Shown here: piece after piece, positions 1-42,786 of the stretch
Numbering within the stretch: the stretch's first letter is position 1
How the letters are laid out: the number at the start of each line of letters is the position of its first letter
Source of the DNA: Candidatus Aminicenantota bacterium
GTDB taxonomy: Bacteria; Acidobacteriota; Aminicenantia; Aminicenantales; Saccharicenantaceae
Length of the DNA stretch: 42,786 nt
Direction: 5' to 3'
NCBI GenBank assembly: GCA_013178315.1
Contig: JABLWX010000010.1
Span: forward strand, 1 to 42,786
The notes under the pieces: generated by a model
What the model was told of the DNA's origin: nothing
Seen by the model: the letters and a program-made list of their open reading frames with translations, nothing else
Database searches by the model: none
Made by a program: the position numbers and the translations under genes

Positions 1-293
1 ACGGCGACTTTGCCGACTGGGCCTACGGCTTTTTCCGGATACCCGCCTTCACCATAGAACTTCCCCCGGTGGACCTCGTCCAGGGAGGCTTCCTCAATTC
101 AGAAAGCGACATAGAACCGATCTTCCTGGAGAACTTGCCGGCCGTCCTTTACCTAATCGAGCGAACGGTGGCTTCCTATCCCGGGACGGGGACCCGCCCC
201 ACGCCGTTCTTAAGGAAGAAACTTGAAAAAAGCCAGGAAAGTATGATAAAAGACAGACCGGGTGCTGCTTTCAAGGGCAAGGAGAGCAGGTAG
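1..293 (+). CDS. M14-family zinc carboxypeptidase, C-terminal fragment
   Basis: Only the last ~96 residues are in the window; the reading frame is open from base 3. The fragment contains DWAYG followed by FTIEL and later ENLPAVLYL. This is the usual end of M14 carboxypeptidase domains: the Glu in the FT(I/F)EL strand is the catalytic general base, and the ENLPALLYL-type helix closes the fold. The family removes C-terminal residues from peptides using one zinc ion; the zinc ligands would lie upstream, outside the window. The ~30-residue tail after the domain is basic and uninformative. The stop codon TAG overlaps the GTG start of the next gene by one base (TAGTG), which suggests an operon and translational coupling. 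The domain assignment is fairly sure; substrate and location cannot be judged from the fragment. Confidence 0.75.
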   Translation, partial: GDFADWAYGFFRIPAFTIELPPVDLVQGGFLNSESDIEPIFLENLPAVLYLIERTVASYPGTGTRPTPFLRKKLEKSQESMIKDRPGAAFKGKESR

Positions 294-970
294 TGGATAG
301 TGCCGCCGCAAGCCATCTCAGCCTTCTATCAACCCCAGAGCTCCAGAAAGGAGGACTTCCTTTCTGGGTTTTCTACCTTCTCCTGAGCATAATTTTACTC
401 CTGATTTTTATCAATTTTCTCCAGAAAAAAGACCTGCGCCAGAGAATCAGCTATGTCCTGGCCGGCCCCCGACGCCGGTTTTCCCGGTTGAGAATCGAGG
501 TCCTGCTGAAACGGGAAGAGAGCAAGAAATCTGAGCTGCTGAAACGGCTGGGGGAAATGACCTCCATCCAGTGGCCCGACCTGCCGGAAATAAAAGAAAT
601 TTCCAGAGAAATTAAGACCCTCGAAGAAAAAAATACCGGCCTGCAGGTCGAGTGGCACCGGATATACAAGCAGCTGGAAAACCTGAGGCAGGAGAAAACC
701 CGGCTGCTATCCTCCCCGGTTCCGGAAGATAATTATAAGGCCAGGCTGGCCCAGCTGGAGACTATGATTGCCGACAGGGAAAAAGAACTGAAGCGGGTCC
801 AGGCCAGCATCGTGGCTACCGACGAGCAGCTGGAACCATACCATAAGACCATCGGCCACATCATGTACAGTTTAAGGCCTGACCGGGAGGACCTGGCCTT
901 TCTCTATTTCCAGATAGATTCCCTGGAGAGCAAAATCCGTGAGCTGAAGGACAGGCTGGAAAAACTGTAG
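293..970 (+). CDS. Membrane-anchored coiled-coil protein, unknown function
   Basis: A 225-aa protein. After ~20 polar residues there is one strongly hydrophobic segment (about residues 23-43, rich in Leu/Ile/Phe), then a basic stretch, then ~170 residues dominated by Lys/Glu/Leu/Arg heptad-like helices. That is typical of a long coiled coil anchored in the inner membrane. I see no enzymatic motif. The GTG start overlaps the stop of the M14 peptidase gene by one base, so the two are probably co-translated. An alternative start further in would cut into the membrane segment, so GTG is preferred. Its role could be scaffolding or tethering, but that is only a guess from the architecture. Confidence 0.6.
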   Translation: MDSAAASHLSLLSTPELQKGGLPFWVFYLLLSIILLLIFINFLQKKDLRQRISYVLAGPRRRFSRLRIEVLLKREESKKSELLKRLGEMTSIQWPDLPEIKEISREIKTLEEKNTGLQVEWHRIYKQLENLRQEKTRLLSSPVPEDNYKARLAQLETMIADREKELKRVQASIVATDEQLEPYHKTIGHIMYSLRPDREDLAFLYFQIDSLESKIRELKDRLEKL

Positions 971-1065
971 TCCTGGCTCGCCGGGGGAAACGGCTCGCTT
1001 TTAAGCGACCGGATCATCTTAAAACCAACCTTTACCCGCCCCTCTATCAGGGCTAAAATAGACAC

Positions 1066-1614
1066 ATGAACAAAAGCCCGATTCTGGCCCACCTGTGCTG
1101 CGCGCCCGATGCCCTCTACGTGGTCAGCCTGCTCCAGGCTGAATACGAAGTGATCGGCCTGTTTTACAACCCCAACATACACCCCGAAGAAGAATACCGG
1201 CTGCGGCTGGCCGAAGCCCGGAGGGTGGCCGAGCACCTGCAATTCAAGTTGATCGAGGATATTTACGACCCCGAGACCTGGTTCCGGCTGACCGAGAAAT
1301 TCAAATCCGAGCCCGAAAAAGGCCGTCGGTGTAACATTTGCTTTGCCTGGCGGCTGGAACGAACTGCCAGGAAAGCACTGGAGGCCGGTCTTCCCCTCTT
1401 CACCACCATCATGAGCGTCAGCCCCTGGAAGAACAGTGCCGTGCTGAATAGAATCGGAAGAATGACCGCCAGAAAGTACGGGCTCAAATTTCTGGAAGCC
1501 GATTTCAAAAAGAAAGACGGCTTCAACCGCAGCGTCCGGCTCAGCCGGGAATTCGGGCTTTACCGGCAGAATTATTGCGGTTGCCTTTACAGCCGGAGGC
1601 CGGACTCCCCATGA
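1066..1614 (+). CDS. queH: Epoxyqueuosine reductase QueH
   Basis: A 182-aa protein of the QueH (former DUF208) family, which reduces epoxyqueuosine to queuosine in the wobble base of tRNAs with GUN anticodons and is a non-homologous replacement for cobalamin-dependent QueG. The diagnostic cysteines are present: a CC pair at residues 11-12 after the first beta strand (LAHLCCAPDA), RRCNIC in the middle, and NYCGC near the C-terminus. These are the residues known in the family to hold a [4Fe-4S] cluster and an adjacent metal site. Length is normal. An ATGA overlap links its stop to the hypF start, so the two are probably co-translated although their pathways are unrelated. No other queuosine genes are nearby. 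Confidence 0.88.
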   Translation: MNKSPILAHLCCAPDALYVVSLLQAEYEVIGLFYNPNIHPEEEYRLRLAEARRVAEHLQFKLIEDIYDPETWFRLTEKFKSEPEKGRRCNICFAWRLERTARKALEAGLPLFTTIMSVSPWKNSAVLNRIGRMTARKYGLKFLEADFKKKDGFNRSVRLSREFGLYRQNYCGCLYSRRPDSP

Positions 1615-3887
1615 CCAGGAAGGCTTTCCGACTGATCGTCCGGGGAACAGTCCAGGGAGTTGGCTTCCGCCCCTTTATTTACCGCCTGGCCAGCCGCCTG
1701 GGTTATTCCGGTTTCGTCAGAAACATCGGTGAAGGAGTGGAAATACACCTGGAGAAGGAAGGGGCCGAGCTGGAAGAATTCCTGAAATCACTGAGAGAAG
1801 AAGCCCCGCCCCTGGCCAGAATTGAGGGAGTTGATTTCCAGCCGGTTGAACCTCTCGGCCGGTCAGGGTTTGAAATAGACCGGTCCAGCCAGGAAAAATC
1901 GTTCGTTTTTATCTCACCCGATATCGCCACCTGTCCGGACTGCCTGAGCGAGATCGAAGACCCGGAGGAAAGACGGTATCGTTACCCATTCACAAATTGC
2001 ACCAATTGCGGCCCCCGCTATACCATCGTCAGGCAACTGCCCTACGACCGGCGCCAGACGACCATGTCGGGCTTCAGGATGTGCCCGGACTGCCTCCGTG
2101 AATACCAGGACCCACTCGACCGGCGCTATCATGCCCAGCCGATTGCCTGTCCGCGCTGCGGCCCGGAACTCAGCCTGCTCGAGGCCAGAACCGGGCGCAA
2201 GATATCCGGGGGCCTGGTGGAAGCGGCCAGGCTTATCAAGAAGGGAAAGATCCTGGCAGTCAAGGGGCTGGGAGGATTTCACCTGGTCTGCCTGGCCACC
2301 GACCAGAAAGCCATAAAACGCTTAAGGCAGATTAAGAGGAGGCAAACCAAGCCCCTGGCCCTGATGGCCAGGGATATCAAGACGGTCCAGAAGTACGCGA
2401 AAGTCAACCCTGACGAAAGGGGCTGGCTGACTTCCCCGGCCCGGCCGATAGTTCTTCTGAAAAAGAAAAGCGAGCTGCCGGGAATAGCTCCCTTCATAGA
2501 TACGGTGGGCATCATGCTGCCCTATACTCCTCTCCATCACCTCCTGCTCAAGGAGCTCCCGCTCGTCGTGGCCACCAGCTCCAACCGAAAGGACGCCCCG
2601 ATTGTCAAAGACGATTATCTGGTTGGCCCGGAGCTCTGCGATTATATCCTGACCCACAACCGGGAAATCGCCATGCGGGCCGACGATTCGGTCATCAAGG
2701 TGGTCAACGGAAAACCTGTCTTTCTCCGCCGGGCCCGGGGCTTCGTTCCCTTTCCACAGGCTGTTCCCGAAAGCCTGGCCAGTCCGGTTCAGATCCTGGC
2801 CGTGGGTGGCGAGCTAAAGAACACCATCTCCATCTACAAGAATGGCTACATAATAACCTCACAGTTCCTGGGCGACCTGGACGACTACGAGAACTCCCGG
2901 TACTTTGAAGAGACCCTGGCCCACCTTAAAAAATTATTCAGCTTCCGTCCCGAGCTGGTGGTCAGCGACCTCCACCCGGATTTCTGGAGCACCCGCTACG
3001 CCCGCAGCCTCAAAATTCCACACCTCCAGGTGCAGCATCACTTTGCCCACAGCCTGGCTCCCCTCATCGAGCATCAACTCCCTCCGGGCGAAAAATTTCT
3101 GGGGGTGAGCTGGGACGGTTTCGGTTACGGGGATGACGGACAAGCCTGGGGCGGGGAGTTCCTGCTGGCCGATTATGACGGGTACGAAAGATACGCCCAT
3201 CTTGATTATGTTCCGTTGCCGGGAGGAGATGCGGCCGCCCGGGAACCCTGGAGAATGGCGGCGGCCTACCTTTACCAGGCCTTCGGAGAAAACTTCCCCC
3301 GCCTTCGACCCCTGGCCTCCATCCCGGAAAGCAGGTTACGCCCGGTACGGTTGATGATAGAAAGGAAAATCAACAGCCCGCTGACTTCAAGCGCCGGCCG
3401 GCTTTTTGATGCCGTGGCCTTCATCTGTGGCCTGGCCCCGGCCCGGGTGGAATATGAAGCCGAAGCCCCCTCCCGCCTGGAAGCCGCCGCTTCCGGGGTT
3501 AAGTCAAAACGGAACCAGGGCTATTCTTTTTCGGTGAACACCGACACCCGGCCCTACCGGGTTGATTTCAGCCAGACCATAAGTGAACTGGTTCTTGACC
3601 TGAAGAAAAAAGTCCGGCCCGAACTGGCCGCCTGGAAATTCCACCTGACCCTGGTCCATCTCATCCTGGAAATGTCTGTCCTGGCCCGCAAGGAGCATGG
3701 CCTGAACCGGGTGGTCCTGACCGGTGGAGTTTTCCTGAATCGCCTCCTGACCGAACAAACGGAGATGGTACTGAGGAAAAATGGGTTTGAAGTCCTCAGA
3801 CCTGTCTTTTACTCTCCGGGGGATGAATCCCTGTCCCTGGGCCAGATTGCCTATGCCCTGAACAGGGTAAAAAAAGGAGGGCCCTGA
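1611..3887 (+). CDS. hypF: [NiFe]-hydrogenase maturation carbamoyltransferase HypF
   Basis: A 758-aa HypF, which uses carbamoyl phosphate and ATP to make the thiocarboxamide on HypE, the precursor of the cyanide ligands of [NiFe] hydrogenases. Domains in order: acylphosphatase (GTVQGVGFRPF near residue 10), paired zinc fingers (CPDC with CTNCGPRY, then CPDC with CPRCGP, about residues 108-190), a YrdC-like domain (about 205-390, with KGLGGFHL), and a Kae1-like C-terminal domain with QHHFAH, SWDGFGYGDDG and a GGVFLN loop. I chose ATG 1611 rather than the upstream TTG at 1575 because the acylphosphatase fold starts right after it and it overlaps the queH stop as ATGA. No hydrogenase structural or other hyp genes are in the window, so its clients must be encoded elsewhere. 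Confidence 0.93.
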   Translation: MTRKAFRLIVRGTVQGVGFRPFIYRLASRLGYSGFVRNIGEGVEIHLEKEGAELEEFLKSLREEAPPLARIEGVDFQPVEPLGRSGFEIDRSSQEKSFVFISPDIATCPDCLSEIEDPEERRYRYPFTNCTNCGPRYTIVRQLPYDRRQTTMSGFRMCPDCLREYQDPLDRRYHAQPIACPRCGPELSLLEARTGRKISGGLVEAARLIKKGKILAVKGLGGFHLVCLATDQKAIKRLRQIKRRQTKPLALMARDIKTVQKYAKVNPDERGWLTSPARPIVLLKKKSELPGIAPFIDTVGIMLPYTPLHHLLLKELPLVVATSSNRKDAPIVKDDYLVGPELCDYILTHNREIAMRADDSVIKVVNGKPVFLRRARGFVPFPQAVPESLASPVQILAVGGELKNTISIYKNGYIITSQFLGDLDDYENSRYFEETLAHLKKLFSFRPELVVSDLHPDFWSTRYARSLKIPHLQVQHHFAHSLAPLIEHQLPPGEKFLGVSWDGFGYGDDGQAWGGEFLLADYDGYERYAHLDYVPLPGGDAAAREPWRMAAAYLYQAFGENFPRLRPLASIPESRLRPVRLMIERKINSPLTSSAGRLFDAVAFICGLAPARVEYEAEAPSRLEAAASGVKSKRNQGYSFSVNTDTRPYRVDFSQTISELVLDLKKKVRPELAAWKFHLTLVHLILEMSVLARKEHGLNRVVLTGGVFLNRLLTEQTEMVLRKNGFEVLRPVFYSPGDESLSLGQIAYALNRVKKGGP

Positions 3888-3898
3888 GGCCAAAGTTG

Positions 3899-3920
3899 CC
3901 TCAAGTTTTGCTACTTGAGG
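3899..3920. terminator. Hairpin between convergent genes (possible bidirectional terminator)
   Basis: A perfect 8-bp stem CCTCAAGT/ACTTGAGG with a 6-base loop lies between the end of hypF (+) and the end of the zinc-ribbon gene (-), and includes the latter's TAG stop. No clear T-tract follows on either strand, so it may be a weak or factor-assisted terminator, or may only protect mRNA ends. Confidence 0.35.
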
Positions 3921-4705
3921 GAAATTCTTCTCCGGCTTTTTTCCAGCCTGAAACCTGGCTCCCCGAAAAAATAGATGGCCGCGTTGACCAGCAGGGCCAG
4001 CAGGAAGCCCGAGGCCGCGGCCAGGACAAAGCCAAACACACCGCCCAGCAGGCTGAAAATTAAGCCTCCCATTAACTTGCCCTGCATTTCTTTCAGAAAG
4101 GCCGGCAGGATGGCCACCAGCCCCGGGAAAAACTCCGTGGACCCAAGTACCAGTCCGAAAAGAATCCCGAGGAAAATTCCCAGCCCGCCCGAAAATAGCA
4201 GGAACGAAACCTGGTCAACCGAACGCAGGTAGACTGTTCCGCTATCAGCCGGTTTCTGCTCCAGCCTGGCGGTCTCGACTTTTTCTTCGGGAATTGCTTC
4301 CTCTGCCTGGCCGTAGAGCCCCGCTCCGCAGAAGGGGCAGGTTTTCAGGCTCTGGTCAATCAGGTTTCCACACTCAACGCAGACAATTTTGGTCGGAGTC
4401 TTAACCAGGGCTGCCCCGCAGGCCTCGCAGTTCCTGGCCTCCGGCTCGTTTTGATGGTAGCAGCTCGGACAGAGAATGGATTCGCTCCCGTCCTCGGGCG
4501 GCTCTGACTGGATCCACTGCTGGCCGTCGTAATAATACCAGCGGCCGGTCTGGGCCCCGATCATCCAGCAACGTCCCTCGCCGTCCACCAGCCTCAGCTT
4601 CTTCAGGGCTTCGGCATACTGGTCCCGGCTCAGGTCGCCGCGCCTGAACTGCTTGCTCAGTTGATAGAAACTCGCTTCCACCGCCCGAAAACGTCTGTCC
4701 AGCAT
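3911..4705 (-). CDS. Zinc-ribbon membrane protein, unknown function
   Basis: A 264-aa protein. The N-terminal ~80 residues form a helical region followed by a small aromatic motif (GRWYYYDGQQW), reminiscent of short GYF/DUF2510-like peptide-binding modules. Next come two zinc ribbons: CPSC with CEAC, then CVEC with CPFC (about residues 95-145). After a linker there are two long hydrophobic segments rich in Gly/Leu/Phe (about residues 180-250), indicating a membrane hairpin. This layout (short sensor or adaptor, double zinc ribbon, TM helices) is common in poorly characterised bacterial membrane proteins. It converges with hypF and is followed by a shared hairpin. No function can be assigned; the cytosolic ribbons suggest a protein- or nucleic-acid-binding adaptor. 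Confidence 0.65.
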   Translation of the reverse strand: MLDRRFRAVEASFYQLSKQFRRGDLSRDQYAEALKKLRLVDGEGRCWMIGAQTGRWYYYDGQQWIQSEPPEDGSESILCPSCYHQNEPEARNCEACGAALVKTPTKIVCVECGNLIDQSLKTCPFCGAGLYGQAEEAIPEEKVETARLEQKPADSGTVYLRSVDQVSFLLFSGGLGIFLGILFGLVLGSTEFFPGLVAILPAFLKEMQGKLMGGLIFSLLGGVFGFVLAAASGFLLALLVNAAIYFFGEPGFRLEKSRRRISLK

Positions 4706-4907
4706 GTGAACACCCTAAATAAATTTATCTGGAAAGAAGCATTTTAGCAAGTTTCGGAGACAAATATCAGGTGCCTAATTTTTGTGCAGTTAGTTATATC
4801 TTACGCAGACTCAACACATTTGAGCCAGAACCCACGGGCTTTTTGCACAGGCTTTTCCACAAAAATTGTGAATATCTGGCCGGAAACCAAACGGCTGCTC
4901 GTTCAGA

Positions 4908-5816
4908 CTATTTCAGAAGGTCAAGCAGGCTGTTCCCGGAAATGGGCGCGGGTATAAAAGACAGAACAAAAATCAGAGCCACGGCCAGGCTGAGAAATAT
5001 TCTTTTCCTGGAAAATCTCTGTCCAGAATCGGCCACGGCCGGATGCCTGAGACCCATGACCGAGATAAGAACCGCCCAGATGAGCCAGCCTGCCCAGTAA
5101 AAAATGCCCAGCACCAGTAGAATCAGAATGATCCCTGGAGCCAGTCTCCTCATTTTTTCCCCGAACAGGGCGTACAGGATGTGTCCACCATCAAGCTGCC
5201 CCACGGGGAATAGATTGAATGAGGTGACCAGCAACCCGACCCAGCCGGCCACGGCCAGAGGGTGCAGAATCAGGTCCTGGTTCTGTGCCACCGGCCCGAA
5301 GGTCAGTCTGACGAATAGCTTGAGAAGCAGAGGCTCTCCGAATAAGATCGAGCTTTCCCTGGGAAGAGCCGGTATCAGCCTGGATAGCTGCAGGCCAACA
5401 TAAAGCGCCGGAACCGATAATAAGAAACCGGTTAACGGTCCGTTGGCCCCAACGTCAAACAGTTCTTCCCGCCTGGTCAGGGGTGATTTGATCCGGATGA
5501 AGGCCCCCAGGGTTCCGATCAGGGTGGGAGCGGGAATAAAAAAGGGCAGGCTGGCCTGGACCCGGTAGCGGCGACAGGTCAGATAGTGGCCGAGCTCATG
5601 GCCCAGCAGAATGACCAGCAGAGATAGAGAATAGACCAGGCTGAGCTTGATCAGGGCTGGCTCCAGGAACAGAGATAGATTGAGAGCCCCGGAGATATCA
5701 TCAGTATTCTGCCCGGCAAAAAGATAATTTATCCCCCATAGGTAGCCGACAAAGTAGGTAGATAGTATGGTCAGGATAAAAAGGACAAGATTTAACCACC
5801 TCTTGCCAGACAACAT
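4908..5816 (-). CDS. Site-2 protease-type membrane metalloprotease (M50)
   Basis: A 302-aa polytopic membrane protein of the M50 intramembrane metalloprotease family. The zinc-binding motif HELGH is at residues 73-77 inside a hydrophobic helix, and the third ligand motif NLFPVGQLDGGH is in a later helix, as expected for site-2 proteases. Several other hydrophobic segments surround them (about 10-32, 60-80, 120-150, 190-215, 235-255). No PDZ domain is present, so it resembles the small PDZ-less group rather than RseP. Such enzymes cut single-pass membrane proteins, often anti-sigma factors; no partner is visible here. It is transcribed away from the ferredoxin terminator just upstream, so it probably has its own promoter. 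Confidence 0.85.
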   Translation of the reverse strand: MLSGKRWLNLVLFILTILSTYFVGYLWGINYLFAGQNTDDISGALNLSLFLEPALIKLSLVYSLSLLVILLGHELGHYLTCRRYRVQASLPFFIPAPTLIGTLGAFIRIKSPLTRREELFDVGANGPLTGFLLSVPALYVGLQLSRLIPALPRESSILFGEPLLLKLFVRLTFGPVAQNQDLILHPLAVAGWVGLLVTSFNLFPVGQLDGGHILYALFGEKMRRLAPGIILILLVLGIFYWAGWLIWAVLISVMGLRHPAVADSGQRFSRKRIFLSLAVALIFVLSFIPAPISGNSLLDLLK

Positions 5817-5822
5817 GACAGA

Positions 5823-5859
5823 TTAAAAAACAAAACAGGAGTGCCGCAGCACTCCTGTT
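5823..5859 (-). terminator. Rho-independent terminator after the ferredoxin gene
   Basis: Read on the minus strand, an 11-bp perfect stem (AACAGGAGTGC with its complement, 4-base loop) is followed by TTGTTTTTT. It lies just downstream of the ferredoxin stop and just before the M50 gene start, so it should separate the two units. Confidence 0.85.
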
Positions 5860-5874
5860 AAATTCCAGAAATAT

Positions 5875-6123
5875 TCAGCTGCCCTTAAGGCGACGGGCCT
5901 TGGCTTCCAGCTCTTCCCTTCTTTCCCGGTGGTCAGGATCGGGAACGCAGGCTCCGCTGGGGCAGACCGAGGCGCACTGGGGCTCATCAAAAAAGCCCAC
6001 GCATTCGGTGCACTTGTCCGGGTTGATTTCGTATCTCTCGTCGCCGGGAGAGATAGCCTGGTTGGGACATTCGGGTTCGCAGGCTCCACAGTTGATGCAG
6101 TCTTCAGTAATCTTGTAAGCCAT
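5875..6123 (-). CDS. 2[4Fe-4S] ferredoxin (YfhL-like)
   Basis: An 82-aa ferredoxin with two cluster-binding motifs: [12 protein letters not shown] near the N-terminus, and a second motif with an insertion, [18 protein letters not shown]. The extended loop between the second and third cysteines of the second motif is typical of the YfhL/Allochromatium-type ferredoxins, which have very low potentials. The acidic, charged C-terminal helix ([17 protein letters not shown]) is also usual. It would be a soluble cytosolic electron carrier for anaerobic metabolism; no dedicated partner enzyme is adjacent. A strong terminator follows, and a plausible promoter with TATAAT precedes it, so it is probably monocistronic. 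The start is set by AGGAGG upstream of ATG. Confidence 0.93.
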
Positions 6124-6152
6124 TTCTTCCTCCTTTTCTGTATGCTATATCT

Positions 6153-6180
6153 ATTATATTCCCCTGCCTTAAATAAACAA
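6153..6180 (-). promoter_or_regulatory. Candidate sigma-70-type promoter for the ferredoxin gene
   Basis: Minus-strand TTGTTT (6175-6180), a 16-base spacer and TATAAT (6153-6158), about 30 bases upstream of the ferredoxin ATG, with AAAGGAGG between. Good -10, weak -35. Confidence 0.45.
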
Positions 6181-6192
6181 TACTCCTTCCGG

Positions 6193-6849
6193 TCAACGAC
6201 CGGTTTCCAGCTTCATCACCTTCATGGCCGCCTGGTAGCCGTAGTAGGTATTCTGGTAGTTGGACTGCAGGTCCCGGTAAAGGCTGATTGCCTGGTCTTT
6301 CTGTCCCGCCTTCTCATAAGTCTCGGCCAGCCGGAACAGAACCACGTCCAGGGGGTAATCTCCAGGTTTTTCCTTCTCCATCTGACGGTAAATTTCAATC
6401 GCCCGGTCGGATTGACCCCGCCTGGACAGGACCTGAGCATAAAGATCAAGGATCTGATAATGAACCAGGTCGCGGCCGCGGTCCTTGACCCCGGTGAGGA
6501 CCTGCTCGGCCTTGTCCAGCTCGTTCTTTTCAAGATAGTAAGTGGCCAGGGTCAGGCTGGCTATCCGTCCGTATTTTCTTTTCTGGGCCAGGGTTTCCAG
6601 CCTGGCCAGGTTTTCGGGTTTCTGTCCCAGTTCAGCCTTGAGAGCCAGGATCTGGCTCAGGTAACCCGCCTCCCGGCTCCTCTGGTAGTCAAGGAAGAAT
6701 CTGACCCCGACAATTATGGCCAGCAGGGCCACCAGGCCCAGGGCTATAGCCATGAATTTCTTCTCGTGTTTTTTCACCCAGCGCACGAACCGGCTCAGTC
6801 CGGTGGCCAGTTCATTTTCTTTCAGCTGTTTTCTCTCCGCTCTCTTCAT
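6193..6849 (-). CDS. Membrane-anchored TPR protein (YfgM-like)
   Basis: A 218-aa protein with a short basic cytosolic N-terminus, one transmembrane helix at about residues 33-53, and then several degenerate TPR helices (for example the repeats around LATYYLEKNELDKAEQVL, DRAIEIYRQMEKEKPGD and KDQAISLYRDLQSNYQ). Topology and size match the YfgM/tetratricopeptide proteins that project into the periplasm and act with the Sec translocon and periplasmic chaperones, or in outer-membrane protein assembly. Sequence alone cannot separate these roles. The next gene downstream (ferredoxin) seems to have its own promoter, so this gene may be a single unit. Confidence 0.7.
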   Translation of the reverse strand: MKRAERKQLKENELATGLSRFVRWVKKHEKKFMAIALGLVALLAIIVGVRFFLDYQRSREAGYLSQILALKAELGQKPENLARLETLAQKRKYGRIASLTLATYYLEKNELDKAEQVLTGVKDRGRDLVHYQILDLYAQVLSRRGQSDRAIEIYRQMEKEKPGDYPLDVVLFRLAETYEKAGQKDQAISLYRDLQSNYQNTYYGYQAAMKVMKLETGR

Positions 6850-6982
6850 ATCGGGCTTCTCCTTAAAGATTTCTTTTTAGCACATTCCGGGATAAAATCC
6901 AAGTGGGTGGATGGAATAACATAAACAAGATAGAAAGAGAATTAGCGATAAAGAATCGGGGACAAGTGCGGTAGACTTTGCC

Positions 6983-8290
6983 TTAATAGCTGAACTTCAG
7001 GAGTCCGGCCTTTTCCCTGATCTGCTTTCTGATCTCCTCTTTGCTTAAAAGGCCTTCCTTCTCGGCCTTGATGGCCTGGAAGAGTTCATAGGTGGTCAGC
7101 AGGCCGTTTCCGTCCTTTTCCGCTTCCTCCACCTGGAACTGGGAATATGGGTTGTTCCGTAGCTTGGCCTCAACCAGGTTGAAATAATTGCCAACCAGAA
7201 TGGCCTTCATCCTGGTATTGTCGAATTCCTGCATGCGGCGGCCCTTGAACCTCTGCAGCAGGATGCAGTCGTCGTCGGTGGCCCAGTTGCGGCTGCTCCT
7301 GATAACCACCAGTATCAGAAATTCCTTGCGCAGGCAGACTTCCACCGGCTGGTCGTTATTCTCAATGAGCCACAGGTCTTCCTCTTTATCCCTGATGACG
7401 TTCTTCCAGTACTGGTCCACGTCCACCACCTTGGCCCAGCCCAGATACTTGAAGGCCTGGAGGACGGCTGCCTTCAGTTCCTGGCCCTCGGCCTTGAGCA
7501 ACCGGTTGAAAGCCTCCTGCTGGGTTTCCCGCAGGGTCCTGATCTGTTCATCGAGCTCCTTCAGCCTTTCTTCGAATTTCTTCTTTTCTTCTTCTTTTTT
7601 AAGGAACAATTCCTTGATTTCCGGGAAAAGGTATTCCTCCTTGTCAATCCAGTCCATCTGTTCCACCTCCTTGCCTTTCATTTCCATGAGCGGGAAAACA
7701 TCTTTCAGGATGAAATCGGCCACCTTGATGTTGTTCTGACCGAACCAGGGCAGCAACCAGATGAAGCCCTTTCCCTTCCTGATCATCAGGGAAACCGGAT
7801 AGCCATCATGGCTCTTGGCCACAATTTTCCAGCTTTCGTTCATACTGGCGGGGACCTCCCAGATGTCGGCACCGAAAGAGTTGGGCAGCAGCTTGTAAAG
7901 ATGGGCCAGGCTGCTGGAAAATTTCTCAAAAACCAGGTTGAAGGGCATCTCCGGTGTCACCAGCAGCACCTCGCCCGGGGTCGATTCCTGAAAATGAATA
8001 TCGGGGAAAGCACCGATAACGCCGGTCAGCTGGTAAAGATGTCCCTTGCCGACAAAGCAGACCACCCTGGCTCCGTCCACCACCATTTCCTGGACCTTCT
8101 CGGCCAGTCCGCCCGGAACGGCCTCCTCTTCTACCGGCCAGTTAAGCTGATAAAAAATGGCCCTGGCCTCGGGCAGGATGGTCGGCAGATTCCTGAAATC
8201 GGAGGTATGGATGAGAAAGGTATCGACCTGTTCCTGTTCCAGGTACTCCTTGTCTCTATCCTCAAAATCCAGCAGGATAACCCTGTTCAT
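6983..8290 (-). CDS. Unknown protein with coiled coil and degenerate PD-(D/E)XK-like C-terminal domain
   Basis: A 435-aa soluble protein with no signal peptide. Residues 1-200 form an alpha/beta region containing ARVVCFVGKGHLY and GFIWLLPWFG, resembling a Rossmann or GATase-like module. Residues 222-262 are an acidic/basic coiled coil (KKEEEKKKFEERLKELDEQ). Residues 263-410 resemble the restriction-endonuclease-like fold seen in some bacterial and archaeal proteins: a helix with LLKAEGQELKAAVLQAFKYLGW, then EEDLWL with Asp305, then VEVCLRK where E-x-K should be, then KAILVGNYFNL and LLTTYELFQAI. Glu317 is kept but the catalytic Lys is replaced by Cys319, so nuclease activity is doubtful. It could be a sensor or pseudo-nuclease. 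The fold assignment is by eye. Confidence 0.55.
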   Translation of the reverse strand: MNRVILLDFEDRDKEYLEQEQVDTFLIHTSDFRNLPTILPEARAIFYQLNWPVEEEAVPGGLAEKVQEMVVDGARVVCFVGKGHLYQLTGVIGAFPDIHFQESTPGEVLLVTPEMPFNLVFEKFSSSLAHLYKLLPNSFGADIWEVPASMNESWKIVAKSHDGYPVSLMIRKGKGFIWLLPWFGQNNIKVADFILKDVFPLMEMKGKEVEQMDWIDKEEYLFPEIKELFLKKEEEKKKFEERLKELDEQIRTLRETQQEAFNRLLKAEGQELKAAVLQAFKYLGWAKVVDVDQYWKNVIRDKEEDLWLIENNDQPVEVCLRKEFLILVVIRSSRNWATDDDCILLQRFKGRRMQEFDNTRMKAILVGNYFNLVEAKLRNNPYSQFQVEEAEKDGNGLLTTYELFQAIKAEKEGLLSKEEIRKQIREKAGLLKFSY

Positions 8291-8519
8291 GGTTCGGTCC
8301 TTTCAAATCTATGATTTCACCCCTTTATTAAAATATTTCGCTCATAAATTTATCACCTTTCAAGGTGAATTAAAAGATGATTTCTGCTCCCCTCATTTGG
8401 CCGGAGCGAAAACCGCCGGCACTTTTTCCCTGTCAGAAAGTGATTAGACTGCCTCTCCCCCTCTGGCCTGACCCCGGCTGACTCTTCGCGCTTGGACTCA
8501 TCATTCTGATGAAGCCAAA

Positions 8520-8594
8520 TGCCCCTGGGGAGACTCGAACTCCCGGCACAGGGATTAGGAATCCCTTGCTCTATCCATACTGAGCTACAGGGGC
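8520..8594 (-). tRNA. tRNA-Arg (anticodon CCT)
   Basis: The minus strand folds as a full cloverleaf: acceptor GCCCCTG/CAGGGGC, D-arm GCTC...GAGC, anticodon stem AGGGA/TCCCT with loop TTCCTAA (anticodon CCT), and T-arm GGGAG TTCGAGT CTCCC. Discriminator base A. The CCA end is not encoded. It reads AGG codons. Confidence 0.95.
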
Positions 8595-8670
8595 ATTCTT
8601 TGCAAGAGTTAAATATAACTTATCGGCCCGACTTTTTCAATCATGAAGGGCCAGAGCTCTCTCGAATTGC

Positions 8671-9498
8671 CTACTTCTGGCAGTAAGAACAGAAAAAAGA
8701 ACTCCGGCCGGCTATCTTCTTTCTCTCGATAACGGCCTGCCGGCAGCGGCGGCAGAGCCGGCCCTCCCGGTCATAGACCAGGTGTTTTTGCTGGAACTGC
8801 CCCTTCTCGCCCGCCGAATCAACATAATCGCTGATTGATGACCCCCTGAGCTCTATGGCCTTCTTCAGGACGGATTTCATGGCCCGGTACAGTCTCCGGG
8901 CCTCATCGAGGCTCAAACGGCCAGCCGGGCGGTCCGGCCTTATTCCGGCCCGGAACAGGATTTCGTCAGAATAGATGTTGCCGATGCCGGCTATGATCTT
9001 CTGGTCAAGGAGCCAGCCCTTGATTTTCTTGCCTCCGTGCGTCTGCAGCAAATGCTGGAATTCTGGCAGGTCCAGCTCCAGCGGTTCCGGCCCGAGTTCA
9101 GCCTCGACCCTCTTCATGATCTCCGGTAACCGCAGACAGTTATAAAAACCAAACTTCCTGACATCGCGGAAGCGGAGCTCGGAGTCCAGCCCGTAAAAGG
9201 TCATCCGGGCATGAGTATGTTTATCCAGGGTTTGTTCTGGCGAACAAAGGTAAAGCTGCCCGGTCATCTTGAGATGAATCAAGAGGCCCCGGCCGCCGGA
9301 AAAACTGAAAATTATCATTTTCCCGCGACGCCATATTCGCTGCACGGTTCTTCCGCGATAAAGAACGGGACTCAGAGCAGACACGGGTTGTTTCCGTTCG
9401 AGGTGGGCCGAGAGGAAGACCAGGTCCCTGACCCGGAGGCCTTCCAGCCTGGAACGCAGGCCGCTGACCACGGTCTCGACTTCGGGCAATTCGGGCAT
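8671..9498 (-). CDS. mutM: Formamidopyrimidine-DNA glycosylase (Fpg/MutM)
   Basis: A 275-aa bifunctional glycosylase/AP lyase that removes 8-oxoguanine and formamidopyrimidines from DNA. The N-terminus is the family hallmark PELPEVE, where Pro1 (after Met removal) is the Schiff-base nucleophile and Glu2 is catalytic. HLKMTGQL contains the conserved Lys of the beta-hairpin. The helix-two-turn-helix region GIGNIYSDEILFRAGI is present, and the C-terminal zinc finger has CRRC and CSYC. The length is standard. It lies next to tRNA-Arg and is divergent from the small membrane-protein pair at 9610. It fits with the PerR operon as part of oxidative damage control, although the two are far apart. Confidence 0.96.
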   Translation of the reverse strand: MPELPEVETVVSGLRSRLEGLRVRDLVFLSAHLERKQPVSALSPVLYRGRTVQRIWRRGKMIIFSFSGGRGLLIHLKMTGQLYLCSPEQTLDKHTHARMTFYGLDSELRFRDVRKFGFYNCLRLPEIMKRVEAELGPEPLELDLPEFQHLLQTHGGKKIKGWLLDQKIIAGIGNIYSDEILFRAGIRPDRPAGRLSLDEARRLYRAMKSVLKKAIELRGSSISDYVDSAGEKGQFQQKHLVYDREGRLCRRCRQAVIERKKIAGRSSFFCSYCQK

Positions 9499-9609
9499 GA
9501 ATCGATTTTACCTTCCCGGCGGGAAATAGCCAAGAGCCTTGGTCCACCAGAAGGGTTTTGGGGTGAATCTGCTTGATTTAATGCTTCATTTTAATTAATA
9601 TTAAGCCTA

Positions 9610-9978
9610 ATGAAAAAGAAAGCCGTTACCGCAATCATGCTTGCCTGGTTAGTTCCGGGACTGGGTCACCTCTACCTTCGCCGCTACTGGCGGGGCCTGG
9701 CATTTCTGGTGGCCATCGCCCTGATGTCCCTGATGGGTCTGGTGATGGGTGGCAAGATTTATCCGCTGCAGGCCGACAACCCGCTGACCCTGCTGGCCTT
9801 CCTCTCCGACCTCGGGAACGGGCTGCTTTATATCGTCTCCAGGTTCATGCCCGTTGGCCTGGGCGAGCTGGAAAGGCTGTCCTTCGAATTCGGAACGGCT
9901 TACCTGGCCGGGGCCGGGCTGCTGAACTACCTGGTGGCCCTCGACGCCTGGGACATAGCCAGAGGAAAGAAACAATGA
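9610..9978 (+). CDS. Small multi-pass membrane protein (DUF6677-like)
   Basis: A 122-aa protein with an opening motif AWLVPGLGHLYLRRYWRGLAF, which is shared by TM2-like and DUF6677-type membrane proteins (a Pro-Gly turn between two short helices). Hydrophobic segments lie at about residues 7-18, 28-46, 60-80 and 95-112. No catalytic residues are visible. Its stop codon overlaps the ATG of the next small gene (ATGA), so the two products are probably made together and may form a complex. The family assignment is tentative; the membrane location is well supported. Confidence 0.65.
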   Translation: MKKKAVTAIMLAWLVPGLGHLYLRRYWRGLAFLVAIALMSLMGLVMGGKIYPLQADNPLTLLAFLSDLGNGLLYIVSRFMPVGLGELERLSFEFGTAYLAGAGLLNYLVALDAWDIARGKKQ

Positions 9979-10154
9979 TTCTGGAAAGTCACCTCTTCAC
10001 CATGATTATCTACGCCTTCCTGGTGTCTCTGGTGCTGGCCCTGATCCGCCGGCCCGACCTGAAGAGCCGGCTCAGGTACGGCCTGACCCTGTTCCTGATA
10101 ATGACCCTGGCCTCTCTCGCCTTCGGCTGGTTCATGTACCTTTTTGTCAAATAG
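9975..10154 (+). CDS. 59-aa two-helix membrane protein, unknown
   Basis: A short gene coupled to the preceding one by an ATGA overlap and ending at TAG. The 59 residues form two hydrophobic helices (about 8-22, IIYAFLVSLVLAL, and 36-57) joined by a basic loop RRPDLKSRLR. By the positive-inside rule the loop faces the cytoplasm. Length, overlap and amphipathic pattern argue for a real gene, probably a partner of the 122-aa membrane protein. No function is recognised. Confidence 0.6.
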   Translation: MILESHLFTMIIYAFLVSLVLALIRRPDLKSRLRYGLTLFLIMTLASLAFGWFMYLFVK

Positions 10155-10209
10155 ACCCGTCGGGAAAACATAAACCTGAATCCCCTCCTCCATCCTGACC
10201 ATAAATCTT

Positions 10210-10237
10210 TTGGCCGGAAAATGAATTGTGTTATAAT
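10210..10237 (+). promoter_or_regulatory. Candidate promoter for the gatB-ftsEX unit
   Basis: TATAAT at 10232-10237 preceded by TGT (an extended -10, TGnTATAAT), with TTGGCC 16 bases upstream. The gatB ATG follows 20 bases later. The -10 is perfect and the -35 is moderate. Confidence 0.55.
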
Positions 10238-10256
10238 CAATTTCCTTTAATCGACC

Positions 10257-11771
10257 ATGAAATATGAAACTGTCATCGGCCTGGAAATCCACGCCCAGCT
10301 TCTGACCAGGACCAAGCTCTTCTGTCGCTGCAGCACCGAGTTCGGGAGGACCCCCAATACCCTGACCTGCCCGGTCTGCCTGGGCCTGCCGGGCAGCCTG
10401 CCGGTCATCAACCGGGAAGCGGTCCGGATGGCCATCAAGCTGGCCCTGGCCCTGGAAGCCAGGATCAACCTCAAATCGATCTTCAGCCGCAAGAATTATT
10501 TTTACCCGGACCTGCCCAAGGGCTACCAGATTACCCAGTATCACCTGCCCGTGGCCGAAGACGGCCGCCTGCTGATCGAAGTCAACGGGAGCAGAAAGGC
10601 CGTAGGAATAGAGAGGATAAACCTGGAGGAGGACGCGGGCAAGTCTCTCCACGAGGGCTTTCCCGATTCGGCGGAAAAGACCTACCTTGATTTTAACCGC
10701 TGCGGCGTTCCCCTGCTGGAGATTGTCGGCCGGCCCGACCTGCGCTCGCCGGAAGAAGCGGTCGAGTTTGTCCAGAACTTAAGGGCCGTTCTCCAGTACC
10801 TGGAAATCTGTGACGGCAACATGGAAGAAGGCAGCCTGCGCTGTGACGCCAATCTGTCGGTCAGGCCGGCAGGTTCAACTGAATTCGGAACCAAGACTGA
10901 GGTCAAGAACCTGAATTCCTTCCGCTTTCTGGCCCGGGCCCTGGAATACGAGGCCGGCCGCCAGATTGAGGCCCTGGAGAGAGGCGAAAAGATAATCCAG
11001 GAGACCAGGGGCTGGGATGCTTCGGCCAACCGGACGGTTTCGCAGCGCAGCAAGGAAGAAGCCCACGACTACCGCTACTTTCCCGAACCCGACCTGCCGC
11101 CGCTCATTATCTCCGAAGACTGGATAAAAGAAATTTCGGCCGGGCTGCCAGAGCTTCCCCAGGCCAAGATGGACAGGATGGTCAGGGACTATCAGCTTCC
11201 TGCCTATGATGCCCGGATTCTGACCGGAAGCCGGGCCCTGGCCGATTATTTTGAGAAGGTGGCCAGGCTCTCCGGCTCCCCCAAGCAGGCTAGCAACTGG
11301 ATAATGCGTGAAGTCCTACAATATCTCAAGGAAAAAAACCTGACCCCGGAAAACTTCCCGCTTCCGGCCGAATCCCTGGCCGAGCTGATCAAAATGGTGG
11401 AAAACCAGGATATTACGATAACCATGGCCAAGGAAAAAGTCTTCCCGGAGATGGTAAGGAGATCTTCTGAAGCTGCGAGCTCCATTAGAGTACCTGTCCC
11501 CCCTCTTGAAGGAAAACTAACTGCTTTTGATCCCCGCGTTGTCATTGAGGAACTCGGATTACAGAAGATCGGCGATGAACAGGCCCTGCAGAATATAATA
11601 GAAGAGGTCCTGGAGAAGAATCCCGGCCCGGTAAAACAATACCTGGAAGGCAAGGTCCAGGTCCTGGGATTCCTGCTGGGCCAGGTGATGAAGGCCAGTA
11701 AAGGCCAGGCCGACCCGCAGAGGGTGCAACCCCTGCTGCGCCAGGCCCTGGACAGGCTGGCCAAAAAATAG
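10257..11771 (+). CDS. gatB: Asp-tRNA(Asn)/Glu-tRNA(Gln) amidotransferase subunit B
   Basis: A 504-aa GatB, the subunit of GatCAB that binds mischarged Glu-tRNA(Gln) or Asp-tRNA(Asn) and activates the side-chain carboxylate before amidation. The N-terminus YETVIGLEIHAQLLTRTKLFC is the family signature, with zinc-site cysteines in FCRCSTEFG and TCPVCLGLPG. NYFYPDLPKGYQITQY and EEDAGKS are conserved core motifs, and the C-terminal YqeY-like helical tail (LLGQVMKASKGQADP) binds tRNA. Length is near normal. gatA and gatC are not adjacent. ftsE starts 16 bases downstream, so the three genes may share a transcript. Confidence 0.95.
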   Translation: MKYETVIGLEIHAQLLTRTKLFCRCSTEFGRTPNTLTCPVCLGLPGSLPVINREAVRMAIKLALALEARINLKSIFSRKNYFYPDLPKGYQITQYHLPVAEDGRLLIEVNGSRKAVGIERINLEEDAGKSLHEGFPDSAEKTYLDFNRCGVPLLEIVGRPDLRSPEEAVEFVQNLRAVLQYLEICDGNMEEGSLRCDANLSVRPAGSTEFGTKTEVKNLNSFRFLARALEYEAGRQIEALERGEKIIQETRGWDASANRTVSQRSKEEAHDYRYFPEPDLPPLIISEDWIKEISAGLPELPQAKMDRMVRDYQLPAYDARILTGSRALADYFEKVARLSGSPKQASNWIMREVLQYLKEKNLTPENFPLPAESLAELIKMVENQDITITMAKEKVFPEMVRRSSEAASSIRVPVPPLEGKLTAFDPRVVIEELGLQKIGDEQALQNIIEEVLEKNPGPVKQYLEGKVQVLGFLLGQVMKASKGQADPQRVQPLLRQALDRLAKK

Positions 11772-11787
11772 AAGCTGATGCCAGCAG

Positions 11788-12456
11788 ATGATTGAATTAT
11801 TTCACGTCTGGAAGCAGTACCAGAAGCCGCACTGGGCCCTGTCCGACGTTTCGCTGGAAATCAGAACCGGGGAGTTCTGTTTCATCACCGGGCCGAGCGG
11901 CTCCGGCAAGACCACCCTGTTGAAAATCATCTTCCGCGAGCTCATCCCGACCGAGGGACAGATCCTGGTCGACGGGGTTAACATCCTTAAAATACCGGAC
12001 CACAAGATCTACCGGCTCCGCCGCACCATGGGCATCGTCTTCCAGGATTTCCGGCTGCTTTTCCATCAATCCGTGTTTCACAACGTGGCCGTGCCCCTGC
12101 AGGTGGTCGGGCTGTCGCCCAAGGAAATCAGGCGACGGGTGTTCAATGCCCTGCGCCAGGTCAACCTGCATCACAAGATGTGGGACTTTCCCCAGCGCCT
12201 GTCCTACGGCGAACAGCAGCGGGTGGCCATTGCCCGGGCCATCGTTAACAACCCCTCCATCCTGCTGGCCGACGAACCAACCGGCAACCTGGACCCCGAG
12301 CTGGCCTTCGAGATCATGAGCATTTTCAAGGAAATCAACCAGCAGGGAGCCACGGTCATCATCGGCAGCCACGACCGGGAACTCATCCGTCATTTCGGTG
12401 ATAAAATCTTTTTCTTACAGAAGGGCAAAATCATCGGCAAGGAAGAAAAACAGTGA
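11788..12456 (+). CDS. ftsE: Cell-division ABC transporter ATPase FtsE
   Basis: A 222-aa ABC ATPase. Walker A is GPSGSGKTT (about residues 36-44), the Q-loop is in FQDFRLL, the signature is LSYGEQQR, and Walker B is ILLADEPTGNLD, followed by the switch His in IGSHD. With FtsX it forms the divisome complex that drives peptidoglycan hydrolase activation across the membrane and does not transport a solute. The identity is settled by the neighbour: its TGA overlaps the GTG start of ftsX (GTGA), the normal ftsEX arrangement. Confidence 0.94.
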   Translation: MIELFHVWKQYQKPHWALSDVSLEIRTGEFCFITGPSGSGKTTLLKIIFRELIPTEGQILVDGVNILKIPDHKIYRLRRTMGIVFQDFRLLFHQSVFHNVAVPLQVVGLSPKEIRRRVFNALRQVNLHHKMWDFPQRLSYGEQQRVAIARAIVNNPSILLADEPTGNLDPELAFEIMSIFKEINQQGATVIIGSHDRELIRHFGDKIFFLQKGKIIGKEEKQ

Positions 12457-13352
12457 TCTTCCGGCAACTCTGGTACCTGGTCAAGGCCGCGGGCAGCAAC
12501 CTGTGGACCTTCCGCGGCCGCAACCTGGTCTCGGTCCTGATAATCGGCTTTTCTTTCCTGGTGATTGGCATCTTCCTGGCCCTGTCCAATAACCTGACCT
12601 ATCTTGGCCAGCAGCTGTCCAACAACCTGGCCATCTCCTTCTTTCTCGACAAGAACCTGAAAGCTCCGGAGCTGGAACAAATCAAATCACAGATCCTGGC
12701 CTCGGAACTGGTGGACCGGGTGACCTTCGTTTCTTCAGAAGATGCCCTGAGCCGTTTCAGGGCCAACTTCCCCGAGCTGCGGGAGATCCTGGATAACCTT
12801 AAGTCCAATCCTTTTCCCCCATCTTACGAAGTCAAGCTCAAAGATAAAATTCTGAGCCTGTCGGCCATCGTCTACTTCATGGAAAAAATCAAGGGACTGA
12901 AAGGCGTGGTCGACGTCCAGTTCAACCAGGACTGGGTGGAAAAAATGGACTCCCTAAGCCGGATTGTTCAGGCCGTGGGCTTTTTCCTGGGCGGCATCCT
13001 GATCCTGGCCTCTTTCTTCATAATCTCCAACGTGGTCAGGCTGAACGTTTTCGCCAGGAAAAACGAGATAGAAATTCTCAGGCTGGTCGGGGCCACCAAC
13101 ACCTTCATCAGAATTCCGTTCCTGCTGGAAGGATTCGTTCTCGGACTGCTGGGCAGCCTGGTCTCGCTGTTCATACTGTTCATCCTGGTCAAGGTCTTTC
13201 CCATCTACATCGGCAGTTCCCTCGGGGCGGCCCGGGAGCTGTTCACCCTGCGGCCGCTGACGACCGAACAGGGCCTCTGGCTGGTGGCCGGCGGAGTGGT
13301 CACCGGAACCCTGGGCAGCGTCACCTCGGTCTCGCGGTTTCTCAGGATTTAA
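12453..13352 (+). CDS. ftsX: Cell-division protein FtsX
   Basis: A 299-aa membrane partner of FtsE. One N-terminal TM helix (about residues 26-46) is followed by a large extracytoplasmic loop (about 50-165, with SFFLDKNLKAPELEQIKSQI and the SSEDALSRF region), then three TM helices (about 175-200, 222-245, 268-290) of the FtsX/MacB fold with VVRLNVFARKNEIEILRLVGAT between them. The extracytoplasmic domain normally binds a murein hydrolase or its activator; none is encoded next to it. It uses GTG overlapping ftsE. It ends 213 bases before the insertion sequence; before that insertion it would have lain just upstream of the RodZ-like gene. Confidence 0.92.
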   Translation: MIFRQLWYLVKAAGSNLWTFRGRNLVSVLIIGFSFLVIGIFLALSNNLTYLGQQLSNNLAISFFLDKNLKAPELEQIKSQILASELVDRVTFVSSEDALSRFRANFPELREILDNLKSNPFPPSYEVKLKDKILSLSAIVYFMEKIKGLKGVVDVQFNQDWVEKMDSLSRIVQAVGFFLGGILILASFFIISNVVRLNVFARKNEIEILRLVGATNTFIRIPFLLEGFVLGLLGSLVSLFILFILVKVFPIYIGSSLGAARELFTLRPLTTEQGLWLVAGGVVTGTLGSVTSVSRFLRI

Positions 13353-13565
13353 GCCCGCCTGCCAGGCCCGAGCTGTTTATTCTATTGGCTCCAGAAGCCG
13401 CCATTATTGCCTGAACCTGCGCCCGGTTTTTTGGCGGGACAACAATAGAAGAGATAATCGCCTGGCCGCCAGCCAGAGCTGACCACCTTAATCACCCAAG
13501 CCCAACTATACCTGTCCCTCACCAGGCATCCAGGCTCCCGTCTCTGGCCCGGATAAAGAAAAGGT
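13353..13565. other. Intergenic stretch between ftsX and the insertion sequence
   Basis: I see no convincing gene, tRNA or strong terminator here. The last 16 bases (13550-13565, CGGATAAAGAAAAGGT) are the left copy of the target duplication made by the adjacent insertion sequence. Short open frames on the minus strand have no ribosome site or recognisable protein. Confidence 0.5.
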
Positions 13566-13583
13566 TGTACCGTAATAATCAAA

Positions 13584-13636
13584 AGTAGACGTAATGTAAA
13601 AAACATAAGTAGACTAAAAGTAGACAAAAAGTAGAC
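13584..13636 (+). repeat. Subterminal AAGTAGAC repeats, left end of the IS
   Basis: Four copies of (A)AGTAGAC within about 50 bases, in the same orientation. The same word, inverted, forms the two GTCTACTT copies at 14916-14934 and 14940-14958 at the right end. They are probably transposase-binding sites, with more copies at the left end than at the right. Confidence 0.7.
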
Positions 13637-13689
13637 ATCGGGGGAAGCGGGTGTGGTAGAACCCTGAGCATAAAGGAGGTTCTGCCACC

Positions 13690-14901
13690 ATGAAGAGCCA
13701 GCTTCACAAGAGATTATCCTTAGAGTTTGTTTCGGAGGTGTTAGAGGCTTTTAACGAGCATCGGTTAAGCGAGGAGAAGGCCTGCGAGTTATTGGGTATT
13801 AAGCGGGCCAGGCTGTATCGGCTGCGCCAGAGATGGTTGGAGTGTCTGGTAGGTAACCGGGCCTTTTCGTTATACAAGCGCCAGGAGAGTAGCTTCCATC
13901 GGTTGCCAGAGGAAGAGGAGAGCTGGCTACATCAGGAGTTAGAGTACATCCGGAGGAAGGCCCAAGTTTTCAGGGATAGATTTAACTTTGCTGTTCTGGC
14001 TGAGGAAGGGGCCAAACGTTTCGGTCATCCCTTTCACCGGGCTACGATTCGCAGCTTTGCTCTGAGGCATCGCTATTACCAGGCCAGACCGGAGGAGAAG
14101 AGGAAAGTCTTTGTGAGGTTTGAGACTCCCGGACCAGGGTTCCTATTCCAGCATGATTGCTCTGTACATCGTTGGGTACCGGGACTGGAGGGCTATCAGT
14201 ATCTTATCCTGACCAAGGATGATTACTCCAGACTCTTTGTGGCCGCGCAGCTTTTCAGGAAAGAAACGGCCTATGGTCATCTTCAGGTTATAAGGAGCGC
14301 CATAGAACGTTATGGCCGTCCTCAAGCCTATTATGTGGATCAGCACAAGATCTTCCGCTTTGTGGAGCACAGGAGTATCCATGTGCAGTATCATCTCGGG
14401 CAGGACGAGGCAGACAGTCAGTTTAAGAGGGCTCTCCGGATGCTGAACATAGGACTGATTTACACCGCCCCCTCCTCTCCCGAAGCCAAGGGCAAAGTGG
14501 AGAAGGCCTTCGATTACCTGCAACGGCGGGTACCGTATCTCTGTGAACGGTATAAAGTCAGGGACTTAAAAGAGGCCCAGAAGATAGTGGATGAAGTCTG
14601 TGATCATTACAACACCAAGAGGGAACATCTGGAAACAGGAGAGATACCACAGGAGCGCTGGGAGGAGGGGCTTAAGGCAGGCAAGAGCCTTATCAGGCCG
14701 ATTCCTCCTGGAGTAAGGCTCGACTTAATACTCAGCCTTCATTATCCCCGCACAGTGAAAAAAGACGGTCTTTTCAGCTTCCAGGGCAGGCTCTACAAGC
14801 TAAAACACCTGGCTGGAGAGAGGATTACCGTAGCCCTTATCCCAAACGAGAAGCTGTATGTCCTGAAAAATAACCAGAAAGTGGCCGAGTTCCCACTCTA
14901 A
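13690..14901 (+). CDS. IS transposase (rve/DDE integrase-type)
   Basis: A 403-aa transposase. The N-terminal ~50 residues form a helix-turn-helix (EEKACELLGIKRARLYRLRQRW) for end binding. The catalytic RNase-H-like core follows, with candidate acidic residues in FLFQHDCSVHRW (first Asp), YYVDQHKIF (second Asp) and SPEAKGKVEKAFDYLQ (Glu). The last ~60 residues form a small beta-rich domain (GLFSFQGRLYKLKHLAGERITV). The SPEAKG(K/R)VE motif is shared by the ISNCY/IS1202 and IS481 groups. The ribosome site AAAGGAGG precedes ATG. Codon use is less GC-biased than in the flanking genes, consistent with a mobile gene. The frame is intact, so it is probably active or recently active. Confidence 0.88.
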   Translation: MKSQLHKRLSLEFVSEVLEAFNEHRLSEEKACELLGIKRARLYRLRQRWLECLVGNRAFSLYKRQESSFHRLPEEEESWLHQELEYIRRKAQVFRDRFNFAVLAEEGAKRFGHPFHRATIRSFALRHRYYQARPEEKRKVFVRFETPGPGFLFQHDCSVHRWVPGLEGYQYLILTKDDYSRLFVAAQLFRKETAYGHLQVIRSAIERYGRPQAYYVDQHKIFRFVEHRSIHVQYHLGQDEADSQFKRALRMLNIGLIYTAPSSPEAKGKVEKAFDYLQRRVPYLCERYKVRDLKEAQKIVDEVCDHYNTKREHLETGEIPQERWEEGLKAGKSLIRPIPPGVRLDLILSLHYPRTVKKDGLFSFQGRLYKLKHLAGERITVALIPNEKLYVLKNNQKVAEFPL

Positions 14902-14980
14902 ATTTTACCCCTGACGTCTACTTTTGATTTTTACAAAATGTCTACTTTTGATTTTTACGGAACACGGATAAAGAAAAGGT

Positions 14981-15009
14981 TTGACTGATTTTCCGGCATT
15001 AATTAAAAT
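14981..15009 (+). promoter_or_regulatory. Candidate promoter of the RodZ-like gene, abutting the IS
   Basis: TTGACT (14981-14986), a 17-base spacer and TAAAAT (15004-15009), 12 bases before the ATG at 15022. Transcription would start only a few bases before the ATG, giving a leaderless or very short-leader mRNA; no good ribosome site is visible. The -35 begins immediately after the right copy of the 16-bp target duplication, so the insertion left this promoter intact. Confidence 0.5.
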
Positions 15010-15021
15010 TGAAGCGGTCTG

Positions 15022-15888
15022 ATGGAAAGCATAGGCAAGGAACTACAGAAAGAAAGAGAAGCCCGGGGTATTTCCTTAAAGGATATCTCTCTCCAGACGA
15101 AAATCGGCCTCAGGCACCTGGAGGCCATAGAAAATGACCGGCTGGATCTCCTGCCGGGAGGATTTTTTACCAGGCACATTCTGAGGGCCTACATTTCCTC
15201 AATAGGACTCAACCCGGAAGAATGGTTGTCGAAATACGAGCGGCCGGAACTCAAGCCGCCCGTCAGAGAATTCGGGCCCAGGAAAAAGGTCATCCCCGCT
15301 CAAAAGTCCCAGCAGGTGGATCAGGTCAAGTATTACCTGCCGTCCCAGGAAAATAAGGCCGGAACTGAACCCGAAGCCGGAAAAAGAGAACTCAGGCTGG
15401 ACCGGGTGGTCTGGATCACCCTCACAGTTATAGTGCTATCACTTTTCGTATTGCTAATCTATCTTTCCATCCAGACCACCAGGAAGAATGTTGAAGCCAG
15501 AAAGGCCAGCCAGAAAATCCAGGCCGAGGTCACCATCCCGTCCGAAGGACAGCTGCCACCGGCCGGAACCCAGGTCGCCGAACCAGAGCCTCAGCCCCAG
15601 ACCGTTTTGGGCTTGCAGCTGGAACTCGAGTTTACCGAAGACTGCTGGATACAGGTCTACGCCGACGGCAACCTGGTGGTGGACGGATTGAAACTGGAGG
15701 GGTTCCGGATACAGGTCCGGGCCGAATCGGAGCTGGTCATCAACCTGGGCAATGCCGGTGGGGTCAGCTTCAAGCTGAACGGCCAGCCCGGCAAACCCCT
15801 CGGCAAACGCGGGGCGGTGGTCAAGAATATCAAGATCACACGGGAAAACCTGGACCAGTTCCTGGACCGGGAAAAGAGCCCGCAGTAA
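15022..15888 (+). CDS. RodZ-like protein (HTH, one TM helix, DUF4115 domain)
   Basis: A 288-aa protein with the RodZ architecture: a cytosolic Xre-type helix-turn-helix (about residues 6-75, LQKEREARGISLKDISLQTKIG), a basic juxtamembrane stretch, one TM helix (about 132-150, WITLTVIVLSLFVLLIYL), a Pro/Glu-rich linker, and a periplasmic DUF4115 beta domain (about 190-275, LELEFTEDCWIQVYADG and LVINLGNAGGVSFKLNG). RodZ links MreB to the wall elongation machinery through its HTH. mreB is not in the window, so it may be a RodZ paralogue. It is followed by recO after 54 bases. An insertion sequence sits 57 bases upstream and separates it from ftsEX. Confidence 0.85.
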   Translation: MESIGKELQKEREARGISLKDISLQTKIGLRHLEAIENDRLDLLPGGFFTRHILRAYISSIGLNPEEWLSKYERPELKPPVREFGPRKKVIPAQKSQQVDQVKYYLPSQENKAGTEPEAGKRELRLDRVVWITLTVIVLSLFVLLIYLSIQTTRKNVEARKASQKIQAEVTIPSEGQLPPAGTQVAEPEPQPQTVLGLQLELEFTEDCWIQVYADGNLVVDGLKLEGFRIQVRAESELVINLGNAGGVSFKLNGQPGKPLGKRGAVVKNIKITRENLDQFLDREKSPQ

Positions 15889-15942
15889 AAGACCGTAAAG
15901 CCCGGTGGACCGATTCCCGACTCTTCCGGGCGAGAGATATAC

Positions 15943-16677
15943 ATGCCAATAGACCAATCCGAGGCCATAATCCTGCGCACCCAGAGCTTTGCCGAACAGG
16001 ATAAACTGGTGGTCTTTTTCAGCCGGGAGAAGGGGTTGGTGCGGGGCATTGCCAAGGGAGCCAGGAAATTCAACAACCGCTTCGGCAGCAGCCTGGAGCC
16101 ATTCTCCATAGTCAGGATCTTTTATTATGAAAAGGAGAGGCAGGACCTGGTCACCGTCAGCAACTGCGACCTGCTGGAGTCTGCCTTCGAACTGTTCAGG
16201 GATCGCCGGACTGCCTGCTTTTTTTCTTACCTGGCCGAGCTGACCGAAAAGTTCTCCCCGTACCGGGCCGGAGAGGAGAAGCTCTTCCGGCTGCTGGTGA
16301 GCCTGACCAGGGCTGCCCGGGCCGGGCAAAAGGTGGAGTACCTGGTTCGCTATTTCGAGTACTGGTTCCTGAAGGTCAACGGCATTTTGCCTGATTTCAG
16401 GACTTGCCAGAAGTGCCATAACCGGATAGTTAACACCGCCTGGCTGGAGCCGCAGAAAGACGGTGTGCTGTGTGACCGGTGTGCCCGGGATAAGAAGTTT
16501 GAACTCACTCCCCGGCTGGTCGGGGCCATAGACTGGATAAAAAAGAATCCGCCGGAAGCTCCTCCAGACCTGGAACTCGAAGCGGACGACTGGAAGAAGC
16601 TGGGCCGGGTTTTCCAGGCCATCATCGTCTTCCACCTGGAAGAAAGGCCTCGGACCCTGGACCTGCTCGATTTCTGA
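15943..16677 (+). CDS. recO: DNA repair protein RecO
   Basis: A 244-aa RecO, which anneals SSB-coated strands and loads RecA with RecF/RecR. The N-terminal OB fold includes AIILRTQSFAEQDKLVVFFSREKGLVRGIAKGARK (split here by residues 8-42). A helical middle region follows, and a four-cysteine zinc finger CQKC...CDRC (about residues 150-180) is present as in many non-proteobacterial RecO proteins. The length is normal. ATG has a weak ribosome site (GGGCGAGAG). It is probably transcribed with the RodZ-like gene, while the kinase gene downstream starts after 64 bases. Confidence 0.92.
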   Translation: MPIDQSEAIILRTQSFAEQDKLVVFFSREKGLVRGIAKGARKFNNRFGSSLEPFSIVRIFYYEKERQDLVTVSNCDLLESAFELFRDRRTACFFSYLAELTEKFSPYRAGEEKLFRLLVSLTRAARAGQKVEYLVRYFEYWFLKVNGILPDFRTCQKCHNRIVNTAWLEPQKDGVLCDRCARDKKFELTPRLVGAIDWIKKNPPEAPPDLELEADDWKKLGRVFQAIIVFHLEERPRTLDLLDF

Positions 16678-16741
16678 AGGAAAAAACCGGTGAAAACCAG
16701 GCGCCCGTTTGATAAAATCATGATGAACGGAGCTGGTCGGA

Positions 16742-18871
16742 GTGGCCTCTAAATATTTTAAGAAACTCACCACCAGGAACACCTTCCTGACCCTGGCTTT
16801 CTTTGCCCTGCCCTTCCTCATCCTGCTGGTGGTGGTTGACCTGCAGATTTCCAGGGTGATAAAAGACCAGGTCAACTCGCAACTGGCCGGCGCGGTTCAG
16901 GTCAATCTGAAAACCATCAAGCTTTTTCTGGAAGACCGGCTGACCGACCTGGGCTCGGTGGCCCGGTTGAATTGCCCGGGCCTCGACTGCCTGAACGAGC
17001 AGGAAAAAATCTACCTGAACCTGATCCAGGGGAAAAAATGGTACGATTTTATCTTCATCGCCGACCTCCAGGGTAACCTGGTCAGGTCATACAACCGAGA
17101 GCTCCAGGGCAACATATCAAGACGGAATTATTTTCAGGCCTCGGCCGGGGGCCAACCGTTTATCTCCGATATTTTTTATTCTGACATAACCGGGGCCAAT
17201 GCCATGGTCATATCCCACCCGGTACTGGATTCGGAAGGGCACGTGGTCGGGGTTCTCGGGGCCTCTCTCAACCTGAATTACCTGTACAGCCTGATTTCAG
17301 ACCTGCGGTTGGGCCGAACGAGCGAGCTGTTCTTGTTGAGCCGGGAAGGCCTGATCCTGTCCCCCACCAAGCTGGGCGCCTTCCCCTTTGCCGAGAGGGC
17401 TTTCTCCGGCGACCTCAATCCCCACCGCGGGGACAGCGGAGTAATAGTTCACCTGGATTACCGCGGGGAAAGGGTCCTCTGTGCCTACCAGCTTCTGCCC
17501 GGGACCAGCATCTACCTGGCCTCGGAAATGGACCTGCGGGAGGCCCTGCTGCCGGTCCGGCGTTTCAACCGCATCATCCTCTATTTCTTCCTGCCTTCCT
17601 TTCTTTTCCTGATCATCATATCCAACCTCTATTCCAGGAGGGTTACCAGGCTGATCCAGAAACTCACGGCCAACCTGGCCCGGACCCTGGACGAATGCCG
17701 GGAGCGCCGGCAGCAGCTGGACCAGATCAACCACGAACTGGAAAACCGAATTCTGGAAAGCCAGCGACTGGCCGCCGAACTCCAGCTATCCGAGCAATAC
17801 ATCCTGCACCTCATCGACAGCATTTCCCTGGGCCTGGCCGGTACCGACCTCGAAGGCAGAATTGCCCAGTACAACAAGCATTTCCTGACCCTGTTTGAAG
17901 CCAGAGAAATCAGAAAGGGCGAAATCCTCTTTGAGGCCGTTCCGGCGTTAAAAGATTCAGAGATCATGGAGTCCTTCCGGGCCACGGTTAAAGAAGCTTC
18001 GGCCCGGCAGCTGACAGCCCGGAAAATCGACCGGGGCCACGGCGAGGAATACTTCAACCTGGCCTTTTTCCCCATCACCAACGGCGAAAAACGCCTGCTG
18101 GGAATAACCATCCTGGTCGAAAACGTCACCGAAAAAGAAAAGCTCCGCAACAAGCTGGCTGAATACGAAAAGCTGTCGGCCCTGAGCCAGCTGGCCCTGG
18201 GCGCCGCCCACGAGATAAACAACCCCCTGCTGGGGATTTCTTCCTTCCTGGAAATCCAGATGGAGGAAACAACCGATCCCCAGAAGAAACAGCAGATGGA
18301 AGTGGTCCTGGAAAACGTCTACCGTATTTCCCAGACCATCAGGGGGCTGCTGGATTTTGCCCGGCCAGCTCCCCCTCGCTTTACCCGGGTCAACCTGAAC
18401 CAGGTGATCGAGGACACCCTGGCCTTCCTGAGCCACCAGCCGATTTTCAAGAAGATCCAGGTCGAACAGAAGCTCTATCCGCAGCTGCCCCCGGTCACCG
18501 CCGACCTCAACCAGGTCCGCCAGGTTCTGACCAATATCTTCATTAACGCTGCCCAGGCCATGCCCGAAGGAGGCAGGCTGGCCGTGACCACCTCCAAGGT
18601 CAAGTTCGAAGATTACGTCCAGATTGAGATTGCCGACACGGGCATCGGCATCCAGCCCGAAGACCTGAAGAAAATCTTTGACCCCTTTTTCACCACCAAG
18701 AAGAGCCAGGGCACCGGACTGGGCCTGAGTATCAGCCTGTCCTATATCAAGAGCCATAATGGAGACATCCAGGTCCAGAGCCAGCCAGGCGCCGGCACCA
18801 CCATCACCATAATCCTGCCCATCAGGCAAAAGGGCCGCCTGACCGGAAAAGAAGAGGAGGTCATAAGTTGA
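16742..18871 (+). CDS. Cache-domain sensor histidine kinase (NtrB-like)
   Basis: A 709-aa membrane kinase. TM1 is at about residues 14-35, followed by an extracytoplasmic double-Cache sensor (about 36-275, with YDFIFIADLQGNLVRSYN and a second lobe around SELFLLSREG), TM2 (about 279-300), a HAMP-like/coiled-coil linker (to about 350), a PAS domain (about 340-455), HisKA with AAHEINNPL and phospho-acceptor His490, and an HATPase with IFINAAQAMPEGG (N box), DTGIGI, FFTTK and GTGLGLSI. GTG start with GGAG nine bases upstream; no in-frame ATG nearby. TTGA overlap with the response-regulator gene fixes them as a pair. Cache sensors often bind amino acids or small acids, so a glutamate- or peptide-derived signal is plausible given the downstream glutamate dehydrogenase. 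This last point is inference. Confidence 0.92.
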   Translation: MASKYFKKLTTRNTFLTLAFFALPFLILLVVVDLQISRVIKDQVNSQLAGAVQVNLKTIKLFLEDRLTDLGSVARLNCPGLDCLNEQEKIYLNLIQGKKWYDFIFIADLQGNLVRSYNRELQGNISRRNYFQASAGGQPFISDIFYSDITGANAMVISHPVLDSEGHVVGVLGASLNLNYLYSLISDLRLGRTSELFLLSREGLILSPTKLGAFPFAERAFSGDLNPHRGDSGVIVHLDYRGERVLCAYQLLPGTSIYLASEMDLREALLPVRRFNRIILYFFLPSFLFLIIISNLYSRRVTRLIQKLTANLARTLDECRERRQQLDQINHELENRILESQRLAAELQLSEQYILHLIDSISLGLAGTDLEGRIAQYNKHFLTLFEAREIRKGEILFEAVPALKDSEIMESFRATVKEASARQLTARKIDRGHGEEYFNLAFFPITNGEKRLLGITILVENVTEKEKLRNKLAEYEKLSALSQLALGAAHEINNPLLGISSFLEIQMEETTDPQKKQQMEVVLENVYRISQTIRGLLDFARPAPPRFTRVNLNQVIEDTLAFLSHQPIFKKIQVEQKLYPQLPPVTADLNQVRQVLTNIFINAAQAMPEGGRLAVTTSKVKFEDYVQIEIADTGIGIQPEDLKKIFDPFFTTKKSQGTGLGLSISLSYIKSHNGDIQVQSQPGAGTTITIILPIRQKGRLTGKEEEVIS

Positions 18872-20232
18872 CAACCTTCTCAGTGATGCTGGTTGATGAT
18901 GAAATCCTGACCCTCAATAACCTGAAAAAAGCCCTGGAAAAGGAGGGCTACGAAATAATCCTGGCTGAATCGGGAGAAAGGGCCCTGGAACTTCTGGAAA
19001 GCTGCCGCCCGCACTTGATTCTGCTGGACCTGGTGCTGCCCGGCATTTCCGGCCTGGAGGTCCTGAAAAAGGTCAAGGAAACCGACCGGGAAATAATCGT
19101 CGTCATGATGTCGGCCTACGAAATACTGGAAAAAGCGGTGGAAGCCATGAAGCTGGGGGCCTACGATTATCTCCTGAAGCCCTTCAAGCTCAGCGAACTC
19201 AAAGCCACGGTGCAGCGGGCCCTGGAAACGCTGTCCCTGCGACTGCGCTTCCTGGACGAGTTTGAAAAGCAAAAGCAGCGGTACTATTTCGGAAAGATCG
19301 TGGCCCAGAGCCGGAAAATGAGGGAAGTGCTGGACATGGCAGCCAGGGTGGCTCAGTCCGACCGGACCACCGTGCTTCTTCAGGGGGAAAGCGGCACCGG
19401 CAAGGAACTGCTGGCCCGGGCCATTCATTACCACAGCCCCAGGGCGGAGAAGCCAATAGTGGCCATCAATTGCGCGGCCATCCCGGAAAACCTGCTGGAG
19501 AGCGAGCTATTCGGCTACGAAGCGGGGGCCTTCACCGACGCCCGGAAGAGAAAAATCGGCCTGCTGGAAAAAGCGGACGAGGGCACGGTCTTCTTTGATG
19601 AAATCGGCGATATGTCCCTGGCCCTCCAGGCCAAAATCCTGAGGGTGCTGGAAGACGGGACTTTCGTCAGGCTGGGCGGTTCGCAGCCGATAAGAATCAA
19701 CGTCCGCATCATCGCCGCCACCAATCGCGACCTGGTCAAGGAAACCGAAAAAGGAAATTTCCGTTCCGACCTCTTTTACCGGCTCAACGTCGTTCCCATA
19801 ACGATTCCTCCGCTGAGGGAAAGGAAAGAGGATATCATGCCCCTGGTCCTGTTTTTCATGGATGAATTCAACCGGGAGATCAAGAGAAATTACCGGGGCC
19901 TGGAGCCGGACGCAGCCCAGGCCCTGCTGAATTATTCCTGGCCCGGAAACGTCCGGGAGTTAAGAAATACCGTGGAGAGAGTTATGTCCCTCTACCAGGC
20001 TGAAAATATCCAGTTACAGTTCTTACCCCAGGAGATAAGGCAGGAACTGAATCTTCCCGAAGATAAGGTCCTGGAGACCCTGGCCAAGAACTGGCCTACC
20101 CTGGACCACCTGGAAAGGGCTTATATCGCCAGGGTTCTTGAATATACAGGGCAAAATAAGAGCCAGGCAGCCAGAATCCTCGGCCTCAATCCGGCCACCT
20201 TGTATCGCAAAATCAAGTCCTGGAAAGAATGA
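18868..20232 (+). CDS. NtrC-family sigma-54-dependent response regulator
   Basis: A 454-aa regulator. The receiver domain (1-120) has Asp10/Asp11, phospho-acceptor Asp54 (LILLDLVLPG) and Lys in LLKPFK. The AAA+ domain has Walker A GESGTGKE (173-180) and Walker B VFFDEIGDM. The sigma-54-contact loop reads GAFTDA (220-225) instead of GAFTGA; the key Phe and Thr are kept, and this variant is known in functional members. Arginine-finger and sensor motifs follow. The C-terminal Fis-type helix-turn-helix is NKSQAARILGLNPATLYRKI. TTG start overlapping the kinase stop (TTGA). Four bases after its stop is a long palindrome, and beyond it a consensus sigma-54 promoter, so its direct target is very probably the small-protein/gdh operon. 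Confidence 0.94.
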   Translation: MTTFSVMLVDDEILTLNNLKKALEKEGYEIILAESGERALELLESCRPHLILLDLVLPGISGLEVLKKVKETDREIIVVMMSAYEILEKAVEAMKLGAYDYLLKPFKLSELKATVQRALETLSLRLRFLDEFEKQKQRYYFGKIVAQSRKMREVLDMAARVAQSDRTTVLLQGESGTGKELLARAIHYHSPRAEKPIVAINCAAIPENLLESELFGYEAGAFTDARKRKIGLLEKADEGTVFFDEIGDMSLALQAKILRVLEDGTFVRLGGSQPIRINVRIIAATNRDLVKETEKGNFRSDLFYRLNVVPITIPPLRERKEDIMPLVLFFMDEFNREIKRNYRGLEPDAAQALLNYSWPGNVRELRNTVERVMSLYQAENIQLQFLPQEIRQELNLPEDKVLETLAKNWPTLDHLERAYIARVLEYTGQNKSQAARILGLNPATLYRKIKSWKE

Positions 20233-20235
20233 GTT

Positions 20236-20263
20236 TCGCATTTTGCAATATTGCAATTTGCGA
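20236..20263. promoter_or_regulatory. 28-bp palindrome, likely enhancer site for the NtrC-type regulator
   Basis: Interrupted inverted repeat with 24 of 28 symmetric positions: outer arms TCGCA/TGCGA and a perfect 14-bp core TTGCAATATTGCAA. Its centre is about 91 bases upstream of the predicted start of the sigma-54 promoter at 20315, the usual distance for an upstream activator sequence. It lacks a T-tract and is AT-rich, so it is not a terminator for the regulator gene. Confidence 0.7.
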
Positions 20264-20314
20264 GAGCTACACCTGTTTATCATATTAAATTTTTTATTAT
20301 CAATAAGATAATTC

Positions 20315-20330
20315 TGGCACGACAATTGCA
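20315..20330 (+). promoter_or_regulatory. Sigma-54 (-24/-12) promoter
   Basis: TGGCAC-GACAA-TTGCA matches the RpoN consensus TGGCAC-N5-TTGCW at every defined position. The predicted start is near 20340-20341, just before the GGAGG ribosome site (20343-20347) of the 82-aa gene. The AT-rich stretch 20281-20312 between the palindrome and the promoter may ease bending. Confidence 0.9.
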
Positions 20331-20352
20331 CTTTAAATCGCCGGAGGCCAGA

Positions 20353-20601
20353 ATGAAAAACGTATTGCCCCTGCCCCGAAAAGAGCTGGAAGAGAAAAAA
20401 CAAGCCGAACAAAAGGCTAAGATTATTAAATTTCCCGAAATCCATGTAATGGAGACAGCAGAACCCGGCTCAGGCAAGTCACCCAGGGTCAAAATAACAA
20501 CCCATTATCTCTACTACCGCGATAAGAAAATTCCCATAAGCCGATTTGAAAAAGCCGGGTATGGAAAGTTGCTCCGGCTGCTGGTCAAAGAAATTTCTTG
20601 A
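20353..20601 (+). CDS. Unknown 82-aa protein, first gene of the sigma-54/gdh operon
   Basis: ATG at 20353 has GGAGG five bases upstream and lies directly behind the sigma-54 promoter; a longer open frame starting at TTG 20251 would run through the promoter and is rejected. The protein is small and basic: a Lys/Glu-rich helical start (RKELEEKKQAEQKAKII), a central stretch with FPEIHVMETAEPGSGK, and a C-terminal half with HYLYYRDKKIPISRF and KLLRLLVKEIS. I see no signal peptide, TM helix or Cys cluster. It ends 11 bases before the glutamate dehydrogenase ATG. It could be a regulator or partner of that enzyme, but I do not recognise the family. Confidence 0.7.
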   Translation: MKNVLPLPRKELEEKKQAEQKAKIIKFPEIHVMETAEPGSGKSPRVKITTHYLYYRDKKIPISRFEKAGYGKLLRLLVKEIS

Positions 20602-20612
20602 AAGGAGAACCC

Positions 20613-21905
20613 ATGCCAGAAAAGGCCAAAGTCCATTATATCCATCCCATCCCCGAGGCCAAGGAATACGACCCGTTTTTTGAAGCCACCCTCCAATTTG
20701 AAAAGGCAGCCAACTTCCTGGACCTCGATCCCTGGATATACCAGCGGCTGAAATACCCGGAAAGGGAATTGACGGTCCATATCCCCATTACCATGGATGA
20801 TGGGCGGGCCGAGATCTTTACCGGCTTCAGGGTGCAACATTCCACGGTCAGGGGGCCGGCCAAGGGCGGAATCAGGTTCTCACCCAATGCTTCCATCAGC
20901 GAGTGCAAAGCCCTGGCCACCTGGATGACCTGGAAATGCGCCGTGGTCGACCTGCCCTTCGGCGGCGGTAAGGGAGCGGTTATCTGCGACCCGCTCAAGA
21001 TGTCAGAAAACGAGCTGAGGAAACTCACCAAGGAATATACCCTGGCCATCAGGGATATCATCGGGCCCTTCAAGGACGTCCCGGCTCCGGACATGTTCAC
21101 CAACGCCCAGACCATGGCCTGGATAGCCGACGCCTACAGCCAGGCCTGCGGGCACCTGGAACCGGCCGTGGTCACCGGGAAACCGGTTCACCTGGGAGGT
21201 TCTCTCGGCCGGGCCATGGCCACCGGGACCGGCCTGTTTTTTGTCCTGGAGGAAGCCCTAAAATACCTGGGCCTGAATTTCGAAGGGCGAACCGTGGCCA
21301 TCCTCGGTTTTGGCAACGTCGGGTCCTCGATAGCCAAGCTGGTGCATAAGGCTGGCTGCCGGGTCATCGCCATCACCGATATCTTCGGGGGCATTTACAG
21401 CGAGAAGGGAATCGATCCCTTCGAGTTGGAAAAACAGGTCAAACAAACTGGCTCGGTGGTCAACTTCCCCGGAACCGAACCGATCGACAACGACAGCCTG
21501 ATTGCCCTGGACTGCGATATTCTGATTCCGGCCGCCACCGAAGGCCAGATTCACCGGGGCAATGCCGGCCAGGTCAAGGCCAGGATTATCCTGGAAGGAG
21601 CCAACGGGCCGACCACCACCGAGGCCGACAGCATCCTGGTGGATAAGGGGGTGCTGGTCTGCCCTGACATCCTGGCCAACGCCGGCGGGGTGACCGTTTC
21701 CTACCTGGAATGGGTCCAGGACCTGCAGCGTTTCTTCCTGAGCGAAGAAGAGGTTACAGAAAAGCTGGAAAAGAAAATGAAAAAGGCTTTCCATGAAATC
21801 GTTGACCTCATGGAAAAGCATAACCTGCCGATGAGAGAAGCGGCCTATGTCCTGGCAGTCGGCAGAGTAGCTGAAGCCCTAAAAGCCTTGGGCCGAGCGG
21901 CCTGA
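20613..21905 (+). CDS. gdhA: Glutamate dehydrogenase (Glu/Leu/Phe/Val family)
   Basis: A 430-aa hexameric-type dehydrogenase that interconverts glutamate and 2-oxoglutarate plus ammonia. Substrate-binding motifs are GPAKGGIRFSPN and the catalytic-lysine strand PFGGGKGAV; APDMFTNAQTMAWI follows. The nucleotide fold begins VAILGFGNVGS, and CDILIPAATEGQI and ILEGANGPTT complete the Rossmann domain. The Asp after the next strand (ITDIFGG) favours NAD over NADP, hence a catabolic role, but this is a weak indicator. The ATG has AAGGAG six bases upstream; a TTG at 20598 is less likely. It is controlled by the sigma-54 promoter upstream and ended by a strong terminator. In a peptide fermenter it would feed deaminated glutamate into 2-oxoacid oxidation. 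Confidence 0.95.
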   Translation: MPEKAKVHYIHPIPEAKEYDPFFEATLQFEKAANFLDLDPWIYQRLKYPERELTVHIPITMDDGRAEIFTGFRVQHSTVRGPAKGGIRFSPNASISECKALATWMTWKCAVVDLPFGGGKGAVICDPLKMSENELRKLTKEYTLAIRDIIGPFKDVPAPDMFTNAQTMAWIADAYSQACGHLEPAVVTGKPVHLGGSLGRAMATGTGLFFVLEEALKYLGLNFEGRTVAILGFGNVGSSIAKLVHKAGCRVIAITDIFGGIYSEKGIDPFELEKQVKQTGSVVNFPGTEPIDNDSLIALDCDILIPAATEGQIHRGNAGQVKARIILEGANGPTTTEADSILVDKGVLVCPDILANAGGVTVSYLEWVQDLQRFFLSEEEVTEKLEKKMKKAFHEIVDLMEKHNLPMREAAYVLAVGRVAEALKALGRAA

Positions 21906-21947
21906 GCACCAATAAAACCGTTTTCCTTCTTAACCTAATTCCCTCCT

Positions 21948-21979
21948 GGGAGGGCGCCAGCCCTCCCACTTTTTTTTTT
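21948..21979 (+). terminator. Rho-independent terminator after glutamate dehydrogenase
   Basis: Perfect 8-bp stem GGGAGGGC/GCCCTCCC with loop GCCA, followed by AC and ten T. It lies 42 bases after the gdh stop, and its T-tract touches the end of the convergent TM2 gene. Confidence 0.93.
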
Positions 21980-22232
21980 AAACTGAGTAGCTCAGGACCT
22001 TGCCCTCGGCATCACAGTTCCTGAACCAGACCAGGACCGGCTTGTTCTGGACGTCGTAGAATTTGCCCAGCAGAATCATGATCAGGTCGACCAGCACCCC
22101 GATTCCCAGGCAACCCAGGGTGAACAGCCAGACCAGGCCGGTGCCGGTCTTGCCCACATAAAAGCGGTGCCCGCCGAACAGGCCAAACAACCAGCACAGC
22201 AAGAAAGTTACCAGCCGGGATTTTTCGGACAT
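21978..22232 (-). CDS. TM2-domain membrane protein
   Basis: An 84-aa protein with the TM2 signature: a first helix (LVTFLLCWLFGLFGGHRFYVGKTGTG, about residues 7-32) ending in GGHRFYVGK, a short turn, and a second helix (about 33-56) containing DLIMILLGKFYD. The family is widespread and its function is not known in bacteria. The polar C-terminus (about 20 residues) follows. The gene converges with gdh and overlaps the terminator T-tract. An AAAGGAGG ribosome site precedes ATG. Confidence 0.85.
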   Translation of the reverse strand: MSEKSRLVTFLLCWLFGLFGGHRFYVGKTGTGLVWLFTLGCLGIGVLVDLIMILLGKFYDVQNKPVLVWFRNCDAEGKVLSYSV

Positions 22233-22303
22233 GAGCCCTCCTTTAAATTGAAAAAACGAATTCTCTTGTTAAATTAGTCTTAACCGCCACGAAAGTCAAA
22301 AGT

Positions 22304-23188
22304 TCACTTGGCCCTTGCAGATTCTCCCGGCCGGTAAAAATGGGGGGCAAAAATGTCTTTCAGGATATCGGCTTCCTGTTCAGCAATCATCCGGTTCTCC
22401 ATGATCACGTTCACCTTGAACCCGTTCTCGCTGACTTCCACCAGCAGAAAAAAGTTCCGCCCGCCGGCCCTGACATATTCTTTATGCAGCCTGGGACTGC
22501 CTCCCCCGGCAATGTAGTAAATCAGCCCGTCGTAGATTCTGGTCGGGCCAAAACGGTGGCTGTGGCCGGCAAAGACCGCCTTCACCCGTCCGGCCAGCAG
22601 CAAAGGATGAATTTTTTCAAACCAGAATTCTCTCCATTCCGACCTGACATTCCTGGCTTTCAGGTCCCAGACCGGGATATGGATGAAAACAAAAGCCTGT
22701 TCCCAGCGTGGCTGCTTCAGGTCTTCTTCCAGCCAGGCCAGCTGCTCCGGACCGATCTTTCCCCAGACACCATCTTCCAGGTTGTCCAGGAGAACAAAGT
22801 GGCATTTGCCCAGGTCAAAAGACATATAGGTTTTTCTAAATAATTCCAGGTAGACCTGCCTGGCCCGGCTGTTAAAGACATCATGGTTGCCGGGAATCTG
22901 GTAATACGGGGCCTCGATCCGGCCGATAACCTCAAGGTACCTCTCCCACTGGGGCCTGGTGCTCCGCAGGCCATAGCCGTAAATCAGGTCCCCGAGGTTG
23001 ATCACCAGGTCGGGTTTCAGGGCATTAATCCGGTCGATGACCTGTTCGAAGTGGGAGAAATCCTTCTGGTTCAGGAATTCGGGATTGGTGTCGGAAACCA
23101 CCGCGAACTTCAGGTCAGAGGCGGATAGCCCCCCGGACAGCCAGAGCAACAGCAAAGCAGCGGTAACTATTTTTTTCATTTCTTCCAT
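22304..23188 (-). CDS. Secreted metallophosphoesterase (calcineurin-like)
   Basis: A 294-aa protein with an N-terminal signal peptide (KKIVTAALLLLWLSGGLSAS) and a calcineurin-type phosphoesterase fold. Metal-site motifs in order: VVSDTN (normally D-x-H), INLGDLIYG, IPGNHDVF, FIHIPVW, and FAGHSHRFG. The first motif has Asn where the metal-ligand His is usual, so the two-metal site may be altered. Length is normal for single-domain secreted members. Possible substrates are nucleotides, phospholipids or organic phosphates; sequence does not decide. It is in a minus-strand run with an outer-membrane barrel and a BNR protein, all exported, but the spacing suggests separate units. Confidence 0.85.
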   Translation of the reverse strand: MEEMKKIVTAALLLLWLSGGLSASDLKFAVVSDTNPEFLNQKDFSHFEQVIDRINALKPDLVINLGDLIYGYGLRSTRPQWERYLEVIGRIEAPYYQIPGNHDVFNSRARQVYLELFRKTYMSFDLGKCHFVLLDNLEDGVWGKIGPEQLAWLEEDLKQPRWEQAFVFIHIPVWDLKARNVRSEWREFWFEKIHPLLLAGRVKAVFAGHSHRFGPTRIYDGLIYYIAGGGSPRLHKEYVRAGGRNFFLLVEVSENGFKVNVIMENRMIAEQEADILKDIFAPHFYRPGESARAK

Positions 23189-23309
23189 TATAAGCCCCGG
23201 AACAGAAGAATAACAGCCGTGGGCAACTAACCCCCCATTTTTCTAATCTGGCTTTTCCTATAAACACTCCGGGAAAGAAAAAGTTGCCGGCAGGTTAAAC
23301 TACATTTTC

Positions 23310-23343
23310 AAAACGCCCGGGTACCGCCTGAACAGGACCCGGG
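23310..23343 (-). terminator. Probable terminator after the barrel gene
   Basis: On the minus strand, CCCGGGT and ACCCGGG form a 7-bp stem with an inner CCTG-TT-CAGG stem, followed by CGTTTT. It lies about 55 bases after the barrel gene stop. The T-tract is short. Confidence 0.5.
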
Positions 23344-23397
23344 TCTTCAGGTCTGTGACCGGAGGACCGGCATCTCGGCTGCCGGCCGAGGCCTCGC

Positions 23398-24174
23398 CTA
23401 AAGCCTGAACTTATAACCGGCGGTTATGAGCAGTCCCCCGGACCGATTCTTGCCGGTTATTTCCGGGTGACTCTGAATATTGGCCAGGCCATAATTGAAC
23501 CGGGCCTGGAAAACAAGCAGACCCGAGGCTACCGGTAATTTGACTCCCAGGCCTCCGCCCAGGCCATAATTCCAGCGGTTTATTTCCTGGCTGACATCAG
23601 TCTTGGCCTCAAACGGAACCTGGAGAGTCGGGTCTACGGGAATGGTACCGAAGGGATCCAGATAAATCAGGCTGGTCCCGCTGGTGACGGTCGTGGCCCG
23701 GACCCTGAAGCCCAAGTATATTCCGCCGTCCAGAAAGAACTTCAGCCGGCTGCCAGTGATTACTTCCAGCATCAGTGGAAACTCAAGGTAATCCAGAATG
23801 GTCTCGTTGTTGAAGTTCGCATACAACATCACTCCGGGTGGAACGGGCAAGCCAGCCAGTTGGTCGGGAGCCAGGGGCTGCAGTCCATTTCTCTGCCCGC
23901 CCTGGGAAGAATAGTTCAACTCAGCCTTCAGCCACAGCGAAGAGCCGAGGCCGAGGTCTAGGCCCAATCCGAAAAAGGGAGCCTGCCTGGAAGTATAACC
24001 GCGGCTCAACTCGTTGGTACCGCCGCTCAGGCTGGGCAGGCTCAAACCGGCGTGCAGCCCGAACCAGGTTTCACCGGCCAGACCCACAGTCGAACAAATA
24101 GTTAAGGTCAGAAGAAGAGAGAAAAATCTTCTGGAAAATGACCCCGATAGGAAAAAGGCGATGACTCCTTCCAT
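23398..24174 (-). CDS. Outer-membrane beta-barrel protein (OmpA/PorT-like barrel)
   Basis: A 258-aa protein with a signal-like hydrophobic N-terminus (FFSLLLTLTICSTVGLAGE; cleavage near residue 34), followed by alternating hydrophobic/polar strands with many Gly, Tyr and aromatic residues (FGLHAGLSLPSL, LWLKAELNYSSQGG, FFLDGGIYLGFRV, NYGLGGGLGVKLP, LLITAGYKFRL). The last strand ends the protein, as in barrels recognised by the BAM complex, although the final residue is Leu rather than Phe. It fits the OMP_b-brl_2/PorT-like eight-stranded group. It shows that the cell has an outer membrane. The ligand or role is unknown. A candidate promoter lies upstream and a hairpin downstream. Confidence 0.8.
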   Translation of the reverse strand: MEGVIAFFLSGSFSRRFFSLLLTLTICSTVGLAGETWFGLHAGLSLPSLSGGTNELSRGYTSRQAPFFGLGLDLGLGSSLWLKAELNYSSQGGQRNGLQPLAPDQLAGLPVPPGVMLYANFNNETILDYLEFPLMLEVITGSRLKFFLDGGIYLGFRVRATTVTSGTSLIYLDPFGTIPVDPTLQVPFEAKTDVSQEINRWNYGLGGGLGVKLPVASGLLVFQARFNYGLANIQSHPEITGKNRSGGLLITAGYKFRL

Positions 24175-24207
24175 CCCATTCCTCCTTACCGAGAACTTAC
24201 CCCAATA

Positions 24208-24236
24208 ATTTTATTTTTTTATTATTTCCCCGGCAA
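24208..24236 (-). promoter_or_regulatory. Candidate promoter of the barrel gene
   Basis: Minus-strand TTGCCG (24231-24236), a 17-base spacer and TAAAAT (24208-24213), about 34 bases before the ATG. The spacer is very A-rich on this strand. The rest of the 24175-24533 gap holds only the terminator at 24430-24472. Confidence 0.5.
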
Positions 24237-24429
24237 TAGTTTTAGTTTGACTCGAGGCAAACCAGCAGAACTTGGCCTGGCCGTCAGGTCCAGCGGGCCG
24301 CCAGGTTAAGGGTCCTGACTTGGACTCACCCGGCCCGGAGAAAGGGTATGGGGAGAATGACCCCCGGCAAAGCTCAAGACCCTTCCCCTGATTGAGCCGG
24401 TGATCAGAAAAGTTCGGGAATCTAAAAAG

Positions 24430-24472
24430 AATATAAAAAGAGGGAGCAACCGCTGGGTGGCCCCCTCTTTTA
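24430..24472 (-). terminator. Rho-independent terminator after the 1087-aa BNR gene
   Basis: Long hairpin with outer arms AAAAGAGGG/CCCTCTTTT and a second inner stem across GCAACC/GGTGGC (one mismatch), followed on the minus strand by a T-rich tract. It lies about 60 bases after the gene stop. Confidence 0.7.
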
Positions 24473-24533
24473 ATCTCTTACCGATCCGGGCTTGAATGAT
24501 TCAGCCCGGACCGCTTCATGGGCCAATCCCGGG

Positions 24534-27500
24534 TCAATCTATCCTGACCGGTGGATAACTAAGGAGCAGGGTAAAACCGGCTTCCTGCAGGGTCTTATTG
24601 AGCTCGGCCACGTCCTTTTCATAAAATTCATTTACCTGTTTCAAGAACTCGCCGAGCCTGGTCCTGGCCTTTTCATACCTGACCTCGGCCGCCTGACTGA
24701 TGGGTTCATACCCGGCTGAACTGATTCCACTGATAGCCCCGTTCACCTGGGACAGCAACCCGGACGACCTGTCGGCCATGCCCTGCCTGGGCGGAGTCGG
24801 GTTCAGGGTTTCAGACAGATTCTTGAGTTTATTCTCAACAGCATCCAGCTTCTTCATCACTTCCATCATCTTCTGGTTTCTCTGCCCCCGGGCAAATTCT
24901 CTTACGGTCTGCAGGGCCCTCTGGGTCTGCTGCAGCTGCTGGCTAACGGTCTGGACTGCTCTCGACAGCTTCTGGGCTTCTTTGGCTTTTTCGTAATTTG
25001 ACTTAAGTATGGCCAGGTCAACCTGTAACCTGGGGTCGGGCTTGACTTCAAAGGTCTGGCTGGCTTCCTGGTCTTCGTACTTGATCTTAACCGTATAGGT
25101 TCCAGGCAATGCAGTCAGGCCACCTCGGCCTCCAAAAAACCCGGCTGCAGCCCGACCCGCAGCCTGGGCTGACATCATCTCCCCCGGAGAAACAGGTTCT
25201 ATCTCGCGAAAATCCCAGTAGACCCGGTTTATTCCCTTCTCCTCGGGCCCATTCAGCTGCCGCACCACACGTCCCTGGGCATCGCTTATGGTGACCTGGA
25301 CCCGGCCCCGGCCCATCATCTGTCTCATGGCTGCCATGTCCATGCCGCTGCGCTGGGCAAACTGGGCCATTCGCTCCTGCATCTGGGCCATTTCCGGTGA
25401 GGGTGCTTCCATATCCGCAGCTTTCTTTTCGGAAGGAATCAGAAAATAAGTAATGACCGCCCCGGCCTGCTTATTCTGGGCCAGGTACTCGCCGTCGCCC
25501 GGGCTCATGTAGGAGGACATGCGACCGGTCTGAAATTGCAGGGCATCGTTAACCCTGAACAGGTGGAGTTTCTTTTTCGCCACCTCGGCCGAAAGCTCCC
25601 TGAGCGGCGAGATATCATCAAACACATATACCGCCCGGCCGTGGGTGGCCACGATCAGGTCATGTTCCCGGGGATGAACGGCTATGTCATAGACCGGGCA
25701 GGTGGGAAAATTGCCGGTCCATCTGGTCCAGTTCTGGCCGCCGTTCAGGCTGACAAACAGGCCGAATTCTGTGCCCAGGAAAAGCAGGTTCCGGTTAACC
25801 GGGTCTTCCTCTATGGCCATGCAGTACCCGTCTATTTCTGGAGTGGCCAGGCTTTTCCAGGTCTTGCCAAAATCCCGGGTTACAAAAACGTAGGGGGCAA
25901 AATTGGACCGCCGGTGGTCATCAAAGACCACGTAGGCCGTGCCTTCCTCGAATCGGCTCGGCTTGATGTGGGGCACCGCAGCCCCGGCCGGAACCATGGG
26001 TTTCTTGCCGGTGGTCAGAGTCCTGGAAACAAGTTCCCAGTTCTTCCCGCCATCTCTGGTCAGCTGGACATGGCCATCGTCGGTGCCCACCCAGATCAAT
26101 CCTTCTCTGACCGGGCTGGGGGCAATGCTCAGGATGGTGCAGTAATTCTCGGCGTTGGACACGTCCAGGGTCAGCCCGCCGCTGTCACTCTGTTTCTGTT
26201 TCTCGGGGTCGTTGGTGGTCAGGTCCGGGGAGATGATTTCCCAGGTCCGGCCCCTGTCCCGGCTCCGGTGGACAAACTGGCTGCCCAGGTAGATGGTGGA
26301 AGGATTTAAGGGGTCGACGGCAAAACCGGCATTCCAGTTATAGCGGTGCTTGACCTCGGATTCCGTGGGCACGATGTTCTTCGTGGTGCCGGAGTTGATG
26401 TCAAAATAAAAGAGGTTTCCACCCTGGGACATTCCGTAGCCGCAGCCCGGCTTTTCCGGGTCGGGGGCGGCATCAAAGCCGTCACCGCCGCCGATTGTCT
26501 TCCAGTGGTAGAAGGCAACGTTTCTTTCATTCAGAACGTAGGCCGGGCCGACCCAGGTCCCGTTATCCTGAAGGCCGCCGTAGACGTTGTAGGGAACCTG
26601 CATGTCGTAATTGATATGGTAAAACTGGCCCAGGGGTAGGTTCTCCACGAAGCGCCAGCTCTGGCCCCGGTTGTGGCTGATGACCACTCCACCGTCGTTG
26701 CCTACGTACAGCGTCTCGCCATCAGGACTGAGCCACATGGCATGAAAGTCAGAATGGGCCTGGTTGAAGGCGGTCAGGGCCCTGAAAGTTTTCCCTCCGT
26801 CTTCACTCACCCGGAGCTGTGTCTGCAGCAGGTAAACAATGTTTTCGTTGGCCGGGTTGACCAGGACCCGGCTGTAGTAGAAAGGCCGGTTGTGGACGTC
26901 GGCCTCGCTGTTGACCAGCGTCCAGTTTTGCCCGCCGTCGGTTGAACGGTAAAAACCGTTCTTGCTGGCCTCAACCAGGGCATAGACTATGTTCGGTCGG
27001 CCGGGGGCAAAGGCCACCCCGCAGCGGCCGAGCTCTCCGGCCGGCAGCCCGTTCTTTTCAGTCAACCTGGTCCAGGTTTCCCCGCCGTCACGGCTGACAT
27101 AAATTCCGCTTCCCGGGCCACCGGAAACAAAAAACCAGGGATAGCGACGGTGTTCCCACATGGCCACGATGATATGATTGGGATCGGCCGGGTCAACGGC
27201 CATGTCGGAAACCCCGGTCTTCTCGTTGACATATAGCACTTTCTTCCAGGTCCGGCCGCCGTCGGTGGTCCTGTAAACACCCCGGTCCTGGCTATCGCCC
27301 CAGGTGGCGCCCAGGGCCCCGACCAAGACCAGGTCGGGATTCTCGGGATGGATGATGATCTCGGCAATCTTTTCCGTCTTTTCCAGTCCCATAAGCTGCC
27401 AGGTCTGGCCGCCGTCCAGCGACCGGTAAACACCGCGGCCCACGCTGACCGAATTCCTGGGGGCCGCCTCACCCGTGCCCACCCAGACAATATTCGGATT

Positions 27501-27797
27501 TTTCTGGTAGACGGCAATGGCCCCGATTGAAGCCACCGGCTGGTCATCAAAGATGGGCTTCCAGGTCAGCCCGCCATCAACGGATTTCCAGACCCCGCCG
27601 GCAGCCGCGCCCACATAGATGATCCTCGGGTCGGCAGCCACGGCTTCTATTGCCCCGATCCTGCCGCTCATGTTGGCCGGGCCTATGTTCCGTGGCCTCA
27701 GGCCGGCCAGCAGATCGGAAACATTCTGGGCCTGAAGCGGTAGCAGGCCGACCAGGAGCAGAATTACAATTAACCAGCTAACGGGTTTTAATCTCAT
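24534..27797 (-). CDS. Secreted BNR/sortilin-like repeat protein, 1087 aa
   Basis: Signal peptide at residues 1-24 (SWLIVILLLVGLLPLQAQ). Residues ~30-750 contain about eleven Asp-box (BNR) hairpins of the S-x-D-G-G-x-T-W type (SVDGGLTWKP, SLDGGQTWQL, TTDGGRTWKK, SRDGGETWTR, STDGGQNWTL and others) between strands with IVYVG(A/T)G, a multi-bladed VPS10/sortilin-like propeller. The tail (~750-1087) has a Met/Gln-rich stretch (MAQMQERMAQFAQRSG), a beta domain ending in GTYTVKIKYEDQE (FlgD/Ig-like), and a long helical coiled coil. No glycosidase catalytic residues can be assigned, and many such proteins are called glycosyl hydrolase without proof. It resembles the protein at 32397, but only this one has the C-terminal modules. 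It is probably periplasmic or cell-surface. Confidence 0.85.
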   Translation of the reverse strand: MRLKPVSWLIVILLLVGLLPLQAQNVSDLLAGLRPRNIGPANMSGRIGAIEAVAADPRIIYVGAAAGGVWKSVDGGLTWKPIFDDQPVASIGAIAVYQKNPNIVWVGTGEAAPRNSVSVGRGVYRSLDGGQTWQLMGLEKTEKIAEIIIHPENPDLVLVGALGATWGDSQDRGVYRTTDGGRTWKKVLYVNEKTGVSDMAVDPADPNHIIVAMWEHRRYPWFFVSGGPGSGIYVSRDGGETWTRLTEKNGLPAGELGRCGVAFAPGRPNIVYALVEASKNGFYRSTDGGQNWTLVNSEADVHNRPFYYSRVLVNPANENIVYLLQTQLRVSEDGGKTFRALTAFNQAHSDFHAMWLSPDGETLYVGNDGGVVISHNRGQSWRFVENLPLGQFYHINYDMQVPYNVYGGLQDNGTWVGPAYVLNERNVAFYHWKTIGGGDGFDAAPDPEKPGCGYGMSQGGNLFYFDINSGTTKNIVPTESEVKHRYNWNAGFAVDPLNPSTIYLGSQFVHRSRDRGRTWEIISPDLTTNDPEKQKQSDSGGLTLDVSNAENYCTILSIAPSPVREGLIWVGTDDGHVQLTRDGGKNWELVSRTLTTGKKPMVPAGAAVPHIKPSRFEEGTAYVVFDDHRRSNFAPYVFVTRDFGKTWKSLATPEIDGYCMAIEEDPVNRNLLFLGTEFGLFVSLNGGQNWTRWTGNFPTCPVYDIAVHPREHDLIVATHGRAVYVFDDISPLRELSAEVAKKKLHLFRVNDALQFQTGRMSSYMSPGDGEYLAQNKQAGAVITYFLIPSEKKAADMEAPSPEMAQMQERMAQFAQRSGMDMAAMRQMMGRGRVQVTISDAQGRVVRQLNGPEEKGINRVYWDFREIEPVSPGEMMSAQAAGRAAAGFFGGRGGLTALPGTYTVKIKYEDQEASQTFEVKPDPRLQVDLAILKSNYEKAKEAQKLSRAVQTVSQQLQQTQRALQTVREFARGQRNQKMMEVMKKLDAVENKLKNLSETLNPTPPRQGMADRSSGLLSQVNGAISGISSAGYEPISQAAEVRYEKARTRLGEFLKQVNEFYEKDVAELNKTLQEAGFTLLLSYPPVRID

Positions 27798-28215
27798 CTG
27801 GCCTCCTTTTTAAAAACAATAAACTCCTTTATTTTTGACGATTCCTTCTGGCCAATCTTCCGCCATGTCAGGTTTCATCCACTTAGACCTGGCTTAACTT
27901 CTATCCCGACCTGAATACCACAAAAGCCTGCTTGATTCCAGAGGCAAAACTCACCGCCAGAGCTTAAAGTTATTTTTCGTGATTCGGTCAGCTGCCGGGC
28001 CATCTTCGCCAGCCAGCAGCAGATCGGGGCTCTGGCCCCGGTTGTCTCCGGCTACACCTTTTCTCATCAGCGGCCGAGCCCGGCCTCCTTCCACAGGCGA
28101 AATTCCGGCCGCCAGCAGCCTCGGTCCGGGATAGCCATGAATACAAAATTTTTGCCAGAAGGACCAATCATAAAGTATAATTTTCGAAATTGGTACTGAA
28201 GGAGAAAGAGCGAAA
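27798..28215. other. Intergenic region between divergent BNR and flavodoxin genes
   Basis: About 420 bases with promoters expected at both edges. The right edge holds a good promoter (28152-28181); at the left edge I see only an AAAAAGGAGG ribosome site and AT-rich sequence for the BNR gene. The GC-rich middle has no open frame with a ribosome site and no RNA gene I can recognise. Confidence 0.5.
28152..28181 (+). promoter_or_regulatory. Promoter of the flavodoxin gene
   Basis: TTGCCA (28152-28157), an 18-base spacer and TATAAT (28176-28181), 34 bases before the ATG, with GAAGGAG between. Eleven of twelve consensus positions match. Confidence 0.65.
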
Positions 28216-28692
28216 ATGTCCAGATACTTTATTGCCTACGCCACCAAGTACGGAACCACAGCCAGGGCTGTAGCCATCATCAAGGATACCCTGGGTGAAG
28301 CCGTCATCTGTAACTTAAAAAAAGACCGCTGTCCCGACCTGGAGAATTTTGACTGGATTGTTATCGGCGGCTCCATCTACGCCGGCCGGGTTCAGAAAGA
28401 GGTCAAGAAGTTCTGCCAGAAGAACCTGGACCTGTTGCGGCAGAAGAAAGTCGGGCTTTTCATCTGCTGCATGTATGACGGCCAGAAAGCCGAAGAACAG
28501 TTCCAGGAAGCTTTCCCGGAGGAGCTACGGCAGTCGGCCAGAGCCAGGGCCATCTTCGGCGGCGAATTATCCTTTGAGAAGATGAATTTCCTGGAGAAAC
28601 TGGTCATCAAGAAGTTCATCGGGGTCAAGGAATCAGTTTCCCGCTTCAGACCGGAAGAAATGGTAGAGTTCGCCAGAAAACTGAGAGACTGA
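28216..28692 (+). CDS. Flavodoxin-domain protein (HemG-like)
   Basis: A 158-aa single-domain flavoprotein. The FMN phosphate loop is YATKYGTTAR at the N-terminus, and the isoalloxazine loops are IGGSIYAGRVQKEVKKF and CCMYDGQKAEEQF. It matches the flavodoxin_5/HemG group, which includes menaquinone-dependent protoporphyrinogen oxidase. No heme genes are nearby, and many anaerobes use such proteins as general FMN electron carriers, so I do not assign hemG. The last ~50 residues (LSFEKMNFLEKLVIKKFIGVK) match the C-terminal extension of this group. It has its own promoter; the next gene starts ~200 bases later. Confidence 0.8.
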   Translation: MSRYFIAYATKYGTTARAVAIIKDTLGEAVICNLKKDRCPDLENFDWIVIGGSIYAGRVQKEVKKFCQKNLDLLRQKKVGLFICCMYDGQKAEEQFQEAFPEELRQSARARAIFGGELSFEKMNFLEKLVIKKFIGVKESVSRFRPEEMVEFARKLRD

Positions 28693-28888
28693 AGAAGCTT
28701 GTCTCCAACCGGACCGCCTTCACCAGCCAAGACTGCCCCGGCAACTTTATCGTAACCGGAAAGGTACAGAACCCGGAGCCCTTCGGCTCCGGCCAGCCGG
28801 TATTTTAATATTACTCAGCTTCTGGAATAATAATGGGGCAGGTCGCCGGCCAGGCTAAGGCCACTGGCCATAACGGCCGGGCGGAAAA

Positions 28889-31800
28889 ATGAACACAAAA
28901 GGAAGAACAGTCAACATGAAAAAGTCGCGGGCATTTGAAAGTGTTCTGGCATCAACCCGGGCGGGGAACAGGAAGTCAGAAATACACTTCCCGGCCAGGC
29001 TACAATATTTTGGCTTCTTTCTCTGCCTCTGGCTGGCCGTCATCCAGCTCTCAGCCCGGCCGGCTGTCCTGGCAGCCGAAGAAATGATCGGGCTGGTAAG
29101 CGGTGTCCCCTACCGGGTGGCCTCCTGGGACCCGGACTCCGGGCTGGGCAACCACCGGGCCGTGGTCAGGGTTTGGCAGCGGGCTGATTCGGTTTACATC
29201 CGCCTGCCCTGGCGCCGGCCAGATCCCGGACCCGAGAAAAAGAGAGTCCTGGTAATAACGGCAACCGGTCAGAAGGAAATAAAAAATGTTTACCCGGTGG
29301 CCGTCAACAATGAGTACGGAGATTTTATCTTCCAGGCTCCAGAGGCCCCGGCAGATTACTATTTCTACTATCTTCCCTACCGGATCGAAGGCCGGAATTA
29401 TCCAAAGGTAACCTACCTTCCGGCTGAATACGAGGCCGAGAGTGGCTGGCTGCTCCGCAACGGGCTCGGCCAGGATCGGCTCTCAAGTTTCAACCCGTCG
29501 GACTTTCCCCGGGCCGAGCTCCTGGCTTTTGAATGCGTGGACGAGCTCAGCAGCTTTTACCCGATGGAAATCATTGCCGTGGCCGATGAAGTAAAGCAGG
29601 TGGCCGAAAAGCTCCCCGACCGTTCCTTTCTGGTCTTTCCAGAGGACCGGCGCTTTCCGGTCAGAATGAGCGATTTCCTGCCGGCCCGCTGGGCAGAGCT
29701 GGGCCCTCGGGATTTTTACGAGAGCCAGGCCGACCGCGGTGAATATTATGTTTTCCAGCTGGGATTATATGCCCACAAGGAAAGACTGGAAAATATAAAA
29801 GTCCGGTTTTCCGACCTGAAGAAAATTGACTCGCCCGGAACCATTACCTCCAACCTGGCCACCTGCTTCAATACTGGCGGTCTCGGCTGGGATGGTTTGG
29901 CCTTTGAAAAGAACCTGGCCGTGGAAAAAGGTAAAGTCCAGTCACTATGGTGTGGCTGGCAGATTCCGGAGGAAACCCCGCCGGGCGAATACTCAGGACA
30001 GGTCGAGGTCCAGGCCACCGGCCTGCCTCCGCAGGTTATAAAGCTTAAAATCAAAGTTTTGGACCGGGTCCTGCCCGAGGCCGGAGACTCTGAGCTCTGG
30101 CGGTTGTCGCGACTGCGCTGGCTGAATTCCAGCCTGGCCCAGGACGATGAGATCGTAACTCCCTTTACCCCCCTTGAAGTCAGGGGCCGAACCATAGGCT
30201 GCCTCGGCCGGAAAATCAAGCTGTCAAAATCCGGCCTGCCCGAAGAGCTGCAGAGCTTCTTCAACCCCGAGGTAACGGCCCTGGGCTCCAGCCCTTTTGG
30301 CCTGCTGGACAGCCCGTTCGAGCTCTCGGTCCGCAATTACGCCGGTCTCTACCAGGAAATAAAAAACAAGTCTTTCGCTTTTACAAAAGTAACCCCCGGA
30401 ACCATCTGCTGGCAGTCTGAAAACGAAATCCCGGCCCTGAAGATGCAGATGGAAGTCAGGGGCCGGATGGAATTCGATGGTTTCGTGGAGTTCAGAATTA
30501 AGATAACCGCCGGAGAAGAAACTGAGGTCGACGACATCCGGCTGACCTTCGGCCTCCGGGAAGAAGCCGCCCGTTACATGATGGGACTGGGATTCAAGGG
30601 TGGCCTGAGGCCGAAGGCCTTTTCCTGGAGCTGGGACCGGGAGAAAAACCAGGATGCCCTGTGGCTGGGCACGGTCAACGCCGGGCTGCAGATTCAACTC
30701 CGGGCGGAAAACTACTCCCGTCCGCTCAACACCAACTTTTACACCCTGAAACCGCTCAACCTGCCGCTTTCCTGGTGGAACGAAGGCGGGGGCTGGGTCT
30801 CGGTCAAAGAAGAACTCAAGAAAAACAAGAAACAGAAACGGGTGATTTTTACAGCAGCCGGCGGGCCGAGGAAAATTCCAAAGGGCCAGGAACTGCATTT
30901 CGATTTCAACCTGCTGCTCACCCCATTCAAGACCATCAACCCGGGCAAACACTTTTCGGAGAGATATTACCACGCCTTCAAGCCGGTTGAAGAAATCGCG
31001 GCTTCCGGGGCCAACGTGATTAACGTTCACCACGCTAATGATATTAACCCATACATCAACTATCCTTTCCTGAGACCAGATAGAATGAAGGCCTACATCG
31101 ATGAGGCTCACCGACGCGGGCTCAAGGTCAAGATCTATTACACCATCCGCGAACTGAGCAACCGGGCGGCCGAGCTGTTCGTCCTGAAAAGCCTGGGCCA
31201 TGAGGTTTTCACCGACGGACCGGGCGGGGGCTATTCCTGGCTGCAGGAACACCTGCGCCGAAACTACATTGCCGGCTGGTTCGTCCCCGAGCTGAAAGAC
31301 GCGGCCGTCATCAACAGCGGCATGTCCCGCTGGCACAATTATTACATAGAAGGGCTGGCCTGGCTCTGCCGACACGTGGGAATAGACGGTCTGTACATAG
31401 ATGACGTGGCCTTCGACCGGGTGACCATGAAAAGGGCCAGGAAAGTGCTGGGAAAATACCGTCCGGGTTCGCTGATTGACCTGCACTCGGCCAACCAGTA
31501 TAACCCGCGGGACGGCTTTGCCTCCAGCGCCAATCTATACCTGGAACACTTTCCTTATATCGACAGGCTGTGGTTTGGAGAATACTTTGATTACAACAGC
31601 CGGCCCGATTACTGGCTGGTTGAAATGTCCGGAATCCCCTTTGGCCTGATGGGCGAGATGCTGGAAAAGGGAGGTAATCCCTGGCGGGGAATGGTCTACG
31701 GGATGACGGCCAGGCTGCCCTGGGCCGGAGACCCGAGGCCGCTGTGGAAGGCCTGGGATGAATTCGGGCTGGCCGAAGCCGAGATGTTGGGTTACTGGTC

Positions 31801-32074
31801 GCCGGCCTGCCCGGTTAAGACGGGGAGAGATGATATTCTGGCCACCGCTTATGTAAAAAAAGATAAGACCCTGGTGGCCCTGGCCAGCTGGTCGGAGAAA
31901 GCTGAAAACTGCCAATTAATCGTAGACTGGAAAAAGCTGGGAATTGACCCGAAAAAAGCGATGATAGAAGCCCCGGCCATTGAAAACTTTCAGCCGGCCA
32001 GAATTTTCAGGCCGGGCGAAGCGATCCCGCTGGAGCCGGGGAAAGGCTGGTTGCTGATCATAAAGAGCCAATAA
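28889..32074 (+). CDS. Secreted GH123-like (DUF6067-type) glycoside hydrolase
   Basis: A 1061-aa protein. A hydrophobic signal segment is at about residues 38-60 (FFLCLWLAVIQL, then ARPAVLA); the long N-terminal region may mean the true start is ATG 28916, which has GGAAG upstream. Residues ~65-400 are beta-rich (GLVSGVPYRVASWDP; YYVFQLGLYAHKERLENIKVRFSDL), like the N-terminal domain of GH123-type proteins. A beta-sandwich follows (to ~700), then a TIM-barrel (~700-980) with INVHHANDINPY, GLKVKIYYTIREL and GIDGLYIDDVAFDR, where the acidic cluster is likely catalytic. The last ~80 residues are a small beta domain. It probably acts on glycans in the periplasm or outside; the substrate is unknown. 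A terminator follows. Confidence 0.7.
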   Translation: MNTKGRTVNMKKSRAFESVLASTRAGNRKSEIHFPARLQYFGFFLCLWLAVIQLSARPAVLAAEEMIGLVSGVPYRVASWDPDSGLGNHRAVVRVWQRADSVYIRLPWRRPDPGPEKKRVLVITATGQKEIKNVYPVAVNNEYGDFIFQAPEAPADYYFYYLPYRIEGRNYPKVTYLPAEYEAESGWLLRNGLGQDRLSSFNPSDFPRAELLAFECVDELSSFYPMEIIAVADEVKQVAEKLPDRSFLVFPEDRRFPVRMSDFLPARWAELGPRDFYESQADRGEYYVFQLGLYAHKERLENIKVRFSDLKKIDSPGTITSNLATCFNTGGLGWDGLAFEKNLAVEKGKVQSLWCGWQIPEETPPGEYSGQVEVQATGLPPQVIKLKIKVLDRVLPEAGDSELWRLSRLRWLNSSLAQDDEIVTPFTPLEVRGRTIGCLGRKIKLSKSGLPEELQSFFNPEVTALGSSPFGLLDSPFELSVRNYAGLYQEIKNKSFAFTKVTPGTICWQSENEIPALKMQMEVRGRMEFDGFVEFRIKITAGEETEVDDIRLTFGLREEAARYMMGLGFKGGLRPKAFSWSWDREKNQDALWLGTVNAGLQIQLRAENYSRPLNTNFYTLKPLNLPLSWWNEGGGWVSVKEELKKNKKQKRVIFTAAGGPRKIPKGQELHFDFNLLLTPFKTINPGKHFSERYYHAFKPVEEIAASGANVINVHHANDINPYINYPFLRPDRMKAYIDEAHRRGLKVKIYYTIRELSNRAAELFVLKSLGHEVFTDGPGGGYSWLQEHLRRNYIAGWFVPELKDAAVINSGMSRWHNYYIEGLAWLCRHVGIDGLYIDDVAFDRVTMKRARKVLGKYRPGSLIDLHSANQYNPRDGFASSANLYLEHFPYIDRLWFGEYFDYNSRPDYWLVEMSGIPFGLMGEMLEKGGNPWRGMVYGMTARLPWAGDPRPLWKAWDEFGLAEAEMLGYWSPACPVKTGRDDILATAYVKKDKTLVALASWSEKAENCQLIVDWKKLGIDPKKAMIEAPAIENFQPARIFRPGEAIPLEPGKGWLLIIKSQ

Positions 32075-32164
32075 GGTCCGGCCGCGGCCGAAGTCGCGGT
32101 TGATAGTTTGGTTCCGATAGGTCAATTGACATCAAGAACCCCCTGGCTATCGTCCTTTCTTCTC

Positions 32165-32204
32165 AGGTCAGAGGGGGCTCAACGCGAAGGACTCTGACCT
32201 TTTC
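32165..32204 (+). terminator. Terminator after the glycosidase gene
   Basis: Perfect 9-bp stem AGGTCAGAG/CTCTGACCT with an 18-base loop, followed by TTTCTCGTT. It lies about 90 bases after the stop. The large loop lowers confidence. Confidence 0.6.
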
Positions 32205-32322
32205 TCGTTACCAAAAACTTACGGTCAGCCCCCCGTTTCAATCGATAGAAGCTGGAAAATCAGCCCGGGCCTGCCCGGGATTAACAATCTCAGCTCTCCG
32301 GACGGTTGAATAATCAAAATGC

Positions 32323-32352
32323 TTGACAGACCACCCCGAAAAAAATTAGCTT
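32323..32352 (+). promoter_or_regulatory. Candidate promoter of the 792-aa BNR gene
   Basis: A perfect -35 TTGACA (32323-32328) with a weak -10 TAGCTT at 18 bases (32347-32352), about 45 bases before the ATG. AAGGAGGGG precedes ATG. Confidence 0.4.
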
Positions 32353-32396
32353 AATCCAGATGTTCGCATTGAATTTATTTTACCCAAGGAGGGGAC

Positions 32397-34775
32397 ATGC
32401 TTCATAAAAAATTCAGGTATGCACTGGCTTTGATTCTGGTCATTCTCCTGGCCGGTTTCCTGGGCGCCCAGAAAACGGCCACCCAGCCCAAAGCCCTGAA
32501 GAAGGTTGAAAACACCGACCCGGCCCTGCGGCTCAAGTGGCACCAGCAGCACCTGGCCATGAAGGCGGCCACGCCATTCAAGAACCTGCAATGGCGGTAC
32601 ATCGGAGGCGAAATTGAGAGCGAGGGAGGCCGGTGCACGGATGTCGAAGTCCCGAAGGGGAGTAAAAAAGTTATCTACGTGGCCACGGCCACCGGCGGCG
32701 TCTGGAAAACAGAAAACGCCGGCGTCACCTGGCAGCCGATCACCGATGACTTCCCCACCCTGTCAGTGGGCGACATCGCCATTTCCGCATCCAGCCCGAA
32801 CGTAATATATGTGGGAACCGGAGAAGCCAACATCTTCCGGGCCTCCATCGCCGGGACCGGTGTTTACAAGTCGACAGACGGCGGTAAAACCTGGCAGCAC
32901 TGCGGGCTCACCGACACCAATACCATCGCCAGGATCAGGATACACCCCGCCAACCCCGACATCGTCTACGTGGCCGCTTCCGGCCACGAATGGAGTTACA
33001 ACCAGGAACGCGGGGTGTTCAAGCCCACCGACGGCGGCCAGACCTGGCAAAAAGTACTTTACGTTGATGAAAAAACCGGCTGCATCGACCTGGTGATGGA
33101 CCCCAGTAACCCGGATGTTCTGATCGCCTCGATGTGGAACCGCATCCGGCAGCGCTGGAGCGACCCGGTACCCGAGGACGGCGATTATCTCTACAAGACC
33201 ACCGACGGCGGGAAAACCTGGAAAAAGCTGACCAGGGGGCTGCCCGAGACCAAGTACACCGGCCGTATAGGCCTGGACCTGTGCGCCAGCAAACCCAACG
33301 TGGTCTACGCCTATGTTGATAACCACACTCCGACCCGGCAGCCCTCGCCTGGAGAACGCGATTCCTACGGGCGGCAGCGCACCTACCCGGACATCGTCGG
33401 GGCCGAGGTCTATCGCTCCGATGACCAGGGTGAAACCTGGGCCAAGGTCAATCCCTCCGACCGGCTCTTCGAAAGGTTCGGGGGCACCTACGGCTGGGTC
33501 TTTGGCCAGATCCGGGTGGACCCCAACAATGAAAACACGGTCTACATAATGGGACTGGGCCTTTATAAATCAACCGACGGCGGTAAAACCTGGAACCAGC
33601 TTTACTGGGAAAACCTGCACGGCGACCACCACGGCCTGTGGATCGATCCCGAGGACTCCGACCACCTGCTCAACGTCAACGACGGCGGACTGAACGTTTC
33701 CTTTGATGGCGGAAAAACCTGGCAGGATTTCTACCGCAAGATAACGGCCATTCAATTTTATACCGTGGCTTTTGACATGAAAAAGCCCTTCACCGTCTAC
33801 GGAGCCGTTCAGGATTCTGGCACCCACCGCGGCCTCGGTGTGGCTCCTCTGAGTGCCGCTCCCCAGTCCGGGCAGAGGCGCTTCCGCCAGCCCCGCGTCC
33901 GCTGGGAACCGGCTCCTGGGGGCGAAGGCACAACCATAGCCGTCGACCCGACCGACCCCAACATCGTCTATTCGTCATCGTTCTATGGACGCCTGATGCG
34001 CTCTGAATATAAAGACGGGAGCTGGAATAGTAAGGAAATCTATCCCCGGCCGGCCGAGGGCGAACCGGAACACCGCGGGCAGTGGCTGGCTCCGACCATC
34101 ATCTCTCCGCACAACCCCCACATCATCTACCATGGTTTCCAGTATGTTTTCCGTTCGCTAAACCGCGGCGAGACCTGGGAAAAAATCAGCCCAGACCTGA
34201 CTGCCCTGGACCAGAAGAAACAGGGCAAACTTCCATATGCCATTCCCTTTGCCACCCTGACCGCCATATCCGAGTCCCCTCTGAAGTTCGGAGTGATTTA
34301 CGCCGGGACTGACGACGGCCGGGTTCACGTTACCAGGGACGGAGGGGCCACCTGGACTGAAATCACCGCCGGTCTCCCCTACAACAAGCACGTCTGGTGC
34401 ATCGAGACTTCGCAATTCGACCCCGGCACCGTTTACATCGCTCTCATCGGACGCCACGATGACGATTTTGCTCCCTACATTTTCAAATCGACCGATTACG
34501 GCAAGACCTGGGTCAATATCAGCGCCAACCTGCCCGGCGGGCCGACCAACGTCATCCGCGAGGACCCGAAGAAAAAGGGAGTCCTGTACGTGGGCACCGA
34601 TTACGGGGTTTACGTCAGCACCGACGACGGCCAGAGCTGGAACTGCCTGGGCAGCGGCCTGCCCAATGCCCCGGTCTGGGACCTGAAGATACACCCGCGC
34701 GATAACATGCTGGTCATTGCCACCAACGGCCGCGGCATGTGGGTGATCGACGACCTTTCCCAGTTTCAGAAATAA
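32397..34775 (+). CDS. Secreted BNR/sortilin-like repeat protein, 792 aa
   Basis: Signal peptide at residues 1-24 (YALALILVILLAGFLGAQ). About eleven Asp-box hairpins follow (TENAGVTWQP, STDGGKTWQH, PTDGGQTWQK, TTDGGKTWKK, SDDQGETWAK, STDGGKTWNQ, SFDGGKTWQD, SLNRGETWEK, TRDGGATWTE, STDYGKTWVN, STDDGQSWNC), with intervening IVYVGTGEAN-type strands. It ends at NGRGMWVIDDLSQF, where the propeller closes. It aligns in order with the propeller of the 1087-aa protein on the other strand (both start with MRWRYIG/IGG-like and IYVATATGGVWKT strands) but lacks that protein's C-terminal modules. No catalytic residues can be named; a binding or scaffolding role, or a peptidase-like or lyase role, remains possible. 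Exported. Confidence 0.87.
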   Translation: MLHKKFRYALALILVILLAGFLGAQKTATQPKALKKVENTDPALRLKWHQQHLAMKAATPFKNLQWRYIGGEIESEGGRCTDVEVPKGSKKVIYVATATGGVWKTENAGVTWQPITDDFPTLSVGDIAISASSPNVIYVGTGEANIFRASIAGTGVYKSTDGGKTWQHCGLTDTNTIARIRIHPANPDIVYVAASGHEWSYNQERGVFKPTDGGQTWQKVLYVDEKTGCIDLVMDPSNPDVLIASMWNRIRQRWSDPVPEDGDYLYKTTDGGKTWKKLTRGLPETKYTGRIGLDLCASKPNVVYAYVDNHTPTRQPSPGERDSYGRQRTYPDIVGAEVYRSDDQGETWAKVNPSDRLFERFGGTYGWVFGQIRVDPNNENTVYIMGLGLYKSTDGGKTWNQLYWENLHGDHHGLWIDPEDSDHLLNVNDGGLNVSFDGGKTWQDFYRKITAIQFYTVAFDMKKPFTVYGAVQDSGTHRGLGVAPLSAAPQSGQRRFRQPRVRWEPAPGGEGTTIAVDPTDPNIVYSSSFYGRLMRSEYKDGSWNSKEIYPRPAEGEPEHRGQWLAPTIISPHNPHIIYHGFQYVFRSLNRGETWEKISPDLTALDQKKQGKLPYAIPFATLTAISESPLKFGVIYAGTDDGRVHVTRDGGATWTEITAGLPYNKHVWCIETSQFDPGTVYIALIGRHDDDFAPYIFKSTDYGKTWVNISANLPGGPTNVIREDPKKKGVLYVGTDYGVYVSTDDGQSWNCLGSGLPNAPVWDLKIHPRDNMLVIATNGRGMWVIDDLSQFQK

Positions 34776-34792
34776 CCGAATTTCAGTCAGTC

Positions 34793-34828
34793 AGGCTGCC
34801 CTTCTCTTTCCGGGAAGGGCAGCCTTTC
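34793..34828 (+). terminator. Rho-independent terminator after the 792-aa BNR gene
   Basis: A perfect 12-bp stem (AGGCTGCCCTTC with its complement, 9-base loop) followed by TTTCC, 18 bases after the stop. Very stable, short T-tract. Confidence 0.85.
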
Positions 34829-34979
34829 CTGTGGCCGGACGGCCGCCCCGTCTATATAGTTATCCAAGAGCAGTACTTCATGACCAGATCCCGGGCAAAC
34901 CGGGCCAGGTAAAAAAAATTTATCTGGCTTATGGTAACCAGCGGGATTATCATTATAAAAAACCCGACGGGGGTAGAAG

Positions 34980-36491
34980 ATGACCCGAAACCGCCTGAAG
35001 CCTCTTAAATTCAGCAGGGCTATTCCTGTGGCCATTTTATTTCTCCTGATTTTCTCATCTCCCTTGCTAATCTCCCAGGAGCCCATCCGTTTCGAAGACC
35101 ACTTCCTGGACAAGGCCATGCGGATTAATTTTTACATGGTGGGCGAGGCCAGGGAAGAACAGATCATAATCCATAGCATCTACCAGGAAGAGCTCTGGCC
35201 GGAAAGCAGGACCAACCTGACCAATCCCTTCAACTACGGCCATTACTTCGTGAAAGTCTATGAGGTGGCCAGCAACAAACTGATCTATGCCAGGGGCTTT
35301 GACTGCCAGTTCGGTGAATACAAGACCACCACCCCGGCTCTGAACGGGGTTAAGAAGGTCTTCCAGCAGGCCGTGCGCATACCCTGGCCCAGGCGAAGGG
35401 TAAACGTGGTTCTTGAGGTGCGCGACCGGAAAAATCTGCTTCACCCCCTGAAGGTGGAAACCATCGACCCGGAAGATTACCACCATATCAAGGAGAACGA
35501 CCGGGCCGGAAGTGAGGTTTTTGAGATAAAAAAGAGCGGCCCGCCGGCCGAACGGGTGGACCTGGTTTTCCTGGCCGAGGGCTACAGGGCCGAAGAAAAA
35601 GAAAAATTCGTAGAGGACGCAAAGAAGTTTTCCGGGTACCTGTTCGAGGTTGAGCCCTACCGGAGCAACCAGGAAAAATTCAATATCTACGGAGTCTTCC
35701 GCCCCTCGGCCGAGAGCGGTACCGATGAGCCCAGGCAGAAAGCCTATAAGAACACTGTTCTCAAGTCGTCGTTCAACGCCCTTGACCTGGACCGCTACCT
35801 GCTGACAGAGGAGGGATTCTTGATAAGGGAGATGGCAGCCGCAGCACCTTATGATGCCATCGTCATTCTGGTCAACAGCAAACGATACGGCGGCGGCGGG
35901 ATTTACAATGATTACTGCATTACCACCGTGGATAACCAGGCCAGCAAGGGCGTCTTCCTGCACGAGTTCGGTCATTCTTTCGCCGGGCTGGCCGATGAAT
36001 ATTACACTTCCGATGTATCCTACAACGAGTTTTATCCCCAGGGCACAGAACCGCTGGAACCGAACATCACCGCCCTGCTCGACCCGGAAAACCTAAAGTG
36101 GAAAGAGCTGCTTTCGCCCGGAGTAAGCCTGCCCACCGAGTACGGCAAGGAAGAAATTGAGAGGTTCCAGGCCGAGAGGCGGGCCAATTTCCAGGAGATG
36201 AACAAAGCCCTGGATGAAGCCAGAAAGAAGAATCTTAAGGAAGCCGAGCTTAAAAAAATCCAGGCCAGGTTCCAGGAGAAAGACAAGGCCATCCAGGCCA
36301 AAATCCGGACGGTGAGGGAAAAGTACAGAGACCTGGAGGATAAGGTCGGAGCCTTTGAGGGTGCCGGCTACTCATCAAAAGGATTATACCGGCCCATGAT
36401 TTACTGTCTGATGATTTCCAGCCCGAAGATGGAATTCTGCCGGGTCTGTCAGCGGGCCATCCAGCAGATGATCGATTATTACTCCCGATAA
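34980..36491 (+). CDS. Secreted M64-family (IgA-peptidase-like) metallopeptidase
   Basis: A 503-aa protein with signal peptide (about residues 15-33, IPVAILFLLIFSSPLLIS). An N-terminal beta domain (~35-185) is followed by the M64 catalytic domain: VDLVFLAEGYRAEE opens it, and the zinc motif is HEFGHSFAGLADEYY (from His328), i.e. HExxH plus a downstream Asp/Glu pair as in the family. Between LPTEYG and VGAFEGAGY is a highly charged helical insertion (about residues 388-455) not usual for the family. The end, GLYRPMIYCLM...FCRVCQRAI, carries the conserved cysteines. It would cut proteins outside the inner membrane. The next membrane-protein gene starts 26 bases downstream. Confidence 0.9.
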   Translation: MTRNRLKPLKFSRAIPVAILFLLIFSSPLLISQEPIRFEDHFLDKAMRINFYMVGEAREEQIIIHSIYQEELWPESRTNLTNPFNYGHYFVKVYEVASNKLIYARGFDCQFGEYKTTTPALNGVKKVFQQAVRIPWPRRRVNVVLEVRDRKNLLHPLKVETIDPEDYHHIKENDRAGSEVFEIKKSGPPAERVDLVFLAEGYRAEEKEKFVEDAKKFSGYLFEVEPYRSNQEKFNIYGVFRPSAESGTDEPRQKAYKNTVLKSSFNALDLDRYLLTEEGFLIREMAAAAPYDAIVILVNSKRYGGGGIYNDYCITTVDNQASKGVFLHEFGHSFAGLADEYYTSDVSYNEFYPQGTEPLEPNITALLDPENLKWKELLSPGVSLPTEYGKEEIERFQAERRANFQEMNKALDEARKKNLKEAELKKIQARFQEKDKAIQAKIRTVREKYRDLEDKVGAFEGAGYSSKGLYRPMIYCLMISSPKMEFCRVCQRAIQQMIDYYSR

Positions 36492-36517
36492 TTCAGAAGG
36501 AGGCTAAAGATACCGAC

Positions 36518-36877
36518 ATGAAACCAAAAGCCTGGATTACTTTTGCTCTCGGTGCTTTCCTGTTCATCCTGGGCATCTGGACCCTGGCCGCCTACCGGTC
36601 GCCCGGGTCGGTGGTGCCGCTGCTCATCGGCGCAAGCCTGGCCTACCTGAGCTGGACGAGAAGCCGGACGGCCACCCTGGTCTTCGGGCACGCCACCATC
36701 GTGGTCGGCTGCTTCCTGGTGACCTGGGGGATCTACCTTCTGCCCCAGTCCCAGCCGACCTTCGCCCATATCCTGGACCGTCCCCTGTTCTGGGGTTTTA
36801 TCTCCATCTTCGGCGGCATCTGCGCCAACTATCACGGCTTCTGCGCCTGTGTCAGGCGTAAATCTCCAGGAGCCTGA
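36518..36877 (+). CDS. Four-helix membrane protein, unknown
   Basis: A 119-aa protein with hydrophobic helices at about residues 5-25, 31-45, 54-75 and 87-105, and almost no loops. The last helix leads into NYHGFCACVRRK, a His/Cys-rich cytosolic end. No family is recognised with confidence. AGGAGG precedes ATG, and the 26-base gap to the M64 gene suggests co-transcription. Confidence 0.6.
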   Translation: MKPKAWITFALGAFLFILGIWTLAAYRSPGSVVPLLIGASLAYLSWTRSRTATLVFGHATIVVGCFLVTWGIYLLPQSQPTFAHILDRPLFWGFISIFGGICANYHGFCACVRRKSPGA

Positions 36878-37127
36878 CCTCTCCATCCGCCCTTAACGGT
36901 TGCTCAACGGACTGCCGCCGGGCGGTTTACATTTCCTTTAGCCAGAGAGTTATCAAGACGGCCCTTTTCTCTCTTAAGTCATCGGCCTGCATAGCCCGGC
37001 CGGCCCTCATCCTATAAACCCTTGGGCCGCAAACATCTTGATTTTCAACAAGATAAGCATCTGAACGGGTTCATCATCAGCCTCAGTTTCCGGGGCTCGC
37101 CTGCTGCTGAAAAATATTAACTGTCTA

Positions 37128-37156
37128 TTGACAAATAATATAATTAATATTATATT
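37128..37156 (+). promoter_or_regulatory. Promoter of the perR-dfx-prx operon
   Basis: A perfect -35 TTGACA (37128-37133), exactly 17 bases, and TATATT (37151-37156), about 47 bases before the perR ATG. This lies in a very AT-rich island at the end of the 36878-37202 gap; the rest of that gap shows nothing recognisable. Confidence 0.8.
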
Positions 37157-37158
37157 AA
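37144..37158. promoter_or_regulatory. Putative PerR operator (7-1-7 palindrome)
   Basis: TTAATAT-T-ATATTAA is a perfect 7-1-7 inverted repeat, the format of Fur/PerR boxes (the classic PerR box is TTATAAT-N-ATTATAA). It covers the -10 of the operon promoter, so binding would block RNA polymerase. It implies autoregulation by the first gene. Confidence 0.7.
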
Positions 37159-37202
37159 AATTGTTATAAAATTATACTGACTATAAAAAGGGTAGACAGA
37201 GC

Positions 37203-37667
37203 ATGGACAGACAGGAAAAGAAACAGAAACGCTGGAGCCTGGAGGACGTGCGCCAGTACTTGGCCGAACACGGCCTCAGGGCTTCAATCTACCGCCTGAA
37301 GATATTCGAGTTCCTTATAAATGAGCGCACCCACCCCACGGCAGAAGAAATCTATAACCGCCTGAAAAAGGAAATGCCGGCTCTTTCACCGGCCACAGTT
37401 TACAATACCCTGAGGTTATTCCTTGAGAAAAAGATTATCCAGCTGGTAAACGTGGAAAAAAACGAGGGGCGTTACGACGCCACCCTGTCCTGGCACGGGC
37501 ACCTCAAGTGCCTGGCTTGCGGCCGGGTTTTTGACCTCCACATCGAGACCCTGAAGCTGAGCGGTCTGGAAGGGTTCGAGATTTTTGAAAAGCACCTGAA
37601 CCTCAGGGGTTTGTGCCCCGAGTGTCTGAAAGCCAAAAAATATAAGAGGGAGGAGAAACATGGCTAA
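37203..37667 (+). CDS. perR: PerR-type peroxide-sensing repressor (Fur family)
   Basis: A 154-aa Fur-family repressor. Winged-helix part: [17 protein letters not shown] and [19 protein letters not shown]. The sensing-site residues line up with B. subtilis PerR: His44 (THPTAEE), Asp92 (RYD), His98 and His100 (WHGH), and Asp111 (GRVFD); Asp rather than Glu at this last position marks PerR against Fur. The structural zinc site is C103LAC106 and C138PEC141. Fe-dependent oxidation of the two His residues would release the operator. It is the first gene of an operon with superoxide reductase (8-base overlap) and peroxiredoxin, which fits PerR. A 7-1-7 palindrome covers its own promoter. Confidence 0.88.
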
Positions 37668-38043
37668 AAAATACGGAATTTACAAATGCCTGAAGTGCGG
37701 GAATATAGTTGAAGTACTGCATGAAGGGCCGGGAACGCTGGTCTGTTGCGGCCAGGACATGGTCTTCCTGGAAGCCAAAACCGCCGACACCACCCAGGAG
37801 AAACACGTTCCTTATGTGGAAAAGGTTTCCGGCGGCTACCTGGTAAGAGTCGGTCAGAATGTGGCCCATCCCATGGAAGAAAAGCATTACATAGAATGGA
37901 TTGAACTAATCGTTGACGGAAAAGTCTATCGCCAGGAGTTGAAGCCGGGCGATAAGCCAGAAGCCATGTTCCAGGTTGAAGGAACCAAAGTCTGGGCCCG
38001 CGAGTACTGCAACATCCACCTGCTCTGGGAAAACAGAAATTAA
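37660..38043 (+). CDS. dfx: Desulfoferrodoxin (superoxide reductase, two-iron)
   Basis: A 127-aa superoxide reductase of the two-centre type. The N-terminal desulforedoxin-like domain has Cys10, Cys13, Cys29 and Cys30 for the FeS4 centre I. The catalytic centre II has His49 (EKHVP), His70 (HPM), His76 (KHYIEW), Cys117 and His120 (YCNIH), plus the Glu-Lys pair before His49 that assists catalysis. It reduces superoxide to peroxide without releasing oxygen, the usual strategy of anaerobes; the peroxide would be handled by the peroxiredoxin next door. ATG overlaps the end of perR by 8 bases, with GGGAGGAG upstream. Confidence 0.95.
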
Positions 38044-38076
38044 AATTATTTAAGTAAAAAATTATAGGAGGAAAAA

Positions 38077-38730
38077 ATGGAACACAACGAAACGAAGGGC
38101 ATGCTTTTAATCGGGGAAAAACTTCCCGAGATGGCCGTTCAGACCACCCACGGCAAGAAAGTCCTGCCCAAGGACTATGCCGGCAAGTGGCTGGTCCTGT
38201 TCAGCCATCCGGCAGATTTCACCCCGGTCTGCACCACCGAGTTTGTTTCTTTCGCCAAGAATTATGACAAATTCCAGAAGCTGAACGCCGAACTGCTTGG
38301 ACTGTCGGTGGACCAGGTTTTCAGCCACATCAAGTGGGTGGAATGGATTGAGAGCGAACTTAAAGTGGAAATCCCCTTCCCGATCATAGCCGACGACATG
38401 GGCAAGGTGGCCCTGAAAATGGGCATGATGCATCCCGGGGGCGGCGCCAAGACCGTCAGAGCCGTCTTCATCATCGACCCCGAGGGTATCATCCGCCTCA
38501 TCCTTTACTACCCGGCCGAAGTCGGCCGCAACATGTCCGAAATCCTCAGGGTGCTGGAAGCCTTCCAGGTTTCAGACAAGCACGACGTGGCCATGCCGGC
38601 CAACTGGCCCAACAACGAGCTGATCAAGGACCGGGTCATCGTGCCACCGCCAGCCGACATCAAGACGGCCAGGGAACGCAAGAAACAGTACGAATGCTTT
38701 GACTGGTGGTTCTGCCATAAAAAGGTGTAA
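38077..38730 (+). CDS. Peroxiredoxin (Prx6/AhpC-TSA type)
   Basis: A 217-aa peroxiredoxin. The peroxidatic motif is [12 protein letters not shown] with Cys52, and the helper Thr and Arg ([10 protein letters not shown]) are present. Length and the C-terminal half ([21 protein letters not shown]) match the Prx6 group common in thermophilic archaea and anaerobes. Two more cysteines, Cys207 and Cys213, lie in the terminal [12 protein letters not shown], as in archaeal Prx6-type enzymes whose C-terminal cysteines act in resolution, so it probably works as a 2-Cys rather than a 1-Cys enzyme. It is last in the perR operon, with AGGAGG upstream and a strong terminator behind it. Confidence 0.93.
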
Positions 38731-38755
38731 TTAAAGGCAAAAGGACCTAAAAGCC

Positions 38756-38785
38756 GGGGGCTGGCTCTGGCCGGCCCCCCTTTTT
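38756..38785 (+). terminator. Rho-independent terminator of the perR operon
   Basis: 10-bp GC-rich stem (GGGGGCTGGC with its complement, one G-T pair), loop TCTG, followed by CTTTTTCTTTC, 25 bases after the peroxiredoxin stop. The remainder of the gap to 39092 holds only the promoter of the next gene. Confidence 0.9.
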
Positions 38786-39022
38786 CTTTCCGGGCCTTTT
38801 CCATTACCGGAACTGGCCAGCCCAGCCCAGGATCTTTTTCCTTTGAAGGAAGCCAGAATAATAGGGCACTTCAAGCCTCCTGTCCCTTTCAAATAAAAAA
38901 TTAAACCACGCGGATACGTTTGGTTAAAATTCAAAAAAGACCTTCAATTTCGGCGATTGCATCCCTCCTTTAAAAATGAACTCCAAGCTGGCAAGCCCAA
39001 AATGAGCCTCAAAAATTTTCTA

Positions 39023-39050
39023 TTGAAATTCTGCTGATATCTAATATATC
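39023..39050 (+). promoter_or_regulatory. Candidate promoter of the M6 peptidase gene
   Basis: TTGAAA (39023-39028), a 16-base spacer and TATATC (39045-39050), 42 bases before the ATG at 39093. AT-rich surroundings support it. Confidence 0.45.
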
Positions 39051-39092
39051 TTGTATCTTCAAGGCCTGTTAAACTTACTCCCGGAGGGAAAA

Positions 39093-41171
39093 ATGGCTTT
39101 TTGGTCAGAACTACCAAAGAACAAAGAAAGCCTTATCCGATTAATCAGCAAATTGAAGACAATAATAGTTGCCCCGCTTTTCCTGGTCGCAGCTTTCCTG
39201 GCCGTGGCCAGCTTGATTTTTTCAGAGACATCCAAATCTTCCTTTCCCCCGCCGATAGACCCTCAAAGAGTTCAAGACCAGGATAAGATGACCTGGGCTG
39301 ATTATCGGCCGATTCCCGGCGCCAACTGGTCTGACCCGGCTCTTAAACCCGGGCGCGGCTTCAAGCTGGCCGTGGTGGCCGTTGACTTTCCAGACCAGCC
39401 CTTTGTCATTACCCGGCCGAAGGGTTCCGATCCATTCGGTAATCCCCAGGTCGAGCCCATCCCCCGCGACCAGGTCCCGCAGTTCTACGCCGATTTCTTC
39501 ACCAAACCGCTGCCGGTAAACCACGGCCTGAACATCCATAACTACTGGATGGAAATATCGCGGGGCAAATTTGGCCTCAGCCAGGTCGACGCCTTCGGCC
39601 CTTACCGCATGCCCAAGCCATACTGGTGGTACGGTCTCAATGAATACGGCCAGAATAAATACACTCCCGACGGAAGCGAGGCCGCCGGGCGACTGGAACG
39701 GGACTGCGATGAACTGTGGATAAAGGATGTCGGCCGCGACCTGCGCAAGGAATACGACGCCATCCTCCGCATCTATGCCGGCTACGATGAAACCGGCGTC
39801 TGGATGGAATTCGGTATCATGAAATTCAAGAGCAAGGACGACATCCCGCCCGAGTGGGGAAACCCGAATCCCCGGATGCCCCGCTGGGTGCCCACCCGCT
39901 ACGTGGAATGGACCAGCTGGCTGGCCGGTTCCCAGCAGTGGGGTTTATCCTCCATGCGCCAGGGTGAAAACTCCGGAACCATTGCCCACGAGCTTGGTCA
40001 TTTTGCCTTTCGCCTGCCCGACCTCAACAACAATCCTTACGTCCAGCCTTATCGCCGGGCAGCTGCCGGGACCTGGGACCTGATGGACCGGGGCTGCTTC
40101 AACGGGCCCGGTGGTCCCCACCAGCGCTGGGTGGTTCCGCCGGTGGCCGGGGCAGCCGGTCCTCCCGGCCTGATGGTCAGAAACCGGATGGCCTGCGGTT
40201 TCATACGGGACGGCGAACTCCTCACCCTCAGCCGGGAAGGGCTGGCCAAATCAGGACTGGTGGTGGCCGAAGTTACGGCCCGGGCCGTCGACCCCCTGCC
40301 AGGCACCTACACCGGGATCAATGTGCGCCTGGACGGTACCGAACCCGGCGACCGGACCCCGCCCGACGACCCGGCCACCAACCCCCTCTCCCCCGGCATC
40401 CCTAATTACAATTTTTATTCCCTGGAAGTGGTCCAGCGTGTCGGTTTCGATTCTTTCTGCCCGGATAATGGAGTTTTGATCGCCAAGAATAAGGATAACC
40501 TCCGCGGCAACAACGGCGGGCCCAATGCCTTCAATTCCTACATCTGGGTTATCGACGCCCATCCCGAGGATATAAACGAGGTTGATTACATCAGCCCGAA
40601 CAGCGAAAAAGTCATGCGCACCATCGCTGACTACCGCCAGCTCAACGATGCCCTGTTCCATGCCGGGCCGGACTCGGGCAGCCGGTTTGAATTCGTGGAC
40701 GAGCCCAACCGCCTGCATTTTTACGTGGTTGACCTGCGCCGGAACCAGGACGGAATCATCTCCTACACCCTGGCCGTCCGTTCGCTGGATGGTCCCGGGC
40801 CCCAGACGAGGGGACTTCAGCTCAGAACGGCCAGGAACCGACTGAAAGTAAAGAAGGAATTAATTCCGCTCACCTTTACCATAAAGAACACGGGTTCCCC
40901 GGCCGAGGTTGACCCGGCCCTTCATCCTTCAGACGTTTCCCGGCACCTCAACCAGGACCTTTACCGGCTCAGCCTGACCATCGAAGGGAAGGGCTGGGAA
41001 GCTAAACTCCCCAATGCCCTGGTGACCCTGCCTTTCGGCCAGGAAAAGGCAATTACTGTTTACGCCTTGCCTCACGAAGGTTGTTCCAGACAGGCTGTCC
41101 TGGTCTTGAAGGCTTCTTCCGAAAGCCAGCCCGAAAAGAAGGCCGAAAGCCGGGTAACCCTTAACCTATAG
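39093..41171 (+). CDS. Secreted M6-type (immune inhibitor A-like) metallopeptidase
   Basis: A 692-aa protein. ATG 39093 with GGAGGG five bases upstream is preferred to a TTG 42 bases earlier. A long signal or anchor segment is at about residues 26-46 (PLFLVAAFLAVASLIF). The catalytic domain (~75-420) begins with FKLAVVAVDFPDQPF and contains HNYWMEISRGKFGL and the zinc motif IAHELGHFAFRLPDL, with Glu as general base; GTWDLMDRGCF is the Met-turn-like loop, as in M6 peptidases. The C-terminal ~270 residues are beta-rich domains typical of secreted members. It would digest proteins outside the cytoplasm. A single-gene unit, with promoter in front and a weak terminator behind. Confidence 0.88.
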   Translation: MAFWSELPKNKESLIRLISKLKTIIVAPLFLVAAFLAVASLIFSETSKSSFPPPIDPQRVQDQDKMTWADYRPIPGANWSDPALKPGRGFKLAVVAVDFPDQPFVITRPKGSDPFGNPQVEPIPRDQVPQFYADFFTKPLPVNHGLNIHNYWMEISRGKFGLSQVDAFGPYRMPKPYWWYGLNEYGQNKYTPDGSEAAGRLERDCDELWIKDVGRDLRKEYDAILRIYAGYDETGVWMEFGIMKFKSKDDIPPEWGNPNPRMPRWVPTRYVEWTSWLAGSQQWGLSSMRQGENSGTIAHELGHFAFRLPDLNNNPYVQPYRRAAAGTWDLMDRGCFNGPGGPHQRWVVPPVAGAAGPPGLMVRNRMACGFIRDGELLTLSREGLAKSGLVVAEVTARAVDPLPGTYTGINVRLDGTEPGDRTPPDDPATNPLSPGIPNYNFYSLEVVQRVGFDSFCPDNGVLIAKNKDNLRGNNGGPNAFNSYIWVIDAHPEDINEVDYISPNSEKVMRTIADYRQLNDALFHAGPDSGSRFEFVDEPNRLHFYVVDLRRNQDGIISYTLAVRSLDGPGPQTRGLQLRTARNRLKVKKELIPLTFTIKNTGSPAEVDPALHPSDVSRHLNQDLYRLSLTIEGKGWEAKLPNALVTLPFGQEKAITVYALPHEGCSRQAVLVLKASSESQPEKKAESRVTLNL

Positions 41172-41186
41172 AAAGAATAAAGGATA

Positions 41187-41209
41187 GGCCGGCCCGAACC
41201 GGTTTTTTT
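41187..41209 (+). terminator. Probable terminator after the M6 peptidase gene
   Basis: GGCCGG/CCGGTT stem (two G-T pairs), 6-base loop, and seven T, 15 bases after the stop. The rest of the gap to 41488 contains an 8-bp hairpin (ACCCGGAA/TTCCGGGT at 41248-41267) without a T-tract and no gene I can support. Confidence 0.55.
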
Positions 41210-41488
41210 AATTATAAGGAAGCCTGAATAACCGGCTCTCCTTTTTTACCCGGAAGCCTTTCCGGGTTTAGGCTGAGCTTCCGGGGCTTCCCCTGGTTCC
41301 GACCGATTTTGACAGCCATCCCCCCTTATCTTATACTTATTGAAATTATCTTTAACCCGGGATGCAGGTTCCATGCCCTAACTAAAGCCCGAGGCTGAAG
41401 GAGTACATGGATAAAGGGAATAGGATTGGTCCCGGCCTTGCCGGCGGGAAGGCCAGGAGAAACTGGATGATTTTCTGGGTGTGCCCAA

Positions 41489-42547
41489 ATGAATAATAAA
41501 AATAAGAAAAAGCTGACCAGAATCATCCTGACGGCCCTGGGTTTCGCGCTGCTGGCCATTCTTATCTACCGGGTCGGTCCCGGGGAAGTCTGGAATCACA
41601 TCCGCCAGGTTAGTTATTATTTTATCCTGACCTGCTTAATAGCCCTGGCCTGGCTCTTCCTGCAGTCCGTGGCCTGGGCCCTGGTTCAGGGAGCCTTTCA
41701 ACCGGTTCCGTTCTGGCTCCTGTTTAAGGCCAGGATAATGGCCGACGGGGTAACCACCCTGGTGCCGATGTCAGCCAACGTCGGGGGCGAGGCGGCCCGG
41801 GCCTTCATTATCAGGGCCCACTGTCCCCTGCGCGAAGGGATTCCCGGGATCCTTTTTGACAAGACCCTGGAATCCTTTGCTTCCCTGGTGTTTCTTGCTT
41901 CCGGCCTCTTTATCTCGGTTGCCTACCTGAAAATCCCGGAAAAGTACAAGACCGAGGCCCTGATTGTCCTGGCCTTTATCACCGTGGTGATAACGGTCAT
42001 GATCGTTCTTCAGCTAAAGGGGCTTTATGGAATCCTGCGCTGGCCGGCCAGGGTTTTCCCCCGCGCCCGGCAGTGGTTGCTGGAAAAAGAAGAGATACTC
42101 AGGCAGTTCGACCGTAACATGCGCACCCTTTTCCGGCACTCCAAGTTGAAGCTAACGGCCGCTTTTCTCCTGCACCTGGCCGCGCGCTGGCTGGGAGTCC
42201 TGGAGGTTTACGTGATTGTCCGGGCCCTGGGCTGGCCGGCCTCCCTGGTCAAGGTCTTGTTCATGTCTGTTTTCGTGGTAATAGTCAACACGGCCTTTTT
42301 CCTGATTCCCGGCCAGTGGGGGGCGGCCGAGGGAGCCAGTCTCCTGGCCGCGACCACGGTCGGCTACCCGGCGGCGGTCGGGCTGAGTCTCGGCCTGGTC
42401 AGGCGAGCCCGCAAGGTGGTCTATGCCCTGGTAACCGTCATCCTGATGATAACCGGAAAACAGAAGCTCCGGCTGTCAACAGACAAGATGAATAACTGGG
42501 AAAAAAGGGCTTGCGCCGGCAAAGACCAGGCGGCTTCCGGCTCCTGA
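41489..42547 (+). CDS. Flippase-like membrane protein (LPG synthase TM-domain family, UPF0104)
   Basis: A 352-aa polytopic protein with about eight hydrophobic segments. The family pattern is clear: a first helix, IYRVGPGEVWNHIRQVSYYFI, then the core VTTLVPMSANVGGEAARAFIIR (here split), with the conserved GG-E-A-R loop, later FFLIPGQWGAAEGASLL. It belongs to the lysylphosphatidylglycerol synthase transmembrane (YbhN/AglD-type) group; without the C-terminal synthase domain these proteins are thought to move lipids or lipid-linked sugars. No glycosyltransferase is adjacent, so the substrate is unknown. The start is ATG 41489; no strong ribosome site is visible. Confidence 0.82.
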   Translation: MNNKNKKKLTRIILTALGFALLAILIYRVGPGEVWNHIRQVSYYFILTCLIALAWLFLQSVAWALVQGAFQPVPFWLLFKARIMADGVTTLVPMSANVGGEAARAFIIRAHCPLREGIPGILFDKTLESFASLVFLASGLFISVAYLKIPEKYKTEALIVLAFITVVITVMIVLQLKGLYGILRWPARVFPRARQWLLEKEEILRQFDRNMRTLFRHSKLKLTAAFLLHLAARWLGVLEVYVIVRALGWPASLVKVLFMSVFVVIVNTAFFLIPGQWGAAEGASLLAATTVGYPAAVGLSLGLVRRARKVVYALVTVILMITGKQKLRLSTDKMNNWEKRACAGKDQAASGS

Positions 42548-42668
42548 TATCCTCATCTATTTTGATTACACAGGGCTGGCTTCCGGGTCAGACAAGCTTA
42601 AGGCAGAACCGCAGACCTGCCCTTACGGGGAAACTGGCGCCGGGAAGATTTTTGGAGGGCAAAAAAAA

Positions 42669-42744
42669 TGGTGGAGCTGACCGGGCTCGAACCGGCGACC
42701 CCGTGACTGCCAGTCACGTACTCTCCCAACTGAGCTACAGCCCC
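42669..42744 (-). tRNA. tRNA-Ala (anticodon GGC)
   Basis: Minus-strand cloverleaf with acceptor GGGGCTG/CAGCTCC, including the G3-U70 pair that identifies alanine tRNAs. Anticodon arm CGTGA CTGGCAG TCACG (GGC). T-arm GCCGG TTCGAGC CCGGT. The CCA end is encoded. Confidence 0.95.
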
Positions 42745-42786
42745 ACGAGCCATATCATAATACAAAAAACCCGCCGTTCCGTCAAG

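Follow-up and report, generated by a model that had tools for sequence, protein, structure and literature searches.

Nucleases of the PD-(D/E)XK fold have an alpha-beta-beta-beta-alpha-beta core, and their catalytic motif consists of an Asp followed by (D/E)-x-K on the next core strand. FokI, a type IIS enzyme with a cleavage domain of this fold, carries recognition domains as well. Proteins that keep the restriction-endonuclease fold but are inactive are already known, and catalytic carboxylates that have migrated to other positions are known in Cfr10I and NgoMIV. In a literature search covering titles and abstract openings, we found no description of a domesticated FokI-like family in Aminicenantales.

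The stretch of DNA analysed here (42,786 nucleotides, referred to as the window) belongs to a draft genome of Aminicenantales (2.94 Mb, 155 contigs, 93.7% complete). It contains a gene for a 435-aa protein, present as one copy in the draft genome at that completeness, with no second copy found. The gene and the parts of its product that are discussed below, all on the minus strand, are as follows:

6983..8290, minus strand: the 435-aa gene, encoding a putative degenerate FokI-like protein; an open frame, with homologs likewise open in 38 of 60 genomes
7673..8290, minus strand: residues 1-206, N-terminal alpha/beta domain with a predicted ThuA / class I glutamine-amidotransferase-like fold (VIA fold match)
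7493..7624, minus strand: residues 223-266, long helix, probable coiled coil (DSSP helix in the predicted model)
6992..7522, minus strand: residues 257-433, predicted C-terminal PD-(D/E)XK / FokI-cleavage-like domain (VIA, Foldseek, and E-x-K profile match)
7376..7384, minus strand: E303-E304-D305, D305 being the position where the catalytic Asp is retained (conservation in the clade and its relatives)
7319..7357, minus strand: residues 312-324, with an 11-residue clade-specific insertion holding E317 and C319 (gap in relatives)
7298..7306, minus strand: V329-I330-R331, at the place of the catalytic E-x-K (alignments and residue tallies)
7223..7276, minus strand: helix 339-356, with the clade-gained invariants L345, Q346, K349, G350, and M353-F356, plus R351/R352 (model and conservation)

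A protein search of this genome and its relatives found a homolog in 38 of 60 genomes, including 24 of the 39 of good quality, and in 7 of 21 genera. An alignment of 22 homologs (A1) matched 41 of 142 genomes of the class. Two of these 41 carry distant types (an E-x-K protein in G111 and an E-x-E protein in G067); among the other 39, the homolog in G020 is cut by a contig end before the C-domain and was left out, so that 38 were tallied (G007 by its C-terminal piece only) and are hereafter referred to as the clade. In an even draw across the phylum, 12 of 297 genomes gave a match.

A full-length structure was predicted from a 21-row alignment (pLDDT 71.1, pTM 0.44). In a Foldseek search of the PDB with this model, FokI was the sole match at E 0.001 or better (2fok_B, E 1e-4). 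In VIA, which re-examined Foldseek's own match list, the C-domain (model residues 257-433) aligned with 1fok_A over 146 residues (Z 12.8, rmsd 3.3), followed by BspD6I chains (Z 12.0-12.3; 2p14 at 12.3), HindIII (3a4k, 9.5), VC1899 (9.3), and Can2 (9.0). Against viral models, Foldseek found nothing at or below E 0.001; its first-ranked row was a phage restriction endonuclease (E 0.015). The model consists of helices 223-266 and 270-282, strands 287-290, 306-309, and 325-331, helix 339-356, strand 361-367 that holds ILVGN, and strand 396-399 with helix 400-411 (LLTTYELF), and by both the model and the fold search the C-domain has the PD-(D/E)XK core. Its ten-residue blocks mostly have a pLDDT of 78-91, with 291-300 and 331-340 in the 60s and 311-320 (55) and 371-380 in the 50s; residues 310-324 are mostly loop. 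As the alignment behind the model included E-x-K relatives, its strand placement is not independent evidence on the motif. The C-terminal half is thus predicted, with moderate confidence, to fold as a restriction endonuclease, the FokI cleavage domain being its nearest match. An earlier note on this DNA had proposed such a fold from the sequence, and it was recovered by structure prediction and the Foldseek/VIA fold search; the order of elements given there (helix, two strands, the ILVGN strand, and LLTTYELF) is present in the model, and the proposed coiled coil fits the long helix 223-266 in front of them.

The further alpha/beta domain proposed in the note is also present, at the N-terminus. 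Residues 1-206 matched the ThuA-like 1t0b_A (VIA Z 9.8, rmsd 3.5, 155 aligned), with many amidotransferase-like chains below it in the VIA list and parts of 99-146 poorly modelled.

Sequence similarity to FokI was not found, either as a Pfam match or as a FokI chain in PDB sequence searches, which returned chance-level rows alone (E 0.28 or worse, mostly EF-hand proteins). The Pfam and NCBIfam scans of the 435-aa protein gave no match above cut-off, and with PADLOC and PHROGs added, no nuclease or ThuA family scored above cut-off for the window protein and its relatives; the best weak family match was a dynein heavy chain model (E 3e-4, one of 22 members). None of the defence models in PADLOC-DB 2023 matched the window protein, and seven relatives gave two weak matches (E 0.001 and 0.0045). 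Residues 391-402 (window 7085-7120, EKDGNGLLTTYE) resemble an EF-hand loop and gave chance-level calmodulin rows (E 0.6-3). Calcium binding of the EF-hand type at KDGNG was considered and rejected, as the aligned relatives are without such a loop and the first ligand position varies; the likeness is probably convergent.

Besides the clade, we found a family of relatives with an E-x-K motif on plasmids and viral contigs. By tblastn against plasmids, the G067 and G111 proteins each hit 7 records, of which 1 and 5 respectively were examined; five of these six plasmid proteins have E-x-K-G (EVKG or ETKG) and one has EAEG. With a profile built from six E-x-K members (A4), 21 loci were found on viral contigs, and the six loci found with the Klebsiella protein as query are all on contigs among these 21. 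A motif search in 20 of the 21 loci found E-x-K-G in 19, a count biased by one of the two search patterns containing that motif; in the remaining locus, L088, the frame read ended early. Profile A4 also matches the window gene (E 1.1e-34, 119.5 bits), and in the reverse direction the clade profile A1 finds the E-x-K relative in G111 (1.2e-22), while a scan of viral contigs with A1 found no relative. Aligned by hhalign, A1 and A4 gave a probability of 99.8 (E 5e-28) over 416 columns, the N-terminal part included. The homology between clade and relatives is therefore nearly full-length, and the predicted order of ThuA-like domain, coiled coil, and FokI-like domain, of which the earlier note was aware of no description, is common to both and not unique to the clade.

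In single cases, the plasmid genes have as neighbors a P-loop NTPase and an Abi family protein, phage genes, or an integrase. A search of a phage collection with the G111 protein gave one unannotated record, and megablast of E. coli genomes with the Klebsiella gene gave no near match. The E-x-K relatives are presumably active nucleases that cut DNA. For their extra C-terminal stretch of ~80 residues, many genomes of the class, among them G064, G120, G038, and G100, contain matching short open frames of 84-118 aa (E 8e-4 to 8e-8). Variants of the motif also occur. In L140 (4198-4926, minus strand), a relative that belongs to the same phylum, EIT stands at the E-x-K place; this protein has a register posterior code of 4 and may represent an independent loss of the Lys. 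E-x-E stands in place of E-x-K in L071 (668-2086, minus strand, EIEG) and L077 (5254-6594, plus strand, EAEG), the latter adjoining an integrase gene on a plasmid typed as conjugative; we take this to be a BamHI-like variant, and both proteins may be active.

Alignments to these relatives (A3 and A6) indicate which residues of the window protein occupy the catalytic positions. The relatives read like EEDLxI...(L)xEVKGIGGTSTD, and the window protein reads KEEDLWLIEN, then an 11-residue insertion, then FLILVVIRSSRNWATDDDC, so that D305 falls on their Asp, V329 on their Glu, and R331 on their Lys. The edges of the insertion differ by two residues between alignments (312-322, 313-323, or 314-324), with E317 and C319 inside in all three, and it is a gap in 15 of 15 viral-contig rows of A6 and in all 21 E-x-K relatives of a later comparison. 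E303, E304, and D305 are each present in 38/38 clade homologs, as are D305 and E304 in 21/21 and E303 in 20/21 E-x-K relatives. Position 329 is never acidic in the clade (V17 L11 I4 T3 N2 M1) and position 331 is mostly Arg (R35 K2 A1), whereas their equivalents in the relatives are Glu and Lys in 21/21. On this reading of the alignments the motif is D305-V329-R331: the Asp is retained as the earlier note had said, and the Glu and Lys of the PD-(D/E)XK motif are gone, the Lys mostly replaced by Arg. We consider it very probable that the 435-aa protein is a pseudo-nuclease.

The earlier note was thus right that the catalytic motif is broken, a conclusion strengthened here, but it had misread the residues, taking V-E-V (316-318) as the catalytic strand with Glu317 kept and only the Lys lost, to Cys319. 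If E317-x-319 were the true motif, an extra strand would have been inserted after it. Both D305 and E317 are indeed found in 38/38 homologs; neither outcome that the note had named as refuting its proposal, a model lacking the fold or homologs lacking the Asp and Glu, was observed. Position 319 is Lys in three (G035, G037, and G043); at large, it is variable and little constrained (C11 G9 S8 L4 K3 A2 T1). We checked the register in both directions. With a profile of 22 E-x-K proteins, the Glu state fell exactly at the 329-equivalent for 34 of the 38 family members and within two residues of it for G006 and G047; for G037 and G043 it fell on an E-x-K of the insertion itself, at the 317-319 place (codes 4-6). 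Posterior codes in this test ranged from 4 to *, and were often 6-7. Conversely, the family profile against 25 relatives gave 23 usable rows. Of these, 20 put the Glu at 329, 19 of them with code 9 or *; the other three put it elsewhere at codes 4-6, and not one puts it at 317. The gap placed by hhalign covers 317-319, and by our own reading G035 (locus L041) and the relatives can be aligned gap-free from the strand to the RR pair. Further, G035, G037, and G043 come out as a single nested group (97/87) in the tree described below, and because of this K319 reads as derived. A domain-only model from six close rows does draw 306-311 and 314-317 as strands but not 325-331; it does so at pLDDT 32-36 and with low overall confidence (47.5), and we give it no weight for or against either register. 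The E317-x-319 reading is therefore very unlikely, and Lys to Cys at 319 appears to be a register error.

Gene neighborhoods were compared at 19 loci, the window included, with gene names outside the window taken from our reading of the sequences; for the neighbors in the window there are Pfam matches. In the 14 loci of family f1, genes for an M50 peptidase and a zinc-ribbon protein are nearby, with hypF facing in 13; a TPR membrane protein and a ferredoxin usually lie between these genes and the 435-aa gene, with other ORFs intervening in L128. In the window, the genes for the TPR membrane protein, ferredoxin, M50 peptidase, and zinc-ribbon membrane protein occupy 3911-6849 (minus strand) and face hypF, an arrangement largely kept across f1. 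On the other side, a tRNA-Arg (CCT) gene (8519-8595, minus strand) is upstream of the 435-aa gene, between it and fpg and on the same strand. In four f4/f5 loci, the gene is near a thioredoxin-like gene and secG-tpiA-pgk-gap, and L069 (G088) has neither neighbor set. A fixed operon partner was considered and dropped, as the neighbors differ between families; the gene is located among household genes without a constant partner.

A tree was built from 48 C-domains, 25 from relatives and 23 from the 38 clade members; a branch supported at 98/96 separates the clade from the rest, and several relatives are on long branches of unsure placement. Among 12 genomes of the genus, 26 of 66 pairs passed a dS filter of 0.05-1.5 for the full gene, with a median dN/dS of 0.043, and 28 passed it for the C-domain, with a median of 0.041. 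Mean pairwise identity over the 38 homologs is 67% in the C-domain versus 45% in the N-domain. Six loci allowed a comparison with gatB, ftsX, and fpg together, and there the identity of the protein to the same relatives roughly equals that of the nearby gatB and ftsX and exceeds that of fpg. A decaying, functionless relic of a mobile nuclease might be expected from the lost catalytic Glu and Lys and the missing C-terminal stretch of the relatives, but this is hardly credible given a dN/dS of about 0.04, conservation on a par with gatB and ftsX, and retention in 24 of the 39 good-quality genomes searched.

Between residues 255 and 435, 42 positions are near-invariant in the clade and rare in the relatives (at least 36/38 versus at most 30%; 38 members against 21 E-x-K relatives), 14 of them at 345-369 and 12 at 389-412. 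Another 16 near-invariant positions, including E303, E304, D305, R351, and R378, are common to both groups, R351 and R378 being invariant in each. Taken together, the monophyly of the clade, the purifying selection, the household neighbors, and the 42 gained invariants suggest a new function rather than decay.

Such a function could still be catalytic, and a site made of E317 and the acidic position 341 is the main catalytic rival to the pseudo-nuclease reading. In a re-sited nuclease, metal-dependent cutting would go on with E317 and/or the acidic residue at 341 in place of the lost Glu and with R331 or K349 in place of the Lys. E317, inside the clade-specific insertion, and D305 are invariant, position 341 is acidic in 38/38 clade members (D26 E12) versus 5/21 relatives, and the gene is under strong constraint; on the other hand, position 331 is Arg in 35 of 38 and Ala in one, and 26 of the 42 gained invariants are at 345-369 and 389-412, i.e., a large share of the newly conserved positions falls in other parts of the sequence. 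We regard this as unlikely. Slightly less likely still is a vertically inherited core family of Aminicenantales in which the insertion (invariant E317) and the always acidic 341 form a new metal or ligand site, making the protein an endonuclease-fold enzyme or ligand sensor with a novel arrangement of the active site.

Alternatively, the domain may have come off nucleic acid altogether and now serve as a protein-protein interface. Many of the new invariants are non-basic (W285, Y294, W295, W307, N358, T359, D393-G394-N395, and E412), and in family f1 the gene is near those of the TPR protein, ferredoxin, and M50 peptidase. Set against this scaffold role are R351 and R378, invariant in clade and relatives alike, the mostly basic position 331, and the change of neighbors between families, so that we see it as possible though doubtful.

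We favor instead a domesticated, catalytically degenerate nuclease-fold regulator that is dimeric, holds nucleic acid, and has a sensing N-domain, an account that, taken whole, we hold to be about evenly balanced between right and wrong. In this account, a nuclease of a mobile-element family would have been taken into the core genome of several Aminicenantales families, the direction of change presumably being from a cutting E-x-K ancestor to the degenerate clade. The catalytic Glu would have been lost (V329) and the Lys mostly swapped for Arg (R331), with the Asp (D305) kept. The protein would dimerize via the coiled coil, its basic residues (R331, K349, R351, R352, and R378) may hold nucleic acid with no cutting, and the ThuA-like domain may sense a ligand or partner. 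Binding without cutting, as a regulator or scaffold on nucleic acid, is a mechanism to which we likewise give an even chance, and a sensor or regulator role, as the earlier note had suggested, is plausible.

The locus looks like a mobile-element nuclease that moved into a core genome, where it lost its catalytic residues and acquired a surface that is new and strictly conserved. The availability of E-x-K relatives allows the lost cutting residues and the new ones to be compared side by side. The search also exposed an unannotated plasmid and viral-contig family, made up of candidate nucleases that may serve in defence.

Compared with known systems, the C-domain has nearly throughout the same fold as the cleavage domain of type IIS FokI and the R.BspD6I subunits (Z 12.0-12.8). 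D305 probably stands at the place of the FokI catalytic Asp, the fold alignment giving ranges only. Unlike FokI, the window protein has lost the motif Glu and Lys, and it has a predicted ThuA-like domain and a probable coiled coil in place of recognition domains. Its likeness to ThuA and class I glutamine amidotransferases is a fold match only, in the N-terminal domain; no conserved catalytic Cys was seen, Cys78 being Gly in 4 of 22 aligned homologs. Closest are the ThuA-like / coiled-coil / E-x-K proteins of Enterobacterales and Synechocystis plasmids and viral contigs, which are homologous over nearly the full length with the same order of parts. The plasmid members are annotated as hypothetical proteins. 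Unlike the window clade, these relatives keep the E-x-K (21/21 of those compared) and carry the extra C-terminal stretch that is absent from it. They reside on plasmids, viral contigs, and in one class genome (G111), whereas the clade is found among household genes.

Follow-up and report, generated by a model that had tools for sequence, protein, structure and literature searches.

ORF82, a small basic protein and probable built-in partner of a clade-specific glutamate dehydrogenase in Aminicenantia

We analysed a 42,786 nucleotide stretch of DNA from a Candidatus Aminicenantota bacterium (the window) and found that the short open reading frame directly ahead of its glutamate dehydrogenase (GDH) gene, gdh, encodes an 82-aa basic protein, ORF82, that is likely to serve this enzyme as a built-in partner or regulator. 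The reading that we favour, to which we give a probability of roughly 0.55, is that ORF82 would be a co-translated modulator of one GDH clade that docks on an N-terminal tail of the enzyme. The interaction with GDH is supported only indirectly, through translational proximity, a tail confined to this clade and changes in that tail which accompany degenerate ORFs.

Conservation and predicted structure of ORF82

ORF82 occupies positions 20353..20601 of the forward strand, its frame running from an ATG at 20353 to a TGA at 20599-20601, with a Shine-Dalgarno sequence (GGAGG) 5 bases 5' of the ATG and 11 bases separating its stop codon from the gdh ATG at 20613. An earlier note on this DNA had remarked on a good ribosome site of its own and a tight 11-base gap, both of which hold, and its reading depended on the frame being conserved in relatives; frame, start codon and Shine-Dalgarno site are all kept in the orthologues. 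A search with the single sequence found ORF82 in 12 of 40 relatives, while a profile search recovered orthologues in 19 of the 142 Aminicenantia genomes and, phylum-wide, one further clear case, a 64-aa version from another Acidobacteriota class (G200). The conserved parts of the protein are an IIKFPEI-type motif (residues 24-30) and a C-terminal domain (about residues 45-81). Across the orthologues the C-terminal block reads roughly [YF][LI]YYxxKKIPIxxFxKxGYxKLLxLLVKEI, with sequence conservation that reaches the other class of the phylum, and a short upstream block, A-[KE]-I-I-x-[FW]-P-[DE], is present in every orthologue except that of G200.

Nei-Gojobori estimates gave an omega of 0.06-0.28 for ORF82 where dS was finite, and over the last 35 residues dN was 0 at a dS of 1.1-1.3 in three congeneric pairs. 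ORF82 is therefore a real conserved gene under strong purifying selection; a chance ORF at 20353-20601 is ruled out by dN/dS and synteny, given the conserved frame, start codon and Shine-Dalgarno site. The protein has a predicted isoelectric point of 8.8-10.3 across orthologues, against 5.6-6.1 for the paired GDHs.

Neither sequence nor profile comparisons matched ORF82 to any family in Pfam, NCBIfam, PHROGs or the PDB, and Foldseek found no fold relative in the PDB or BFVD, in keeping with the earlier description of an unrecognised protein. By the family tests made ORF82 would thus represent a new family. The empty Foldseek result is itself weak evidence for a novel fold because the model is so small and only partly ordered, and the top matches, GAPDH for example, were discarded as noise, with mostly 16-19 residues covered. 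Relatives were also absent from the plasmids and viral contigs searched. The AlphaFold2 model, built with 17 orthologues, has a mean pLDDT of 68.9 and a pTM of 0.35. Its N-terminal half is low-confidence coil, which does not agree with the charged helical start first proposed. Residues 21-30, the IIKFPEI stretch, reach a block mean of 76. The C-terminal half was rightly read as compact and basic, and is predicted to form three strands (46-48, 52-55 and 58-61) followed by two helices (64-68 and 70-81), with block pLDDT values of 79-86 over residues 51-80.

Gene order, co-occurrence and control of the cassette

ORF82 lies within a cassette of forward-strand genes. A histidine kinase with dCache_1 sensor, PAS, HisKA and HATPase domains (16742..18871, assigned by domain matches and orthologues) is followed by an NtrC-type response regulator (18868..20232) comprising a receiver, a sigma-54 activation domain with GAFTDA and a Fis-type HTH; the first 4 bases of its gene are also the last 4 of the kinase gene. 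Downstream of ORF82, gdh (20613..21905) encodes a 430-aa hexameric-type ELFV GDH with a private N-terminal tail; its dimerisation and dehydrogenase domains match PF02812 (183.8 bits) and PF00208 (266.6 bits), and the product scores lower than the equivalog cut-offs that NCBIfam sets for archaeal GdhA and GdhB. A terminator-like hairpin with a T run on the same strand (21947..21968), found by pattern match in a region not clearly enriched in comparison with shuffled sequences, probably marks the end of the ORF82-gdh operon. Beyond it, a convergent 84-aa frame on the reverse strand (21978-22232) encodes a short membrane protein that looks TM2-like by eye.

The order regulator, ORF82, gdh was seen at every locus with enough contig, with the kinase preceding the regulator and 1-14 bases between the ORF82 stop and the gdh start. 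GDHs at about 71% identity or more were found in 19 genomes of the class, 18 of which carry ORF82, the nineteenth (G058) having a truncated ORF82; the nineteenth ORF82 carrier is G049, where the locus stops at a contig edge. The next GDH outside this clade is 55% identical and lacks ORF82, as do all 74 genomes with only more distant GDHs, and at the level of the phylum the same coincidence holds in 12 of 12 cases counting the truncated G058. ORF82 goes with one GDH clade only. The co-occurrence with gdh that the earlier note proposed to check is confirmed in a narrower form, ORF82 being the immediate 5' neighbour of gdh at every locus whose contig extends far enough, and the homologues far from gdh with another role that would have spoken against its reading were not found, no homologue occurring away from this gdh. 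Kinase orthologues (E<=1e-120) are present in 18 genomes of the class, all of them cassette carriers, and kinase and regulator co-occur with ORF82 as strictly as GDH does. Within its own genus the cassette is present in 6 of 19 genomes and therefore appears to have been gained or lost as a unit.

The genome of the window also encodes a second, large GDH (L101, G000:C1:57364-58161) in a frame of >860 aa with an ELFV domain, and may therefore not depend on the small GDH alone. In another Aminicenantia family, tandem GDH genes are followed by a sensor kinase gene (L063, G099:C44:55774-58310), with no ORF82.

The consensus sigma-54 promoter noted previously ahead of ORF82 is a perfect match to TGGCAC-N5-TTGC, TGGCACGACAATTGCA, with its -24/-12 elements at 20315..20330 of the forward strand, and is the sole zero-mismatch sigma-54 site in the window. 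It is recognisable at orthologous loci with upstream sequence, being weaker in L024 and L074, and rpoN has one match in the genome. About 50 bases ahead of the -24 element, with its centre ~90 bases 5' of the inferred transcription start, is a 26-base dyad, CGCATTTTGCAATATTGCAATTTGCG (20237..20262, no strand assigned), which is conserved across loci with the consensus TGCANNTTGCANTATNGCANNNTGC. The dyad occurs once in its own genome and, allowing <=2 mismatches, in 16 of the 142 genomes of the class, all cassette carriers and each at one place only, at ORF82, whereas a backward control of the pattern gave one match in total across the 142. It is probably the enhancer site to which the NtrC-type regulator would bind, and at <=2 mismatches ORF82-gdh would be the only target of the regulator detectable by the dyad pattern. 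As each of these cassette genomes has a single copy of the dyad and the rest of the class has none, the two-component system seems to be dedicated to ORF82 and gdh. The features of a sigma-54/NtrC-type operon are all present, namely the promoter, an upstream enhancer-like dyad, a regulator with an activation domain and rpoN, and they define a two-component system with a clear operator, whose control seems to be limited to one operon. Between dyad and promoter (20270-20315) the DNA is AT-rich, and an element similar to TTTCAATAAGTTA that recurs there looks by eye like an IHF site.

The GDH tail and the role of ORF82

The first 18 or so residues of the paired GDHs form a tail (MPEKAKVHYIHPIPEAKEYDPF for the GDH of the window) that is missing from 12 sampled non-paired GDHs of the class. 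Its Tyr9-Ile10 is identical in 18 of 18 paired GDHs once those with a known degenerate ORF82 are set aside. G058 has lost the C-terminal domain of ORF82 through an in-frame deletion that leaves MNHKKSQVALEKESSPPKGELIPLIKKTER, while the start, the Shine-Dalgarno site and 30 in-frame codons survive. The GDH of this genome is still constrained (dN 0.039 and dS 1.69 against G034), and Ile10, now Thr, is the one position altered out of 196 invariant columns. The ORF82 of G200 has no IIxFP block, and in the GDH of that genome both Tyr9 and Ile10 are changed, among 6 changes. A repeat with 14 sequences left the GDH picture unchanged and, at invariant sites in G058, counted 1 kinase change and 2 regulator changes. 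The Tyr-Ile changes match exactly the two lineages with a degenerate ORF82, which suggests that ORF82 docks on the GDH tail; the correlation is suggestive only, because it involves two lineages, one of them (G200) distant, and was spotted after the fact.

Two further approaches to the pairing were set aside. A resemblance between IIPFPDI of ORF82 and YISPLPEL of the GDH tail is seen in some families and fails across all of them. A single-chain AlphaFold2 model of ORF82 and GDH, obtained purely as a modelling device from L014, whose two frames happen to agree, by translating across the ORF82 stop, had a mean pLDDT of 49, most of the GDH N-domain being of low confidence, and was not used. At the G058 locus (L056, G058:C84, reverse strand, about 650-1300) about 700 bases lie between regulator and ORF82, and this spacer contains a long inverted repeat, AGTGAGTCAGACACCCTTTA ... 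TAAAGGGTGTCTGACTCACT, near the in-frame deletion, possibly a small mobile element.

Under the favoured reading, activation of the dCache kinase and NtrC-type regulator would lead to ORF82 and GDH being made together. The basic beta-beta-beta-alpha-alpha C-terminal domain of ORF82 would then dock on the acidic GDH by way of the GDH-specific N-terminal tail, [KR][IV]xYIxP, and docked ORF82 would tune the activity or partner binding of the GDH hexamer, acting as a modulator and not as an obligate folding factor. The earlier note had offered a partner, an activity modulator or a stability factor for the dehydrogenase. The former two are partly supported, with a linkage to gdh stricter than it had described (one clade, an own promoter, a dyad and a two-component system), but an obligate folding or stability factor is disfavoured since G058 has lost the C-terminal domain yet retains a constrained GDH.

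The tight co-occurrence of the kinase and regulator genes makes a feedback role the main rival, in which ORF82 would bind the NtrC-type regulator, the kinase or operator DNA and so limit or sustain gdh expression. Kinase, regulator, dyad and ORF82 are found together as faithfully as GDH is, and a strongly basic product from the first gene after the promoter would suit such a role, but ORF82 is tied to gdh by gaps of 1-14 bases, the GDH tail changes track ORF82 degeneration with no comparable loss of a motif in kinase or regulator, and Pfam scans of ORF82 and its orthologues returned no DNA-binding family; we regard feedback as unlikely, if the strongest competitor. Less likely again is a role in which ORF82 leaves GDH catalysis as it is and either recruits this GDH to a second enzyme, as an adaptor, or binds a ligand and senses a metabolite. 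Its conserved sequence falls into two separate blocks, the IIxFP motif and the C-terminal domain, which might each bind a different partner, but the cassette encodes no second partner and the gene pair is followed by the terminator-like hairpin. If ORF82 were a leader ORF, translated for the sake of coupling to gdh and with a product of no consequence, the short gaps would be explained, as would the start, Shine-Dalgarno site and 30 codons retained in G058 despite the lost C-terminal domain. This is very improbable in view of the strong amino-acid constraint on the C-terminal domain (dN 0 at dS about 1.1), whose sequence is conserved as far as another class of the phylum.

Relation to known small-protein regulators

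GDH stands at the junction of carbon and nitrogen metabolism and few bacterial small proteins are known to act on it. Tentatively, and with somewhat less confidence than we place in the modulator itself, ORF82 may be the first of a new family of small subunits that regulate a bacterial hexameric GDH, are dedicated to it and dock on a clade-specific N-terminal tail, within a self-contained module of sensor kinase, sigma-54 activator, single operator, partner and enzyme that is inherited as a unit. The ORF82-GDH pair is testable, offers a predicted motif for docking and a lineage with a natural deletion, and comes from a group represented here by metagenome-assembled genomes only.

ORF82 could work like GarA, IF7/IF17 or sP26/GlnK1, and by the family tests made would be a member of none of them. 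GarA of mycobacteria acts on a large GDH and is not encoded beside that GDH. This small protein has an FHA domain and reduces the activity of NAD-GDH (PMC2881912). The likeness is that of a separate small protein acting on GDH, which for ORF82 is proposed logic only; Pfam finds no FHA domain in ORF82 or its orthologues, and the GDH of ORF82 is of the 430-aa type with ORF82 inside its operon. In cyanobacteria IF7 and IF17 inactivate glutamine synthetase, the 65-aa IF7 by direct binding and with nitrogen-responsive transcription, and their gif genes are repressed by NtcA (PMC7760959). IF7 resembles ORF82 in its small size and controls a nitrogen enzyme, as ORF82 may do; the enzyme is however a different one, and ORF82 shares a sigma-54 promoter with the gene of its enzyme. 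Scans of ORF82 against Pfam and NCBIfam, on which this comparison is based, matched no family. The Methanosarcina mazei proteins sP26 and GlnK1, reported to interact with GlnA1 (PMC11957540), are a further case of small proteins and an enzyme of nitrogen metabolism, but sP26 has 23 aa and GlnK1 is PII-like, whereas the 82-aa ORF82 has no PII match in Pfam or NCBIfam and no PDB fold match.

For the control region the closest comparison is rocG of Bacillus subtilis, a SigL (sigma-54)-dependent catabolic GDH gene with RocR as activator (PMC4348106). Both have a sigma-54-type promoter and an enhancer-binding activator ahead of a GDH gene; in the cassette, by contrast, the activator belongs to an adjacent two-component system, the dyad apparently serves one operon and a small ORF precedes gdh.
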